Shown here in pieces: positions 1 to 64,000 of a stretch of DNA of 64,000 nt (positions are counted from its first letter, which is position 1; the number at the start of each line of letters is the position of its first letter). The DNA comes from Microcoleus sp. FACHB-831 (lineage in GTDB: Bacteria; Cyanobacteriota; Cyanobacteriia; Cyanobacteriales; FACHB-T130): assembly GCF_014695585.1 (NCBI RefSeq), contig NZ_JACJON010000057.1, forward strand, positions 1-64,000, given 5' to 3'. A model generated the notes under the pieces. The model was given only the letters and a program-made list of their open reading frames with translations. It was not told the DNA's origin and searched no databases. Position numbers and translations under genes: made by a program.

Positions 1-351
<351 letters not shown>

Positions 352-371
352 GAATTAGAATCTAGTTAAAT

Positions 372-405
372 AAAAAGCGCTCCCTGATATGGGGGCGCTT
401 TTTGT
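372..405 (+). terminator. Rho-independent terminator of psbA
   Basis: An A-rich run and the stem AAAAGCGCTCCC / GGGGGCGCTTTT, with a short loop (TGATAT), run into a T-rich tail about 20 bases after the psbA stop codon. The layout is that of an intrinsic terminator for the strongly expressed psbA transcript. Confidence 0.85.
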
Positions 406-562
406 TTTGGGTTAAACTCTGGGATCGTTGGTGCGTCAGAGTTATCAAAGTGCCAGGGAAATTATAAAACGTCGCTAGGGGTACGCTTCCCTGGGTTACA
501 AAGTTTCAATACTTGGGAACACTGAGTATAGATCTCATCAGCTAGTTGTTCTCAAGTTATAG

Positions 563-2047
563 ATGAATGATATCCATCGATACTACGAAATCCTTGGTGT
601 TGAACCCGGTGCATCACAGGCAGAGGTTAAGCAAGCGTATCGAACTCTGGCTAAGACGTGGCATCCAGATTGTTTTCCTGACGATCCTCTGATGAAACAG
701 AAGGCAGAGGAGGAAATTAAAAAAATTAATGACGCTTACCAACAGGTAAAGTCATATCAATTTACCGATGGGATCGATTCTCCAAATCCAACTTCTCAAA
801 CAAGGGTTTATTCAGATTCAGCCAATGCTGAAACCCACTACAACCAAGGAATGGAGAATGTCCAAAGCCTAAAATATGAGGAAGCCATTGAGGAATTTAG
901 TAAGGCCATTCGTATCGATCCCAAGTATATTGAGGCATACGAACAGCGGGGGCTTGCCTGCGCGAAACTTGGATATGAGTATAGAGCCGCTTCGGATCTA
1001 GGGAACGCTTCACGACTTAAGCGGACAGAGAGAAAGACAGCAACCCAAGCACCACCGCCGCCACCAAAAGAGCGATCGCAGCCGAAACCACAAACAAAAC
1101 CTGTATCGGAGCCAAAGCCGCCAACATCAGCATCGACAGAGGAACCCTCACCCTGGAAATGTGTAAGCACCCTGAGAGAGCATTCAGACGTAGTTGCTGC
1201 TGTTGCCATCAGCCGGGATGGAAGGACTCTTGCCAGTGGCAGCTTTGACAAGACTATCAAGCTGTGGAATTTAGGTACAGGAAGGTTAATCCACACCCTG
1301 AATGGGCATTCCGACCGGGTTCTTTGCGTCGCCATCAGCCACAATGGAATGACTCTTGCTAGTGGCAGCTTTGATAAGACTATCAAACTGTGGAATTTGG
1401 GTACAGGCAAGTTAATCCGCACCCTTGGCAGTCTCTTTTCTGGACATTCAGACAAAGTTTATTCTGTCGCCTTCAGCCCAGATCGGCTGACGCTGGCTAG
1501 TGGTAGCGCTGACAAAACCATCAAGCTGTGGCAGATAGACACTGGGAAGGAACTCTGCACCCTCACGGGAAATTTAGCCTCAGTTGTGTCTATCGCCATC
1601 AGTAGGGATGGCAAGACTCTTGCTAGCGGCGGGTTGGAAGAGCCTATCAGGATTTGGCAGATGAGTAGCAGCAAATTAATTCGGCGGATTTCAGGGAATT
1701 CTAGCTATGTTGTATCTCTCGGCATTAGCCCGGATGGTCAGACGTTAGCCACTGGCAGCGTCGATCGTAGAATTAGGCTGTGGGATATGAATACGGGCAA
1801 AGGTTTCGACATCCTCAGAGGGCATTCAGGCGAGGTTGATGCGATCGCCTTCAGTCCGGATGGCAAAATTCTTGCTAGTGGTAGTGCTGACAAAACCATC
1901 AAGCTATGGCAAATGGACGGTGGTAAGGAAATCTGTACCCTCAAGGGGCATTCCGACAGGGTTTGTTCCCTTGCCTTTACCCCGGATGGGAAAACTCTAG
2001 TTAGTGGTAGTTTTGATAAGACCGTTAAAATTTGGCGGTGCGATTGA
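563..2047 (+). CDS. J-domain / TPR / WD40-repeat protein
   Basis: A 494-residue modular protein. Residues about 5-70 form a DnaJ J domain with the HPD triad at 34-36, which in this family stimulates Hsp70 (DnaK) ATPase. Residues about 90-155 look like TPR helices (two copies of an A-x-x-x-A-I-x-x-F pattern). A Pro/Lys-rich linker (about 160-195) leads to seven WD40 repeats (about 198-494), enough for one complete beta-propeller. No signal peptide or membrane segment is seen, so it is probably cytoplasmic. The family relation suggests recruitment of DnaK to a partner bound by the propeller; that role is inferred. The WD repeats are alike even at DNA level (for example near 1230 and 1356), indicating recent repeat duplication. 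The kinase gene follows 100 bases downstream on the same strand. Confidence 0.9.
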
Positions 2048-2081
2048 GGTTTTGATAGCTATCCAATCAGCAAGCTACAGC

Positions 2082-2146
2082 CAAAGGATCGCTCTCCTTT
2101 GAAGCGGGGAAAACTTACCATAGAGTAAGTCCGCATCGCTTTCCCC
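2082..2146 (+). promoter_or_regulatory. Two stem-loops directly upstream of the kinase start
   Basis: CAAAGGA/TCCTTTG (2082-2101) forms one hairpin. GGGGAAA (2106-2112) pairs with TTTCCCC (2140-2146) around an inner stem ACTTAC/GTAAGT (2113-2118 with 2125-2130). The second structure ends one base before the ATG at 2148, and no Shine-Dalgarno motif is visible there. It could be a transcript end for the upstream gene or a leader that hides the ribosome entry site; neither has a T-run to decide. Confidence 0.45.
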
Positions 2147-2147
2147 T

Positions 2148-3791
2148 ATGAGCTATTGCCTCAATCCCAATTGCCAAAAACCTACCAAAAACCTACCTCA
2201 AACTAGGTTTTGCCAAAGTTGCGGCACAAAGCTACTGCTGAAAGACCGTTACCGCGCGATCGCTCTAATTGGACAAGGTGGATTTGGCAGAACCTTCTTA
2301 GCAATCGATGAGGACAAACCCTCAAAACCGCGATGCGTCATCAAACAGTTTTTCCCCCAATATCAAGATACTAATAGCGCCTGGAAAGCTATAGAGTTAT
2401 TTGAACAAGAAGCCCTGCGGTTAGATGAGTTGGGCAAACATCCGCAGATCCCCGAACTTTTCGCCCATTGTCAGCAAGACGATCGCCTTTACATCGTCCA
2501 GGAATTCATCGAAGGACAAAACTTAGCGGCTGAGTTAGTAGAAAAAGGCGCTTTTTCTGAAACTAGCATCAAAAGCCTGCTGAATGACTTATTACCGATG
2601 CTGCAATTCGTCCATAGCAGGCAGGTAATTCATCGGGATATTAAGCCAGAAAATATCATCCGTCGTTCATCTGATGGAAAATTAGTATTGGTAGATTTTG
2701 GTGCAGCCAAATATGCTACAGCAACAGCCCTAAGTAAGACAGGAACCAAGATTGGCAGCGCGGGTTATGCTTCTCCCGAACAAAGCTTTGGTAAGGCGGT
2801 ATTTGCCAGCGATCTCTACAGCTTGGGCGTAACTTGCATTCATTTGCTTACGCAAATCCAGCCTTTTGATTTGTATGACGCCAACGAAAGTGCATTTGTG
2901 TGGCGACAGTATCTAGTTAACAATCCAGTGAGCGATCGCCTGGGGCGCATTTTGGATAAAATGACTCACAACGTCGTCAAGCGTCGCTATCAGTCAGCAG
3001 AGGAAGCGATCTCCGCTTTACTAAAGTTAGAAACCCCGCAAACACCATCTAATCCTAAACCAACCTCGAAAAATGCTTCCGCAAATTCAATTCATCAAAA
3101 TCAAAACCTGTCCCAACTGCGGAATACTATAAAAACTATCTCAACAAAGGTATCAACAAAAGTATTGGAAGAAATTGCCTTAGATTGGACTTGGTTTAGC
3201 CTTCACTATGAAGACTGTATAGAACTATATGCGCCCCGTACAACGGTCGCCGACTATATAGCTGCACATCCAACATGGTTTCATCGCTGCGCTTATCCCA
3301 TGAAAGCGTCACCCATCGGTAATAACGGCTACGATTTACTGATCGGACGATATGGGGCCTTTAAATATGAAATAGAGGTGAGAATTGGCTTAGAAATGCT
3401 ACCACCAGACGAGCAAGGAATTTATCAGATTAGTAGCGTTCCTTTGCCAAATTATACGGCTCCAGGCTATCAAGTGGATTTTCAAGGGAGTTTTGAGTTA
3501 AAGGAAGTTCCTATCGATCCTACGACTCTGGAGTTTGAGACAAAGCCTGGAACGGGTAAGGCGCAGCTAACCTCGGTGATGACTAGATGGGAGTGGCGGT
3601 TAAACCAACAAGTGGGGGTTCAGTTTCCCAAGTTTATTCGCGCTATGCCTCAGTCTGTCGTTCGCAGCACGGGCGATCGCTTGTTACTCCAAATTGCCCG
3701 AGAAGTCTCGCGTCGTTTAGCTAACAAAGTGCAGGCTGATTTCCACAACACTTTAGACATACCTTTTCCTAAGAAATCTCACAAAAAATAG
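2148..3791 (+). CDS. Serine/threonine protein kinase with Cys-rich N-terminus and extra C-terminal domain
   Basis: A 547-residue Hanks-type kinase. Cys4, Cys9, Cys22 and Cys25 form a zinc-ribbon-like knuckle, as in the cyanobacterial SpkB type. The kinase domain spans about 35-290: glycine loop GQGGFG, the lysine of CVIKQF, the catalytic HRDIKPEN at 162-169 and DFG at 183-185, so activity is expected. A polar linker leads to a domain at about 345-547 that resembles the cyanobacterial DUF1997 family; I base this on memory of the pattern HRCAYPM...YDLLIGRYGAFKYEIE, not on a search. That domain may bind a small ligand or lipid, which is speculation. No membrane segment is obvious. The J-WD40 gene lies just upstream on the same strand. 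Confidence 0.88.
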   Translation: MSYCLNPNCQKPTKNLPQTRFCQSCGTKLLLKDRYRAIALIGQGGFGRTFLAIDEDKPSKPRCVIKQFFPQYQDTNSAWKAIELFEQEALRLDELGKHPQIPELFAHCQQDDRLYIVQEFIEGQNLAAELVEKGAFSETSIKSLLNDLLPMLQFVHSRQVIHRDIKPENIIRRSSDGKLVLVDFGAAKYATATALSKTGTKIGSAGYASPEQSFGKAVFASDLYSLGVTCIHLLTQIQPFDLYDANESAFVWRQYLVNNPVSDRLGRILDKMTHNVVKRRYQSAEEAISALLKLETPQTPSNPKPTSKNASANSIHQNQNLSQLRNTIKTISTKVSTKVLEEIALDWTWFSLHYEDCIELYAPRTTVADYIAAHPTWFHRCAYPMKASPIGNNGYDLLIGRYGAFKYEIEVRIGLEMLPPDEQGIYQISSVPLPNYTAPGYQVDFQGSFELKEVPIDPTTLEFETKPGTGKAQLTSVMTRWEWRLNQQVGVQFPKFIRAMPQSVVRSTGDRLLLQIAREVSRRLANKVQADFHNTLDIPFPKKSHKK

Positions 3792-3965
3792 GTTATGCGT
3801 TAGCGCGTTGGTGTAGCATACGTTAGGCATTTGCCCTCTAGCTCGGTTTTTTGTACCGCGATCGCGCTTTCTTGATGATATTTTGGCTCCAAAGCGCTGC
3901 GATCGCACCATAACAGCTAAAATCAAGCTTAGTCTATTTTTTTATCCACAGGGTTTAATTGTCTG

Positions 3966-4634
3966 ATGAAAAGCGATGCTTTATTAGACGAGTTACTCGA
4001 CTCGCCTAAACTTGTTTTGTACTTCAACGAACTCCAAAATATTCTTCAAAGAGAAAGCGAACGACGCAAAGAATTTTATGCCACTTTCATTGATAACGAA
4101 AAAGTTGAATTTATTAATGGAAAAATTGTCTTTTACTCTCCTGTAAGCATAGGATACAACAAAGATAATTTATTATTGCTCCGCCTCATCAGCGTATTTG
4201 TAGATAAGTATGACTTAGGCTATGTAGCTCATGGAAAGATTATTATTTCTCTGACTCGCAATGACTATGAGCCAGATATTTGCTTTTTTAGTAAATCTAA
4301 ATCATCACAATTTAGTCCTGGGCAAACTCAGTTTTCTGCCCCCGATCTTATTGTCGAGACTTTAACAGACAGCACAGAAAAGCGAACTAAGGAAATTAAA
4401 ATAGCTGATTACGCCGCTCATAAAGTAACGGAATACTGGTTAATTAACCCTGAAGAACAGGCGATTGAACAATATATTTTACAGGGCGATCGCTATCAAT
4501 TAAAAACTAAATCAACTTCGGGAAATTTGCAGAGCGTAGCAATTACTAACTTAGAATTTCCCGTTCGAGCCATTTTTGATATTGCTGAAAACTTGAACTC
4601 GCTACAAAGTATATTGCTATCTTCATCCGATTAA
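3966..4634 (+). CDS. Uma2 family (DUF820) restriction-endonuclease-like protein
   Basis: A 222-residue member of the Uma2/DUF820 family, PD-(D/E)XK-fold proteins greatly expanded in cyanobacteria. Visible hallmarks are VEFINGKIV near the N-terminus, the acidic YEPDICFF motif, DLIVETLTDSTEKRT with its conserved glutamate, and the late pattern DYAAHKVTEYWLINP. It has an N-terminal extension of about 40 residues before the usual start of the domain. The biological role of these proteins is not settled. Two more members of the family lie at 42.1-43.9 kb. Confidence 0.85.
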   Translation: MKSDALLDELLDSPKLVLYFNELQNILQRESERRKEFYATFIDNEKVEFINGKIVFYSPVSIGYNKDNLLLLRLISVFVDKYDLGYVAHGKIIISLTRNDYEPDICFFSKSKSSQFSPGQTQFSAPDLIVETLTDSTEKRTKEIKIADYAAHKVTEYWLINPEEQAIEQYILQGDRYQLKTKSTSGNLQSVAITNLEFPVRAIFDIAENLNSLQSILLSSSD

Positions 4635-4668
4635 AGTAGTCGCTGGGGCAAAAAGTAACCTATAAATC

Positions 4669-5439
4669 TTAACGTGCTAGGTAGCCTCCATCAATTGCAA
4701 GTGCCTGTCCGGTAATAAATGAAGCTCCATCAGAACAAAGATAGACAACAGCAGCAGCGACCTCTTCAGGAGTTCCAAGTCTACCAATTGGATGCGCTGC
4801 ATTCATTTGCTGACGAAACTCAGAATTTGCACCCGGTTCGCCTACTAAACGATCCATAAAAGGAGTTTGTATCCCTCCCGGACATACGGCATTAACTCTT
4901 ATTCCTTGCTGTGCATATTCGAGCGCAACTGATTTAGTAAATCCTACAACTGCGTGCTTGCTAGCACAATAAAGGGCAACACCTGCGCCGCCCGCAAGTC
5001 CACCCACAGAAGCATTATTCACAATAGAGCCAGAACCTTGCTTGAGCATTGCCAAAATCTCATATTTCATGCTCAAGAACACGCTCCTGAAGTTTGTATC
5101 CATAATCAGGGCGTAGTCGGCGCTGGTTTTATCAGCTGTTAGTCCCGGTGTTTAATCTATTCCCGCATTATTAAATGCACAATCAAGGCGACCGTACATT
5201 TCATTTGTTTTATCAATTAATGCCTTAACACTATTTTCATCGGTGACATCAGTTTGGATAAAGTAGGCATCACCCCCGGAAGCTTTGATGGTAGAAACGA
5301 CTTCTTTGCCTTCCTTCTGTCGTCGCCCAGCAATAATAACTTTGGCTCCAGCAGTAGCAAAGGCGATCGCTGTAGCTCTTCCAATGCCAGAAGTTCCACC
5401 TGTGACTAGAGCAACTTTGTTTTCCAAGCTCGATGTCAT
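4669..5439 (-). pseudogene. Short-chain dehydrogenase/reductase split by one in-frame TAA
   Basis: Two minus-strand open frames, 5439-5152 and 5103-4669, lie in the same reading frame and together give one complete SDR of about 256 codons. The first half has the Rossmann motif TGGTSGIG and NNAG; the second has the catalytic serine region NNASVGG, the YCASK active site and a normal C-terminus DGGYLAR. They are separated only by a TAA at 5154-5152 and 16 sense codons that read smoothly as SDR sequence (TPGLTADKTSADYALI). One substitution, for example GAA to TAA, explains the break. The intact motifs imply a recent event or a sequencing error. NAD(P)-dependent oxidoreductase function is expected of the family; the substrate is unknown. 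Confidence 0.85.
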
Positions 5440-5530
5440 GCTTCGTCTCTAATTGAAATAATATTCAAAAATCTACTACGTCTAATACCAATAAAAAATT
5501 TCTGTAACAGATGTTTTGGTAACAAAAAAT

Positions 5531-5551
5531 AGGGTGGGCAGTGCCCACCCT
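5531..5551 (-). terminator. GGGTGGGCA palindrome downstream of gnd
   Basis: AGGGTGGGCA and TGCCCACCCT are perfect 10-base arms around a single G, located 7 bases past the gnd stop codon. On the minus strand it is followed by ATTTTTTGTT, so it can act as an intrinsic terminator of gnd. The same core appears after ileS at 13607, so it is also a dispersed repeat. Confidence 0.7.
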
Positions 5552-5557
5552 ACAAAA

Positions 5558-7060
5558 CTATTCAGCAGCGCTCGGAGTGCGTAAAACTTCTTCAGGAGAT
5601 TGGGCTTGAAGAGGTCGAGGCGTTGAGGTTTGCAGACTTTCGGCGTTGACAGCCGTCCATTCGGTATGGAAGAACCCAGCCTTGTCGGTGCGCTCGTATG
5701 TATGGGCACCGAAGTAGTCGCGTTGAGCTTGAGTGAGGTTTTGTGGCAAGCGATCGCGTCGATAACTATCAAAGTAATCCAAGGACGCGCTAAATGCCGG
5801 AACTGGAATTCCTAGCTTCGCCGACTGCGCCAACACTTCGCGCCAAGAGTCCTGCCGATCCAAAATCGTCTGCTTAAACTCAGGAGCTAACAACAGGTTT
5901 GGCAACGCTGGATTTTCCTTGAAAGCTGATTTAATTTTATTCAAGAACCCAGCCCGAATAATACAGCCACCTTTCCAAATCCGCGCCGTTTCACTCAGAT
6001 TTAGATCGTAGGAATAAGCCCGCGACGCCGAACTTAATAGCGCCATACCCTGAGCGTAAGAGCAGATCTTTGAGCAATAGAGAGCATCGCGGATCTGGTT
6101 GATAAAGGTTTTGGTGTCTCCCTGATACTTACCGCTAGGGCCAGTTAACACTTCTGATGCAGCCACCCGCTCTTTCTTATAGGAAGACATGATCCGAGCG
6201 TTAACCGCCGCCGTCATCGTTGGAATGCACACACCCAATTCTAAGGCACTCTGCACCGTCCAGCGACCCGTGCCTTTCTGACCAGCCGCATCGAGAATTA
6301 CATCTACTAAGGGCTGATGAGTATCGGTATCGAGGTACTTGAAGATATCCGCCGTAATCTCAATCAAATAGGAATTGAGTTCGTCGGTAGTGTTCCATTC
6401 TGCAAAAATTTCGTGCAGCTGCTGGTGGTCAAGTCCCAAAACATTTTTGAGCAAGTCGTATGCTTCGGCAATTAGCTGCATATCGCCATACTCAATGCCG
6501 TTGTGTACCATCTTGACGTAGTGACCCGCACCACCAGGGCCAATATACGTCACGCAAGGGCCATCATCCACCTGAGCGGCAATTTTGGTAAAAATTGGCG
6601 ATAGATACTCGTAAGAGCTTTTTGTGCCTCCTGGCATCAAACTAGGGCCATTTAGCGCCCCTTCTTCACCGCCGCTGACGCCCATACCGATAAATCTGAA
6701 CCCCTCTGGTTCTAACTCGCGGGTGCGACGAGCGGTATCGTCAAACAGGGAGTTTCCACCATCGATGATGATGTCACCCTCTTCTAAAAATGGTTTTAGC
6801 TCGTTAATGACCGCATCCACTGGCGCACCAGCTTTCACCATAATCAGGATTTTGCGAGGGCGCTCTAGAGACGCCACAAAGTCCTTAATGGTATAGGCTG
6901 CTACGACATTCTTGCCCCCGGCGCGTGCCGACATGAAGGCGTCGGTTTTTTCTGCTGTGCGGTTGTAGACGGAGATGGGGAAACCATTGCGCTCAACGTT
7001 CAGCGCTAAGTTTTCGCCCATGACTGCTAGACCGATCACACCAAATTGTTGTAGTCCCAT
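5558..7060 (-). CDS. gnd: 6-phosphogluconate dehydrogenase, decarboxylating
   Basis: A 500-residue enzyme that oxidatively decarboxylates 6-phosphogluconate to ribulose 5-phosphate with NADP+, in the oxidative pentose phosphate pathway of the cytosol. The N-terminal Rossmann fold has [12 protein letters not shown]. The central region has [18 protein letters not shown] with the catalytic lysine, and the family signature [12 protein letters not shown] is intact. Relative to the usual length of about 470, the protein carries a tail of about 30 residues after the normal FHTEW end (Ser/Thr/Pro-rich, ending RTPSAAE). The gene stands alone, with a leader of over 400 bases and its own terminator. In cyanobacteria this pathway supplies NADPH in the dark. 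Confidence 0.97.
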
Positions 7061-7503
7061 AAGATTCTTTGCTAACTCTGCAATGCAAGAAGCGTCACTT
7101 TTTATTCAGGGTAGCCCGATCCCCTGAGTTGTCACGTAAAGAAGATGTTAAGAGTGTGTTACGCGAGCAATCTCGTCAACTCTAGACAGATGATTTATTT
7201 CTGTTTGTATCCAAGTCAACAATCTCCACGCAAATTCAGCATCTACCTATTAGGTAATGCCTGGCGCAAGTAGATACAACCTAAGAGTGAAAAGTTTTTT
7301 GCTCCCGCTTAGGTCTAAAGTAGTTAACTAAAACATTGGAGATTTTTGAGCCATTGTTATTTAGGCTACAAAAAATTATTTCTTACAACCACCATAATTA
7401 ATAACTTGTTCCAGATTTAATTTGCCCCCGCACTGGCCAAAAGTCTTTAAGGGTATGGATTTCCTTTCTTTTAACTTTTGGCTTGTAACTTGCTTAATGG
7501 CTG
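7061..7503. other. Intergenic region upstream of gnd (443 bases)
   Basis: AT-rich stretch between the start of gnd and the end of the next minus-strand gene. It must contain the gnd promoter. I see no convincing open frame, tRNA or strong hairpin. Confidence 0.5.
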
Positions 7504-8778
7504 CTATTTGCTAATACCATCATTCTCAATAGCAGTGTAAGCGTCTTGGGGTAACAGTCCCAGCCAAGGATCGGAACTTGGTGTGAGGAAAAGTTGTGCA
7601 TAAACCCTTTCGTTTAGCGTCTCAATATTGTTTGTGCCTATTCCTCGAATAAACCATTCGTGGATTTGGCTGTGTAGCTGGTACTCGTTGCGAACTGTGT
7701 CCAAAGCCATGTAATTTTCAAATTTTTCAATTACAGGTGGCTGTAAATTACTGTTTTTCTGCTGCATCAGCGCTTTGCTGTTGCTGTCTAGACGGGCAGT
7801 GACGGCGTGCAGTTGGGCAATCTTAGTCCAGTTTTCCTCATCTCCTGTCGCCTTGGTGAGTGCCTCGCGGTTGTTTCTTACAGCGTTGGTGATGGCTGTA
7901 AGAAGGGGATTTTCCACCACCATTTTAGACATTGCTATGGGAGCCGCCTGTTGTGCTGTGGGTGGCTTGTCGGTGGGATTGGGAATTTTCACAAGTTCGG
8001 GTGGCGATGATATTCCCAGTTTTGATAAATCTGCCACCCAGTTTGCTTGAATTTCAGCAAGGCGATCGCTATGCCATTTTGTTAAAAAATCCTCTCTTTC
8101 TTGCCAGCCGAGCTTGGTATAATCTTTTACAGCTCGCTCTGCTTTAGACAATTCTTTTAAGAATGTTCCAGGGCCATACAATCCCGGCAAAGCATCTATT
8201 GGACGACCTTCGGAATCAAGGATGTAGTGAATGCTGTTACCCGTAATCGTGCTTTGCATCTTGCGGCCATCACCGAAGTCGATAGTAACTTTAGGCACGG
8301 GGCGCACGGATTGCCAGTGGAGGATGAAGCGATCGCGCAGCACCTGAGAAACTTCAGCATTGGGATAAAGTGCGGTGCGGAAAAATCGACTGTTAGCGCA
8401 ACTTAAATCTTCATCGAGTCTACCCAACAACCGCAACGAGAGGATGGGTTTGCCGGTCGCCTTGGCTGCTGCCTTGGCTTGTTGTAAATCGGTATACCAG
8501 TACAAGCGGGAGGCATAGCAGTCGCGCTGTTGACAGATGGCATCGAGTGCTTGGGATTGGCGTTGTTGTAACTTATCGCCGTATGTGTCTAAAAATATTT
8601 TTATGCCCTCTTGCCCTTGGGAACGGAGCATCGCGATCGCCCTTGCAGACTCGGAGACATTTCCAGATACAGCGGCGCGGGCAAGTTGTTGTGAAGATGT
8701 TTCAGCATGCACCGAAATATTCCAGCCAAATCCGAGAGTGACAAGCATCGTAGCCGAAATTAAAGCGTGCGATCGCAT
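7504..8778 (-). CDS. Exported protein with thioredoxin-like region, function unknown
   Basis: A 424-residue protein starting with a typical signal peptide (about 1-25, ending SVHAE), so it should be exported to the periplasm or lumen. Its start is supported by GGGAGG five bases before the ATG. Residues about 100-190 read like a thioredoxin-fold domain of the DUF255/SoxW type (AAKATGKPILSLRLLG followed by a late VLRDRFILHW), but no CxxC motif is present at the expected spot, so redox activity is doubtful. The cysteines visible are C83, C87 and one in DLSCANS. The C-terminal half is helical and polar with no recognised domain. No operon partner is apparent; Ycf66 is divergent. Confidence 0.7.
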   Translation of the reverse strand: MRSHALISATMLVTLGFGWNISVHAETSSQQLARAAVSGNVSESARAIAMLRSQGQEGIKIFLDTYGDKLQQRQSQALDAICQQRDCYASRLYWYTDLQQAKAAAKATGKPILSLRLLGRLDEDLSCANSRFFRTALYPNAEVSQVLRDRFILHWQSVRPVPKVTIDFGDGRKMQSTITGNSIHYILDSEGRPIDALPGLYGPGTFLKELSKAERAVKDYTKLGWQEREDFLTKWHSDRLAEIQANWVADLSKLGISSPPELVKIPNPTDKPPTAQQAAPIAMSKMVVENPLLTAITNAVRNNREALTKATGDEENWTKIAQLHAVTARLDSNSKALMQQKNSNLQPPVIEKFENYMALDTVRNEYQLHSQIHEWFIRGIGTNNIETLNERVYAQLFLTPSSDPWLGLLPQDAYTAIENDGISK

Positions 8779-8889
8779 AAAAGCCTCCCATTTTCTGCCA
8801 ACTATCTCAACAAGATGTTAACAAACTGCCCAGATTGAGCAGTAAAGTTGTATTTATTCGTCAGACACAATAGAAAACACCAATAAAAT

Positions 8890-9714
8890 ATGCTGGTATA
8901 CCTTCTGGCACTAGCTGTAGCTCTTGGTAGCTTGGCGATTTATTTAGCCGCTTTCTTCTTCCCCGAAATCCATCGAAAGAATGATTTTATCTGGAGTGGA
9001 GTGGGAATGTTCTATGCCCTGGTTTTATGGGTGTGTGCCGGACGCATAAGCGGAGGTGTCATGCTCGGTCAAATAGCTAGCGTGGCATTACTCGGTTGGT
9101 TAGGCTGGCAAAGCTTGACTTTAAGATATCAACTCACGCCACCAGCGCAACGAACTCCTGTAAGCCAAGAAGTGCTAAAGGAAAAACTGGCAAATTTATC
9201 AATTCCTGAAAAATTAGGCGGACTGTTCTCTACCGTCAAAGACAAGGCACAACAGACTCTGACTAGCGTTAAAAAGGACAAAACCAAGGCTGATGCTGCA
9301 CCGAGTCAAAAGCCTGCGCCCTCCCAAGCGCTTAAAGATGCCATAACTTCGTCAGGTGGTCAGGTCGTACCATCAACCCCGGCGGTGAGCGTGCAAGTAG
9401 AAACGCAGACACCGCCGACACAAGCGATCGCTAGCCTAGAGACACAAACCCCGCCAACAGACAATGTAGAAGCATCGCCGACACCAGCGATCGCTAGCCT
9501 AGAGACACAAACCCCGCCAGCAGAAACCGACACTCCCGGACTGGTTCCACCCAACCCACCGCCGCCGGAACTGGTAGAAGCAGCCATAGAAGATGCTGAA
9601 GCTAAAGGAGTCGAGAGTTCGCCCCCACCTGTTGAAGAACCACCCGAATTCAGCGAAGTACCGCCAACAGCGGAAGCAAATCAGCCGTTAGACAACCCAC
9701 CGAATCCAACTTAA
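8890..9714 (+). CDS. ycf66: Ycf66 family membrane protein
   Basis: A 274-residue protein. Residues 1-75 contain about three membrane segments with the Ycf66 pattern (N-terminal LVYLLALAVALGSLAIYL, then FFPEIHRKNDFIWSG). Ycf66 is conserved in cyanobacteria and some plastids; its function is not established. After residue about 90 the chain becomes polar and then strongly Pro/Thr/Glu-rich. It includes two copies of a segment reading IASLETQTPP, encoded by a 34-base direct repeat (9423-9456 and 9486-9519) that itself contains a HIP1 octamer. The long disordered tail makes this a larger-than-usual family member. Confidence 0.85.
   Translation: MLVYLLALAVALGSLAIYLAAFFFPEIHRKNDFIWSGVGMFYALVLWVCAGRISGGVMLGQIASVALLGWLGWQSLTLRYQLTPPAQRTPVSQEVLKEKLANLSIPEKLGGLFSTVKDKAQQTLTSVKKDKTKADAAPSQKPAPSQALKDAITSSGGQVVPSTPAVSVQVETQTPPTQAIASLETQTPPTDNVEASPTPAIASLETQTPPAETDTPGLVPPNPPPPELVEAAIEDAEAKGVESSPPPVEEPPEFSEVPPTAEANQPLDNPPNPT
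9423..9519 (+). repeat. 34-base direct repeat inside ycf66
   Basis: Identical 34-base copies at 9423-9456 and 9486-9519, spaced 63 bases start to start, so the reading frame is kept. Each begins AGCGATCGCTAGCCTAGAGA. Confidence 0.9.
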
Positions 9715-9846
9715 AATCTACTGAGTCCGAAGGGTGGGAGGGTAATAAATCTTAAATTACTTATGCCCACCTAAACTAACCTGTCGTAAAGATGCGATCG
9801 CACTGGCGTCAGGATTTTTGCCAGACAAAGCCGATGTTTTTAGCTA

Positions 9847-9874
9847 CCAAATTTTCACCACTATGAAAATTTGG
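9847..9874. promoter_or_regulatory. Perfect inverted repeat upstream of ileS
   Basis: CCAAATTTTC (9847-9856) and GAAAATTTGG (9865-9874) are perfect 10-base arms around an 8-base loop, about 130 bases before ileS and 130 after ycf66. No T-run follows on the plus strand. It may be a ycf66 transcript end or an operator; the sequence does not decide. Confidence 0.4.
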
Positions 9875-10001
9875 CTCTAATGTAAGAAAACTGCGCCAAG
9901 CCCAGAACAAAAATAAAAACAACTTGCTATTTGAGATGGGCAATTCCGCGCAAATTCTATAATAGTCAAATAAGCACTGCACCCTTCACCCATATTGCAC
10001 T

Positions 10002-13000
10002 GTGACAGAATCAGGAAACTACAAAAACACCGTAAATCTCCCCAAGACGCAGTTTGATATGCGAGCCAACGCTCTCAAACGGGAACCGGAAATACAGCAA
10101 CTTTGGGCAGAGCAACAGATTTATGAACGGCTGTCGCAGAACAATCCGGGTGAAATTTTTATTTTGCACGACGGGCCGCCCTACGCCAATGGTTCTCTGC
10201 ACATTGGTCACGCCCTGAATAAAATCCTTAAGGACATAATCAATAAATACCAGATGCTCAAAGGGCGCAAAGTTCGTTACGTCCCCGGTTGGGATTGTCA
10301 CGGCTTGCCAATTGAGCTGAAAGTTTTGCAGGATATGAAGCAAGAGGAGCGGCAAAACCTAACTCCTCTGGAATTGCGCCAAAAAGCCAAAGATTTTGCC
10401 CTTAAAGCCATAGACGAGCAGAGAAAAAGCTTCAAACGCTATGGAGTTTGGGGTGATTGGGAGAATCCTTATCTGACAATGACGCCAGAATATGAGGCGG
10501 CGCAAATTGGGGTTTTTGGTCAGATGGTTTTAAAAGGGTACATCTATCGCGGACTAAAGCCAGTTCATTGGAGTCCGAGTTCCAAGACGGCGCTAGCTGA
10601 AGCTGAGTTAGAGTATCCAGAAGATGCCGAAGGTCGCCCCACTCACGTATCGCACAGTATCTACACAGTATTTGCGATCGCCAGTTTGTCGGAAGCGGTG
10701 CGACCCTTGCTGGCTGAATTTGTGCCAAATTTGGGCGTAGCAATCTGGACGACAACGCCTTGGACAATTCCAGCAAACTTAGCCGTCAGCCTGAATCCAG
10801 ATCTAACTTACGCTGTAGTTGAGGCAACACCGCTTAACCCCGCCTTAGCAAGACCAGAAGAACAAGAAGCGATCGCGTCTGTTGAGTCAGAGGTTGCACA
10901 AGAAAACGAAGTTGCTCTTGCCCAAGCACCAAAATACCTAATTGTTGCCCGCGATTTAGTAGAAAAATTGTCGGCAACCCTGGCCACTCATCTAACAGTA
11001 AAAGCCACCGTTAAAGGCAGAGATTTAGAAAATTGCACCTATCGTCACCCGCTATATGACCGCGAAAGCCCCATTGTCATCGGCGGCGATTACGTCACGG
11101 CTGACTCCGGTACTGGATTGGTTCACACCGCTCCCGGACACGGGGATGATGACTATAAGGTAGGTCAGCGCTACGGCTTACCCTTGCTGTCGCCAGTCGA
11201 TGAAAATGGCAACTTCACGCAAGAAGCGGGACAGTTTGCTGGGTTGAACGTACTGGGTGATGGCAATCAGGCAGTTATTGATGCGCTGGCTGCTGCTGGA
11301 TCGTTGCTAAAGGAAGAACCTTACCGCCACTCATACCCCTACGATTGGCGCACGAAAAAGCCCACAATCTATCGCGCAACCGAACAGTGGTTTGCATCAG
11401 TTGAGGGATTCCGGGAAGAAGCCTTAAAGGCGATCGCTAGCGTTAAATGGATTCCCTCTCAAGGAGAAAACCGCATCAGCCCAATGGTCGCCCAGCGTTC
11501 CGATTGGTGCATATCTCGTCAACGCAGCTGGGGAGTACCGATTCCCGTCTTCTACGATGAAGAAACAAACGAACCGCTGCTGAATGAAGAAACTATCTCC
11601 CACGTCCAAGGAATTGTTGCCGAAAAAGGTTCCAATGCTTGGTGGGAATTGTCGGTAGAAGAGTTATTACCAGAGTCTTATCGCAATAACGGTCGTACCT
11701 ACCGCAAAGGTATGGATACGATGGATGTTTGGTTTGACTCTGGCTCGTCTTGGGCTGCTGTGGCAAATCACCGCCAGGAATTACACTATCCGGTTGATAT
11801 GTATTTGGAGGGATCTGACCAGCATCGCGGTTGGTTCCAGTCCAGCTTGCTCACCAGCGTCGCAACTAACGGCGTTGCTCCCTACAAGACTGTTTTAACT
11901 CATGGCTTCGCTTTGGATGAACAAGGTCGCAAGATGAGTAAGTCGGTAGGAAATGTTGTCGATCCAAATGTGGTGATTGAGGGCGGCAAAAATCAACAGC
12001 AAGAACCAGCTTACGGCGCTGATATCTTGCGTCTGTGGGTGTCTTCGGTGGATTACACCTCAGATGTGCGCGTTGGTAAGAATATCCTCAAGCAGTTGGG
12101 GGATATAAGAGGCAAAATTCGCAATACAGCTCGGTTTTTGCTGGGGAGTTTGCATGATTTTGACCCAGCTAAGGATGCGATCGCTTACGAGGAATTGCCA
12201 GAACTCGATCGCTATATGCTGCACCGGATAACTGAGGTGTTTACTGAAGTTACTGAGGCGTTTGAAAGTTATCAGTTTTTCCGCTTTTTCCAGACTGTGC
12301 AGAATTTCTGCGTCGTTGACTTGTCGAATTTTTATCTGGATATTGCGAAAGACAGACTTTATATCAGTGCGGCGGATAGCTATCGGCGTCGCAGTTGTCA
12401 GACGGTTTTGGCGATCGCGCTAGAAAATTTGGCAAGAGCGATCGCGCCTGTCTTGTGTCACATGGCTGAAGATATCTGGCAATATGTCCCCTACCCAACT
12501 CCTTACAAATCGGTGTTTGAATCCGGTTGGGTGAAGTTGGAGGACAAGTGGAAGAATCCAGAATTAGCAACAACATGGGAAAAAATACGGGAAGTTCGCA
12601 CCGAAGTTAATAAGGTGCTGGAAAAAGCACGAACTGAAAAAGCAATAGGTGCTTCCCTAGAAGCTAAGGTTTTGCTTTACGTGGCTTCTTCCGAGTTGCG
12701 TTCGTCACTGCAATCTCTAAATCCCACCCCTGCTCCTGCTGTGGAACAAGCCTCTAGCGTGTCGTCATTGCAAGAGGACTTATGGCAAGATTCCCCAAAT
12801 TCGCTTGATGAGGTGGAGACAGAGGAAGATGCTTCTACAACAACAGAGGTTCATGGTGAAGTTTATACACCAGTCGCGCAGACAGTAGACAATCTTTGGA
12901 TGCAAGCTTTAAATCAGATAGTGCAGCCATTTACGCGATCGCCATACTATTTGGGTAAAGTTGTCAAAGAATACAAAGCTCTACTGGCAGCGGCGATCGT

Positions 13001-13598
13001 GCTACCGTTGTCGCTATTGCCAATTAGTTTGCTGTTGGCGCTGGTAAACAGCATTAATAAGACTCCTCTACTAGCAACTGTTTTTGAACTAATTGGTATT
13101 TGGGTTACTGCTCGTTATGCTTTCAGCGACGATGGTAGCGCATTGGCTAAGCAGTTGCGATCGCTGATCAAAACTGCTTTCGCTACAAAGCCCCCAGTTG
13201 AGCAATCCCTGTCGGGAAGCGCAGGCGAGGAACTAGCAGCGACGATAGTTGATGAAAACCTAACTGCTAATCCTGACGCTGTTAAGCAACCAGAAGTGAG
13301 GGTTGAACCAACCCTAAGCACCCCCTCACCCGCCGCAACGGGTGAGCCAAGTTCGACGAATCCTGTAGATGAACTGCGCTACCTGTTTATTACCTCTCAA
13401 GTTGAACTGGTGGAATCACCAGCAGCTTTGGAGAAAGCGCAGTACAAAGTGCAGTCTAAGGATATCGGAATTGGCGTAGTGAAAGCAGACGGGCAAAAGT
13501 GCGATCGCTGCTGGAACTACTCGCTTAACATCGGCAAATCAAGTTTGCATCCCCTACTCTGCGAACGCTGCGTTCCAGCATTAGAAGGAGAGTTTTAA
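10002..13598 (+). CDS. ileS: Isoleucyl-tRNA synthetase with CAAD-like membrane-anchor insertion
   Basis: A 1198-residue class I synthetase that charges tRNA-Ile with isoleucine; start GTG at 10002. HIGH is at residues 67-70 and KMSKS at 644-648. The CP1 editing domain has [12 protein letters not shown], and a C-terminal zinc site begins with CDRCW at about 1167. The usual length is near 960. The excess is an insertion of about 210 residues (about 907-1119) between the anticodon-binding region and the DELRYLF segment before the zinc site. It holds acidic linkers around two hydrophobic stretches (about 991-1018 and 1023-1041). This matches the Cyanobacterial Aminoacyl-tRNA synthetase Appended Domain (CAAD), known to anchor several synthetases to thylakoids. 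All catalytic and editing motifs look intact. Confidence 0.96.
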
Positions 13599-13604
13599 GT
13601 CTGT

Positions 13605-13634
13605 AGGGTGGGCAATGCCCACCTTATTTTTTAT
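13605..13634 (+). terminator. Terminator after ileS (GGTGGGCA palindrome)
   Basis: GGTGGGCA / TGCCCACC (13607-13623) with a one-base loop, followed by TTATTTTTTATTT, begins 9 bases after the ileS stop. It shares its core with the palindrome after gnd. Confidence 0.8.
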
Positions 13635-13715
13635 TTGTTAATGCCAACTGGATAAGGTGTAGCAGCCCTTATGAAAATAAGTAGCGATCGCCCATTACCC
13701 ATTACCAAGCTAACA

Positions 13716-14657
13716 TCACTCCATGTTGGATAAATTAAGCTTTCCTGTGGGCGTCTTATATATGCCCCCAGAAACTTGTAGCTTATTTAAAAATTCCTGA
13801 GTTAATTTCATAAAAGATTTTGCTCCACTGGAATTTGGCGCAGCGAGAACCACTGGCATAAAGCTATCAACGGCTTTGGCAACATTAACATCCAGCGGTA
13901 TGCGTGTTTTGAAGATTTGGGCTGATGTGAAATCCTCATTAACACGCTGGATTACTTGATGGTAGTACCTGCCTAAAATACCACCTGACATAATAAAGAC
14001 AATGCCCATCAAGCGGAGATTGAGAGAATTGTTGTCAAAATTATGAGTTTCTCTCAATTTGGCTATTCGTCTTTCCAGCAACTGAATCCCGATAACGGAT
14101 AAAGGTTCTGGTCTAGCTGGTAGCAAGTAGAAATTACTAGACATAATACCGCTTCTCGTCATCAGATTATAGCCAGGGGCACAGTCGAGAATGATGAAGT
14201 CATAGTCTTTAATAACAGGCTCTAAAATTCCCTTTACCAAGACTTTTTCAAAGCGATTCCAGACTTCAATATAATTACTTTCTCCATCCTGGAGGGCTTT
14301 TTTATGAAGCATTTCGGAAACCAAAAATTCATCGTAAAGGTCAATATCGCCTGGTAATAAATCTAGACCTTTGACGGTACCAACGTAAGGCACAATGATA
14401 TCGTGAATAGTAAGAGGTAGCTTGCTATCGGGTTTAATAGCTTTGTAGACTAGCTGACTCAACGTGCGCCTTTCTTTCCTAATTTTTGCAAAATCATGAG
14501 GTGCCATTAGGCTGAGAGTCGCACTAATTTGCGTGTCTAGATCGACAACTAGAACGCGCTTTCCATGATGTTTGGCCAAGCAAGTCGCCAAATTGACGGT
14601 AAGAGTTGTCTTACCGACGCCGCCTTTCATGTTGACCGTTGCAATGACATATCCCAT
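13716..14657 (-). CDS. Solitary ParA/MinD-type ATPase
   Basis: A 313-residue P-loop ATPase of the ParA family. The deviant Walker A KGGVGKTT is at about residues 11-18 (MKGGVGKTTLTVNLA), followed by the switch motif DLDTQ and the Walker B-like FIILDCAPG. ParA proteins bind DNA non-specifically and form gradients that position plasmids, chromosomes or protein complexes. No ParB-like partner lies beside it: its neighbours are ileS (convergent) and a Pro/Thr-rich exported protein. A second ParA, within a fusion protein, is only 2 kb away on the other strand. The cargo cannot be told from sequence. Confidence 0.88.
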   Translation of the reverse strand: MGYVIATVNMKGGVGKTTLTVNLATCLAKHHGKRVLVVDLDTQISATLSLMAPHDFAKIRKERRTLSQLVYKAIKPDSKLPLTIHDIIVPYVGTVKGLDLLPGDIDLYDEFLVSEMLHKKALQDGESNYIEVWNRFEKVLVKGILEPVIKDYDFIILDCAPGYNLMTRSGIMSSNFYLLPARPEPLSVIGIQLLERRIAKLRETHNFDNNSLNLRLMGIVFIMSGGILGRYYHQVIQRVNEDFTSAQIFKTRIPLDVNVAKAVDSFMPVVLAAPNSSGAKSFMKLTQEFLNKLQVSGGIYKTPTGKLNLSNME

Positions 14658-14686
14658 TGGTTAACTCCTATTGAGGGTGACGCACT

Positions 14687-14708
14687 ACCTGGCCAAACTA
14701 ATCCAGGT
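14687..14708. promoter_or_regulatory. Small inverted repeat upstream of the solitary parA
   Basis: ACCTGG (14687-14692) and CCAGGT (14703-14708) flank a 10-base spacer, 30-50 bases before the parA start. ParA-type genes are often autoregulated, so this could be an operator; the arms are short and chance is possible. Confidence 0.25.
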
Positions 14709-14892
14709 GACTAGATCGCTAATAATCCGTTACAGTCTTAATAATAATCAGGGATTTCCCTACAAATAGGCAATAGCGCGATCGCTTTAATGCAAAAATA
14801 GGGGCGCACAGTCGTATGCTCCTATACAGGGTATAGCTTTGTGTCAGCAAGCTAGGACAGTACTCATTGGTACTAATTAACCAGATTTTTTG

Positions 14893-15669
14893 TTAGAAGC
14901 CACCGCCCCCCGTAGTCGAACCCTTCACCGCCCCGGTTCCTGTCGTGGTGTTAGCACCTGCGGGGGGAGTTGTTACGGATGGCGCAGCAGTAGGCGCGAG
15001 GGACGGCGAAATTGTTACCGCTGGCACACCAGTAGGCGTTACTGACGGCGAAATTGTTACCGCTGGCGCAGCAGTAGGCGTTACTGACGGCGAAGTTGTT
15101 ACCGATGGCGCAGTTTCGGACGCTACTGGCGGGTCAATCATCGGCGTTCCCGGTATTGCACCGGGCAAGCCATTACCAGGTATCGTTCCAGGAAGTGGAT
15201 TCGTGTTGTTTGAAAAAGGTACGTTTCCAGGAAAGCTAATAGTGCTGGGGAAAGTGGTAGTTCCAGGGAGGGGATTCGTATTGCTTGGTAAAGCTATGGT
15301 TCCAGGAAAGGCTGTTGTGTTGTTGGGAGTAGCTGCGTTTCCAGGAAGAATAGTACTGTTGCTTGGCAAGCTTCCGTTTGCAGGAAGGACGGGGGTGCTG
15401 AATGGATTTGCGTTTCCAGACAAAGGGGCGGTAGTGGTTGTCACCTCACCAGTAAGGGGAGAGGTGATGGTAGTTGTCACGCCTTCAGTAACGGTGGGAG
15501 ATGCGCTGGTGTTTGTCGCGCCTCCAGTAAGGGGAGATGTATTAGGGGTAGTAGGAGCAGAATTGAATTGGGCTAATGCGGGTAAACCGATGAATGTACT
15601 GGCGACAACGCCCATGAAGGCTGCCAGCTTTTTGAGCTTTTTGGTAAGATGCTGGGCTTTGTTAAACAT
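14893..15669 (-). CDS. Exported Pro/Thr/Ser-rich low-complexity protein
   Basis: A 258-residue protein with a basic start and signal peptide (about 1-33, ending LPALAQF). The rest is almost entirely Pro, Thr, Ser, Ala, Gly and Val, with two repeat families: one around NTNPLPGT (about 60-165) and one around APAVTISPSVTPT (about 180-235). Such composition suits a cell-surface or extracellular linker or glycosylated stalk; no domain is recognised. The opposite strand is also open (14945-15685), but only this strand gives a signal peptide and a natural start, so I choose it. Confidence 0.65.
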   Translation of the reverse strand: MFNKAQHLTKKLKKLAAFMGVVASTFIGLPALAQFNSAPTTPNTSPLTGGATNTSASPTVTEGVTTTITSPLTGEVTTTTAPLSGNANPFSTPVLPANGSLPSNSTILPGNAATPNNTTAFPGTIALPSNTNPLPGTTTFPSTISFPGNVPFSNNTNPLPGTIPGNGLPGAIPGTPMIDPPVASETAPSVTTSPSVTPTAAPAVTISPSVTPTGVPAVTISPSLAPTAAPSVTTPPAGANTTTGTGAVKGSTTGGGGF

Positions 15670-16006
15670 TGTTTTTTTGTCTTAATTAAATTCTTGTTAT
15701 AACACCCAGGTTCTTTTCAGGCTCAAATGGTGTCCTGTAGAACTATAGATACCACTCAATGGCGAACAATTATCTGGTTAATTATAAGGATTGAAGCGAT
15801 CGCTGTTGGTTGTCTTAGTTTGAGTAGAGGGCTTCGTATGCGTTTTGGCCAGTATGCTTACAATGCCCCTTTTGTTACACCTGCTGCGGGTTGGAGCGCG
15901 AAGAGCGATCGCGCGGAATCTCGCAAACTTTCCGTAAAGACGCCCCAAAACCATTCCATAATTCCTGAAAATTATGTAAAATTTTGTAAAAATAGCAGAG
16001 GAATTT
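15670..16006. other. Intergenic region between divergent genes (337 bases)
   Basis: Holds the promoters of the exported protein (left) and the HHL1-like gene (right). Short open frames exist on both strands, but they overlap each other and contain HIP1-type sequence; I find none convincing. Confidence 0.5.
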
Positions 16007-16441
16007 ATGACAAATAATAGTGGATTCGGCAAAGTTCAGGCTAGCAAAAAAGCAACGAAATCAGCCGCAAAACGCAACCAAGCGGGCAAGCAGTACGACA
16101 AAATGAAGGCGGATGGAGTACCAGAATTTAATATTTATATTCGCGTTCAGGGTAAAAAGAACTGGTATCCAGCAGGTTCCTTAGCTGTAAATCGCACCAG
16201 CCAGATTAATCAAGCCATTTTTCAAGAAGAGGAGAATTTACGTCAAGGCGCCGTGCGTTTGTATCCAGTGTTAAAAAAGAACCAAACACAGTTGGAGTAT
16301 GGTTATAAGCTAAAGGGAGCGGAATTTGCCGACGATCCGATCCAAGTTGCCGTACCACCAGCGCCTGGTGTAGCCAACTTCTTCCAAACCGCGATCGCTA
16401 AAGTACAGAATACATTTTCAGGTTTGCTCAAGAAGAAATAA
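16007..16441 (+). CDS. HHL1-like protein
   Basis: A 144-residue soluble basic protein. Residues about 30-105 contain the conserved stretch YDKMKADGVPEFNIYIR and KKNWYPAGSLAV, which I recall from the HHL1 (Hypersensitive to High Light 1)-like family of cyanobacteria and plants. In plants HHL1 helps photosystem II repair. The N-terminus is Lys/Ala-rich, and the C-terminal tail after residue 110 is poorly conserved. GAGGA sits 4 bases before the ATG. Participation in photosystem II protection is inferred from the plant protein only. Confidence 0.68.
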   Translation: MTNNSGFGKVQASKKATKSAAKRNQAGKQYDKMKADGVPEFNIYIRVQGKKNWYPAGSLAVNRTSQINQAIFQEEENLRQGAVRLYPVLKKNQTQLEYGYKLKGAEFADDPIQVAVPPAPGVANFFQTAIAKVQNTFSGLLKKK

Positions 16442-16586
16442 GTAATTTAGAAGAATAGAGCGATTGCGTAGTGTAGGAAAAAATGCGATCGCTCAAATTT
16501 GTCATGCAAAGATAAGTGAAGATACGCATACAGGTCAAGGCAATTAGTCGTTAGACTCATAAAAACTGCCTCCTGCGTGACTTAGC

Positions 16587-18089
16587 ATGACTGGTGTAAC
16601 TGGTGAGACTCTACAAAATCTTTTTCAATCAATTACCCCGCAGAGTAGTGAAGCGGAGGTAGAATCAAATCTGGTAATCCCCCTCTTGCGCCTTCTAGGT
16701 TACACCGACGGGGATTGGCAGACTCAGTATTTTCTTACTAAAGCTAGGCTGGATTTCTTAGTTCTTGCACAAGATAAGGCTACCGCCTCCCCACCTTATC
16801 TAGTTATTGAGGTCAAATCTCCCTGCAAAAAGATTGAGCATAATATGTGGCAAATTCGCAAATATATGCGTAAAACTGGAGCCGTTCTTGGCCTTTTAAC
16901 CAATGGCTTTCGGTTTAAGATACTTTATAACTATAAGAAAAAGATTACAACAATAATCGAGTACAATCGCGATACCGTAATTGATAAATTCCCTTTCTTT
17001 CACAGGCTTTTATGTAAAGATACGGGGTTGAAAGTGAATCAAGCTGTGTATGAGAGTCAGCAGCAGATTCTTCTAAAATTCTTGTCTTTGACATTAAAAG
17101 CCTTGAACTTAGAAAATCAGTTAGATTCTTTCCAAGAAAAGCAGACTATTTCTACAACAAACCAAGGCGATCGCGAAATAGCCAATAGCGAAATAACCCA
17201 AGTAGTTAGCCAAAAACAGGAAGAAGGCAAATCAATGATTATTACCGTATTCAATAACAAAGGCGGCGTGGGTAAAACTACGACAACTATTAACCTCGCG
17301 GCTGCACTTAATCAGCAAGGTAAACGAGTATTGCTGGTTGATATTGACGCTCAGGCAAATCTGACTACAGGATTGGGTATCGATCCGCTAAACGATATTG
17401 AGTTACAGGGTAAAAAAGATATTTCGCATTTATTGACTGACCCAAGAGTCACCCTACAAGACACAATTATTCGCCAACGTTGGGAGGATGTTGAACTAGA
17501 TATTATTCCATCCCATATTCGGTTAAGCTATATGGAAGCTGCTCTTATTTCGACAGTAGATATAGATCGGGTATTGGCAAAAAAGCTGAAGAAATATGGC
17601 GAACACTACGATTATGTTTTAATTGACCCACCGCCGTCTTTTGGAAAAGCTAATACGATTTCATTAATGGCATCGTCAGCCGTGTTAATTCCTACTCAGT
17701 TGGCTCCTTATCCTATACGGGCATTGGAGTATGTTATTGATAGAGCGATCGCTATCGATCAATCTAGAGATGAACCACTCCCAATCTTAGGTATTGCAGT
17801 TAGTATGTATGAAAGAAAGTCAACTAGACTAACGGCCAGAATGACGGAGCAAATTTTTGATATTTTAGCAAAGAATCCTGAAACTAAAAATGTAGAATTA
17901 TGGCCTCAAGATACATGGATTCCCGACCTTAACATCGTTGCTACTACACCTGGGAAAGGATATCCCCTATGTTGCGCGGAATATGATGATGAATTAACTG
18001 CTAAAGATAAAGAGTCAGCACAAGATGCTTTTAGTTGCTATGAGAAACTAGCAGAGTACCTAATTTCTGTTACTAAGGCGAAGGAGTAG
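16587..18089 (+). CDS. Fusion of a type I R-subunit-like nuclease domain and a ParA ATPase
   Basis: A 500-residue two-domain protein. Residues about 20-165 look like the HsdR N-terminal nuclease family (PD-(D/E)XK fold): a helix with EAEVESN, Asp56 in RLDFLV, and Glu75-Val-Lys77 in VIEVKSP, so the catalytic set appears intact. A polar linker (about 170-215) leads to a full ParA/Soj ATPase from Met217, with deviant Walker A KGGVGKTTT, DIDAQAN and YVLIDPPPS. Met217 is preceded by GAAGAAGG at a good spacing, so a separate ParA of 284 residues may also be made. The ParB-like gene follows 4 bases after the stop, with AAGGAG before it, so the two form an operon. DNA cleavage or binding tied to partition is inferred. 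Confidence 0.82.
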   Translation: MTGVTGETLQNLFQSITPQSSEAEVESNLVIPLLRLLGYTDGDWQTQYFLTKARLDFLVLAQDKATASPPYLVIEVKSPCKKIEHNMWQIRKYMRKTGAVLGLLTNGFRFKILYNYKKKITTIIEYNRDTVIDKFPFFHRLLCKDTGLKVNQAVYESQQQILLKFLSLTLKALNLENQLDSFQEKQTISTTNQGDREIANSEITQVVSQKQEEGKSMIITVFNNKGGVGKTTTTINLAAALNQQGKRVLLVDIDAQANLTTGLGIDPLNDIELQGKKDISHLLTDPRVTLQDTIIRQRWEDVELDIIPSHIRLSYMEAALISTVDIDRVLAKKLKKYGEHYDYVLIDPPPSFGKANTISLMASSAVLIPTQLAPYPIRALEYVIDRAIAIDQSRDEPLPILGIAVSMYERKSTRLTARMTEQIFDILAKNPETKNVELWPQDTWIPDLNIVATTPGKGYPLCCAEYDDELTAKDKESAQDAFSCYEKLAEYLISVTKAKE

Positions 18090-18093
18090 TAAG

Positions 18094-18894
18094 ATGAACG
18101 ATTCAGAGCGTCGCGATCGCATTGTTGAATATTTGCGGATTAAGCCAATTAGTCACGGTCAAATTTACACTTTCCAGATTGCTATCCCACCAGCCGAAGT
18201 TATAGAAATTCCTTCGCAACGGCGCGAAGCTTTAAGCAAAAGTCTCGCCGAACAAGGTAGCAACTTAGTACCTCTAATTGTGCGCCGCACCGAAGCTTAT
18301 AGCGAAGAAGAAGAGTATGAAGTTGTCTACGGTGCTGACTGGTGTTTACTTGCTAAGGAACTGGAGATCGAGAAGCTGTGGGTTTGGGTTTTTAACATGA
18401 CTGACGAGCAAGCTGCTACTGCTAAAGCAGAAATGCAGCAGTTAGTAGGATCAACAGTTGCGGTTAGCGCAGACATATCTCCAAATTCAGGAGAAACACA
18501 GCAAATTAAAAGTCTGCTCCAACAATTTGAGAAATCATTTCAGCAACAGTTGAAAGTTATTACAGAAAAAGTGGAGCAAGTTGCTGCAACTGTAAAAAGT
18601 TTTGAGGAAAGTCAGAACAAGCAAACAGCCAATCAACAACAAATAGCAGCTTTGATTGAAAAACTTGACCAAGTTGCAGGAGCTGCGAAAATAGTTGAAG
18701 ATATTCCTAGCCAGCCAACAGGAAATATAACGACAAAGGCAGTTCAAACCGAAACTAGACAAAAAAATTACCAGAGTATGCCAGTTACAGCGCTTAGAGC
18801 GATCGCGTCAGAACGTAACATACCAGGACGTTCAAAGATGACCAAGCCTGAACTGATTGCAGCTCTTAAAAGAGCCGATGCAAATCAAAGTTAA
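18094..18894 (+). CDS. ParB-like protein with coiled coil and C-terminal Rho_N/SAP-like motif
   Basis: A 266-residue protein. Residues about 10-115 resemble the ParB N-terminal (ParB/Srx) domain: IPPAEVIEIPSQRREALSKS, then LVPLIVRR and VVYGADWCLLAKEL, where canonical ParB has GERRWRA. Residues about 135-200 are Gln/Lys-rich heptads typical of a coiled coil. The last 40 residues (MPVTALRAIASERNIPG...MTKPELIAALKRA) match the helix-extended-helix pattern of Rho N-terminal/SAP DNA- or RNA-binding motifs. The usual ParB central HTH is absent, so DNA binding may come from the C-terminus. Translation is coupled to the nuclease-ParA gene (AAGGAG, 9 bases before ATG). Confidence 0.8.
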   Translation: MNDSERRDRIVEYLRIKPISHGQIYTFQIAIPPAEVIEIPSQRREALSKSLAEQGSNLVPLIVRRTEAYSEEEEYEVVYGADWCLLAKELEIEKLWVWVFNMTDEQAATAKAEMQQLVGSTVAVSADISPNSGETQQIKSLLQQFEKSFQQQLKVITEKVEQVAATVKSFEESQNKQTANQQQIAALIEKLDQVAGAAKIVEDIPSQPTGNITTKAVQTETRQKNYQSMPVTALRAIASERNIPGRSKMTKPELIAALKRADANQS

Positions 18895-18939
18895 CTTAGA
18901 ATTTTTATTTATTTAGGTACAGCTTAAATTAACAGATGG

Positions 18940-19887
18940 TTATGGCTTTACTCTCCTCAACATCTTAAACGCGCTACCCCGCAAGGCCACTGGTAATAGA
19001 GATAGTGCCAATGCAGTATAAGCTCTGCTGGGAGAGAAAGATTTTGCTGACCAAACTAGCTGCTGTCCTTTTTGGGTTTCTCCCGTTTCAATAAGGCGCA
19101 AACCTAATAATAATTGAGTTTCAGTAAGGCGCGATCGCCTGACTTTTTCTAAGTTATCTACCTCAAACTGATAACTTGATAAATACCGCAGTTTATCTGT
19201 CAAATACTGAATCGCTCGCTGAATCCCCTGCTGTTCGGCATGGACGCGATATTCCATGAGCAATTCTGGCAAATAATAGCCCTTCTTTCCAGCTAGCGCT
19301 AAGCGCACAAATAAATCGTTGTCCTCGCAATTTTGGATATTGGGAAGCATAAATCCCACTTCTTGCAGAGTTTGGCGGCGGAATAAAGTTGCGCCAATCT
19401 GAAAGCTTTGTTTAATAAAAACTACTTCTAGTAAATTTTCAACTACGCCAGCATTTAAATTCGCTCTCCCCCACTGGCGAGAATTTTGCTGGGTTTTTTC
19501 CTCATTGCGGATATTGTTAATATCAATAATCCAATGATCCGTGCCTACAAAATCAATGTTAGAGTCTTTATCTAAAATTGCCGCCGTTCGAGCTATAAAT
19601 TGTGGCGTCAAGCGATCGTCATCATCAAATTTAATGAAATATTGACCGCTTGCAGCCTCATAACCAGAGCGCATATTATTACTTTTTCCGATATTCTTCT
19701 GGTGGCGGATGTAGCGAATTCGGCTGTCTTTGTATTGAGACATTAACTCAGGTGTCCCATCTGTTGAACCATCATCGCAAATAATTAGTTCAAAATCTTC
19801 ATAAGTCTGCTTCATTACGCTCTCAATGGCAAAATGCAGCAAATTAACGCGATTAAATGTGGGAATACAAATGCTAACTTTAGGCAC
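18940..19887 (-). CDS. Family 2 glycosyltransferase
   Basis: A 315-residue GT-A fold transferase. The N-terminal VSICIPTFNR, ELIICDDGSTDGT and YFIKFDDDDRLTP motifs are those of GT2 enzymes, with the DDD cluster expected to bind the metal and sugar nucleotide. The C-terminal 80 residues are basic without membrane segments, so the enzyme is soluble or peripheral. It begins a group of sugar-transfer genes (18.9-23.5 kb) probably involved in a surface polysaccharide or glycolipid; the sugar and acceptor are unknown. Confidence 0.9.
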   Translation of the reverse strand: MPKVSICIPTFNRVNLLHFAIESVMKQTYEDFELIICDDGSTDGTPELMSQYKDSRIRYIRHQKNIGKSNNMRSGYEAASGQYFIKFDDDDRLTPQFIARTAAILDKDSNIDFVGTDHWIIDINNIRNEEKTQQNSRQWGRANLNAGVVENLLEVVFIKQSFQIGATLFRRQTLQEVGFMLPNIQNCEDNDLFVRLALAGKKGYYLPELLMEYRVHAEQQGIQRAIQYLTDKLRYLSSYQFEVDNLEKVRRSRLTETQLLLGLRLIETGETQKGQQLVWSAKSFSPSRAYTALALSLLPVALRGSAFKMLRRVKP

Positions 19888-20188
19888 AAAATAAGGATGG
19901 TAAAAGGGAGATAGGAGAGATGGGGAGTAGAGAAGATGGGGAGAATTACCGACGGGTGCATCCCAATTTTGTCAAAACACCTAACGGCTAAAGTCGCGGC
20001 TACACAAACTTTCGTCAGAGGAGCGCGGACTTTATATGACGCTGCTCTCGCTACGGCTTTGTTTTTGTAGCCCCAGGCTTCCAGGCTGTGGGCATCTATT
20101 TGCAAAAATGGGCTGCTCCCGAATTACCGACAATCTCCTATTCTCCATTACTAGCCAGAACAACTGATGTGTAAATTCACCAGCCTAC
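19888..20188. repeat. Intergenic region with an imperfect palindromic repeat (core 19998-20072)
   Basis: GGCTACACAAAC (19998-20009) and GTTTTTGTAGCC (20061-20072) pair at 11 of 12 positions around a 51-base centre. The surroundings (CGGCTAAAGTCGCGGCTAC, CCAGGCTTCCAGGC) look like a dispersed non-coding repeat of cyanobacteria. The left part is a purine-rich GGGAGATAGGAG tract. No gene is seen. Confidence 0.55.
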
Positions 20189-21208
20189 TTAGGAAATTAT
20201 TTTTTTGACTTTACCGACTGCTTTCTGCAATAATCTACCAGTTTTTATTAATGTACTTGGTGGTTTAAGTTCCTTTGGTTTCTGATCTGGCTGCTTCATA
20301 AAACGATAGTATAAGAAACTATCCTTATAACGAATATCTACATCTTCACCGCGACTCAAACGCGCAAAGTCACTAGACGAGTAACTCATATAGTGAATGC
20401 GATGGATGGGTTTTAAATCCTGCTCGTTGTGGAGAACGTTGTCAATATTAACAAATGGATCTGCATTGGCACAGTTGCCAGTTCGCTCTTTTCCATCAGG
20501 ACTTAGGGTAAAGTTAAATAATGAGCGATCGCACCTCAATGTCATGTAATTAAACAAGAATGCATCATCCCACCATCCCCGCCCATTAATCCATTCTATT
20601 TCCCCTTGTTCAATTAATCGCTCCTTCAAGATGGCTAACTCGTTCGGCTCAAAAAATCCCCACTTCGAGGCGAAGAAACTAGCACAATGCAGTTTAGGAC
20701 GGATATCTGCCTCTTTGTAAATGCCAGTTTTTTCTATAATGGGAATATTTAAGGCTGCAACAGGGCTAGGTTTAGCGTGTTCCCAATCATCAAAGACAAA
20801 ATCGTAAGTGTCTAGTTTTTCCCAAACGCTATCAAGCGGCTTCATAGCCAAACTATCACCATCGTAAAAAACAAACTTTTCAAAATAGCCCTCAAAAGCA
20901 GCTAACCTTCTGTGCAAGTGGCCTTTATACCAAGCTGTTTTTGATTTGCCTGTGTGCTTTGCTCTGGAATGTGCTGCCCAAACTTGATTAGCAAAGTCTT
21001 CCCAACGTTGGATCGCGTCCCAGTTATCAAAAAGCGTTACATTTTCTCTAGAAGCGATTTCTCGTTTTACCTTGTCCAGCCGGTCATCATAAGGAATAAC
21101 ACAAATAGGAATATCTGGGTTAACGTTGGCTTCGATGCTGTTGAGCAAGGCAACAAGTTGATCGTAAACAACATCATTAGCTAAAGTGTAAATACCGTGC
21201 GATCGCAT
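20189..21208 (-). CDS. GT8-like putative glycosyltransferase, paralogue 1
   Basis: A 339-residue protein. It opens with GIYTLANDVVYDQLVALLNSI, then PICVIPYDDRL and FVFYDGDSLAMKPLD, the last being a DxD-like motif of nucleotide-sugar transferases with a GT8-type layout. I recall a cyanobacterial family named after Nostoc loci Npun_R2821/R2823 with this start, but did not search. It ends with a basic tail. The start lies 3 bases after the stop of the upstream paralogue, so both are co-transcribed. Roughly half of the N-terminal residues agree with that neighbour, indicating tandem duplication. Substrate unknown. Confidence 0.72.
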   Translation of the reverse strand: MRSHGIYTLANDVVYDQLVALLNSIEANVNPDIPICVIPYDDRLDKVKREIASRENVTLFDNWDAIQRWEDFANQVWAAHSRAKHTGKSKTAWYKGHLHRRLAAFEGYFEKFVFYDGDSLAMKPLDSVWEKLDTYDFVFDDWEHAKPSPVAALNIPIIEKTGIYKEADIRPKLHCASFFASKWGFFEPNELAILKERLIEQGEIEWINGRGWWDDAFLFNYMTLRCDRSLFNFTLSPDGKERTGNCANADPFVNIDNVLHNEQDLKPIHRIHYMSYSSSDFARLSRGEDVDIRYKDSFLYYRFMKQPDQKPKELKPPSTLIKTGRLLQKAVGKVKKIIS

Positions 21209-21211
21209 ATT

Positions 21212-22216
21212 CTAAATTCCTTTGATAAAGTTTAGCTTACGCAAAATTTTTGTTGCTAAATTAGGCGGTTGATTGTAAGCTTTGGGTTTTCCGTTAAACT
21301 TTGGGCGCTTCTCTGGTTCATAAAGATAGCGATAGTGCAAGAACAAATCGCGGTAGGGGAAGCCTATATTTTCTCCCGCACATAGCCGAGTAAATAAACT
21401 CGCAGATAAACCAATATAGTGCAGATAGGTGAGGCGATTGCCTTTATCGTAGAGAATATAGTCTTGTTCTTGAAAGTGTGGAGAAGTGACACAGCAACCA
21501 GTGCGATCGCTTTCGGGTAGTTCATGAGCAAAATTATAGCTAGAAATACCAGAGCGCATCACCATATAATTTAGAATAGTTTGGTCTGGTGCGCTCGGAT
21601 ATAATATTTCTGATTCCCCTAACATCAACTGCAATAACAACCATTCCCGTTGCTCTTTATCAAAGATTCCGCGCTTAGTAGCGTAGAACCCAGCACAAAA
21701 TATTTCTTTCTCTATTCTCTCTTGAGGAAACACCTCTAATAACTTAGGCGATCGCACGTTATAAACATGACTCGGATCGTTATACTGGAAGTCATAAACA
21801 ACCCAGTCGTGTTTATTCAACTGCTCAAAAACAAAGTCTAGCGAGTTTAATATTAAAATATCGGCGTCGAGATAAATATAACTTTCAAAGGGGCCGTCAA
21901 ACAAAGAAAATCGACGATGCATACCTTTGCGAAATATTCCTGTAATACCTTTTTGACGCCATTCGCTGATAATAGTGGGATGAGTTTGCCAAACTTCTAC
22001 AGCAAAGTTATCCCAACGAGCGATCGCGTCTGAATCTTCAAATAATTGAACATTTCCCCTAGTTTTAATCTCCCTTCGCACCAACTCCAAGCGATCGTCG
22101 TAGGGGATAATGCAAATTGGATATTTTTTGCCCGCATTCGCTTCTATACTATTGAGCAAAGCAACCAATTGGTCATAGACTACATCGTTAGCAAGTATAT
22201 AAATTCCGTTAGTCAT
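21212..22216 (-). CDS. GT8-like putative glycosyltransferase, paralogue 2
   Basis: A 334-residue protein related to the next gene over its whole length (NGIYILANDVVYDQ, YPICIIPYDDRLELV, YIYLDADILILNSLD with a DAD metal-binding motif). I place the start at the ATG at 22216; a TTG four codons earlier is possible. It is divergent from the GT4 gene, leaving only about 30 bases for both leaders. Conserved acidic and aromatic residues differ between the paralogues, so they may use different donors or acceptors. Confidence 0.72.
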   Translation of the reverse strand: MTNGIYILANDVVYDQLVALLNSIEANAGKKYPICIIPYDDRLELVRREIKTRGNVQLFEDSDAIARWDNFAVEVWQTHPTIISEWRQKGITGIFRKGMHRRFSLFDGPFESYIYLDADILILNSLDFVFEQLNKHDWVVYDFQYNDPSHVYNVRSPKLLEVFPQERIEKEIFCAGFYATKRGIFDKEQREWLLLQLMLGESEILYPSAPDQTILNYMVMRSGISSYNFAHELPESDRTGCCVTSPHFQEQDYILYDKGNRLTYLHYIGLSASLFTRLCAGENIGFPYRDLFLHYRYLYEPEKRPKFNGKPKAYNQPPNLATKILRKLNFIKGI

Positions 22217-22245
22217 AGTTAATTCCAAAAGCCAGAAAATTTATT

Positions 22246-23457
22246 ATGAAAATTTTAATGCTGTCTTCCACTTTTCCCTATCCTCCCACGCGGGGTGGAA
22301 CGCAGGTAAGAACATTTAATTTACTCAAGTATCTCCAAAAACGCCATAATATTACTTTAATTACCCAGCGGGCTTCTGACGTTACAGATGCGGAAGTAGA
22401 AAAATTACGGGAATCGGTGGAAGAACTGGTTGTTTTTCCCCGTCCGCAAGAATCTGGCGTAGGGGGATTTGTGGGGAAAGTGCAGCGTTTTGGTGCATTT
22501 TTGCAGCAAGGAACGCCGCCTAGCGTACAATCCATTTACTCAGTTCAGATACAAAAGTGGATAGATGAAGCTGTCGCTGCTGGTAACTTTGAGGTAATTA
22601 CTTGTGAGCATAGCGTAAATGAAATTTACGTGCGACCTGAGTGGCGGCAAAAGTTGCGGACAGTAGTAAATATTCACAGTTCTGTATATGCAACGTGTCG
22701 TCAACAGCTAGAAACAAAAACAGCAGAGAAGCCACTGCGCGATCGCTTGAATTTGCCCCTCTTGCGCCGATACGAACAGCGATACTGTTCTAAGTTTTCT
22801 GCAATTGTAGTAACAACTGAGGAAGACAAGCAGCAAATACAGGCTTTCAACCCTAATGACACGATTGAGGTGATTCCCAATGGCGTAGATTTTACTCAAT
22901 TTCCCATGCGTTCAAAAGATCCGGGGGGATGTAAATTAATTTTTATTGGAGCAATGGATAATAGGCCAAATATTGATGCAGCGCAGTTTTTTAGTTTGCA
23001 AGTTTTGCCGCAAATCCAAAAGCGTTATCCCGATACAACATTAGAACTCGTGGGAGCGCGTCCCGTACCGGAAGTTGTAGAGTTAGGAAAGCTTCCTGGA
23101 ATCAAAGTAACTGGGCGCGTGCCTTCAATGGTAGAGTATCTGCACCAAGCTACAGTCTGTATAATACCGATGCGAACAGGTTTCGGAATTAAAAATAAGA
23201 CACTAGAGGCGATGGCGGCTGGGGTTCCCGTCGTGGGGAGCGATCGCGGTTTGGAAGGGTTAACCGTTGAAGGTGACGGCGTACCATTAAGAGCATTGCG
23301 GGCGAACCGGGTTGAGGAGTATCTTGAGGCAATCAGCCGCTTATTTGAAAACCCCCAACTAAGAAGTCTATTATCGCAAAATGGGCGATCGCTCATCGAA
23401 ACAGAATACACCTGGGAAACTGTCGGTATGCGTTATGAAAAAGTCCTGAATTTGTAA
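22246..23457 (+). CDS. Family 4 (group 1) glycosyltransferase
   Basis: A 403-residue GT-B fold enzyme. The N-terminal half starts with SSTFPYPPTRGGTQVRTFNLL, a usual GT4 acceptor-side glycine-rich loop. The C-terminal half has LIFIGAMDNRPNIDA and the donor-binding stretch GFGIKNKTLEAMAAGVPVV with the conserved glutamate. No signal or membrane segment is seen. It belongs functionally with the neighbouring sugar-transfer genes but is transcribed away from them. Confidence 0.88.
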   Translation: MKILMLSSTFPYPPTRGGTQVRTFNLLKYLQKRHNITLITQRASDVTDAEVEKLRESVEELVVFPRPQESGVGGFVGKVQRFGAFLQQGTPPSVQSIYSVQIQKWIDEAVAAGNFEVITCEHSVNEIYVRPEWRQKLRTVVNIHSSVYATCRQQLETKTAEKPLRDRLNLPLLRRYEQRYCSKFSAIVVTTEEDKQQIQAFNPNDTIEVIPNGVDFTQFPMRSKDPGGCKLIFIGAMDNRPNIDAAQFFSLQVLPQIQKRYPDTTLELVGARPVPEVVELGKLPGIKVTGRVPSMVEYLHQATVCIIPMRTGFGIKNKTLEAMAAGVPVVGSDRGLEGLTVEGDGVPLRALRANRVEEYLEAISRLFENPQLRSLLSQNGRSLIETEYTWETVGMRYEKVLNL

Positions 23458-23558
23458 AAATCACTAGATAAATGAGGCATTCCACCCCAATCTTCAATAA
23501 ACGCCCTCGTGCAAGTCTCATGCCTTGGTGCGTCACCTATTATCAATAGAAAATATTT

Positions 23559-26015
23559 ATGAAGAAGCCGCCATCCCCACCAGTTGGTAAAAACCCGCGT
23601 AAAAAAGACGCCCAGTTTACAAAAAACGCGCCTGTAGAACGGCCAAAGGCAAAAAAACCGCCTCAGCCTGGGAAACGTCAAGTCCCAGTCAGCAAAAAAC
23701 CAGCAATGCGATCGTCCCGACTAGGGAATTTCCTGACTGGTTTGGGTGCGCTGGTGGCGTTAGTCGGTGCAGCAGGTTTAATTGTTGGTGGTGGTAATCT
23801 AGCAGTCCAGTCAATCGTTAACCCAGATTCAATCGTCTGGCTAAATCGCTATTTACCTTCATGGACGCGCATCCCCGTCGCCGTCCGCGAACCACCCCTA
23901 ACACTCGCACAAATCCGCGCAGCTATTAGTAAAAAGCAACTGACACCAGGAGAACCCATATCTCTAAACGATTCTGACTTGTTGCTACCTATCAAAGCAA
24001 AGCTGAAGAATTGTCAGTCAGATTGCGAACAGATTGTAGAACTGAGAGTTTATCAGTCCACAGAGGTGGTCGAAGGCGAAAAAGCTTATCGGCTTGTCAG
24101 TCAAGCAGCCATTTCCGGACCCGAAGAAGCTGCGGTTATTCCCAAGGAACCTACCGAATCTAACCGTCGTAACTCATCCCGTTCTCTAGCTTTAACTCAA
24201 GTAAGTTCCATTCAGGGCGAAGCACCAGAACTTGGGGTTTGGCTGAATGTCACTGGTATCGTAGCCGCTGAAAAACCAATAGTCTACGGACAAGTGATTC
24301 ACTACAACCCCAGCCAAACTCACCTGAGCATAATGGCGGCGTGGACGAGTCAAACTGGCGAGTCTGCTTACTGGGAGGAAATTACAGGCGGCGATTCCCC
24401 AGAGTTGGTAGTCAATCAAACAGTGGGCGTGGAACCGCAGTTCCGCGTTTATCAGGTTAAACCGCGCAACTTTGTACCCGATCCGGTTGAGCTAGAGGAA
24501 GTTTCTTTAACAGATCCAGCCATCAACACTAAAGCCTATCGGAATGGTTTGCTGCTGGCTAGGAATGGCTTGTGGTCGCCTGCACTGTCGGCGTTGAAAT
24601 CTGTGAAAAATAAGGATAAGTGGAGTTCTGACGCCCAAGCGCAACTGGATGTAATTCAATACCACGCACAAATTACCCAAGCTGAGGCTAAGAAACCTTG
24701 GGCTAGTCCCAGCGATCAAATTGTTGCTACTTTGATCGATGGGCGTTGGCGGGAAGCGATCGCGTTATTCGAGTCGCTTTCCGATCCTCGCCGTTATGAG
24801 GTTGCTATGAGTCTGAAAAGCGATTCTCGCCACCTCTGGAAGCGCGTCGAAGCGGCTCTGAAGGTAGATCCATCTCAAAACGATGCCCAAGCATGGGGAG
24901 CGCTGATTATGGCTGCACAGCAGGGACGCGCCAAAGCGATCGCCTGGTTGCAGCAGCAAACTCCTTCTACTCCAGTTGCTACAGCCCAAGCTGTCGCACC
25001 CTTAAATTCGACTGAAGCTAAAATACCCGAACAAAAACCCCAAATTACCCCCCAAATTACTCAATTACTCGACTTGTTGGATGCAGCATTTGCCTATGCG
25101 TCCCCCATAAGCAGTCATTTCAGTCAAATTATTGGCACGGCGCAGCCACTAACTGTGGTGAATCCGGCAGAGTGGCTGCGACCAGATGAAACTGCACCTT
25201 TGCAACAAGAGGGGCAACAATGGTATCAGGTTCAGGTAGCAAACTTTCACGACGGGCAACGCTGGCTTAAACAGCCCTTTACCGATGTACAACTGTCAAC
25301 GGTTGAACCGGGAAAGCAGTTGTGGAAACTGTTGGGTTTAGACACAGACCCCAGAATTCAAATTACAGTCTGGAAGCCAGACGGACAACAGCAAACTACG
25401 ATGGCGGTAGTCAAAGGGGCGCAAGTCCGCGATGGGGCGATCGCTTTATTGGCAACGGGCGAGGCTCTTTCTAGTCCTGCACCCGCAAATGCTTCAGGCG
25501 ATCGCCTCCGTCCTATGGCGCATACCGAAAAAGCTCTACAGTGGTTGCAGGCAGATTCCACCAGCCTGGGCACCCTCTCGCAAATTCAGCCCCAGTGGAC
25601 GTATGCCATCCTACCAACGCTGTGGCGCGAGTTACAAAAAGCTGGTCAAATTCCCCCAGGAGCAATTCCCAGCTTGCCTGCCATGCTGCAAGCATTGGGC
25701 AACTGGTCGGTGCAGCCCATCGACTTGACTGGTAACAATCGGCCTGAAGCCGTCTTGACTTTGTATCAAGATGTTTCAGCAGCTTTGAAACCAAAAGACG
25801 GCAAACCTGCCCCTGCTGCTCAAATTTTTAAACCGCGCACCCTAATCTTTTCGGATACGGGTAGTCTGATATACAGCGAATTTAGCGCAGACACAGGAGC
25901 CAGTTTAGCAGCGATCGCTGACTTAGGCGATGGAGGAACAGCCGCTTTAGTAGTCGAAGATGTCAGCAACTACAGCCTAAAACGGTGGTCAGCCCAGCGC
26001 CAAAAATTTGAGTAG
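23559..26015 (+). CDS. Large membrane-anchored protein of unknown function
   Basis: An 818-residue protein. The first 50 residues are Lys/Pro-rich and cytoplasmic-like. One hydrophobic segment (about 56-82, LGALVALVGAAGLIVGGG) would anchor it, with the remaining 730 residues outside the cytoplasm. After it comes NPDSIVWLNRYLPSW and a pair of cysteines (KNCQSDCEQ). Around 320-440 the chain has TPR-like helical repeats; the final 150 residues include a segment that looks like an integrin- or FG-GAP-type strand (LTGNNRPEAVLTLY). I recognise it only as a cyanobacterial conserved protein. It is convergent with the PilP-like gene. Confidence 0.7.
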   Translation: MKKPPSPPVGKNPRKKDAQFTKNAPVERPKAKKPPQPGKRQVPVSKKPAMRSSRLGNFLTGLGALVALVGAAGLIVGGGNLAVQSIVNPDSIVWLNRYLPSWTRIPVAVREPPLTLAQIRAAISKKQLTPGEPISLNDSDLLLPIKAKLKNCQSDCEQIVELRVYQSTEVVEGEKAYRLVSQAAISGPEEAAVIPKEPTESNRRNSSRSLALTQVSSIQGEAPELGVWLNVTGIVAAEKPIVYGQVIHYNPSQTHLSIMAAWTSQTGESAYWEEITGGDSPELVVNQTVGVEPQFRVYQVKPRNFVPDPVELEEVSLTDPAINTKAYRNGLLLARNGLWSPALSALKSVKNKDKWSSDAQAQLDVIQYHAQITQAEAKKPWASPSDQIVATLIDGRWREAIALFESLSDPRRYEVAMSLKSDSRHLWKRVEAALKVDPSQNDAQAWGALIMAAQQGRAKAIAWLQQQTPSTPVATAQAVAPLNSTEAKIPEQKPQITPQITQLLDLLDAAFAYASPISSHFSQIIGTAQPLTVVNPAEWLRPDETAPLQQEGQQWYQVQVANFHDGQRWLKQPFTDVQLSTVEPGKQLWKLLGLDTDPRIQITVWKPDGQQQTTMAVVKGAQVRDGAIALLATGEALSSPAPANASGDRLRPMAHTEKALQWLQADSTSLGTLSQIQPQWTYAILPTLWRELQKAGQIPPGAIPSLPAMLQALGNWSVQPIDLTGNNRPEAVLTLYQDVSAALKPKDGKPAPAAQIFKPRTLIFSDTGSLIYSEFSADTGASLAAIADLGDGGTAALVVEDVSNYSLKRWSAQRQKFE

Positions 26016-26022
26016 TTTTAAA

Positions 26023-26052
26023 AGTCCGGAGTCCGGAGTCCGGAGTCCGGAG
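26023..26052. repeat. Heptanucleotide tandem repeat (AGTCCGG, four copies)
   Basis: Four exact copies of AGTCCGG occupy 26023-26050, followed by AG. It sits between the stops of two convergent genes. Short tandem 7-base repeats (STRR type) are known from filamentous cyanobacteria. Confidence 0.9.
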
Positions 26053-26098
26053 CCTTGTGGAGACGCCGATAAGGTCGCGTCTCCCCATTCCCCATTCC

Positions 26099-26953
26099 CT
26101 ACATAGCACTAGCAACCGCGCCGCTAGTGCTACCCACCGATTTAACTACCTCGACTCCATTTTGTTCCAGAACCACCACAGGCTCCTTATTGCTGGCAAA
26201 TTCAATACGTTTTACCAACACTTGTCCATTAGAAAGATATTCGCCAGCACTAACATAGCGACTTATCTTCTCAGTTGGTGCGTTAACGATCGCCACAACT
26301 TTACTCTCTACCTGCACAACCCCCGTTACTTGAACAGCACTAGCTAAATCTGTCGAAGGTAATGGCGCAGGGGAAGAACTTATAACTGGTATTTTGTCCG
26401 CCATTGGCGGATAAATTTGCGCTACAGGTGATGGTACAACTTTCCTTAGAGGCGCGGTTTGTTTATTGAGAATAGCAACCTTTGGCTCAGCCGAAAGCTT
26501 AGGTTTAGTTTTGGCTTCCTGACGTTTAATTGCCTGCTTTTTAATTACTTGCTGTTTAATTGCCTGTTTTTTAATTACTTGCTGTTTAATCGCCTGTTTT
26601 TTAATAGCTTGTTTTTTAATTACAGTTTGTTTAGTATCCTGCTGTTTCTTCGTCTCAGGTGTAAACAACTGCTGTACCGGAGGAACCACAGAAAACGGAT
26701 CGCGGCGTCCCGCCTGAATCGTTCCTACCTTCGTGGGCTTAAAAATTCCTGGAGGTGGCGCAGGCACAGCCTCAGAACGAGTTGGAGTTACGATCTTTTT
26801 AGGCGATTGAGACGCCTGTTTTTTGGAACGTGCAGCCACTTGTCCAACACTAGGCTGCGGTGTCGGTGCTGTACTTGTATTGCTATTACTCGTGCAGCTA
26901 GCTAGCGACAAAGCAACCAGGCTTAAACTTGCAATCCACTGCGCCTTCTTCAT
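26099..26953 (-). CDS. PilP-like lipoprotein with Lys/Gln repeat
   Basis: A 284-residue protein with a lipoprotein signal peptide: LSLASC is the lipobox, with Cys about 20 residues in. AAGGAG lies 9 bases before the ATG at 26953, which decides the start over a TTG seven codons upstream. A GRRDPFSVVPP stretch and a C-terminal domain (VQVTGVVQVE...GVEVVKSV) resemble the type IV pilus/type II secretion protein PilP/GspC. Between them lie about 40 residues of KKQAIKQQVI-type repeats encoded by 30-base DNA repeats (about 26520-26630). A role in an envelope-spanning assembly is inferred; no other pilus gene is adjacent. Confidence 0.66.
   Translation of the reverse strand: MKKAQWIASLSLVALSLASCTSNSNTSTAPTPQPSVGQVAARSKKQASQSPKKIVTPTRSEAVPAPPPGIFKPTKVGTIQAGRRDPFSVVPPVQQLFTPETKKQQDTKQTVIKKQAIKKQAIKQQVIKKQAIKQQVIKKQAIKRQEAKTKPKLSAEPKVAILNKQTAPLRKVVPSPVAQIYPPMADKIPVISSSPAPLPSTDLASAVQVTGVVQVESKVVAIVNAPTEKISRYVSAGEYLSNGQVLVKRIEFASNKEPVVVLEQNGVEVVKSVGSTSGAVASAM
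26518..26635. repeat. 30-base tandem repeats within the PilP-like gene
   Basis: Three to four near-identical 30-base units with a core TTTAATTGCCTG followed by TTTTTTAATTACTTGCTG encode the alternating KKQAIKQQVI peptide. Units differ by single bases, mainly CTGCTT versus CTGTTT. Confidence 0.8.
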
Positions 26954-27065
26954 AACCTGCTTCTCCTTGCCCAAATTATATTCTCCACAATAGCCTTACT
27001 TGACAAAAGAATGAAATATGGTTTAAAGCAATAGCTCAAAATAAGTGTAAAATCGCCCTAAAACG

Positions 27066-27098
27066 AGAAACCCGTTTTCTTTAAGAAAACGGGTTTCT
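27066..27098 (-). terminator. Long perfect hairpin after desA
   Basis: AGAAACCCGTTTTCTT (27066-27081) and AAGAAAACGGGTTTCT (27083-27098) are perfect 16-base arms around one T, 59 bases beyond the desA stop. It is likely the desA terminator and matches a hairpin type repeated in cyanobacterial genomes. Confidence 0.7.
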
Positions 27099-27157
27099 AT
27101 ATATTTAATTAGCACTTCAGCCGCTAGCGATCGCTATTCCGCCCGTAAGCGATACTA

Positions 27158-28219
27158 TCAAGCTCTTTTTTTAGCGTAATACTCATCGAAAGACTGGTAG
27201 TAGCAATCCTCGGCATCGTACAGATGGCATTCATCGGTAATCTCTTTCATCAAAGACCAGGAGAAGCGATACTCGTGGATGTGTTCTCCCCAATTTTCTT
27301 TGATAATTCGATGTGCTTCCTTCAAGTTATAAGAAGGAATCGCGACCGAAAGGTGATGGGGAATGTGAACGTTGATGTTGTGACAGAGGAATTCCACCCA
27401 AGATGGATAATCGCAATGGACGGTTCCAGACAACTGAGCTTTAGCCTCATTCCACTGCTCCTCTGGCATGAATGGAATAGAGGGAATTGTGTGGTGAACT
27501 ATGGTGAACGTACTCATCCAGAAGTGGTAAACCATCCAGGGCATTAGCCAAAACTTAACCACTCCCCAGAAGCCAGTCGTAGCTACCAAAAGAGGGAATG
27601 CTACTAGGGCAAACCCAAGTACTACTAAAACAGACAATTTCACTTTCTGGCGCTCTTTGCCTTGGAATTGCGTCCAATCAAAGTGCATACCTGCCCAATG
27701 AATTATCGAGCCAACCCACCAAAACCGTCCCCGCAGTCTGCGGTAGCCCCACCGTGCAAAGCTTGGTAAATTTTCATAAAATTCTTCTTTCCAAGGTTGC
27801 CAAGCGTTGTCTATATCTAGCTTGTTAGTGTGAGCGTGATGTTGGTTGTGCAGCAGACGCCAAGCATGGAAGGGATAAATCAAGGGCAGCAGGAATACGT
27901 GCCCGACTAGATCGTTTACCCAGCGGCGGTTGGCAAATGACCTATGACCGCAGTCATGTGCAATTACAAAAAAGCCTGTTAGCGCTGTGCCTGTAAAAAT
28001 CCACAGCAAGGGCAGAAGATACCAAGGCGCGATCGCCAGCCCTACATACCCCAAGCCTACCATCAATACATTTATTACCAACGTTGTCCACGCTTTGCGC
28101 CGATCTTTGGCAAAAACTTCGCGTGGCAGCGTCTTCAAAATGTCTTTCAGACGCAGGTCTGACTCTTTTGTAGTAGATGTCAGGGTCTGGTCTGTTACTT
28201 TGATTGTCGATATAGTCAT
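27158..28219 (-). CDS. desA: Acyl-lipid omega-6 (delta-12) fatty-acid desaturase
   Basis: A 353-residue membrane enzyme that introduces a second double bond into oleoyl chains of glycerolipids, using ferredoxin as donor in this family. The three di-iron histidine boxes are present: HDCGH, HNQHH and HIPHH (in NINVHIPHH). Four membrane segments are visible (for example [17 protein letters not shown]). The length and the ending NEAKAQL...HEYRFSW favour DesA over DesB or DesC. Desaturases of this class are usually cold-induced. A hairpin with a T-run lies about 55 bases upstream of the start and might act as an attenuator. Confidence 0.92.
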
Positions 28220-28274
28220 GCAGAAATTACATTATCCAATTTTCAGGTCGGTCAATGGCTGAATCAACAAGCAT

Positions 28275-28306
28275 AAAAAACCTGCTATATGCGAGTCAGT
28301 AGCAGG
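28275..28306 (-). terminator. Terminator or attenuator upstream of desA
   Basis: On the minus strand CCTGCTA pairs with TAGCAGG around a 12-base loop and runs into TTTTTTATG. It is about 205 bases after the stop of the small gene at 28511 and 56 bases before the desA ATG. It may end the upstream transcript or control read-through into desA. Confidence 0.65.
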
Positions 28307-28510
28307 CGAAATTGCGGAATTTGCCTTTTAAAGGGCGTTGCAGGTTACAAAACTTTAATTTTTATACCACAGTATTTAGCCTGTTCGCGTTGCTGCATCG
28401 TGCCCCAGCAGTTTTTTTTTGTGAATTCAGTCTTATAGCAGACAATAACGGGGCGATCGCTCCCGCGAGTGCGATCGCTCTGCACGCCTTGTCTAAAAAT
28501 TCTTTGTGCC

Positions 28511-28747
28511 CTAATCGCAGTTAACAGAAGAATCTACATTTTCTTCTGCTAGCCGTTGCTGTTTGAGGCACTGCAACTGCTGTAACAGAGTTTCGACTTC
28601 TGAATGCAAATTCAGGTACTTGGCTTGTTGGTCAGCCTGATAGAGAGACTTCATCATCTCTATCGCGCGGGTTCTGGTGGCCGAGGCTGTACAGATATCA
28701 CTCACCAAGTTTTCAGGACGGGTCAGAGTAGATGAAAAAGTGGACAT
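28511..28747 (-). CDS. Small conserved hypothetical protein
   Basis: A 78-residue soluble protein with a predicted helical core (RTRAIEMMKSLYQADQQAKYLNLHSEVETLLQ), possibly a coiled coil, and an acidic end. No domain recognised. The reading frame is free of competing frames and the composition is normal, so I think it is real. It is followed by the hairpin at 28275-28306. Confidence 0.55.
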   Translation of the reverse strand: MSTFSSTLTRPENLVSDICTASATRTRAIEMMKSLYQADQQAKYLNLHSEVETLLQQLQCLKQQRLAEENVDSSVNCD

Positions 28748-28963
28748 TAGCTGAATAGTTATTTTTACTTACTCACACCATTTCGTCATTCTATCCTGAA
28801 CTGGCAGTTAAGTTAAATTTTATGTGGCGATTTTCCAACTGACCAATTTTAGGCATTGGCTAAAAGCTGGCAATATTAGCAAATGCCACGCAATTATCCG
28901 TACCATAAGCTACAAAATACCCCTTATGCCGTGCAGGGCGGACGTTGCCTACCAAAATCAGCT

Positions 28964-29479
28964 TCAGTAGAGCCAAGGAACAAGCTTTTTGACTGCAAGC
29001 CGATATTCTGAGTAATTTGGATACTTCTGCACTAACCAGGCTTCCTCGCGGCTGGCTTTGGCATTAAAAAAGATTAACAGAACAGCAGCACTTATCAAGT
29101 GAGATAAGCTTACCTGGAAGATAGCCCAACTGAGTGCAGCGAAAATTACACCACTGTAAAGGGGATGGCGCACGATGCTGTAAATTCCCGATTGTACAAG
29201 CTCGCCGTCGGCTTTGGGATAAGGTAACGGTGTTAGTTGTTGTCCCAAATCTAGCAAGCCTTTCGCCAGTAGCACTAATGCTGCTAATCCCAGAATTACG
29301 CCACCGCCCCACCTGATATACAACAATTCAGCGGAGTCGATTTGCAAGCTATTCGGGCGGTAGATTGGCAATAGGATAAAGGCTACTATCAGAAATGCCT
29401 GAGCTACTACCCAGTATTCGCCTTTATTGCCATTGCGCCAACCTTCAAGGGTAAAGCCCCAATCTGACAAGAGTTTCAT
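28964..29479 (-). CDS. Isoprenylcysteine carboxyl methyltransferase (ICMT)-family membrane protein
   Basis: A 171-residue protein with four to five membrane segments. The stretch GIYSIVRHPLYSG is the ICMT/PEMT-type S-adenosylmethionine-binding signature, and a late EEAWLVQKYPNYSEYR matches the conserved C-terminal E(E)xxL...Y..Y pattern. Bacterial homologues methylate unknown small or lipid substrates. The upstream aldo/keto reductase gene ends 97 bases away on the same strand, with a palindromic repeat between them. Confidence 0.85.
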   Translation of the reverse strand: MKLLSDWGFTLEGWRNGNKGEYWVVAQAFLIVAFILLPIYRPNSLQIDSAELLYIRWGGGVILGLAALVLLAKGLLDLGQQLTPLPYPKADGELVQSGIYSIVRHPLYSGVIFAALSWAIFQVSLSHLISAAVLLIFFNAKASREEAWLVQKYPNYSEYRLAVKKLVPWLY

Positions 29480-29522
29480 TGCGCGATCGCTCCACTATCA
29501 ATTTTGGATTGTAGATTATCTC

Positions 29523-29547
29523 GTTCCCAGGGCTGCTGCCTGGGAAC
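29523..29547. repeat. GTTCCCAGG/CCTGGGAAC palindromic repeat
   Basis: GTTCCCAGG (29523-29531) and CCTGGGAAC (29539-29547) are perfect 9-base arms around GCTGCTG, followed by a GCCTCTGCCTCC tract. I recognise the form as a dispersed intergenic repeat of cyanobacteria. It could also end the aldo/keto reductase transcript. Confidence 0.7.
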
Positions 29548-29575
29548 AAGCATACTGGAAGCCTCTGCCTCCGTT

Positions 29576-30526
29576 TTAACTCCGCCAAGGGCGGCTTACC
29601 TCTTCCAACCGGGCAACTTCCGACTCTGCAAGCTCCCAACCTAGCGCCCCAGCATTTTGCCGCGCCTGTTGAGCTGTTTTCGCACCCGGAATTGGAACCA
29701 CCCCACCCTGAGCAATTAGCCAATTCAGCGCCACTTGAGCTGGAGTTTTGTCGTACTTTTCCCCCAATTCGTGCAACACAGAAGTTACAGGCGCGATTTT
29801 TTCCAAACCGCTGCGGCTGAAGCGGGGGTCTATCCTACGCGCACCAGTCGGCTCTTTATATTGTTCAACCGTATACTTGCCAGTTAGCAAGCCCTGCGCC
29901 AAAGGGCTATAAGCCAGAATTGTCACGCCTAGCTCACGCGCTGCATCCAAAATGCCATTTGTTTCAATTTTCCGATTCAGTAGAGAGTAGGGAACCTGAT
30001 TCACAGCCAAGGGAACGCCTCTAGCTGCCAAAATCTTGTGTGCTTCCCGCATTTGCTCTGCTGAATAATTGCTCACGCCTACGCTGACAATTCTGCCCCG
30101 CTTCACCTCATCCGCTAGAGCATTCATCAATGTCTCCGCACTCATCAAGAAGTTTAAGGGTGAATGCACTTGATAAAGGGTGACTTGTTCGACCTTCAGG
30201 CGTTTCAGACTGTCTGTAAGGGTGTCGGAAACAGATTGAGCGGTAAATCGCCAAGGTAAGGGGAAGTATTTAGTAGCAATTTGCACCGATTTAGTGGTGC
30301 GTTGCATAAATTGCCCTAAGAGAGACTCAGATTCTCCAAATCCGTAAATTTCAGCGGTGTCAAAGAAGCTTACACCAGCATCTAAGGCAGCATCAAAGGC
30401 ATCTAGTACCTCAATTAGCCCATAATCGCTGCCATAATTCCAGAACAGCTTATCTCCCCAAGCCCAAGTGCCAATGCAAAGAGGTGTAACCGATGGGCCG
30501 TTTTGCCCCAGAGTAATAGTTTCCAC
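29576..30526 (-). CDS. Aldo/keto reductase
   Basis: A 316-residue NADPH-dependent oxidoreductase of the (alpha/beta)8 barrel type. Signature parts are FFDTAEIYGFGESE (catalytic Asp and Tyr), IATKYFP (Lys) and VHSP (His), giving an intact tetrad; the C-terminal VVPIPGAKTAQQA binds the cofactor. No signal peptide. Physiological substrate unknown. Confidence 0.93.
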   Translation of the reverse strand: METITLGQNGPSVTPLCIGTWAWGDKLFWNYGSDYGLIEVLDAFDAALDAGVSFFDTAEIYGFGESESLLGQFMQRTTKSVQIATKYFPLPWRFTAQSVSDTLTDSLKRLKVEQVTLYQVHSPLNFLMSAETLMNALADEVKRGRIVSVGVSNYSAEQMREAHKILAARGVPLAVNQVPYSLLNRKIETNGILDAARELGVTILAYSPLAQGLLTGKYTVEQYKEPTGARRIDPRFSRSGLEKIAPVTSVLHELGEKYDKTPAQVALNWLIAQGGVVPIPGAKTAQQARQNAGALGWELAESEVARLEEVSRPWRS

Positions 30527-30744
30527 AGTTGACCAAAATCTTAATATTTCTTTATTTATAGTCGGATAGAGGCGGAACTTGCACCCTGCACCCTTTGGAA
30601 CAGATTGCAGCCCTCAAGTCACCTTGGGGAGAGGGGCAAGAGAGATGATGGGGGCTGTGACTTACTTATACTATTTGGTTGGTGGTAGGGTTTATGTTTA
30701 ACTTAAGGGCGCAACTTTTCTAGCGATCGCCTCTTTGAAAAACT

Positions 30745-32175
30745 ATGACCCTTGATGATTTATCAAATTCTTACATAGAAGAAAATTCCAAGCAGCTTCC
30801 CAGGCTTAATCTAGCCACAATGTTTCGGCTCGGACTATTCCAAATGGGACTGGGAATGATGTCAGTTCTCGTCTTTGGGGTTCTCAACCGCGTGCTGATA
30901 AGAGAGTTGGGAGTACCGCCAGCGATCGCCACAGTTATCCTTGCCTTGACTTTATTTGTGGCTCCAGCGCGAGTCTGGTTTGGGCAGATGTCCGATACCA
31001 AACCTCTGTGGGGATATCATCGAACAGGCTATGTCTGGATTGGCGCAGCAGGTCTGGCAATTATTTCCTTTTTAGCAGTCCAAGTAATGTGGCAGGTGGG
31101 CAGCAGTTTAAAGGCATACGGCTGGACTGCTCAAACCTATGGCTGGGCTGCCTTGCTAGCTCTGTTGTTTGCGTTATACGGTCTTGCAGTTAGTGCAAGT
31201 TCTACTCCGTTTGCGACGCTCTTGGTGGATGTTTCCGATGAAGATAATCGCTCCAAACTGGTAGGAATAGACTGGTCGATGCTAATCGGGGGAACAATTA
31301 TTGGGGCAATTACTATTGGTATCTTGCTCAAGAAATTAACTCTCAACGCCCCGATAGAGGAAGTACAGACAGCAATTAATCGCCTGTTTCTAGTTGTACC
31401 CTTGATTGTATTTGCCCTGGCTTTTGTATCAACATGGGGCATCGAGAAAAAATATTCCCGCTATGCCGTGCGCTCGACATTAGTTAATCAAGAAGAAAAA
31501 ATTACTCTCGGTAGAGCTTGGAGAATCTTAACTGCTAGCCGCCAAACGAGCATCTTTTTTACTTTTTTGGTGTTGACGACACTTGGCTTATTTATGCAAG
31601 ACCCCATCTTAGAAACCTATGGTGGTGATGTCTTCAACATGGAAATCGGTGCAACAGCTAGCCTCAATGCCTACTGGGGAACTGGAACATTAATTGGTAT
31701 TTCTGCGGCTGGCTTCCTTTTAACTCCGCGAATCGGCAAGCGCAATACTGCTAAAGTAGGCTGTATCCTAGTCATCGTCTCCTTGATCTGGGTGGTAATG
31801 TCGGGATTTACCCATAAATCCGCATTCCTCCAAATTGCTCTTTTATTCTTCGGTCTGGCTTCTGGCATCCTAACGACAGGAGCGCTCACTATGATGTTGG
31901 ATTTAACAGTAGCCGAAACCGCAGGCACATTTATTGGTGCGTGGGGATTGTCGCAGGCTTTAGCAAAAGGAGTGGCGACGGTGGTTGGAGGCGCTGTGTT
32001 ACAGCTTGGCACAAAGCTATTTGCTGACTCGGTGCTAGCGTATGGGTTGGTATTTGCTCTCCAGGCAGTTGCCATGATTTTGGCACTCAAATTTCTCGAA
32101 CGAGTAAACGTGCAGGAGTTCCGCACTAATGCCCAGCAAGCGATCGCAGCCGTTATGGAAGGAGACTTAGACTGA
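30745..32175 (+). CDS. BCD/PucC family MFS transporter
   Basis: A 476-residue integral membrane protein with about 12 membrane segments. The opening LNLATMFRLGLFQMGLGMM and the loop FGQMSDTKPLWGYHRTGYVWIG are typical of the PucC/BCD family, which in phototrophs is tied to (bacterio)chlorophyll or light-harvesting complex assembly. In cyanobacteria members are thought to handle chlorophyll or chlorophyll proteins. Its TGA overlaps the ATG of the next gene (TGATG at 32173-32177), so the two are translationally coupled. Confidence 0.88.
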   Translation: MTLDDLSNSYIEENSKQLPRLNLATMFRLGLFQMGLGMMSVLVFGVLNRVLIRELGVPPAIATVILALTLFVAPARVWFGQMSDTKPLWGYHRTGYVWIGAAGLAIISFLAVQVMWQVGSSLKAYGWTAQTYGWAALLALLFALYGLAVSASSTPFATLLVDVSDEDNRSKLVGIDWSMLIGGTIIGAITIGILLKKLTLNAPIEEVQTAINRLFLVVPLIVFALAFVSTWGIEKKYSRYAVRSTLVNQEEKITLGRAWRILTASRQTSIFFTFLVLTTLGLFMQDPILETYGGDVFNMEIGATASLNAYWGTGTLIGISAAGFLLTPRIGKRNTAKVGCILVIVSLIWVVMSGFTHKSAFLQIALLFFGLASGILTTGALTMMLDLTVAETAGTFIGAWGLSQALAKGVATVVGGAVLQLGTKLFADSVLAYGLVFALQAVAMILALKFLERVNVQEFRTNAQQAIAAVMEGDLD

Positions 32176-32975
32176 TGACTGATTTTTGGGAAAAGATATT
32201 AAATTTTGCCGAACTTACTACTACTAGAATCGGCAAGCAATTGTTGCAAGATTTTGGACAAGTACACGCAGATCGCAAGGCTGATGGAAGTTTGGTTACG
32301 CAAGCCGATAAATGGGCTGATGCGGAAATTAGAGAGGCGATCGCTGATGCTTTTCCCAGCCACGATGTCTTGAGTGAAGAATCAGAACACACTTTCTACG
32401 GTTCCGAATGGTGTTGGGTAATCGACCCCATTGACGGTACTACAAACTTCACGAGGGGCATTCCCATCTGGGGAATATCGATGGGTTTGCTCTATCAAGG
32501 CACGCCCGTTTTTGGCTACGTGCATTTCCCCCCAACTTCGCAATCTTTTCACGGTTTTTGGTTAGCTGATGGCAGTAAAAATGGGGCATTTTTAAACAAT
32601 AAACCCATCAAAACAAGCGAAGACGATCCTAGCCTCAATCACTTTTTTTGTCTGTGTGCTAGGAGTACGTCTGTTTTGCAGCAACCCTTCCCCGCCAAAA
32701 TTAGAATGTTGGGCGTCACCACATACAACTTTTTGGCTGTTGCTTCTGGTGCTACCCTCGGCGGTGTCGAATCAACTCCAAAGGTTTGGGATATTGCCGC
32801 AGTCTGGGCAATTTTACACGCAGCGGGTGGAGTGTGGATACCGTTGAAGAAAGAACAACCGTTTCCTTTACAAGAGGGAGAAAATTATCGCGATCGCTCT
32901 TTTCCCTCTTTAGTCGTCAGCCGTCCCGAACTCGTCTCTGTCTTTCAACCCTTAGTGCAATCTTTGGTTAAATAG
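32175..32975 (+). CDS. Inositol monophosphatase family protein
   Basis: A 266-residue metal-dependent phosphatase of the IMPase/CysQ/FBPase superfamily. LSEESEH carries metal ligands, VIDPIDGTTNFTRGIP is the first signature, and VWDIAAVWAILHAAGG the second, so the active site is complete. Substrates in this family include inositol phosphates, histidinol phosphate and 3'-phosphoadenosine phosphate; the sequence alone does not choose. It overlaps the preceding transporter gene by one base. Its end is 2 bases from the end of the convergent protease gene. Confidence 0.9.
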   Translation: MTDFWEKILNFAELTTTRIGKQLLQDFGQVHADRKADGSLVTQADKWADAEIREAIADAFPSHDVLSEESEHTFYGSEWCWVIDPIDGTTNFTRGIPIWGISMGLLYQGTPVFGYVHFPPTSQSFHGFWLADGSKNGAFLNNKPIKTSEDDPSLNHFFCLCARSTSVLQQPFPAKIRMLGVTTYNFLAVASGATLGGVESTPKVWDIAAVWAILHAAGGVWIPLKKEQPFPLQEGENYRDRSFPSLVVSRPELVSVFQPLVQSLVK

Positions 32976-32977
32976 AC

Positions 32978-33937
32978 TCATCCCCTCATTCGTTTTAACT
33001 CCTCACGCAATAGTTTTATTTCTGTACTATTACCGCCTTCTTCGCCCATCTTCATTAACTGGAACTTCTTTTGGGCTAACTCAGCCGCCGCTTGAATGAA
33101 AGCGCGTTTTTGTTTGGGTGCAGCGCGAAACCGCGCTAGTGCGTTGGATGTCGTGTTACAAAGTCCTTCGTAGTCTACGGCTGAGATAATATGTGGCACT
33201 TCGTCGCTTAGATAAGTTTTGAGCATTTTGCGATCGTGGCGAGCTGCAACAAACCCTAAAATAATCATCAGGATTAGTAGAAATCCATAATTCCACATAA
33301 CTACTAAAATTGTTGCGCCGCCGCTAGCTTCAGCCAAGATAAGTCCGCCATTATGTATTAAATGAGCGAACATTGCTGCGATTAAGCCAGTAGCGATCGC
33401 CCATACTTTCATCCAGGGGTTGTGCATGTGACGCGCTACACCAAAACCAATTCCGGTTAACGCTGTCCAAAAACCGTGCATGAAACCCAATGCAATAACA
33501 CGCAAGATGAACAACCCCACCCATTCTTCCCAAGTTTTTGTGCCTAGCAAGTAAATAATATTCTCCACGTAGGCAAATCCAAACCCCGCCATCGCACCGT
33601 AGACAATTCCATCCACCCAACCATCAAATTCTCTGCGAAACCACAGGTAAAGGATGGCTACAACAGCACCTTTAAGAATCTCTTCAGTGATTGGTGCATT
33701 GATCGCAGTGGTGATAAACTGCCCCGTAAGGCTTGTACCGAGTATTTCTTCTACGGGGATGTCTAGAATTAGTTGTGCAATGATACCAATAATCACCGCT
33801 GGCACCGCACCCCACAAAAATGCCCCAATCAGGTAGCGTGTAGGTTCTTTTTCAAAGCGATCTATGCTGATAACGATGCGGATGTATAGATATGTCGGAA
33901 TGGCTATTAAAACGGCAGTTATTAGGAATTTGTCCAT
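32978..33937 (-). CDS. PrsW family intramembrane metalloprotease
   Basis: A 319-residue protein with about seven membrane segments. It shows the CPBP/PrsW motifs: PITEEILKGA (EExxK), then GFGFAYVENIIYL and HGFWTALTG, and FAHLIHNGG with paired histidines, together forming the membrane-embedded zinc site. PrsW cleaves anti-sigma factors in Bacillus; cyanobacterial targets are unknown. The last 80 residues are cytoplasmic and basic (ALARFRAAPKQKRAFIQ), a helical tail not typical of PrsW. No anti-sigma gene is adjacent. Confidence 0.85.
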   Translation of the reverse strand: MDKFLITAVLIAIPTYLYIRIVISIDRFEKEPTRYLIGAFLWGAVPAVIIGIIAQLILDIPVEEILGTSLTGQFITTAINAPITEEILKGAVVAILYLWFRREFDGWVDGIVYGAMAGFGFAYVENIIYLLGTKTWEEWVGLFILRVIALGFMHGFWTALTGIGFGVARHMHNPWMKVWAIATGLIAAMFAHLIHNGGLILAEASGGATILVVMWNYGFLLILMIILGFVAARHDRKMLKTYLSDEVPHIISAVDYEGLCNTTSNALARFRAAPKQKRAFIQAAAELAQKKFQLMKMGEEGGNSTEIKLLREELKRMRG

Positions 33938-33985
33938 AGGTAGGGGCGTGAGTTAAAACTTGACTCGTTTATAACTCACAATGCG

Positions 33986-34870
33986 TCACTTAGGTGGTGA
34001 AGTTATCCAAAAGTAATCTGCGATCGCTTTATCTGTAGACGCGATATCTTCTTCTGAGGGATTTAGTAAAATTGAACTCTGCACCGCTTTCTTACCAAGG
34101 CGTCGTTCTACGCGGCTGGGTATTCCGTAGCCGTAGATAATATGAGCTTGTCCAGCTAACACGACTACTTGATAATCTGGGTTGGCTTTGACAAACTTGG
34201 CGATCGCTTCTGCCATTGTTTCATCCCACAACACCTGCGCTGTGAAAAATCGCTCGAAGCTGGCGCTAGATCCGTGTCCTGCTTGTCTATGTTGTTGAAA
34301 AGCCCCTAACACCATTTGGCGATATTCAGCATTATCTGTACGAATTTCTGAGGCTGGTGGAATATAGCGTTGCTCTTCTGGAGTAAGGCTTTCCAATCCT
34401 CTGCGAGCAACTTTGCGGGTTATTTCAGCGGGAGTATTTAAGGCTAAAACTGGCAATTTATTTAATGCGGCAAAGCGCAGGATGGGGGCGTAATTTTCCC
34501 AAGGAAATACCCACCGTTGCTCATATTCGCTTTGTTCGATTAACTGCGTTTCTGTTATTTTGCCAGCAATATACCGATCGAGTACGTCCTGATAGGGACG
34601 TTGAAACATTTCCATAGCGATCGCTACTTTCTTATTTTTCGCTACCAGTTTTTGGATAATCTCCAGTTGAGCTTTATGATCTTCAGGGTTATCGTGAGTT
34701 TCGCCTAAGTAGATGACGTTTGTCTGGTAGAGCTTTTGCAAAACTTCTTGAAGATTGTAGTTTTGCTGCGATCGCGGACTTGATATATTTTGAGCATGGG
34801 AAGGCAAGGTACAGAATAAGATTATCCCCAGCGACCAAGCCCAGATTTTGGTGATTTGGTATATTTTCAT
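33986..34870 (-). CDS. ChaN-like (DUF399) exported protein
   Basis: A 294-residue protein with a signal peptide (about 1-27, ending LPSHAQ). VIYLGETHDNPEDH and KVAIAMEMFQRPYQDVLDRY at the start and VVLAGQAHIIYGYGIPSR near the end are the ChaN-type motifs; ChaN proteins bind haem and are linked to iron acquisition or stress. The conserved GETH and GxxH histidines are present. It is not a clear lipoprotein, as there is no lipobox cysteine. It has its own promoter region next to the long RNA-bearing intergenic stretch. Confidence 0.85.
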   Translation of the reverse strand: MKIYQITKIWAWSLGIILFCTLPSHAQNISSPRSQQNYNLQEVLQKLYQTNVIYLGETHDNPEDHKAQLEIIQKLVAKNKKVAIAMEMFQRPYQDVLDRYIAGKITETQLIEQSEYEQRWVFPWENYAPILRFAALNKLPVLALNTPAEITRKVARRGLESLTPEEQRYIPPASEIRTDNAEYRQMVLGAFQQHRQAGHGSSASFERFFTAQVLWDETMAEAIAKFVKANPDYQVVVLAGQAHIIYGYGIPSRVERRLGKKAVQSSILLNPSEEDIASTDKAIADYFWITSPPK

Positions 34871-34976
34871 AAAGATATTGTGCCTTGCGATCGCTCAAAC
34901 GACACATCACCCCTCATAATCTTCCATCCCCGCGCCCCTAACCCCTGGCGGGGGTTGCGACTCTTCTATCTACAGT

Positions 34977-35000
34977 TGCAGTAGTAGGTTCTCTACTGCG
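34977..35000. other. Hairpin in the intergenic region before RNA element A
   Basis: GCAGTAG and CTACTGC flank a 9-base loop, and nearby AACCCC/GGGGTT flank TGGC (34940-34955). Both are short. They may be parts of the ChaN gene leader on the minus strand or of an older repeat copy. Confidence 0.3.
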
Positions 35001-35124
35001 TGGAACATTGCTTTACATTTAACTACATTCTGCGAACAGCGCAAGACCTATTCGCTCGCGCTTTATATACATTTATTAACATCAACATCTGTTAAGTAAA
35101 AATGTGAATTTTGGTTGCATTCAC

Positions 35125-35153
35125 TTGTCGTTAAGATACAGGGTCGCTATTGT
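35125..35153 (+). promoter_or_regulatory. Promoter of RNA element A
   Basis: TTGTCG (35125-35130), a 17-base spacer and TATTGT (35148-35153). The same -35/-10 pair with the same spacing occurs in copy B although the spacer bases differ, which supports selection on the promoter. The transcript would begin near 35160. Confidence 0.6.
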
Positions 35154-35159
35154 AAAAGA

Positions 35160-35452
35160 AGGAGCAAAAAAAGCTCCCCTGACAGATGATCGCAGCGCAG
35201 TTCACATTTGAGTTAAGTTCGATATAAGAGGTAAAAACGCTGTTTAATCTAAAATCTGTCTCATCCAACAACAGCAGCACTCAACAAGAAGGCTAATATT
35301 TCCTAAGCTAACGACTAGGGAGCAATGTAACTGATATGAGCGGCGAGCAATAAATCGTTGCTTCATAATTTAAATTTCAGTGCAACTCCACGTCAATCGC
35401 CCAAATAAGGAAATCCCTAAGCGAGTCTAGTCTGGGTGCTGTTGTTGTTTTA
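35160..35452 (+). ncRNA. Putative structured non-coding RNA, copy A (about 290 nt)
   Basis: Predicted transcript from the promoter at 35125-35153 to a T-rich end. Stems seen: GGAGC/GCTCC (35161-35165 with 35173-35177); GACAGAT/ATCTGTC (35181-35187 with 35254-35260) enclosing CAGCG/CGCTG (35193-35197 with 35238-35242); and a closing stem CAACAACAGCA/TGCTGTTGTTG (35266-35276 with 35437-35447), followed by TTT. Inside, ATTTCC and TAGGGA can each pair with parts of GGAAATCCCTA (35409-35419), giving alternative folds or a pseudoknot. It does not show the hallmarks of tRNA, rRNA, tmRNA, RNase P RNA or SRP RNA. Function unknown. Confidence 0.6.
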
Positions 35453-35626
35453 AAAATTTAAACTATTAACTAATATTGCCTTTAAAAAATGGTGCCTGGT
35501 TAAGATAATAAAGCATCAAGAGGCGCGATCGCATTCCAATTGATATAAATGCTATACAAGCGGACAATATTTACTTTTTACTATAAACATCTGTTAAGTA
35601 AAAATGTGAACTTTGGTTTCATCTAC

Positions 35627-35655
35627 TTGTTGTTAACAGATAAAATGGCTATTGT
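35627..35655 (+). promoter_or_regulatory. Promoter of RNA element B
   Basis: TTGTTG (35627-35632), a 17-base spacer and TATTGT (35650-35655), placed exactly as in copy A. Transcription would begin near 35662. Confidence 0.6.
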
Positions 35656-35661
35656 AAAAGA

Positions 35662-35902
35662 AGGAGCTAAAAAGCTTCTCTGACAGATGAATCGCAGCGC
35701 AGTTGGCATATGAGTTAAGAGGTAAAGAACGCTGTTTAATCTAAAATCTGTCTCGTTAACCAACAACAGCAGCACCCAACAAGAAGGCTAATATTTCCTA
35801 AGCTAAAGACTGGGGAGCAATGCAATTCAGTGCAACTCCATGTCAATTGCCCACATGAGGAAATCCCTAAGCGAGTCTAGTTTGAGTGCTGTTGTTGTTT
35901 TA
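35662..35902 (+). ncRNA. Putative structured non-coding RNA, copy B (about 240 nt)
   Basis: Same stems as copy A: GGAGCT/AGCTTC (35663-35668 with 35673-35678), GACAGAT/ATCTGTC (35682-35688 with 35746-35752), CAGCG/CGCTG (35695-35699 with 35730-35734) and CAACAACAGCA/TGCTGTTGTTG (35761-35771 with 35887-35897). Bases in the first stem change between copies but pairing is kept (a U-A pair is gained and one pair becomes G-U), which supports a folded RNA. It lies tail-to-tail with the cupin gene, whose stop is about 50 bases further on. Confidence 0.6.
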
Positions 35903-35952
35903 AAGATTTAAATTAACTCCATACTTAAAGTGCGATCGCGATCGCCAAACTA

Positions 35953-36312
35953 TTAGTAAACAGTTTCGTCTTCCTTGCGCCACGCCGGATCGACAATACA
36001 AATAAACACTAGCGGCTCAGTTCCGCAACTATGAATAAATTGCTTAGCATTAGGGGGAATATACACAGCATCCCCAGGTTCCACTAGCTGAGTTTCGTCA
36101 TCAATATGCATCTCACCCTTACCGCTGATGATGTAGTAAACCTCAGACGTTTTTAGCGAGTGGGGGGTGGAAGTTTCGCCAACTGGGAGAATGGCGTGAG
36201 CCAAACTGTAGCGCAACTCCACCGACTGCTTATCTGGATGTAATAACTCTCTTAGTATCGTGCGATCGCCCGCAATAAACTCCTCGCACTTATTGAGCTT
36301 TTGAACCAGCAT
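35953..36312 (-). CDS. Cupin domain protein
   Basis: A 119-residue single-domain cupin. SLKTSEVYYIISGKGEMHID is the first cupin motif with its conserved Glu and Gly, and PGDAVYIPPNAKQFIHS is the second. The usual late histidine is displaced (KQFIHS), so metal binding may be altered. The start is the ATG at 36312, placed two bases after the upstream gene's TAA, so the genes are co-translated. Role in the cell unknown; small cupins often bind metals or modify small molecules. Confidence 0.82.
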   Translation of the reverse strand: MLVQKLNKCEEFIAGDRTILRELLHPDKQSVELRYSLAHAILPVGETSTPHSLKTSEVYYIISGKGEMHIDDETQLVEPGDAVYIPPNAKQFIHSCGTEPLVFICIVDPAWRKEDETVY

Positions 36313-36313
36313 T

Positions 36314-36619
36314 TTAGTACGCTCTCTCCCCAGACTCCGTACAAGTAAATTTTTCCGGTCGATAGTCAGGACAATCGATCGCTTCTGGAGACATAGCAAT
36401 GTAGGGCTGTACCGTACACTTGAGATGGTAATCGCCCGTAAAATATTTACACTCAGCGCACGGTATGCTGTGCATCCGTTTAGCGTTTCTCTGGGTGTCG
36501 GCGATCGCAGTCCATATGCTCCAGCCAAACAAAATCGTTAACATCCAGGCACATAAAAAGCAAACAGGTACTAAAATTGGCTGGATTGCGTGAACCAGGA
36601 AATATAGAAGTTGAAACAC
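36314..36619 (-). CDS. Small membrane protein with Cys cluster
   Basis: A 101-residue protein. Residues 1-38 are strongly hydrophobic (one or two membrane passes). The rest is soluble with four cysteines (PCAECKYF, LKCTV, DCPDYRP) spaced as in a small metal-binding or redox module. I recognise it only as a cyanobacterial conserved protein. Its stop sits directly before the cupin ATG, pointing to a shared function. Confidence 0.7.
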   Translation of the reverse strand: MFQLLYFLVHAIQPILVPVCFLCAWMLTILFGWSIWTAIADTQRNAKRMHSIPCAECKYFTGDYHLKCTVQPYIAMSPEAIDCPDYRPEKFTCTESGERAY

Positions 36620-36930
36620 GGCTTATTTCTTAAGAAGGGTGCAGCGATCGGATATCAACCAAATTAATTTACTATTTTTTTTAAACCATCAAACCTGCGA
36701 CTTATTTATTAATTTTTGTAACTGTTTTTTACTCATGAATAGATATGTAAACTGGCTGATGTAAAAGGATAGATGAGCAAGCTAAGATAATTTATCTTAG
36801 TAGCAAATTAATTGCCTCGACCGTAGGCGTTGGGGCTATTTTGGTGTTAATAACCTGCATCTACTGAACGATCTGCAAGCAAGACAATGCTGCCGTTCGC
36901 AAATCAACGGTCTGCCTGAAGGCGCGTTTA
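36620..36930. other. Intergenic region (311 bases)
   Basis: AT-rich region between divergent genes at 36314-36619 and 36931. It must contain both promoters. I see no RNA gene, repeat or strong hairpin. Confidence 0.5.
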
Positions 36931-37299
36931 GTGGATGCACACATGCTTATCCCTTCATCTATCAACGACAGCACCACCCAAGCGCCAGAGCTAATCCGTT
37001 TTAGTTCTCAGGCGACTTCTATGGCTTCAAGGCCAAGTGTTGCGACTCGTATCGCTAGTTTAGAAACACCAGTGGGCGGTAAGCTAACACCGCCCGCTTC
37101 TACAAAAGCCAAAGATGCTCAACTAGAAGACTGTGCCGCGCCCCTCGCTCCGCTGCGAGAGGGCGACATAGATGCCCTAGCGAGTTTTTTCGAGCGGGAC
37201 GACGCTGGGGACATCGAAGACGACATTAACCGCGGTCTTTTTTGGCTGTGTCCCACTCCGCCTTGGGATGACGATCCCGTTGAATTTTTGCTCGAGTAA
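36931..37299 (+). CDS. Small acidic hypothetical protein
   Basis: A 122-residue protein starting with GTG; GAAGG lies 8 bases upstream, which favours GTG over the ATG at 36943. The first 80 residues are Ser/Thr/Ala-rich and probably disordered. The end is acidic and aromatic (SFFERDDAGDIEDDI, then GLFWLCPTPPWDDDPVEFLLE), a shape typical of a peptide that docks onto another protein. Function not recognised. Confidence 0.5.
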   Translation: MDAHMLIPSSINDSTTQAPELIRFSSQATSMASRPSVATRIASLETPVGGKLTPPASTKAKDAQLEDCAAPLAPLREGDIDALASFFERDDAGDIEDDINRGLFWLCPTPPWDDDPVEFLLE

Positions 37300-37365
37300 A
37301 TGTAGCGATTTCAGATTTTAGATTGGGGATTGTGGGCGACTCGCGGTAGCAGTCCATCTAAAAAT

Positions 37366-37914
37366 CTAAAACGGAATATCATCCAAGTCCTGAGAATTAC
37401 CTGCGTTAGAAGCAGCTGGCTTTTGGCGCTTGGGCTGTTCGTAGGTGGATTCAGGTGATGGGGAATCATATGAACCAAATTCATATTGCGAATCACTTGT
37501 ACTTGGCGGTTCGGATGCTGACGCCATAGCTGGTGATTTACCGCGCTCAAAAGAGACAAGATTGCTAGTAGATTTATCAGCAGATGATTCTCGCGCCTCG
37601 ATTTCGGTATCAGCGCCTATTTTGTGAATTCTCGAAGCAGTCAATTCAGCGCGTTTTTCCTTAAATCCTTCTCGTCGGTCAATAGTGTTCATGCTGAGGC
37701 GACCCTCAATAATCACGCGATCGCCCTTCTTGTAGCGTTGCTTAATTTCACGCGCCAAATTTCTCCAACCCACTACCTTTAAGAGTGCTGGTGGGTCGTC
37801 AGCTTTCAAGCCCGGAAACTCGACGTGCATCTCTGCAATCTCAGTTTGATTATCTGACGTGTAACGCAGTTCCGGATCTTTAACTATTTCCGCCATTAAA
37901 ATGCAGTTATTCAT
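37366..37914 (-). CDS. ssb: Single-stranded DNA-binding protein
   Basis: A 182-residue OB-fold protein that binds single-stranded DNA in replication, recombination and repair. The OB domain covers about 1-105 (NNCILMAEIVKDPELRY, then VVGWRNLAREI and VIIEGRLSMNT). A Ser/Pro-rich linker leads to the acidic protein-docking tip DDIPF. The start is the ATG at 37914, with AAGGAG 9 bases before it; an upstream in-frame extension exists but lacks such a site. It is smaller and more divergent than the main bacterial SSB and may be a second copy. Confidence 0.88.
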   Translation of the reverse strand: MNNCILMAEIVKDPELRYTSDNQTEIAEMHVEFPGLKADDPPALLKVVGWRNLAREIKQRYKKGDRVIIEGRLSMNTIDRREGFKEKRAELTASRIHKIGADTEIEARESSADKSTSNLVSFERGKSPAMASASEPPSTSDSQYEFGSYDSPSPESTYEQPKRQKPAASNAGNSQDLDDIPF

Positions 37915-38136
37915 AATTGCTGGCTCCTTGCGCCTCGCGATCGCCTCCATTAATAATAGAACAAATGTACCAGTAGAGAAAACTTTGAGCGTTAAGTGTT
38001 GAACGTTTAGATTAACACTCAACACTCAAAAGTCTTAAACTATAACATTTGTGTTGAAGGTTGTGGGGTTAAAGCGAAATTTCGCGTTTCTACTACCTAC
38101 TGGGAAGGCTTCCACAATCACAAATCCCAAAAGGTA

Positions 38137-40674
38137 TTAAACGGCTTCCCCATAAAAGGGGTCTGTTCCTTGCTCCTGCTCAACAAACTCTTGAACGCGG
38201 CTGCGATACTCTCGCATGTTTCCATCCACCCAATCGCGGTCGTTGCTATTAGCGAAAATATGCACGAGAGGTTCTCCAGCATCGGGTAATATAAGCACCC
38301 AACTATCATCGTGGTGGTTGCAAATCTTTACTCCATCGACCAGCTCCAGATTTTCAGGAGGATGGGTTTCCACCAGATGGCGCATTAGGGCACCCTTCGC
38401 AGTCCAAGGACAGCGCACCGTATAGCTTTTATGGAAAACGCGGGGTAACTCAGCGCGAATTTGACCGAGCGATCGCTCCTGAAGCGCCAGCATCTCAATC
38501 AGCTTTGCAATACAGAACATCCCATCAAACCCCGGATGCAGTTGCGGGAAAATAAAGCCCATTTCACCGCTACCGCCCAACACCACATTAGGATTAGCCT
38601 GAGACGCCTCCATCAAAGCCGTTGGATTCGCCTTAGTGCGAATCACCTTCCCATCATGGCGTCGGGCAATCTGCTCTATAGCACTCGACGCATGGACGGG
38701 CACAACAACAGAGCTTCTAGGATTAGCCCTTAAAATCATACTTACCATCAAGCTCGTCAACAGCTCACCCCGAATCGGCATCCCAGATTCATCGACTAAA
38801 ATCATCTGTTCCCCATTTGCCGACACCTGAACGCCAAAATTAGCCTTCAAAGCCTCAACCACATGACCAAGCTGATTGAGCAACGCCTCCCGCTCGTTTC
38901 CAGACAGAGCCGATTGATTCAAGCTGGCATTTAGCACGACCGCATCAGAGCCAAACTTAGCCAGTAGTTGCGGCAAAACTGCACCGCTAACAGCATAAAC
39001 ATAGTCGATCACCACCTTCGAGCCGCTGTAGCGAATTGCCTCAACGTTCAAAAGCTTTTCAAAAGCAGTGCTGTAGATATCAATCACCTGGCTGGGGTAA
39101 GCCATATTACCGATTTCATCGATTTGTGCCCGTCGCAAGTCTTCCTTGAAATAAGCCCCCTCAATTTTTTTCTCTTGAGATTTCGAGATATTGATGCCTT
39201 GGCGATCGAAAAATTCAATCAAAATGTGATCGGGTCTGTCTGGATGCACCCTTACATGAATACCACCAACAACCGCCAAAGTATGAGAGACCGTGCGAGC
39301 AACAGGTATTGCTGTTGCTTCGAGGTTCTGGATATTAACGCCAACCGACATTAAACCAGCAATCAAAGAGCGACTCACCATGCGCGAAATACTGCGCTGA
39401 TCGCGAGATACCATTACCTGGGAACCAGGTTTCAACGTCGAACCGTAAGCGGCTCCCAACTTAACCGCAAATTCTGGCGTGATGTCAATATTCGCCAATC
39501 CGCTAACACCACGCTGTCCAAACAGATTGCGATGAGCCGTATGACCCCAGATTAAGTTGATGTTTAACGTTGCACCTGATTCAATTTGTTTGCTTGGCCA
39601 AACGCGCACGCTGGTATTAATTTGGGCTTCTTCGCCCACAGTGGAAAGAGAACCCACCACAGCCGCTTCCAAGACATGAGCGCGACGGTCTATTCTTGTC
39701 CCCCGACCGATAACGCACGCACGCAGACTTGCTTCCTCGCCAATAATTGCTCCGTTCCAGACAATGGGACGCTTCAGGTTAGCATCAGAGCCGACTGTTA
39801 CATTGTCACCAATTACAGTTCCTGCATCAATCTTGACCCTCGGCCCAATGCGGCAGTTGCTACCAATCATGCATGGCGCTTCAATCTTAGCTGTAGAGTC
39901 AATATAAGTGTTCTGGCCAATCCACAGTCCGGGGGACTGCTCTTTATAGGCAAAGTCCAGTTTAACTTTTTGCAGCAGACCATCATATTGGGCGTCGCGG
40001 TAAGCATCTAGGTGGCCGACATCGCACCAGTAGCCTTTGGCGATATAGCCGTACATTGGCTCATCGTTTTCCAACAGCAAGGGGAACAAATCTTTGGAGA
40101 AATCACATTCCTGATTTGCTGGCAGATAGTGCAATACTTCCGGTTCTAGGATGTATGTCCCGGTGTTGACCGTATCTGAAAAAATCTCGCTTGTAGAAGG
40201 TTTTTCTAAAAAGCGACTAATTCTATGTTTTTCATCAGTAATAACTACGCCAAATTCAATTGGATTTGGAACCTGGGTTAAAATCAACGTCGCTTTTGAT
40301 TGATGTTTTTTATGAAATTTAATTGCCTCGGTTAGGTCGAAATCGGTGATACTATCGCCGCTAATGACTAAAAATGTGTCATCAAGTAATTCGGCAATAT
40401 TTTTGACACAGCCAGCCGTGCCAAGAGGCTGGTCTTCCTCTACGGCATAAGTAATTTGGACTCCAAAATCGCTGCCGTCTTGAAAATAGTCTCGCATCAC
40501 ATCTGGGAGATAGTGCAGGGTAGCAATAATCTCAGTAATATGATGCCGTTTTAGTAAGTTGATAATATGTTCGGCAATGGGCTGATTCAGGACGGGTACC
40601 ATCGGTTTGGGGAGATCGCAGGTCAGCGGACGAAGCCGCGTTCCAGATCCGCCAGCCATTAGTACTGCTCGCAT
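38137..40674 (-). CDS. Sugar nucleotidyltransferase / phosphomannomutase-like fusion
   Basis: An 845-residue fusion typical of cyanobacteria. Residues about 1-235 are a nucleotidyltransferase with [16 protein letters not shown] and LPKPMVPV at the active site, as in mannose-1-phosphate guanylyltransferase. About 250-370 are hexapeptide (left-handed beta-helix) repeats. From about 380 to the end the chain follows the phosphoglucomutase/phosphomannomutase fold, but the catalytic phosphoserine loop TASHNP is replaced ([11 protein letters not shown]), so mutase activity is doubtful. It is likely to make GDP-mannose or a related sugar nucleotide for surface glycans. Confidence 0.88.
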
Positions 40675-41142
40675 AAGTCCTCCTGGTTATTTGCACTTTT
40701 CACGGCATCATCTCTTATAGTTAGCGTTCCACTTGCCTTTCTTTTAGTGTCCTACGGCCTTGGATTTTAGGGTATCCTCGCCTATAGGATAGAACAACAG
40801 TCTGTTGTTCTTTAGCTGGGGGCGCGTTTACCATGTCATGCGGGCATAAATTTTGTCTGCTAAAACCTAGTCGTACCTTTTTAGGCAAAGAACCTAACCG
40901 CTTTTTGTCTCGCCTAAACCCATGGCCCTAGACAATGGAATTGGGATTTATGACTCCTGTCAATCCTACTTTGCCCTGTGGCTGGAAGCAATTCGGTAGA
41001 CGCAGCTACACTTAAGTATGAGGCTGTTGCTCTCTATCCACTGAAATTGCTGCCAATCAATTGGCGCTTGTGTGGCTTGCTGAAATTTACATTTTCTTGC
41101 TTTGGAACTAAACTTGGTCGGTTGTAATAAAGGGTTGATCAA
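40675..41142. other. Divergent intergenic region with several hairpins (468 bases)
   Basis: Between the sugar-nucleotide gene and a small plus-strand gene. It contains the 21-base palindrome at 40791-40811. Further right are AGCAATT/AATTGCT (40987-40993 with 41045-41051) and GCCAAT/ATTGGC, which would fold the last 150 bases into a structured leader. A GGTAGACGC string near 40994 resembles a tRNA D-arm, but no complete tRNA is present. Confidence 0.45.
40791..40811. promoter_or_regulatory. Perfect palindrome, possible operator
   Basis: AGAACAACAG and CTGTTGTTCT are perfect 10-base arms around one T, about 120 bases upstream of the sugar-nucleotide gene. A perfect palindrome in a divergent promoter region suits a dimeric repressor; it could also be a simple hairpin. 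Confidence 0.4.
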
Positions 41143-41325
41143 ATGGGTACGTTAATCGCCTTTTTGTTGCTGGGGGGTTATGGATATGGTGCTTGGAGGT
41201 TCTGGAAGGGGTTTCGGCGGACGAATTTTAGTCAGGGTAGACTGATGTTGGCGCTGTTGTGGCCCGCTTTGGTGATAAGTAATAAAGCTTATCGTCAGAA
41301 CTTTAGAAAAGCGCTAAAGGGTTAG
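41143..41325 (+). CDS. Small single-pass membrane protein
   Basis: A 60-residue protein with a hydrophobic N-terminus (LIAFLLLGGYGYGAWRFW), a basic middle, a second hydrophobic stretch (LMLALLWPALVI) and a basic tail. AAAGGG lies upstream of the ATG. I recall similar short proteins in cyanobacteria without known function. The cobK frame begins just after its stop. Confidence 0.6.
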   Translation: MGTLIAFLLLGGYGYGAWRFWKGFRRTNFSQGRLMLALLWPALVISNKAYRQNFRKALKG

Positions 41326-41413
41326 AGGTAAGGCTGAAGTAACAATTAAAAAGGCAAAGGAAAGAGATAAAGTACGGCTGTGGCTGATTGGTGGTACTCA
41401 CGAGAGTGCTAGG

Positions 41414-42169
41414 TTGGCGATCGCTCTTGCTGCTGTTAATATCCCCTGTACGGTTACGGTAACGACATCGGCGGCGCGATCGCTCTATCCACCTTCTCCC
41501 ATATTACGAGTCTGGGTAGGTTATTTGTCTGCCGTTACCCTTGACTCGTTTTTGCACGAAGAGGGAATTGTGGCAATTTTAGACGCCTCGCATCCTTATG
41601 CGGTGGAGATTTCTAAGCTAGCGATCGCTTCTTCAATTGAGCAAAATATTCCTTATCTGCGCTACGAACGCCCAGCACTAACAGAATTGCCACAGGCTGA
41701 AATGTCTGTACCGCAAGTAATTTCACTAGACAGTTTCGATACTCTTATTACTGGAAACTATCTCCAAGGACAGCGAGTGCTGCTGACCCTGGGTTATAGA
41801 ACGTTACCCTTATTTAGTTCTTTGCAAGACAAATCTACTTTATTTGCCCGCATTCTCCCCTCCCTCACAGCTTTAGAAGCAGCTTTGGCGTCTGGGTTTA
41901 CACCAGACAGGCTGATTGCTATGCGTCCTCCCGTCTCAGCAGAATTGGAAAAAGCGCTGTGGCGTCAGTGGAAAATTTCCCTCGTAGTGACTAAAGCCTC
42001 TGGAAGCGCTGGGGGAGAAGACGTGAAGCGGATAGTTGCAGCTGAGTTAGGTGTCAAGTTGGTGGCGATCGCCCGCCCAGAAGTTGACTACCCGCAACAA
42101 ACCAGCGATTTATCAGTTGCACTGGAGTTTTGCCGCTTTCATATTTCGTCAGGGTTTCCACCTAGCTGA
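41414..42169 (+). CDS. cobK: Precorrin-6A / cobalt-precorrin-6A reductase, start uncertain
   Basis: A member of the CobK/CbiJ family, which reduces precorrin-6A in cobalamin (B12) synthesis. Motifs include LDASHPYAVEIS, LPYLRYERP-like NIPYLRYERP, QRVLLTLGYRTL and the late TKASGSAGGEDVKRI. The only standard start is TTG at 41414, but in-frame codons upstream (41372-41413) encode VRLWLIGGTHESARL, the NADPH-binding start of the family. That region has no ATG, GTG or TTG; an ATT at 41345, after GAGGTAAGG, is the best candidate. The 3' end overlaps the convergent Uma2 gene by 31 bases. Confidence 0.82.
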   Translation: MAIALAAVNIPCTVTVTTSAARSLYPPSPILRVWVGYLSAVTLDSFLHEEGIVAILDASHPYAVEISKLAIASSIEQNIPYLRYERPALTELPQAEMSVPQVISLDSFDTLITGNYLQGQRVLLTLGYRTLPLFSSLQDKSTLFARILPSLTALEAALASGFTPDRLIAMRPPVSAELEKALWRQWKISLVVTKASGSAGGEDVKRIVAAELGVKLVAIARPEVDYPQQTSDLSVALEFCRFHISSGFPPS

Positions 42170-42891
42170 CGCACCAACTCAGCTAGTCTTTCAGCGCGTT
42201 GACGTTCTTGTTCAGCGCGTTGACGTTCTTGTTCTGTCCGCTCTTCAGAGAATAGCAGCATTTGCCCGTCGGCATTCCACCACCGCAGCCAGCAGCCAGT
42301 TTTGCCTTCATGGGTTCCCTGCCATTGACCCAGGAATAAGTCTAAGCCAGGAATCCAATAACGTCCAGCGCTATCTGGCGATCGCCGCTGATAACGCCCA
42401 TCAACGAGAGCATAGACCTCTAAGTGACCTGTTTTTGGTTGAAAGATAACGTAAACGGGAACTTTGATGACTTGCTCGTAAAAATACCATTTGCCGATGC
42501 GCTGTTCAAACTCGACGGAATACTCTTCCCCATATGTGGACGAGAGAAATTCCATCACCACTTGGGGGATCGTGCCTTCTGTGTGGGGAGTATAGCTGCG
42601 GCGGGGTTCAGGACTTTGCCAGGGTTGTACGGGACGCACGAACATCCAATCTGGGGCTTTGCAGGTGATGCGGTCGTCGATCGCAGCACATAGGGCAAAG
42701 TTAGAGACTATTAAAGCATCTTGTAATAGCTCTGGAAATGCAATTAGCAATAATTGGCGCAGTGCTGCTGCTAGTAGAGGCTGGTCTTCATTTTCCACAG
42801 GGTCATCTGGTAAAACAAAATCATCAGGTAAGAGAGGCCAAGTAATTGTCGGCTGGGGGGCTGGGGTTGTGGCGATCGCAGACATAGACAA
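42139..42891 (-). CDS. Uma2 family endonuclease-like protein with C-terminal coiled coil
   Basis: A 250-residue Uma2/DUF820 protein. The core shows APDWMFVRPVQPW, PQVVMEFLSSTYGEEYS and YFYEQVIKVPVYVIFQP, matching the family's acidic motifs. The last 50 residues are Glu/Arg/Gln-rich heptads (ERQRAEQERQRAERL) from a short DNA repeat, a tail often seen in this family and probably a coiled coil. It overlaps the cobK end. No partner protein is visible. Confidence 0.85.
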   Translation of the reverse strand: MSMSAIATTPAPQPTITWPLLPDDFVLPDDPVENEDQPLLAAALRQLLLIAFPELLQDALIVSNFALCAAIDDRITCKAPDWMFVRPVQPWQSPEPRRSYTPHTEGTIPQVVMEFLSSTYGEEYSVEFEQRIGKWYFYEQVIKVPVYVIFQPKTGHLEVYALVDGRYQRRSPDSAGRYWIPGLDLFLGQWQGTHEGKTGCWLRWWNADGQMLLFSEERTEQERQRAEQERQRAERLAELVRQLGGNPDEI

Positions 42892-42915
42892 CCTCTTAAC
42901 GATGTGAGATTTTAG

Positions 42916-42949
42916 ATTTTAGATTTTGGATTAATCCAAAATCTAAAAT
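42916..42949 (-). terminator. 34-base perfect palindrome between the YciI and Uma2 genes
   Basis: The left arm ATTTTAGATTTTGGATT (42916-42932) pairs perfectly with the right arm AATCCAAAATCTAAAAT (42933-42949). It lies 4 bases past the YciI stop and 25 before the Uma2 start, so it likely ends the YciI transcript. The AAAATCTAAAAT motif recurs in other intergenic gaps here (near 37316 and 63085). Confidence 0.65.
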
Positions 42950-42952
42950 TCT

Positions 42953-43222
42953 TTAGAAAGCTTGTATCCACTCACGGACATCGTACTCAGTCCAGACACC
43001 GTTTTGCCAGTAGGGATCTGCTTCAATTAGCCCGCGAACGGTGGCTTCATCTTCGGCTTCATAGATGCCAAAGACTTTAGTTAAATCCTTAGTGGGGCCA
43101 ATTGTAATTAGGACACCCGATTCTTTTTGTTTGGCAAGTACATCGAGATGAGCTTGTCGGTGGGGTGCGCGTTTTTCTAGAACATCCTCACAGTAACTTC
43201 CCCACATCACGTATTTAGTCAT
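42953..43222 (-). CDS. YciI family protein
   Basis: An 89-residue ferredoxin-like-fold protein. YVMWGSYCEDVLEKRAPHRQAHLDVL contains the conserved RxxHRxxH region with the His-Asp pair, and GSYCE to VRGLIEADPYWQNGVW follows the YciI pattern. Some relatives have weak dehydrochlorinase-like activity; the role here is unknown. Confidence 0.88.
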   Translation of the reverse strand: MTKYVMWGSYCEDVLEKRAPHRQAHLDVLAKQKESGVLITIGPTKDLTKVFGIYEAEDEATVRGLIEADPYWQNGVWTEYDVREWIQAF

Positions 43223-43331
43223 ATTATTTGCGCTGAGATAAACGATTGCTTCTAGGGTTTAAGTTATCATAGTTAAAGCCAATATTTGTCCGGCGATCGC
43301 ATTTTTTCTTCAAACAATACAGGATACAACC

Positions 43332-43901
43332 ATGCTGTTAGATGTTCGCCTTTTGACAGTTAAAGACTATCATCGTATGACGGAAGCTGGTATTTTTGAT
43401 CCAGATGAACGAGTTGAATTACTTGCAGGGCAGATTATAAAGATGGCAGCTAAAGGAACAGCGCATGAATCGGCAATTACGCGCACGGAAAGGTTGCTGA
43501 GGAACCTTTTAGGAGAGCAGATTTTGCTTCGTCTACAGTCTCCTATCCAGTTAGACGATTACTCGGAACCAGAACCGGATATTTCCGTTGTCGTGCCAGA
43601 TCCGCTATATTACGAAGACCACCATCCTACTAGGGATGAAGTTTATCTAATTATTGAGGTAGCAGATACAAGTCTGAGTCGCGACTTAGAATTTAAAGCG
43701 GGAATTTACGCTCAATCGGGAATCTCCGATTATTGGGTGTTAGATGTTAATAACCGTAAATTGCACGTATTTAGAGAACCGAGTCAAGATGGTTATCAAA
43801 GACAAATGATTCTTTCAGAAAATGCAAGTGTTTCCCTCTTGGCGTTTCCTGATGTGACTGTTGTTGTTAAAGAGATGTTGCGAAGTGCGATCGCTCCTTA
43901 G
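43332..43901 (+). CDS. Uma2 family endonuclease-like protein
   Basis: A 189-residue compact Uma2 protein. FDPDERVELLAGQI, EPEPDISVVVPD and VYLIIEVADTSLSRDLEFKAGIYAQSG are the family's acidic metal-binding motifs, followed by ISDYWVLDVNNRKLHVFREP. It is the most canonical of the three copies in the window, with full catalytic acidic residues and the lysine in LEFKAG. Confidence 0.9.
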   Translation: MLLDVRLLTVKDYHRMTEAGIFDPDERVELLAGQIIKMAAKGTAHESAITRTERLLRNLLGEQILLRLQSPIQLDDYSEPEPDISVVVPDPLYYEDHHPTRDEVYLIIEVADTSLSRDLEFKAGIYAQSGISDYWVLDVNNRKLHVFREPSQDGYQRQMILSENASVSLLAFPDVTVVVKEMLRSAIAP

Positions 43902-44008
43902 ATTTTGCTTAATCTATTATTGTATTTTTGAATTTATAAAAAAGATAATAAATAATAAAATGAAGTCAAGGAGCGATCGCGCTTCGTGAAACATATTGCT
44001 GCTGGTAT

Positions 44009-46471
44009 TTAGGGATTTAAAGCATTATTTTTTAGGTTATCAATTTCAGCAATAGGCAACAACAATGTATCTTCTATTTCCTGCCGCACTTCAGGCGATA
44101 CGTTAGAAGCACTATTCAGACAATCGACAAGCAATTTATTAGCATCGTAATATTGCTCTAGCCGTTCCATTTGCGCCTCGCTAAACCCCCAATCGCGACC
44201 GATATTGCGATACTCCCTCATCACATATCTTAACTCCTCAGTCCAAGCAGGGCCGTTAGCCTCCCACCAGGCTCTATATCCTTGTGTATCTTTAATCAGT
44301 TCAGGTAGTTGGTCTTTAAGTGTTTGTTGAAGTTTTTGGAGCCATCGCTTGAGTTCAGGATCTAGGGCATATTGACTAGCAAATGTACCACCAAGGGCAT
44401 GGTCACGCGCCAAGTTAAGATCCAAAAGAAGGGCACAGTCAAGAGCAAGGCCAGTAGCACATTTATTTTTAAAATCATTGCAGAATTCATTAGTTAGGTC
44501 GCTGTTTAATGCATGAGCAAGGGTAGTGCTAAGGATTGTGGGCATAACATTACGGCGGTCAAGAGCAAAAGCAAAATAAAAAGCTCTAACGGCGGCTGGT
44601 TTGAAGCGAACCTCGACTGAAAGGGATTTTTGTTTAACCCAGACTAGGAATTTCTGCAATTGCTCATCAACACGCACAATCGCATCAACTTCTTGCTTCA
44701 TCAACCGTAGTAATTCATCAGCAGGCTTCAGCATACCAGCCGCCAGCAAAAATACTTCGCTCCAACGTGGTTCAGCGATATATTTGACCAGATTTTGCCA
44801 ATTATAACTATCAACAAAGTTTTTTGCAGTGAAATACTCTTGAAACGTTAGATGTGAAAAAGAGTAAATTTCCCGCGATCGCTCTACTAATAACCCATGT
44901 TGCGCCTCAACTGATTTCAGCACAGCCTTACTATTTCGTTTCAAAGCTTTTGGTTCAGTTTGAGCATCTGGTAAAGTGCGGAGATAGTCAGCGATAATTT
45001 TGTGTATTGTGTCTTGTTCAAAGAAGTAATCGCCCCGTTCAAACATAATAAATGCCACCTGAATCAGCATTTGTTTCTTGTCTTCCAAAGACAAATTGCG
45101 ATAAGCTTCATCCCGCTGAATGCCCCTAGACTCATCCCACCTTTCGAGCAGAATATCTAGTCCTTGTTCATACAGCTTGGCGCGGTTCGAGGGAAATTCA
45201 GACTTTTCTTGAAAAAATAAGCAAGCCAGATTTAGCAATATGGGCGTTACAGCCAGTTCTCGGATTTGCTCATTTTCTGGCAGATGCAAATTTTCAACAA
45301 ACTGATTAGCCTTAGCTTCTCCCTGCTCATTTGAATTCCTGCCAACCTCTACAAACCATTTTTTAGCAAATGCTTCGATTTGCTCATAGTTAAAATCTGC
45401 TACCTCGACATTATCGAAGTTCAAACTATCCCGCTGATTGGCAAGCTGGGCGGCAATTCGACAAGTGATAACAAACTGGTTTTTAAAATATTTACTAGAA
45501 AAAGTGCAAACTTCTGTCAGCACTTCATCACCAACATCCGCTTTAACTTCATCCAATCCATCCAGCAAAATAAAAAATCTACCTTCATAGAGCAAGTTTT
45601 CAACTTGCTGATGTGAAATATCGCAGATGGTCAATTCTTGGCTGATATAGTTCAATAACCTGAAATCACCTATACGCTTTCTAGCGAAAGCCTTTAATTC
45701 TATAAAAATCGGTATGCGATCGCCTTGAAATTCGCCTTGATTACACTGAATTGCTAAAAACTTCAAAAAAGTGGTTTTACCCGCTCCTGGTTTGCCCAGC
45801 ACCATCAGCTTAGAATACCTTGTTACTGCTTCTAGACCTGGTACTTGTGGCTCACGGACTTTGCCCAAGCCCAAGCGATCAAAATTATCTGTAGCTGGGT
45901 TGAAGCTTTGAAAGTCAGAAATATCTAATTGTCTAGTGCTGGGTAGCTTTTCCAGAACGTTGACATGAATATAAATGTCGTCTATTCCAACCCGCGAGTC
46001 AACATCCAAAATGCGTAAACGTCCGCACTGTTCTTGGATTTTGTCGTGGCGATAGGGATGCGATCGCACTCTTCGCACTAACTCATCTATATCATTCTCT
46101 GGAGAGTCCGCGATCGCCTCTTCACGTTCTACTAAATTAGTAGTTTCCAACCTGGTCTCTTCTGCACTTCCTATCTCTTCTACGTGCCTTTTATCCGTGA
46201 CAATAGAAGAACATCCACCTAATAACTCAGGCTTGTAATTGGCAAATAATACGAGTAAGTCTTGCCGTTTTGAGCGGCGTTCGTCTGCAAAATCATTTGT
46301 CAGGCCAAATTCCTTGCATATTTTTTCAAGATGTTTTCTGACAGTTGCAGGCGTGATGTGCAGAGATTGCGCGATCGCTTCATCTGTCTCGTTAGCCAGA
46401 AATCTTAGCAATACCTCTTCCCGCCTCTTAGTCAAACGATTAAATATTGCTTTGAAATGTTGTTGATTCAT
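44009..46471 (-). CDS. HTH-NACHT STAND NTPase
   Basis: An 820-residue signal-transduction ATPase counted from the ATG at 46471; a GTG at 46525 would add 18 residues. Residues about 5-80 form a LuxR-like HTH (TKRREEVLLRFLANETDEAIAQ, then ITPATVRKHLEKI). The NACHT domain spans about 215-390, with Walker A GKPGAGKTT, Walker B FFILLDGLDEV and a sensor arginine in FVITCR. The rest is helical, ending with a conserved block of the kind seen after cyanobacterial NACHT domains. Bacterial NACHT proteins can act in antiphage defence or in regulation. It is divergent from a Bro-N gene with about 100 bases between them. Confidence 0.84.
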   Translation of the reverse strand: MNQQHFKAIFNRLTKRREEVLLRFLANETDEAIAQSLHITPATVRKHLEKICKEFGLTNDFADERRSKRQDLLVLFANYKPELLGGCSSIVTDKRHVEEIGSAEETRLETTNLVEREEAIADSPENDIDELVRRVRSHPYRHDKIQEQCGRLRILDVDSRVGIDDIYIHVNVLEKLPSTRQLDISDFQSFNPATDNFDRLGLGKVREPQVPGLEAVTRYSKLMVLGKPGAGKTTFLKFLAIQCNQGEFQGDRIPIFIELKAFARKRIGDFRLLNYISQELTICDISHQQVENLLYEGRFFILLDGLDEVKADVGDEVLTEVCTFSSKYFKNQFVITCRIAAQLANQRDSLNFDNVEVADFNYEQIEAFAKKWFVEVGRNSNEQGEAKANQFVENLHLPENEQIRELAVTPILLNLACLFFQEKSEFPSNRAKLYEQGLDILLERWDESRGIQRDEAYRNLSLEDKKQMLIQVAFIMFERGDYFFEQDTIHKIIADYLRTLPDAQTEPKALKRNSKAVLKSVEAQHGLLVERSREIYSFSHLTFQEYFTAKNFVDSYNWQNLVKYIAEPRWSEVFLLAAGMLKPADELLRLMKQEVDAIVRVDEQLQKFLVWVKQKSLSVEVRFKPAAVRAFYFAFALDRRNVMPTILSTTLAHALNSDLTNEFCNDFKNKCATGLALDCALLLDLNLARDHALGGTFASQYALDPELKRWLQKLQQTLKDQLPELIKDTQGYRAWWEANGPAWTEELRYVMREYRNIGRDWGFSEAQMERLEQYYDANKLLVDCLNSASNVSPEVRQEIEDTLLLPIAEIDNLKNNALNP

Positions 46472-46572
46472 ACTTCTGGGCACTTCACAACGCAGAGTAC
46501 ACATCTGTGTACTCTCTCTATTCACAAAGACTCACAGCATGAGTAGTGGGTGTGTACTAGGCTAGCGCAAAT

Positions 46573-46977
46573 ATGAAACTACACCAACAAGCTATAAAGG
46601 ATGCAAAGCCAACTATGAATAATCACATCACATCCACCATTGAAGTGTTAGACTCTGGCTGCGCGGAGTTAGATTTTCAAGGTCATTGCTTACGCTATAC
46701 AGGAACGGCAGAAAATTTAAAGTTCGTTGCTGAAGACGTGCTTTTAGCACTTGGTCTAAATAAAGCTGTCTTGAATCAAATTCCCGAAGAGTTTAAGGAT
46801 TTGGTCTGTACTTGTGTAGACAGAAAAGGCCAGCTACTTATTTGGAAAGAATTAGTCCAGACAGTAAACCAGGACGGGCTTGATTATCTCATTAGCCGTA
46901 CTAGCAAACCAACCGCACTTGAGTTTCAGAAGTGGTTGTACAAAGAAGCACTTCCCTTCCTCCGCAAGATAGCTTGA
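46573..46977 (+). CDS. Bro-N domain protein
   Basis: A 134-residue protein with a Bro-N/antirepressor-like fold: LKFVAEDVLLALGLNKAVLNQIP, then LLIWKELVQTVNQDGLDYLI and SRTSKPTALEFQKWLYKEALPFLRKI. The last block is the hallmark RxxKPxAxxFxxWv..vLPxIRK pattern. Bro-N domains are abundant in phages and viruses. There is no second domain, unlike many phage antirepressors. It could start at 46615 instead. Divergent placement next to the HTH-NACHT gene suggests regulation of, or by, that gene. Confidence 0.78.
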   Translation: MKLHQQAIKDAKPTMNNHITSTIEVLDSGCAELDFQGHCLRYTGTAENLKFVAEDVLLALGLNKAVLNQIPEEFKDLVCTCVDRKGQLLIWKELVQTVNQDGLDYLISRTSKPTALEFQKWLYKEALPFLRKIA

Positions 46978-47060
46978 GTTTGCACAGTTATCCACCTGCA
47001 AATTAAGGATACGGTTGGGGAATAAAAAGTAGCGATCGCCCTCCCCCTAATCTCAACAAA

Positions 47061-47084
47061 AAAGCCCGCCTGCGCGGGCTTCTT
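47061..47084. terminator. Terminator between the Bro-N gene and pheT
   Basis: AAGCCCGC (47062-47069) and GCGGGCTT (47074-47081) around CTGC, followed by TCTTTT on the plus strand and by TTTTTGTTG on the minus strand. It can serve both convergent genes. Confidence 0.82.
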
Positions 47085-47122
47085 TTGTATAGCCGCACCC
47101 TTTATGGTGTCGGCATAAACAT

Positions 47123-49573
47123 CTAACTTCTCAAACTAACGCGGAATTTCTCAACTAGCGCCTCCCGTACTTTGTTGTGTACAGGATCTACATCTGCATC
47201 CGTGAGAGTGCGATCGCTTGCTCGATAAACTAACCGCAAAGCTAAACTTCTCTGCCCTTCTGGTACGTTTTCTCCGCGATACTCATCAAACAACTCCACC
47301 GAATCCAATAACGCACCCGCCGCCTTAGTAATGGCTTTTTTAATCTCGGCTACCGTTACCTGGACTGGTGCAAAAAAGGCAATATCGCGATCCGATGCTG
47401 GATAAGTCGAGAAAGTACGCAATTTAGGCGTCAATTTCTCATCCTCAGCCAAAGCTTCTAAGAACACATCTAAATCCAACTCGAACGCATAAACTGCATC
47501 TGGCAACCCTCTTTCTTGCCGCAATTGGGGATGTAATTGCCCAAACGTTCCCAGTCGATTTCCCTGCACCCACAAAGAAGCCGTGCGTCCTGGATGCAGG
47601 CGCGGATCGCGTCGATCTGGTTGATACTCTACCACCAAACTCAATCGCTGAAACACGCTTTCAAGAACGCCTTTGGCTTCAAACCAAGTCATCGGCTGTT
47701 CTTTACCTCCCCGCGTCCATTTTCCGATGATTGGATCTCCGCCAATAATACCAGCTAAGCCATCCGCTTCTATTAGCCCTTCCTCTTCTCGCCAGAATAT
47801 CCGCCCAATTTCAAAAGCATTCAACGCACCATTTCCCTGTTCTAGGTTGTATTGAAAAGCTTCAATTAGTCCGGATACTAATTCAGTTCGCAAAGCTGAA
47901 TATTCGCTAAACATAGGATTAGCGATCGCTACCTGTCTCTCTCCCCCCGCTGATGCATTCACCGCGTAGGAGTAGTGCATTACTTCTGTCAGTCCCGCCG
48001 CCCTTAAAGCTTCTCTAATTTGGCGCGTTAGCTGCTGGTCTAATGAAAGATAACCTGCCTCGCTTTCACTTGGCAACTCGTCGCAAAAGTTGTCATAACC
48101 GTATAGGCGGGCAATTTCTTCAATCAGATCTATTTCTCTTTCTAAGTCTCGATAGCGATAAGGCGGTACCGTAACCTTCCACACTCGTTCGTTATCTGCT
48201 ACAGGATTAACCTGACATCCCAAAGCTGTTAGGATGCGCTTCATGTCTTTTGCTTGAATGTCCCCTATTTCTTCTCCCAAGTCAATTGGGCCTAAGATTT
48301 GGTTAACTCGGTCTAGACGCAGTTCTATGGAACGACTCCATATGGCAGGATCGGGTCGCGTGTCGGCGATTTTTTGTTGTACTGGTTGTCCAGATGCTAA
48401 CTCACCAATAAGCGCGATCGCCCTAGCGCAAGCTATACCCAATTCTGCCTGGTTGACTCCCCGTTCGTAACGACCGGAAGCCTCAGTTCTTACCCCTTGA
48501 CCGCGTGCAGATCGCCGAATCGCCACCGAGTCGAACAGCGCCGCTTCTAAGACTAAATTCATCGTTCCTTCATAAACTTCTGTTTCTTCTCCACCCATGA
48601 CGCCAGCAAGGGCAACTGGCTTGTCGTTGGCGGTAATCAACAGGCTTTGCGTCCCCAAGTTGCGGGTTTGCCCATCCAGTGTTTTTAGGGATTCCCCTTG
48701 GCTTCCATATCTGACGCCTATCGTCAAACTATCTCCACCAGCGACAGATTGCAGGCGATCGCGGTCAAAGGCGTGCAGCGGCTGACCCCACTCCAGCAAT
48801 ATGTAGTTGGTAATATCTACAACATTGTTAATCGGGCGTACCCCAGCCGATTGCAGTCGCTGTTGCAACCAAGCGGGAGAAGGGGCAATTTTTACACCTT
48901 CTATAACTGTCCCTATGTATGCCGGACAGGCTTGGGGTGCTGAAATTCGCAAATTAAGATTTCCGTTTTCAGATGGTACAGACACCTCGGGTGCTTGCGG
49001 TATTCTTACCGTTGCCCCAGTTAGCGCTGCTACTTCCCGCGCCACACCTACCATGCTCAGGGCATCCGCACGATTTGCCGTAGATGTCAAGTCTAGAATT
49101 ACATCATCTAGACCCAGCAGCGGTCTGGCATCTGCGCCTAATTTGGGGTTTTCTAGGTCAAAAATGTGAATTCCAGCCGATTCTTTAGCCAAACCAAGTT
49201 CAGCCAGAGAACAAATCATCCCCTCGGAAGGGACGCCTCGCAGTTTGGCTGGTTTAATTTTTAAATCGATTTTGGGAAGAAAAGTGCCTATCGTCGCGAT
49301 GGGCACATAAATGTCAGCCCTCGCGTTAGATGCGCCGCAGACGATATTTAAAGGCGAAGAAGCGCCAATATCAACCTGGCAGACGCTTAATTTATCTGCA
49401 TTAGGGTGGGGTTCGCGGCTGAGGACTTTGCCGACAACGACACCATCAGCCCAAGTGCGTCGATCCTCGATGTCTTCCACCTCAAACCCAGCCATAGTTA
49501 GCGTGTGAGCCAACACATCCGGGGTAATTGTCACGTCCACCAATTCGCGCAGCCAGGAAAGAGAGATACGCAT
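47123..49573 (-). CDS. pheT: Phenylalanyl-tRNA synthetase beta subunit
   Basis: An 816-residue subunit of the alpha2-beta2 synthetase. Order: [12 protein letters not shown] start, tRNA-binding EMAP-like domain (about 40-150, [13 protein letters not shown]), B3/B4 editing region ([20 protein letters not shown]), B5 domain, the catalytic-like core (RYEREVDL-like [10 protein letters not shown] and [11 protein letters not shown]) and a C-terminal anticodon-binding FDX-ACB domain ([11 protein letters not shown]). Length and layout are normal. The alpha subunit gene pheS is not nearby, as is common in cyanobacteria. Confidence 0.96.
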
Positions 49574-50415
49574 TTACTCTAAACTTAGATCTACCTCAGC
49601 CCGTTCATTTTACCGTCCCTATGAGAGACTGCGGCTATCTTTACATCTCAAGGGTTAGTTAAAATATAAATAAGTATTATCAAGAGCCATTAGTTATTAT
49701 CGCGGTCTTCATAAGCCGCGGCGCTGAGGAGCAGAGTATACCCTACGTAGGGAACTAGGTATTATTTCTAGGTAAATTCGTTGGCCTGTATTAATTTTTA
49801 TCAGGGGCGAAAATAAAAAAACTGGGCTTAATTACAACCCGAAAATAGCAGTAAGAGCGCGTGATGAGGTCAGCGAGGAAAATTCTTTCTCTGTTTCTTT
49901 ATTACTCTCTTGTACCTGTTTGTCCCTCTATACGTGAAATGAAAGCATATACCTAAGCTTTATGGGTAAGGGGGTGTCACCACTTATTAGCTACATATTT
50001 ACATTGTCTGAGTTTATACTATTATAGGTAAAGTGTTTTATCGGTAAATTTAGTATCCAATGCCAAATACATTGGGTTAGCGGTACAGGTAAAGGTTGTA
50101 TAAAATATTTAGATGAAGTATGGCCAAATTATAAATATATAAGTCTACATAAAGCATTAAGCAAAATTAAGCTAACTTTAGCAACTCTTTAAGATAATTG
50201 CCTGTAAAGTAGGCGGCTATTTCGCAGTTATAGCGGGATAATAGTAAAAAGTAAGATATCCTGGTCTTAAACACGGTTTAATAAAGCTAAGGCAACCAAT
50301 AGCTCAGGGAATACATTCAGGAAAGGGTTCCCTGGGAAGCAGTGGTGCAAAGCTGAAAGCTTTTAAGTCAATATATTAGTTAAAGCGCGGACTTGTGTGC
50401 CATCGGTGACGCTGA
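49574..50415. other. Long intergenic region (842 bases)
   Basis: AT-rich region between divergent pheT and the second kinase. I find no ORF of note, tRNA or repeat copy. Small palindromes are CCCTACGTAGGG (49741-49752) and CAGGGAA/TTCCCTG (50305-50311 with 50328-50334), the latter 80 bases before the kinase. Its size is unexplained. Confidence 0.5.
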
Positions 50416-52041
50416 ATGAGCTACTGCCTAAACCCAGCCTGTCCCAATCCCCAGAATCCGACGGATACCGAAATCTGTCGGGCGTGTAACTCTAAAATAC
50501 TGTTGCGCGATCGCTACAAAGTTATAAGGTCGCTGGGTCAAGGGGGTTTCGGAGCCACCTTCTTGGCTCAGGATGAAGGGTTGCCCGGTGAACCCTGTTG
50601 CGTGATCAAGCAACTGCGACCATCGACAACTGCCCCCCAAGTTCTAGAAATGGCACGGGAGTTGTTTGCCCGAGAAGCCAGAACGCTCGGCAAAATTGGC
50701 AATCATCCCCAAGTACCAAGGCTCTTGGACTACTTTGAAGATAGCCAGCAATTTTATCTCGTGCAGGAATACATTAGCGGTTATACCCTACAGCAGGAGA
50801 TTAAACGCGATGGCCCCATGAGCGAAGCTGGAGTCAAACAATTCTTGAGCGAAATCATCCCCGTTCTGGAATACATCCACAGCCAGCAGGTAATTCACCG
50901 GGACATCAAACCAGCAAACATGATTCGTCGCGAGCAAGACCGTAAACTGGTTTTGATTGACTTCGGAGCTGTCAAAAATCAGGTGAGTCAAGGTGGTGCC
51001 TCTAGCAATTCAGATCAGACAGCTTTGACAGCTTATGCGATTGGCACGCCAGGATTTGCGCCTCCAGAGCAGATGGCAATGCGCCCGGTATATGCCAGTG
51101 ATATATATGCAGTTGGGGTTACTTGTATTTATCTATTAACGGGTAAATCACCCAAGGAATTAGAATACGATCCAAAAACGGGTGAAATGCTCTGGAAAAA
51201 GCAAGTTTATATCAGCGATCATTTTGCTGATGTGATGAAGAAAATGTTAGAGGTTTCAGTTGCTCACCGCTTTCAGTGTGCTGAGGAAGTTCTGAGAGCG
51301 CTTGATCTTGAACCCTATCTTGATAGTTTGGAGCAGGGCTTGGCGACCAAATCCAAACCCTCAATCCGCAATCCTGGCTATCGCCAATTCCACTCAGGCG
51401 ATCTAGGACCGCAGACTTCCCCCAATGCAAACTCATCTGCCTCATCTAGATTGGCACAGGCAGCCGCGATACGGGCACGCCGCGCCAAGATGGAAAATAC
51501 GGGAACTCCGCAGATGCATAACGGGGCTGGAAGCGGGGCTTTTATTGGTAGAAACCCAACAACTAGCACGTTGAAGAACAGCAATTCTTCAGGAAAGCCA
51601 AAAGGGCCCATAAAATTGGATGCGCCTGGTGTTATAACAGCGTATGCAAAGGGGCGCCGCGATTTTGCCCAGATGGATTTGAGCCTGCTAAACCTAGAAA
51701 AAGCAAATTTATCTGGGAGTATTTTTCACCAAACGAAGTTAGTTAAGACTAACTTACAGGCAGCAGACCTAGCTAATGCTGATTTTGGGCGCGCGAGTTT
51801 AAGTAAGGCCATTCTGCGAGATGCGAACTTGGGCAGAGCCTACTTTAATCAGGCCGATTTGGAAGGAGCCGATCTGCGAGGAGCGGATCTAAGCTATGCC
51901 TATCTCAGCAATGCCAACATTCGCGGAGCTAATCTATGTGGTGCGAATCTCAGCAATGCCAAAATTACTGAGGAACAGCTAGCAACGGCTAAAACAAATT
52001 GGGCAACAGTGTTACCCAGCGGTAAGCGTGGCTTTTGGTAA
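50416..52041 (+). CDS. Serine/threonine protein kinase with pentapeptide repeats (SpkB-like)
   Basis: A 541-residue kinase related to the one at 2148 but with a different C-terminus. Cys4, Cys9, Cys21 and Cys24 form the same Cys knuckle. The kinase domain (about 34-290) has GQGGFG, CVIKQL, HRDIKPANMI at 161-170 and DFG at 182-184. After a Ser/Asn-rich linker, residues about 420-520 are pentapeptide repeats of the A(D/N)LXX type, giving a beta-helix. This domain order matches Synechocystis SpkB, linked to oxidative-stress response. Start ATG at 50416 without an obvious Shine-Dalgarno site. Confidence 0.9.
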   Translation: MSYCLNPACPNPQNPTDTEICRACNSKILLRDRYKVIRSLGQGGFGATFLAQDEGLPGEPCCVIKQLRPSTTAPQVLEMARELFAREARTLGKIGNHPQVPRLLDYFEDSQQFYLVQEYISGYTLQQEIKRDGPMSEAGVKQFLSEIIPVLEYIHSQQVIHRDIKPANMIRREQDRKLVLIDFGAVKNQVSQGGASSNSDQTALTAYAIGTPGFAPPEQMAMRPVYASDIYAVGVTCIYLLTGKSPKELEYDPKTGEMLWKKQVYISDHFADVMKKMLEVSVAHRFQCAEEVLRALDLEPYLDSLEQGLATKSKPSIRNPGYRQFHSGDLGPQTSPNANSSASSRLAQAAAIRARRAKMENTGTPQMHNGAGSGAFIGRNPTTSTLKNSNSSGKPKGPIKLDAPGVITAYAKGRRDFAQMDLSLLNLEKANLSGSIFHQTKLVKTNLQAADLANADFGRASLSKAILRDANLGRAYFNQADLEGADLRGADLSYAYLSNANIRGANLCGANLSNAKITEEQLATAKTNWATVLPSGKRGFW

Positions 52042-52150
52042 ATATGAGCTAAAATTATTTTTTCGTCAAAAAAATGACAGCCATTGCGTTAGCTACAAAA
52101 TTGGTTGATCTAGACGGGAAGTAAAAATTTATCTGTTTATTGTTAGAGTT

Positions 52151-53320
52151 ATGAAATTGCAAGACATTCTGGCCAAAAGCCTGAAAGTAAGTATCGGTGC
52201 GATCGCTGCTGACAAAGAACTGTCCAAGCAGATCGAAATCCGGCTTAAAGAGTTGGGTCTTTTCGGTGCGCCCGCAGATGGAGTGTTTAACAAAATCTCT
52301 ATAGCAGCATTAAAAAAGTTTCAAATACTAACGCAATCTGGAGAGTACGATCACCTTGGCTCGGTAACCGCCAAAAAATTAATTGAGACCAGGAGTTTAC
52401 CCTCAACAAAAATAAAGCTGCAAAACTTCCTTGGGACAAACCTAAAATACAACTATGAGGCGATCGCTACTGACAAAGATCTTACTAAGCAAATCCAAGT
52501 TCTACTAATAGGATTAGAGCTGTTAGACGCGCCTGCTGATGGGAACTTTGGCCCTGTATCCGCAGCGGCTTTAAGGATGTTTCAAGAGCTGATGCAATGT
52601 GGCGAACCCAACTACCTCGGAGCTTCCACTGCTGAAAAACTGATTGAAGCCAAGGCAAGTGATATCCCGACGCCACCGCTGAAGTTGGGTACAGACTTGG
52701 CTAGCTGCATTGTCAAGTATATGCAGTCTCAGGGATACAAAATTTTTCAAGGCCCCAAACAGTACAATATTGTCTACCTTGAGGGGATGAATGCTGATGG
52801 CAGCCTCAACAAGGATACCCCCAACCAGTTCAACGACCGCCGCATGGTAATCCAGATCCTCAATGGCATCCCTGGTATAATCGGCAACTGGGAAGCAACA
52901 ACGGAGCCTGGGGATTATTACACTTATTACCCTATGAACGACGGCGGAGCCGCCCGGGTTAAGTTCGGACAGTATAAAGCTTGGCAGGTAGGAATACACG
53001 GGAACGCCGAACCTCACGAGGCGCTGGTACAGGTTGGAAATATAACTGTTTACCGCGACTTTAATAAAGATTTCAGTCGCGCTGGCGATAATACAGACGC
53101 CGGACTTTTTGGTATAAACCAACACTGGGGTTACGATATGGCCTATAACGATGTCCATAATGCTAGTGCGGGATGCTTGGTAGGACGCAACAGAGAGGGA
53201 CATCGGGAGTTTATGAGAATAGTCAAGCAGGATAAGCGTTATCAGGCGAATAATGACTATATGTTCTATACCGCCGTTATTCCTGGCGACGAAGTGGTTA
53301 AGAAGTTTCCCCCTAAGTAG
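52151..53320 (+). CDS. Peptidoglycan-binding protein with putative L,D-transpeptidase-like C-terminus
   Basis: A 389-residue protein. Two tandem peptidoglycan-binding-like repeats cover about 20-80 and 110-175 (both with the pattern APADG.F...AA..FQ, then LG..TA.KLIE). The C-terminal part (about 185-385) contains QYKAWQVGIHGNAEPHEALVQ, FGINQHWGYD and HNASAGCLVGRNREGHREFM. The SAGC with a nearby His suggests a Cys-His active site of the L,D-transpeptidase or peptidase kind, inferred by pattern only. There is no signal peptide, which is odd for a wall enzyme and would fit a phage-type endolysin. Confidence 0.65.
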   Translation: MKLQDILAKSLKVSIGAIAADKELSKQIEIRLKELGLFGAPADGVFNKISIAALKKFQILTQSGEYDHLGSVTAKKLIETRSLPSTKIKLQNFLGTNLKYNYEAIATDKDLTKQIQVLLIGLELLDAPADGNFGPVSAAALRMFQELMQCGEPNYLGASTAEKLIEAKASDIPTPPLKLGTDLASCIVKYMQSQGYKIFQGPKQYNIVYLEGMNADGSLNKDTPNQFNDRRMVIQILNGIPGIIGNWEATTEPGDYYTYYPMNDGGAARVKFGQYKAWQVGIHGNAEPHEALVQVGNITVYRDFNKDFSRAGDNTDAGLFGINQHWGYDMAYNDVHNASAGCLVGRNREGHREFMRIVKQDKRYQANNDYMFYTAVIPGDEVVKKFPPK

Positions 53321-53343
53321 AGTTAGTTTTGGCTTGCAAGTTT

Positions 53344-53382
53344 TTGAGTTTTGAGTTGTATTAACGCCTGCTCAAAACTCAA
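53344..53382. terminator. Bidirectional terminator between convergent genes
   Basis: TTGAGTTTTGAG (53344-53355) and CTCAAAACTCAA (53371-53382) are perfect 12-base arms around a 15-base loop, lying between the stop at 53320 and the moeA stop at 53385. Confidence 0.7.
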
Positions 53383-53384
53383 GG

Positions 53385-54671
53385 CTAAATTTTTAAAACC
53401 AGTACCTGTTCGCCAGCGGGGATAAATGTTGTGCCGACTGGCACAACGGCAAGTCCATTGGTATTAGCTAGATTAATTAAATTGCCAGAACTGTGGCTAC
53501 CACCAGCTAGTTGAAATTCAAAATCACCGTCTTTTAAGTTTAGACAGCCCCACAGATAACTTTCGCGTTTGCCATCCGAACGCAAATCATGAAGCGATCG
53601 CGCTTTTACCCAAATTGGCTCCCAACCTTGAGATAAACCTGATAATTTTCTCAAAGCAGGTTGTACAAAGCGCCAAAAACTTACTAATGCTGAAACCGGA
53701 TTCCCCGGTATGCCAAAATACAGCACGGGTTTGTTAATGAATAATTGGTTTTCTGCTGCGCCACTCCCCATCTTCCTGTTTTGTGGGAAGGTAGCAACAG
53801 TTAGAGGTTTGCCTGGTTTGACGGCGACAGAGCGGATGTGTATTTCAGCACCTAGTTGAGCGAGAATTTCCTCAACATAGTCGTAATCGCCAACCGAGAC
53901 GCCGCCAGTGGATAAAACTATATCAGCGGTGGATATGGCGCTGGCGATCGCTTCCTTAAGTGCTTCTCTCTCATCGCGCACAATTCCCATCATCAGTGGG
54001 ATTGCGCCACTTTGCGCGACTATTGCAGCTAGAGCATATTGATTTGAGTCTACAATTTTTCCCGGTTGCAGCGGTTGGTCTGGCGTCACTAACTCATCGC
54101 CAGTGGATAAAATTGCCACGCGGGGGCGTCGGTACACTGGTAGCTCAGTACACTGTGCTGCGGCTAAAACGGCGATTTCTGGAGCGTTGAGAGCTATGCC
54201 CGCAGGTAGTAGGGGCGTTCCGGCTTGGTAAAATGCGGCGCGGTGACGGACAAAGGCTTGGGGCTGGGGTGCTGTTAATATGACAACGCGATCGCCTTCT
54301 CGCTTTGTCACTTCCTGCATTACAACCGTATCCGCCCCATCTGGCATCATGCTACCCGTTAAAATGCGGGCAGCTTGTCCTGGTTGGATGGTAACTTGAG
54401 GTTCAAAGCCACAGGGAATTTCTTCGACAATTTCTAAAATGGCTGGCTGTTCGGCGCTACAGTTTTGCACATCGGCGTAACGCACGGCATAGCCATCCAT
54501 CGCAGAATTATCCCAGTGGGGAAAATCTAGCTGGCTTGTCACTGGTGTCGCCAGAATGCGTCCCGCAGCGGAAGATAAGTCTACAACTTCGGCATCTTGC
54601 TGACTATCTAGAGGTTGCACCAAATTTAAAATAAGTGCCTCTGCTTCATTAACTGGCAACATACTCATCAA
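53385..54671 (-). CDS. moeA: Molybdopterin molybdenumtransferase
   Basis: A 428-residue MoeA that inserts molybdate into adenylated molybdopterin to make the molybdenum cofactor. DFPHWDNSAMDGYAVR (about 45-60) and GEELV-like STGDELV, then VLSTGGVSVGDYDYV are the signature loops; YFGIPGNPVSALVSF binds the pterin phosphate side. Length is normal. No other moa or moe gene is beside it. Confidence 0.95.
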   Translation of the reverse strand: MMSMLPVNEAEALILNLVQPLDSQQDAEVVDLSSAAGRILATPVTSQLDFPHWDNSAMDGYAVRYADVQNCSAEQPAILEIVEEIPCGFEPQVTIQPGQAARILTGSMMPDGADTVVMQEVTKREGDRVVILTAPQPQAFVRHRAAFYQAGTPLLPAGIALNAPEIAVLAAAQCTELPVYRRPRVAILSTGDELVTPDQPLQPGKIVDSNQYALAAIVAQSGAIPLMMGIVRDEREALKEAIASAISTADIVLSTGGVSVGDYDYVEEILAQLGAEIHIRSVAVKPGKPLTVATFPQNRKMGSGAAENQLFINKPVLYFGIPGNPVSALVSFWRFVQPALRKLSGLSQGWEPIWVKARSLHDLRSDGKRESYLWGCLNLKDGDFEFQLAGGSHSSGNLINLANTNGLAVVPVGTTFIPAGEQVLVLKI

Positions 54672-54879
54672 CCTAGCCTCAAGACTCTAATGCTCAGTTT
54701 ATGGCTTGTTAAGGGCGATCGCGTCGATATTTGTCGCAACTTTCATCTGGCGTCTTTAGTCACAAACAGGCAAATTTATCAACTTATAAATTTGCCCAAG
54801 GACAAAAATCTCAAAGCTGAGGGCATAACGTTAGCTGCGCTTAATATGAAAAGTAGCAAGTCCAAATTCCCCCCCTCCC

Positions 54880-55419
54880 ATGACTATTGAACCAAGCGAT
54901 CGCCACTTTCCCAAAGTGCCGATCCAGCGACGGGTTTATGCCTTTGCGATTGATTTTGTGGCAGTTTTGATATTTACGTTGCCGTTTGGTGGCGCTATTC
55001 CCGGCGTCCAGTTTTCTCAGGTGCTAGTTTTTGTCGTCGCTTGGTGGCTGTTGCGGGTTGTATTGGTAGCGAAGAATCAGGGACAAAGCTTGGGACGTTG
55101 GGCGCTGGATATGAGAGCGATCGATCCTAAGACTGGGAAGACGCCAGGGCTGTTGGAATTGTCCAAGCGGGAGGGAATTCTGGGTTTTTGCGCTCTTTTA
55201 GCTACGATCGGGCTATATATTGGTTTTGGTAACGGTGTCTCTCTTATACTGCTAACTGCTCCTTTGGCGGCAGATTGTGGCGCAGCTTTGATAGATGAAA
55301 ATCAGCAAGCATTGCACGATCGCTTGGCGCGATCGCTCGTTGTCGCCTCACGTCGCGGATTTTCTTTGGACTTGAGAGTTAAAAAATTACTTGCCGAAGT
55401 GACCCGTCGTGTGAAATAA
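54880..55419 (+). CDS. RDD family membrane protein
   Basis: A 179-residue protein with three to four membrane segments. The N-terminal RRVYAFAIDFVAVLIF carries the RxxAxxID motif of RDD proteins, and NQGQSLGRWALDMRAID follows the usual charged block. RDD proteins are thought to transport or bind small ions or osmolytes. The gene precedes the ribosomal protein pair by 44 bases on the same strand. Confidence 0.85.
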   Translation: MTIEPSDRHFPKVPIQRRVYAFAIDFVAVLIFTLPFGGAIPGVQFSQVLVFVVAWWLLRVVLVAKNQGQSLGRWALDMRAIDPKTGKTPGLLELSKREGILGFCALLATIGLYIGFGNGVSLILLTAPLAADCGAALIDENQQALHDRLARSLVVASRRGFSLDLRVKKLLAEVTRRVK

Positions 55420-55463
55420 TAGAAATTTGTGTCTAACGCTATCCCAACCGTTTTAGTAGAATT

Positions 55464-55658
55464 ATGGCAGCCAAGAAGGGCGTCCGGCTAATTATTACCT
55501 TGGAATGTACCGAGTGTCGCTCAAACACAGCGAAGCGATCGCCCGGTGTTTCCCGCTATACAACCACCAAAAACCGCCGCAACACGACGGCGCGACTGGA
55601 ACTGAATAAGTTCTGTGCCCATTGCAACAAACACGTACTACACAAGGAAATCAAGTAG
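55464..55658 (+). CDS. rpmG: 50S ribosomal protein L33
   Basis: A 64-residue L33 of the cysteine-containing type: [10 protein letters not shown] near the start and [16 protein letters not shown] at the end form a zinc-binding Cys4 ribbon. Start ATG at 55464. Followed by rpsR 120 bases on, an order conserved in cyanobacteria. Confidence 0.96.
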
Positions 55659-55777
55659 ATGTTAGTTGGTCTCTAGCCCTTTGCCCTTAGTTAATTGGCT
55701 CGCGATCGCTAACAACTCATATTTCAGACGCGATGAATCGCGTTTCTACAACTCAAAAAACGAAGCTAAGAACTCCA

Positions 55778-55993
55778 ATGACCTACTATCGTCGTCGCCT
55801 TTCCCCCATCAAACCCGAAGACCCCATTGACTACAAAGATGTAGAGCTGTTGCGGAAATTTATCACAGAGCGTGGTAAAATATTGCCGCGTCGCATTACT
55901 GGTCTAACAGCAAAACAGCAAAGAGACCTGACCGTAGCCATTAAGCGTGCCCGCTTGGTAGCGTTATTACCTTTTATAAATGCAGAAGGATAA
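55778..55993 (+). CDS. rpsR: 30S ribosomal protein S18
   Basis: A 71-residue S18 from the ATG at 55778 ([37 protein letters not shown]). An upstream in-frame ATG at 55733 would add 15 residues, but 71 residues is the normal length. RNA-binding basic residues are conserved. Likely co-transcribed with rpmG. Confidence 0.93.
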
Positions 55994-56120
55994 TTAGCCT
56001 ACACGCCGCCATCGGCTAGGGTAGTTGACCGAATTCCCAGTCGATAGGCAGGCTGACCGCTCGAAGTTAAACTGAATATAGTTTGTATGCTAAGACAGCT
56101 ACCGGGGAACGCCAGAACTT

Positions 56121-58133
56121 GTGGAGAAAGGAACGCTCATTGAATTTCGACTGCATGGAGACAGGCGTCTTGCAGTTGCTGACCGTCAAGAGGGCAAAAC
56201 GCATTGGATTGTGGTAGACGATCGCGGTCAATCGCACACACTCCACCCCCGGAACATTACTTATGAAGTGGCGGGGCAAAGTTATAAGCCGTCGGAAATT
56301 CCCAGCTTCTTAAAAGAAGTAGAGCAATATATAGACCCGTCGAGTCTAGAGGTAGCATGGGAAATATTGGTTGAGGATGACGAATCAGCGACGGTGGCAA
56401 CTATGGCCTCGCTGCTGTTCTCAGATCAAAGCCCGCCTGTATGCTACGCTGCTCACTGCTTGCTGTCCGACGATAAAATTTATTTCAAAAAAAAGGCGGA
56501 CCACTACCAGCCACGTCCCGCAGGGATGGTAGGTGAAATTAGACACCAACTGGAAGTGGAAGCGCAGAAGCTAAGAGAGCAGCAAGAATTTTTGACGCGC
56601 TTGCAGCAAAAAATAGCTGGTGAGGCAGTGGAGTGGCAGGATAGCGATCGCCACAAGTTGGAAATATTTGAAAAGTGTGTCCTCAGCCCAGAATTTGCTT
56701 CCAAGTTTGTTCAGGAAACTTTAGCCGCACTACAACGTCCTCAGAATCCTGAAGGTGCCAGAGAATTCCTGGTAGATCTAGGATGGTGGAGTCCTCACGA
56801 GAACCTGTTTCTGCGGCGCAGTCAAATTCCAGTTCACTTTCCTCATAAGGTAATAGAAGTGGCGCAGCGCTGCCTGGATATCCCGCCCCCTACTGAAGAC
56901 CCGAATCGCTTGGACTTAACTCATCTAAAGGTATACACCATTGATGATGAAAGCACCCAGGAAATTGACGACGGCTTAAGCGTGGAAAATACTGCTGATG
57001 GGCGTCAGCGTCTTTGGATACATATTGCTGACCCCACCCGTCTGCTTAATCCTGGGGATGAACTCGACCTAGAAGCTAGACGCCGCAGCACTACGCTATA
57101 TCTCCCTACGGGGATGATTCCGATGTTTCCACCTGCGTTGGCGACGGGGCCAATGAGTCTGGTTCAGGGTAAACTTTGTTGTGCCCTGAGCTTTGGCGTA
57201 ATTTTGGATGAAAATGGTGGAGTAGCCGAGTACACCATTCATGCCAGCACGATCAAACCGACATATCGCCTCACCTACGAAGATGTAGATGAGATGCTTC
57301 AGCTAGGGATTGAGGCGGAACCGGAGATAGAGGCGATCGCGAAAGCTGCTCAACTTCGCTGGAAATGGCGACAGTCTCAGGGATCGATTAGCATCAGCAT
57401 GCCGGAGGGGTTGATCAAGGTAGAAGGTGATGAAATCACCATTAATGTATTAGATGACTCGCGATCGCGCCAACTGGTGGCGGAGATGATGATCCTCGCT
57501 GGTGAAGTCGCGGCGCGTTACGGCCAAGCCCACAATCTTCCCCTGCCTTTTCGCGGTCAGCCTCAACCAGACCTGCCCTCGGAAGAAGAACTTTTGCAGC
57601 TACCCGCTGGCCCAGTCCGCTTCTGTGCTATGCGTCGCTGCATGCCCAAGAGTGAAATGGGGATTACACCAGCTCGTCACGCCGGATTGGGATTAAATAC
57701 TTACACCCAAGTTACATCTCCCATCCGCCGCTATACCGACTTGCTGGCTCACTTCCAAATAAAGGCTCACCTGCGCGGCGAACCTCTGCCGTTTTCAGCA
57801 GCAGAGTTGCAAGAAATCATGTTGAGCGTGACTTCGGCGGCTTATGAGGCAACTTTGGTAGAACGGCAAACCAATCGTTATTGGGCGTTGGAGTATCTGC
57901 GCCGTCATGCGGATCAAGTGTGGCAAGCGCAGATGTTGCGCTGGTTGCGAGAAGATGACAGATTGGGGCTGATTTTATTAGAGGATTTAGGTTTAGAGTT
58001 GGCCATGTCCTTCAAGCGATCCATCGCGCTAGGCGATCGCTTGGAAGTACAAGTCAGCCACGCCGACCCTCGCGGAGATGCGATCAGGTTCCGAGAACTG
58101 GTTAATCAACAGGCTCAGGCAGCAGCTACCTAG
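56121..58133 (+). CDS. Ribonuclease II family exoribonuclease
   Basis: A 670-residue 3'-5' exoribonuclease (RNB domain), starting at GTG 56121. The N-terminal 120 residues form cold-shock-like beta barrels (GTLIEFRLHGDRRLAV). The catalytic RNB domain runs about 270-590 with TIDDESTQEIDDGLSVE carrying the metal-binding aspartates and the late TSPIRRYTDLLAH motif. An S1-like domain ends the protein. It resembles the single cyanobacterial/plastid-type RNase II/R, acting in mRNA and rRNA decay. It follows rpsR by 127 bases. Confidence 0.93.
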   Translation: MEKGTLIEFRLHGDRRLAVADRQEGKTHWIVVDDRGQSHTLHPRNITYEVAGQSYKPSEIPSFLKEVEQYIDPSSLEVAWEILVEDDESATVATMASLLFSDQSPPVCYAAHCLLSDDKIYFKKKADHYQPRPAGMVGEIRHQLEVEAQKLREQQEFLTRLQQKIAGEAVEWQDSDRHKLEIFEKCVLSPEFASKFVQETLAALQRPQNPEGAREFLVDLGWWSPHENLFLRRSQIPVHFPHKVIEVAQRCLDIPPPTEDPNRLDLTHLKVYTIDDESTQEIDDGLSVENTADGRQRLWIHIADPTRLLNPGDELDLEARRRSTTLYLPTGMIPMFPPALATGPMSLVQGKLCCALSFGVILDENGGVAEYTIHASTIKPTYRLTYEDVDEMLQLGIEAEPEIEAIAKAAQLRWKWRQSQGSISISMPEGLIKVEGDEITINVLDDSRSRQLVAEMMILAGEVAARYGQAHNLPLPFRGQPQPDLPSEEELLQLPAGPVRFCAMRRCMPKSEMGITPARHAGLGLNTYTQVTSPIRRYTDLLAHFQIKAHLRGEPLPFSAAELQEIMLSVTSAAYEATLVERQTNRYWALEYLRRHADQVWQAQMLRWLREDDRLGLILLEDLGLELAMSFKRSIALGDRLEVQVSHADPRGDAIRFRELVNQQAQAAAT

Positions 58134-58162
58134 CAAGTAAAAGTTAAAAAGTAAAAATGCAA

Positions 58163-58190
58163 AAGCAAGAATAAATTTATTCTTGCTTTG
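58163..58190. terminator. 28-base perfect palindrome, terminator
   Basis: AAAGCAAGAATAAA and TTTATTCTTGCTTT are perfect 14-base arms without a loop, followed by GTCTTTTT. They lie 30 bases after the RNase gene stop and before the convergent GT39 gene end. Confidence 0.75.
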
Positions 58191-58210
58191 TCTTTTTCGG
58201 TCAAGGGGCG

Positions 58211-60058
58211 CTATTTCATCGCCCAGAGGCTTTCTGGAAATTGACGCGATGGGTTAGCGATCGCAGTTGTGGTTACGCGATCGCCCTTGTCAGCTATATG
58301 ACAGACGCCGAAAGCGCATATTACCGGACAAGGCTCGGCTGACGGCGCCTGATGTAAAACTTGAATTAACTGCCATTTCCTTATAGAACCAAAAACTAAA
58401 TAGTTAAAGGATGGTTGGACGGCTAGTTTTGGGCTAATCCAGGCATAATCATTAGGTTGCAGACATGAAACCTTTTCTGACTCCACCCCTGGCTGTGGAG
58501 TGTAGAAATCCAACAGCAAATGCGTCTTACGGTTTTTGCTGTTCATAGAATCTTCGAGGACAAAATCAATTGGCTGCGACTGGAGTATTGAGGCTATTGC
58601 TGGTAGCCGCACAAAAGCCTTCAGGTCAGAGTTATAATCTCCCCACTCACCTGTCAACCCCAGCATCCCCGCACCCAGCCAAGAACCAATTAACCAAGCT
58701 GCTAGCCACTGACGGGCTGACATTGGTAAGTCTTCCATTCGACGACGACGCAGCCACACGATTAGCAGCATTCCCCAGCCCAATCCTACAGCTAGGGCAA
58801 TAGCCGCGTAGGGTTGAATTTCTGCCAAATCCACGCCTGGAAAGCTTACATTAGCAGCAAGGGCAATAAATACTGTTAAACCAGCTAAGAATAACACCCA
58901 GGCTAAACCGCCGAATCCATAACTTAATGTTGCTAGCAAACGATTTTGGGCGCGATCGCGTTTGACATAGATATTCAAAAGCCAATCAAAGGCGATCGCC
59001 GCAAGTAAAGCCATAAATGGCAATAGCTGCAACGGGTAGTAGCGGGTGCGAGTTTTAAAGAGGGTTAACTCAACAAATAAAATCAGGGGATAGCCTACCA
59101 AGATTGGCCAAGCGTGTCTTGTCCGCAGCAAAGCGTTTACCTTAGCATTACGCCACGCCAGCACTAAGCCGATGAGGGCAAACAAAGCCCAAGGGAAAGC
59201 ATTAGCAGGAATGTTCCACAGGTAATACAGCAGGCCATTTCCCGCATACTCGTTATCGCTTAAATGGACAAGCTTACCTATCAGTCTTTTAAAAGGTAAT
59301 AGTCCATAGCGAGATGCACTTACCCACAGCCATAGAACAGTGGGAAGAAAACCTAAAAACAATCCCAGATAGAGCCAAGGATTGGATAAATGGCGGTGAC
59401 GATGATGGTGGAAAATTAGATAGGGCAACAGCGCGATCGCGGCGGGAACGATCATAAACCCTTTAGCTAAAAAGCCCAGCCCTAGACTAAAGCCTGCTAA
59501 AGTTACCCAATATCGACGGTGCTGGACGTGCCTTTCTGCTTGCAAAAATGCCCAGATTGCTAACAGTTCTAAAAATACTAGGAGAGCATCCTGAGTTCCC
59601 AAACGCCCGAATTGTACCCAAAGCGGTATGACGCTGAGAATGGCAGCGCCTAACAATGCCAGACGTGGATTTAAAAGAATGCAGCCTATTTTGTAGGTCA
59701 ACAGCACGCTAAACAGACAGGCGATCGCGCTTGGTAATCGGGCACTATCTTCGCTGATACCAAACAGCATATAGCTTGCAGCAATAAGCCACTGAATGCC
59801 AAGCGTGCGATCGTAGGAGAAAGTACCCCCTGGCCTTATCCAGTCCCCTAAGTTCACAATGGCTTTTGCATGCAGCGCGTATATGCCTTCATCGTGAGCC
59901 ATCAGGCTTTGCTGTGGACTTTTTAATAACAAGAGGGGAGCGACCCAAAACAGCAACGTCAGATATGGTAGTGCTGGCAATAGATGCGGGTTTTTAAACA
60001 TCCAGGTTTGGATTGTATAAAAACTTTTTGATTTCAAAAGTTCTGGCATTTTAATCAA
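58211..60058 (-). CDS. Family 39-like (ArnT/PMT type) glycosyltransferase
   Basis: A 615-residue membrane enzyme with about 11 membrane segments. The early periplasmic loop MAHDEGIYALHAKAIV carries the conserved DE of the GT39/ArnT family, followed by RLGTQDALLVFLELLAIWAF. It should transfer a sugar from a lipid (polyprenyl phosphate) donor to an acceptor outside the cytoplasm. The soluble C-terminal part (about 470-615) is typical. Donor and acceptor are unknown. Confidence 0.85.
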   Translation of the reverse strand: MIKMPELLKSKSFYTIQTWMFKNPHLLPALPYLTLLFWVAPLLLLKSPQQSLMAHDEGIYALHAKAIVNLGDWIRPGGTFSYDRTLGIQWLIAASYMLFGISEDSARLPSAIACLFSVLLTYKIGCILLNPRLALLGAAILSVIPLWVQFGRLGTQDALLVFLELLAIWAFLQAERHVQHRRYWVTLAGFSLGLGFLAKGFMIVPAAIALLPYLIFHHHRHRHLSNPWLYLGLFLGFLPTVLWLWVSASRYGLLPFKRLIGKLVHLSDNEYAGNGLLYYLWNIPANAFPWALFALIGLVLAWRNAKVNALLRTRHAWPILVGYPLILFVELTLFKTRTRYYPLQLLPFMALLAAIAFDWLLNIYVKRDRAQNRLLATLSYGFGGLAWVLFLAGLTVFIALAANVSFPGVDLAEIQPYAAIALAVGLGWGMLLIVWLRRRRMEDLPMSARQWLAAWLIGSWLGAGMLGLTGEWGDYNSDLKAFVRLPAIASILQSQPIDFVLEDSMNSKNRKTHLLLDFYTPQPGVESEKVSCLQPNDYAWISPKLAVQPSFNYLVFGSIRKWQLIQVLHQAPSAEPCPVICAFGVCHIADKGDRVTTTAIANPSRQFPESLWAMK

Positions 60059-60347
60059 AAGAGGCTGACTGTCAATTTAACCAAGTGCAAATAATTTTTT
60101 AAAGTATATGGAAATACTGATTTTTGACAATTTATATGATGGCACATACCAGTTATATGCTTGTCCCTCATAGTGGAGACAGCTTTACAGGAATGTTCTG
60201 GTTGCAGCCGCTTTTGTATGGGCTGGAGATACTTGATAATATCAAAATTTGAAAATAATTCCTATTCAACTGCCGACTAATAATCAGAATCGGCAATTTA
60301 AAAACAAAAATTAAATATTACGGTATCAAGCCAACCGCAGGCTCCAT
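60059..60347. other. Intergenic region (289 bases)
   Basis: AT-rich region upstream of the GT39 gene and downstream of the pentapeptide gene. The only structure is a short TGCCGA/TCGGCA inverted repeat near 60270-60294. Confidence 0.4.
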
Positions 60348-62579
60348 TCAGGTTTGCACGCTAAATTCTTCTGGAGCAATTCCCCAATTTACCCAACAAA
60401 TTGCCTCTCGCGCCGAGGCCATATTAGGCGGTACGCGCAATGCGTGAATGCTTCCCGTGCTGGGGCAAGTCATTTTTAATATATAAATTTGTTCTCTATC
60501 GAGATTAGCATCAATTTTTAAGAGCGCGTATTCAAGATATGTATCTAATTCTATTGCTTGTAATTCTTGACAAATTCTAGCGTAACCAATTTTCCGAATT
60601 AAGTTGCGGCGCATTTCGGCGTTACGCTCGTGTAAAAGCAATGAAGCTTGCAATTTGTGGGAAGGTATTACTTCAATTAAAATTCGTCTGAGTTGAATAT
60701 TGGGTTCTTCTAAATACCATTCAGTTTGCCAATGCTGCGGGCGTACTTTGCCATATTTTTCTGGTAAGGAGACACCGTGATAATAGTAAAGACTGTAACC
60801 ATCGGCAAATTTAATTGCGGCTTCGCCTTCAGCGTGGAGTCGTTGTTCGTTATCGAGATTAATTTTGAAGGGGCGATCGCACGCGAGGCAAACTTTGTCA
60901 AAAGCAAAAAGCCAGCCACAGTTACTGACTATCGACTCAAATGCTTTCCACTGTTCGGTATCGCCTCTAGCGTTTAAAACCGATATTTGAAAGTCAAATA
61001 AAGCTCCAATATCAGCCAAGGATTCGGGACAAATGCAGTTATCTAAAAAGGCGCTTACTTTTCGCCAAATTTCCTCGCCCAGTTTTGTCCAGTTTTCTTC
61101 CCCAAGCGGAGTTACCACCAACTCCCAGAGATGCGGCGAAAGTTGGCTTCGCAAGTGCTTTTTTAATTCCTGGGCGATTTTATTTCCTAAATTATTTTCT
61201 AGTGCCTTTGATAGGGATTGCCCAAGTTGCTTCCGTATTTGCCTTAGTAACGGTTTCCACAGTTTTTGCTTGGGAATGTTACCCAAAGAATTGCCGAATT
61301 CTTCTTCTAGGAGTCCTAAGTTAGCGGCGAGTTTGCTGAGAAAGAACCTCAAGGCGACAACTGGACTGTCACAAAAAATTATTTCAGGTTCGGGTTTGCC
61401 AAGTAGCGAGTAGATAGCTTTGATGGAGTTAGCGGCTTGTTGGCGATCGCTCTGTCCAGATTTACTAGCAAGCGCTTTCCATTTTTCGCTAATTACTGGC
61501 GCTAAAGCTTTTGTCTCATCGGTCAATTCTTCCGCTTTTCTGGGATATTCATCGCAAATATCATCCAGTGTGGCACCACTCAGGTCAGCCTCAGCCAACT
61601 TGGCATCCAGCAGATTAGCGCCTACTAAATTGGCAAACCTTAGATCGGCACAATTCAAATAAGTATTATTGAGATTTGCTCTCCCCAAGTTGGCACCGCT
61701 TAAGTCAGCATCAACTAAGTAAGCTCCACTTAGGTTAGCACCACTCAGATCCGCACCACGTAGATCCGCTCTGGTAAAATCTGCCCCTTGCAAGTTTGCA
61801 TCTACCAAGCAGGCACGCCTTAGGTTAGCCTGCATTAAGGAAGTTCGACTTAAGTTAGCACCACTGAGATCGGCATCAACCAGGTTGGCGTAATCTAGTT
61901 GTGTCCCTGCTAGGTTCGCATCTACCAAGTAGGCACTATTCAGGTTAGCACCGTTCAGCCAGACCTCTTTTAAGCAGACGCCTTCCATGTCTGCATCTAC
62001 CAAGCACGCATTATCCATCTTGGCAAACTCCAAGTCGGCACGGCTCAAGTTAGCAGCAGTGAGGTTAGCACCTTCTAACTCGGCATAATACTCATAGTCC
62101 TGTTGAGGTCGGAAGTCAGCGCCGCTGAACTTGGCATCGCTGAGAGTGTCACCGTTTAAACAGGGGGCGTCTAGATTAGCATTAGTTAGGTTCGCATCCC
62201 GTAGATTGTACGAACTTTCAAACCCCGTACCCCCTAGCTTAGTATTGCTGAGGTCGGCAAAGCCGAGGTTGGCATTCTCCAGGTTGATATTCTCTAGATC
62301 GGCATCACTTAGCAAAGCACCCCTCAAAAAGGCACCTTTTAACTTGGCATAGTGATCTTGGCGATCGCGAAAGTTGACATCCTTGAAATTAACACCTTCT
62401 AAGTCTGTCCACCGCAGATCCGCACGGCTTAGGTCAGCACCGCTTAAATCAGTCCAAGCGAGGTCGAAGGCGGGATTTAAACCAGCAGCGATCGCCTCCC
62501 TTAAAAAGTTGTCTGTTTGTGTCTTTTTAATTTTGTCGATAATAGCTTGACGTTCTGCTAACGATTTTTGAGTACTCAT
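60348..62579 (-). CDS. Long pentapeptide-repeat protein
   Basis: A 743-residue protein from the ATG at 62579 (STQKSLAERQAI); an in-frame ATG at 62648 is less likely. Residues about 40-350 are a long series of A(D/N)LXX pentapeptides, expected to form a right-handed quadrilateral beta-helix. After it a helical middle follows with a Gln/Leu-rich segment, then a C-terminal domain ending CPSTGSIHALRVPPNMA and AICWVNWGI, a pattern I associate with cyanobacterial DUF6745-type ends. No enzyme motif is visible. Such proteins may act as scaffolds. Confidence 0.82.
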   Translation of the reverse strand: MSTQKSLAERQAIIDKIKKTQTDNFLREAIAAGLNPAFDLAWTDLSGADLSRADLRWTDLEGVNFKDVNFRDRQDHYAKLKGAFLRGALLSDADLENINLENANLGFADLSNTKLGGTGFESSYNLRDANLTNANLDAPCLNGDTLSDAKFSGADFRPQQDYEYYAELEGANLTAANLSRADLEFAKMDNACLVDADMEGVCLKEVWLNGANLNSAYLVDANLAGTQLDYANLVDADLSGANLSRTSLMQANLRRACLVDANLQGADFTRADLRGADLSGANLSGAYLVDADLSGANLGRANLNNTYLNCADLRFANLVGANLLDAKLAEADLSGATLDDICDEYPRKAEELTDETKALAPVISEKWKALASKSGQSDRQQAANSIKAIYSLLGKPEPEIIFCDSPVVALRFFLSKLAANLGLLEEEFGNSLGNIPKQKLWKPLLRQIRKQLGQSLSKALENNLGNKIAQELKKHLRSQLSPHLWELVVTPLGEENWTKLGEEIWRKVSAFLDNCICPESLADIGALFDFQISVLNARGDTEQWKAFESIVSNCGWLFAFDKVCLACDRPFKINLDNEQRLHAEGEAAIKFADGYSLYYYHGVSLPEKYGKVRPQHWQTEWYLEEPNIQLRRILIEVIPSHKLQASLLLHERNAEMRRNLIRKIGYARICQELQAIELDTYLEYALLKIDANLDREQIYILKMTCPSTGSIHALRVPPNMASAREAICWVNWGIAPEEFSVQT

Positions 62580-62700
62580 ATCGATGTGGGTGGCGAGATG
62601 CAGATTTTTATTTTTAAGGCGCGATCGCTCTATACCCCTCATAGGCATTTTGCTTGCTTTTTCTAGAATAGAGAAACAACCAGACTATGCCAAATATCCC

Positions 62701-63099
62701 GTGAAGCAAGCTTCAATCGGTTCAAACCATAACTTTCAGCCTTGCCAGATTGTTTGTTTAGAGCATGAAAATGGTCGCCTGTACGCAGAAGTTGTTCAAG
62801 TTGTAACGTCGCGACAGGTGTGCTGGGTGCGTCCTTTGATGCTGGCATTACTCCCAGTTGAAGCCAGCTTGGGAACGGGTAATCTTCCCATGCCCCAAGA
62901 GTCCGCTATCTACGATTTGCGTATGGGTTCAGATCTGCTTTGGCCGATTTCTCTGTTCCGTCCAGCACTTGATACGGAAGTTATTCCGTTATTAACTATG
63001 CTGGATACTTGCGACAGCCAAACGGCGCAGACTCAACTCAATTGGTTTGTTCGCCAGGTTTGGCAAGCTAACCAGAGCGATTTTCAATCTAAAATCTAA
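62701..63099 (+). CDS. Conserved cyanobacterial hypothetical protein
   Basis: A 132-residue protein, taken from GTG at 62701 because upstream in-frame codons overlap the divergent gene's start region. QPCQIVCLEHENGRLYAEVVQ, RQVCWVRPLML and IYDLRMGSDLLWPISLFR look conserved in cyanobacteria. Soluble, no known domain. The exact start is uncertain, since an earlier TTG or GTG is possible. Confidence 0.6.
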   Translation: MKQASIGSNHNFQPCQIVCLEHENGRLYAEVVQVVTSRQVCWVRPLMLALLPVEASLGTGNLPMPQESAIYDLRMGSDLLWPISLFRPALDTEVIPLLTMLDTCDSQTAQTQLNWFVRQVWQANQSDFQSKI

Positions 63100-63922
63100 A
63101 AACAAAAGTCCAAAAATATCGGGCGATCGCAAATGGCAGCGTTTCTTATGCATTGTATTCACAGCATCTGTTTATTCCTTATGGCGATGGCAATGCATAA
63201 GAACTATTCACCCGCTACGCTATCATTTCCAAGTAGTAGGATGATGCCAAATTAGCCCTATGTGAAATTAAGGTTTAATGCCCTATCTCTACGAAAGTCT
63301 GAATTTTATTGTGAATGGGTTTTGTGGAACTATCCAGATTCTAGCTTGAGACATCAAAGCGACGTTTCCATCAATTCAGCCGTAGCTTAGGTTAGTCTTT
63401 CGTTTGCTGGGTAAGCAAAAACAAAAGCTATGCGCTTCAAGGCTTTTAAACATTGCCTGTAGGCAAATTAAATAGGAAACAGCTTATGGGGTATATTTAT
63501 GAGCTAAGCAATTGGCGATCGCTCTATGAATTGCCTTAACCTTGCCTTAATCAAATGCACTGCGGTAGCTTTCTGTAGAGGGGACGCTGCCATGTTAATA
63601 AGGTCAACCTTTTTGGCAACTAGGCGATCGCACTTGCAGTTAATATCGGCAAATAACTATAGGGAAATTTTCTTTAAACAGTTGTCAAAGTTTACGCCGA
63701 ATTCACCATAATCCGGAAAAATGTAACAACAATTACACTCTTTACCGTTTCGGCTAATTATTTATACAGATGCACCAAAAGTCTAAGCGTATAAGGTCGA
63801 GTTTTGATGGTTTGTCTCGACGCTAACCGTCACTTTTTGCTTTTTGACAAGCAAATTTTTGCCAATACTGCGATCGCTAGGACTATCTAACTACTTAGAG
63901 TCACTATAAGTTGGCGCAAGGC
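63100..63922. other. Long intergenic region (823 bases)
   Basis: No convincing gene between 63100 and the stop of the edge gene. It has HIP1 octamers, the long inverted repeat at 63143-63203, and short open frames I consider chance. Confidence 0.5.
63143..63203. repeat. 13-base perfect inverted repeat
   Basis: TTCTTATGCATTG (63143-63155) and CAATGCATAAGAA (63191-63203) flank 35 bases. No T-run follows. It could be the core of a small RNA, or the ends of a degenerate element. Confidence 0.55.
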
Positions 63923-64000
63923 TTAGATACTTGCTACCAGCTGAATCCTCCCGGCGTCCATTTCTGCCATGAGGAGTTCTAGCGCCTCAAAATCTACATC
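63923..64000 (-). CDS. C-terminal end of an unidentified minus-strand gene (5' end outside window)
   Basis: The frame from base 64000 leftwards reads DVDFEALELLMAEMDAGRIQ and then LVASI before TAA at 63925-63923. It is open to the edge and looks coding, but 25 residues are too few to identify. The helix-rich acidic end suggests a globular protein. Confidence 0.55.
   Translation of the reverse strand, partial: DVDFEALELLMAEMDAGRIQLVASI

Follow-up and report, generated by a model that had tools for sequence, protein, structure and literature searches.

The window analysed here, a 64,000-nucleotide stretch of the Microcoleus sp. FACHB-831 genome, contains a tandem pair of structured RNA genes of ~243–295 nt each, flanked on one side by a ChaN-like gene and on the other by a cupin gene in convergent orientation. 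These RNAs almost certainly belong to the PmgR1 (Ncr0700) family, an assignment made from gene position in Synechocystis. Our best overall explanation, to which we assign a probability of roughly 85%, is that they are tandem PmgR1 homologues with their own box-activated promoters, whose products would accumulate in the dark and limit glycogen. The original prediction had found no described family to match; the RNA is real and unusually well conserved, but it is a member of an sRNA family that has already been described. The new elements are a covariation-supported fold, a promoter box dedicated to the RNA, tandem duplication that has recurred and a gap in Rfam. The features of the locus are as follows.

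33986..34870, minus strand: neighbouring ChaN / haem-binding uptake (Tiki superfamily) gene (Pfam PF04187, E 1.7e-76)
35104..35119, plus strand: copy 1 upstream box GTGAATTTTGGTTGCA (consensus GTAAASTTTRGTTKCA, about -56 to -41), located from the box position in homologous copies
35125..35153, plus strand: copy 1 promoter, TTGTCG (35125-35130), 17 bases, TATTGT (35148-35153), read from the sequence; homologues keep the -10 and not the -35
35160..35454, plus strand: copy 1 RNA (almost certainly PmgR1-family), ~295 nt, beginning with the 5' hairpin GGAGC/GCTCC and reaching as far as the closing stem and U-rich end
35181..35260, plus strand: copy 1 5' domain, P2 GACAGAT/ATCTGTC around P3 GCAGCG/CGCTGT and the conserved loop AAGAGGTAAAA (35226-35236)
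35266..35447, plus strand: copy 1 3' domain, closed by P4, CAACAACAGCAGCACTCA (35266-35283) with TGGGTGCTGTTGTTG (35433-35447)
35298-35303 and 35409-35414, plus strand: copy 1 P6 in the 3' domain, ATTTCC/GGAAAT
35606..35621, plus strand: copy 2 upstream box GTGAACTTTGGTTTCA, identical to the consensus
35627..35655, plus strand: copy 2 promoter, TTGTTG (35627-35632), 17 bases, TATTGT (35650-35655), read from the sequence
35662..35904, plus strand: copy 2 RNA (almost certainly PmgR1-family), ~243 nt, 5' hairpin GGAGC/GCTTC, lacking the inner stem-loop extension of copy 1
35953..36312, minus strand: neighbouring convergent small cupin gene, start approximate (Pfam PF07883, E 4e-15)

The two copies are 75% identical over ~400 aligned bases, in agreement with the tandem duplication recognized in the original prediction. 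A 107-base 5' block recurs 502 bases further on and is 81% identical there; for a repeated 90-base 3' block the identity is 91%. Copy 1 owes its greater length to an additional inner stem-loop and to a short stretch inserted into the 5' loop. A covariance model built without the 5' hairpin (R1) matches copy 1 at 35179-35447 (204.9 bits, E 1.8e-46, copy 1 itself being in the model) and copy 2 at 35680-35897 (199.1 bits, E 4.4e-45). The long closing stem CAACAACAGCA...TGCTGTTGTTG is found in both copies, as anticipated, and the starts predicted near 35160 and 35662 agree with the 5' boundary seen across the phylum.

Homologues of the RNA are widespread. A BLAST search with copy 2 identifies them in 34 of 60 relatives, often with multiple, tandemly placed copies in a genome. 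Carriers known by name include Nostoc (Nostoc plasmids among them), Microcoleus, Tychonema, Komarekiella, Spirulina subsalsa, Trichocoleus and Aphanothece. R1 gives full-length matches in 133 of the 291 genomes of the class, which take in most members of the window's order among the matches listed; within the Nostocaceae-like family it detects the RNA in 188 of 218 genomes, representing 53 of the 56 genera. A second model, R2, describes the 5' domain only; among the matches listed from its scan of 386 genomes of the phylum, made with strict filters that lose some divergent members, none lies outside the class. The many small genomes without a match suggest that the RNA is absent from picocyanobacteria. 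Carrying genomes have between one and eight copies, usually one or two. The count of eight comes from a contaminated assembly (G422). Some genomes carry 5–8 divergent copies (seven in G028, G213 and G219, six in G367), hinting at functional diversification.

No Rfam family accounts for the RNA. None of 4227 families exceeds its gathering threshold anywhere in the window, in line with the expectation that the pair is unlike tRNA, tmRNA, RNase P RNA or SRP RNA, and a permissive scan (E<=10) of 1.2 kb returns chance matches only. Neither phage sequences nor a text search with a signature sequence yields a match. The family is widespread in cyanobacteria, yet without an Rfam entry. 6S RNA (RF00013) is likewise an abundant structured cyanobacterial ncRNA, but the window RNA does not match RF00013, and 6S identity was rejected because the canonical 6S gene of this genome lies on another contig (G000 contig C41:31487-31671, 95.6 bits). 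The Yfr2 sRNAs are also multi-copy and widely conserved in cyanobacteria; they are, however, shorter (106 bases in Nodularia), and here again the window RNA is without an Rfam match.

The identity of the family emerges from the hox locus of Synechocystis. A homologue lies ~0.4 kb upstream of hoxE, and divergent from it, in three of the five Synechocystis-genus genomes (G040, G304 and G537), the genus of G012 having been read partly from the hox locus itself. HoxE was called by a family scan at one locus (L172; NCBIfam NF005747, E 2e-86), and the other hoxE loci (L173, and the similar sequence of L171) were read by eye. The hox operon of Synechocystis 6803 carries the number TU1714; TU1715 starts beside the hox promoter, across the same SigE peak (PMC11368403). 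TU1715 corresponds to Ncr0700, which in 6803 extends into ssr2227, a transposase gene, and in 6714 is free-standing (PMC5386190), and ncr0700 is pmgR1 (PMC12850537). The homologues are therefore found where TU1715/Ncr0700 starts, on the strand opposite to the hox operon, and we assign the family to PmgR1. The strand is consistent with the ncr naming of the RNA and the sll naming of hox. The shared features are the locus divergent from hoxE, a putative free-standing, non-coding transcript and wide conservation in cyanobacteria, the last seen in both the R1 and the R2 scans. The window differs from the 6803/6714 arrangement in that the RNA occurs as a tandem pair whose neighbours are ChaN and cupin genes instead of hox, and in the extended inner stem-loop of copy 1; a role in the window's organism would follow by homology only.

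The same data could be read as a separate, undescribed structured RNA family, perhaps an RNP scaffold, with PmgR1 being another transcript at the hox locus. The lack of an Rfam match is compatible with such a family, as are a link made through gene position and not through an aligned 6803 sequence, and a size and fold that exceed those of usual base-pairing sRNAs. We nevertheless consider it improbable, since the transcript named Ncr0700 is precisely the divergent start beside the hox promoter, and apart from the homologue no conserved element was found at that place on the TU1715 strand. Three points weigh against the PmgR1 assignment. The Synechocystis-type sequences are the most divergent members (50–63 bits), bridged to the remainder by G012 at 107 bits; members outside Synechocystis-type genomes show no hox linkage; and an overlap length of 195 nt that has been published for Ncr0700 falls short of the full RNA described here. 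The nearly complete genome G277, of the Synechocystis-like genus, has no detectable copy, unlike its four relatives, consistent with either loss or strong divergence of the RNA. In Nostoc sp. PCC 7120, the sRNAs 2462444f (258 nt) and 268249f (340 nt) are similar in size to the window RNA; both are abundant, Northern-verified and conserved in heterocystous strains (PMC4734099). Compared by description, one or the other could be the Nostoc member of the family.

The RNA adopts a multi-helix fold that is supported by covariation. Relative to dinucleotide shuffles, copy 1 folds with a z of -5.9 and copy 2 with a z of -3.0. In the 5' part, the hairpin P1 (GAAGC/GCUUC) is followed by P2 (GGCAGAU/AUCUGUC), which surrounds P3 (ACAGC/GCUGU). 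With P3 goes the nearly invariant loop AAGAGGUAAAA, which is partly unpaired in ensembles and is the most likely contact site with an mRNA or a protein. The 3' part consists of the long closing helix P4, P5, P6 (AUUUCC/GGAAAU), P7 (GGAG/CUCC) and a variable apical hairpin. Among 104 model-aligned copies, 95.1% of cells are paired, compared with 33–54% when partners are slid, and two-sided changes occur in 25 of 34 consensus pairs (10.4 in shuffles) and in 184 cells (51.6 in shuffles). This alignment was fitted to the model and hence is biased towards structure; we therefore also give an independent, unconstrained MAFFT alignment of 28 copies, in which 17 of 44 consensus pairs have compensatory changes. 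Such changes, found in homologues from many genera, bear out the proposal that a structured RNA gene has been duplicated. No ORF of at least 15 codons is shared by the two window copies, as the original prediction had stated, or conserved across the RNA copies, and nearly every copy has its own box and -10, as expected for a free-standing, non-coding RNA gene.

Inner segments of the window copies can be drawn in alternative pairings, in which the original prediction saw a hint of a switch or pseudoknot. A cis-acting switch or riboswitch that controls a neighbouring gene would also be in keeping with the resemblance of AAGAGGUAAAA to the GAGGAAAUC strand of P6. The TCCCT stretch (GAAATCCCT) required for the TAGGGA/TCCCTA helix is, however, present in just 3 of the 104 rows; the alternative helix therefore fails and the switch idea is unsupported. 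P6 itself covaries, and the downstream genes vary and are often convergent. Because no conserved gene lies downstream in the sense orientation, we regard a switch as very unlikely.

Nearly every copy of the RNA is preceded by the 16-base box, a feature that the original prediction had not picked out. In 106 of the 118 homologous copies examined, it begins 54–57 bases before the 5' hairpin. Several of its positions do not vary at all among the 109 aligned sequences, and the box is more conserved than most of the RNA. Exact matches to the box in the genomes scanned occur only at this RNA; sites with one mismatch occur at about the frequency of a reversed control, providing no indication of a wider regulon. 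The box is followed in homologues by a TANNNT -10. Both window copies contain the predicted TTGT(C/T)G-17-TATTGT promoter, of which the -10 is retained among homologues, whereas the -35 hexamer is not conserved.

The box is made up of two half-sites with a 10-base period, centred near -48, and reports place activation by the OmpR-type regulator RpaB at such a position. Comparison with the RpaB site HLR1 gives a mean best score of 14.1 out of 18, against 12.8 in shuffles, indicating only a partial likeness. The match is imperfect, so RpaB is a suspected regulator. Activation from an RpaB-type position would lead one to expect more RNA in darkness or low light and less in high light.

That expectation parallels the behaviour of PmgR1 in Synechocystis. 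Ncr0700 is described in the literature as the most abundant transcript of Synechocystis 6714, with maximal levels in darkness, and in high light it falls by ~4 log2 units, opposite to PsrR1 (PMC12850537). As related in papers that cite the original work, PmgR1 of Synechocystis functions downstream of PmgA, both in the regulation of glycogen and in growth under photomixotrophic conditions. We propose that the two window genes would produce trans-acting, non-coding, stable structured RNAs homologous to PmgR1, each transcribed from its own -10 promoter and activated via the dedicated box near -48. The sequences establish the structure, its conservation and the promoter box, and we infer expression, regulator and targets. 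By homology with Synechocystis PmgR1, the RNAs may accumulate in darkness or low light, fall in high light and act downstream of PmgA, limiting glycogen accumulation and permitting growth on sugar. In the proposed fold, the 5' hairpin would be protective, the 5' domain would present the AAGAGGUAAAA loop, and the long helix clamping the 3' domain may double as a terminator.

We found no reported target of PmgR1 in the literature. A tentative and rather doubtful idea goes beyond simple base-pairing: PmgR1 would be a large RNA, near-universal in crown cyanobacteria, that works as an RNP or scaffold in dark metabolism, with an snRNA-like box, a conserved multi-helix fold and a dose tuned by recurrent tandem duplication. 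PmgR1 affects how cells store or burn sugar, and Rfam lacks a family for it. With the fold, the probable 5' end, the exposed loop and the box defined in more than 100 genomes, its mechanism becomes testable, beginning with the regulator that binds the box and the partner touched by the AAGAGGUAAAA loop.

With a support of 0.993 the window copies group as sisters, as the members of tandem pairs elsewhere usually do, indicating either recurrent tandem duplication or homogenization between copies. The second copy would represent a lineage-specific tandem duplication, and it probably raises dose, which is the simplest reading; natural tandem duplicates of this kind provide material for dose experiments. 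A mobile or selfish element, be it a MITE-like repeat or an orphan guide RNA from a transposon, would explain multiple copies per genome, tandem clusters and copies on Nostoc plasmids, but this is the least credible reading given that copies usually number one or two with old, divergent sequences, the dedicated promoter is conserved, there is no Rfam match to HEARO or other guide RNAs and no phage match, and no nuclease or transposase partner recurs.

Clustering of ORFs at ~30 loci gave no conserved protein partner for the PmgR1-family RNA, only lineage-local neighbours: cupin and ChaN genes in close relatives, and GIY-YIG-like genes on Nostoc plasmids. Because gene contexts differ among lineages, the ChaN and cupin neighbours in the window are probably irrelevant to the RNA. 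A family of 253–258 aa proteins that start with MAIIALKAWY, one member of which has no match in Pfam, is encoded 3' of the RNA and in the same direction at five loci (L050:7136-7912, L053:7763-8524, L026, L029:368-1138 and L030:1770-2540). At three Nostoc plasmid loci (L032, L033 and L034), the RNA directly follows a short GIY-YIG-like ORF, and two of these loci are near Hsp20 genes.
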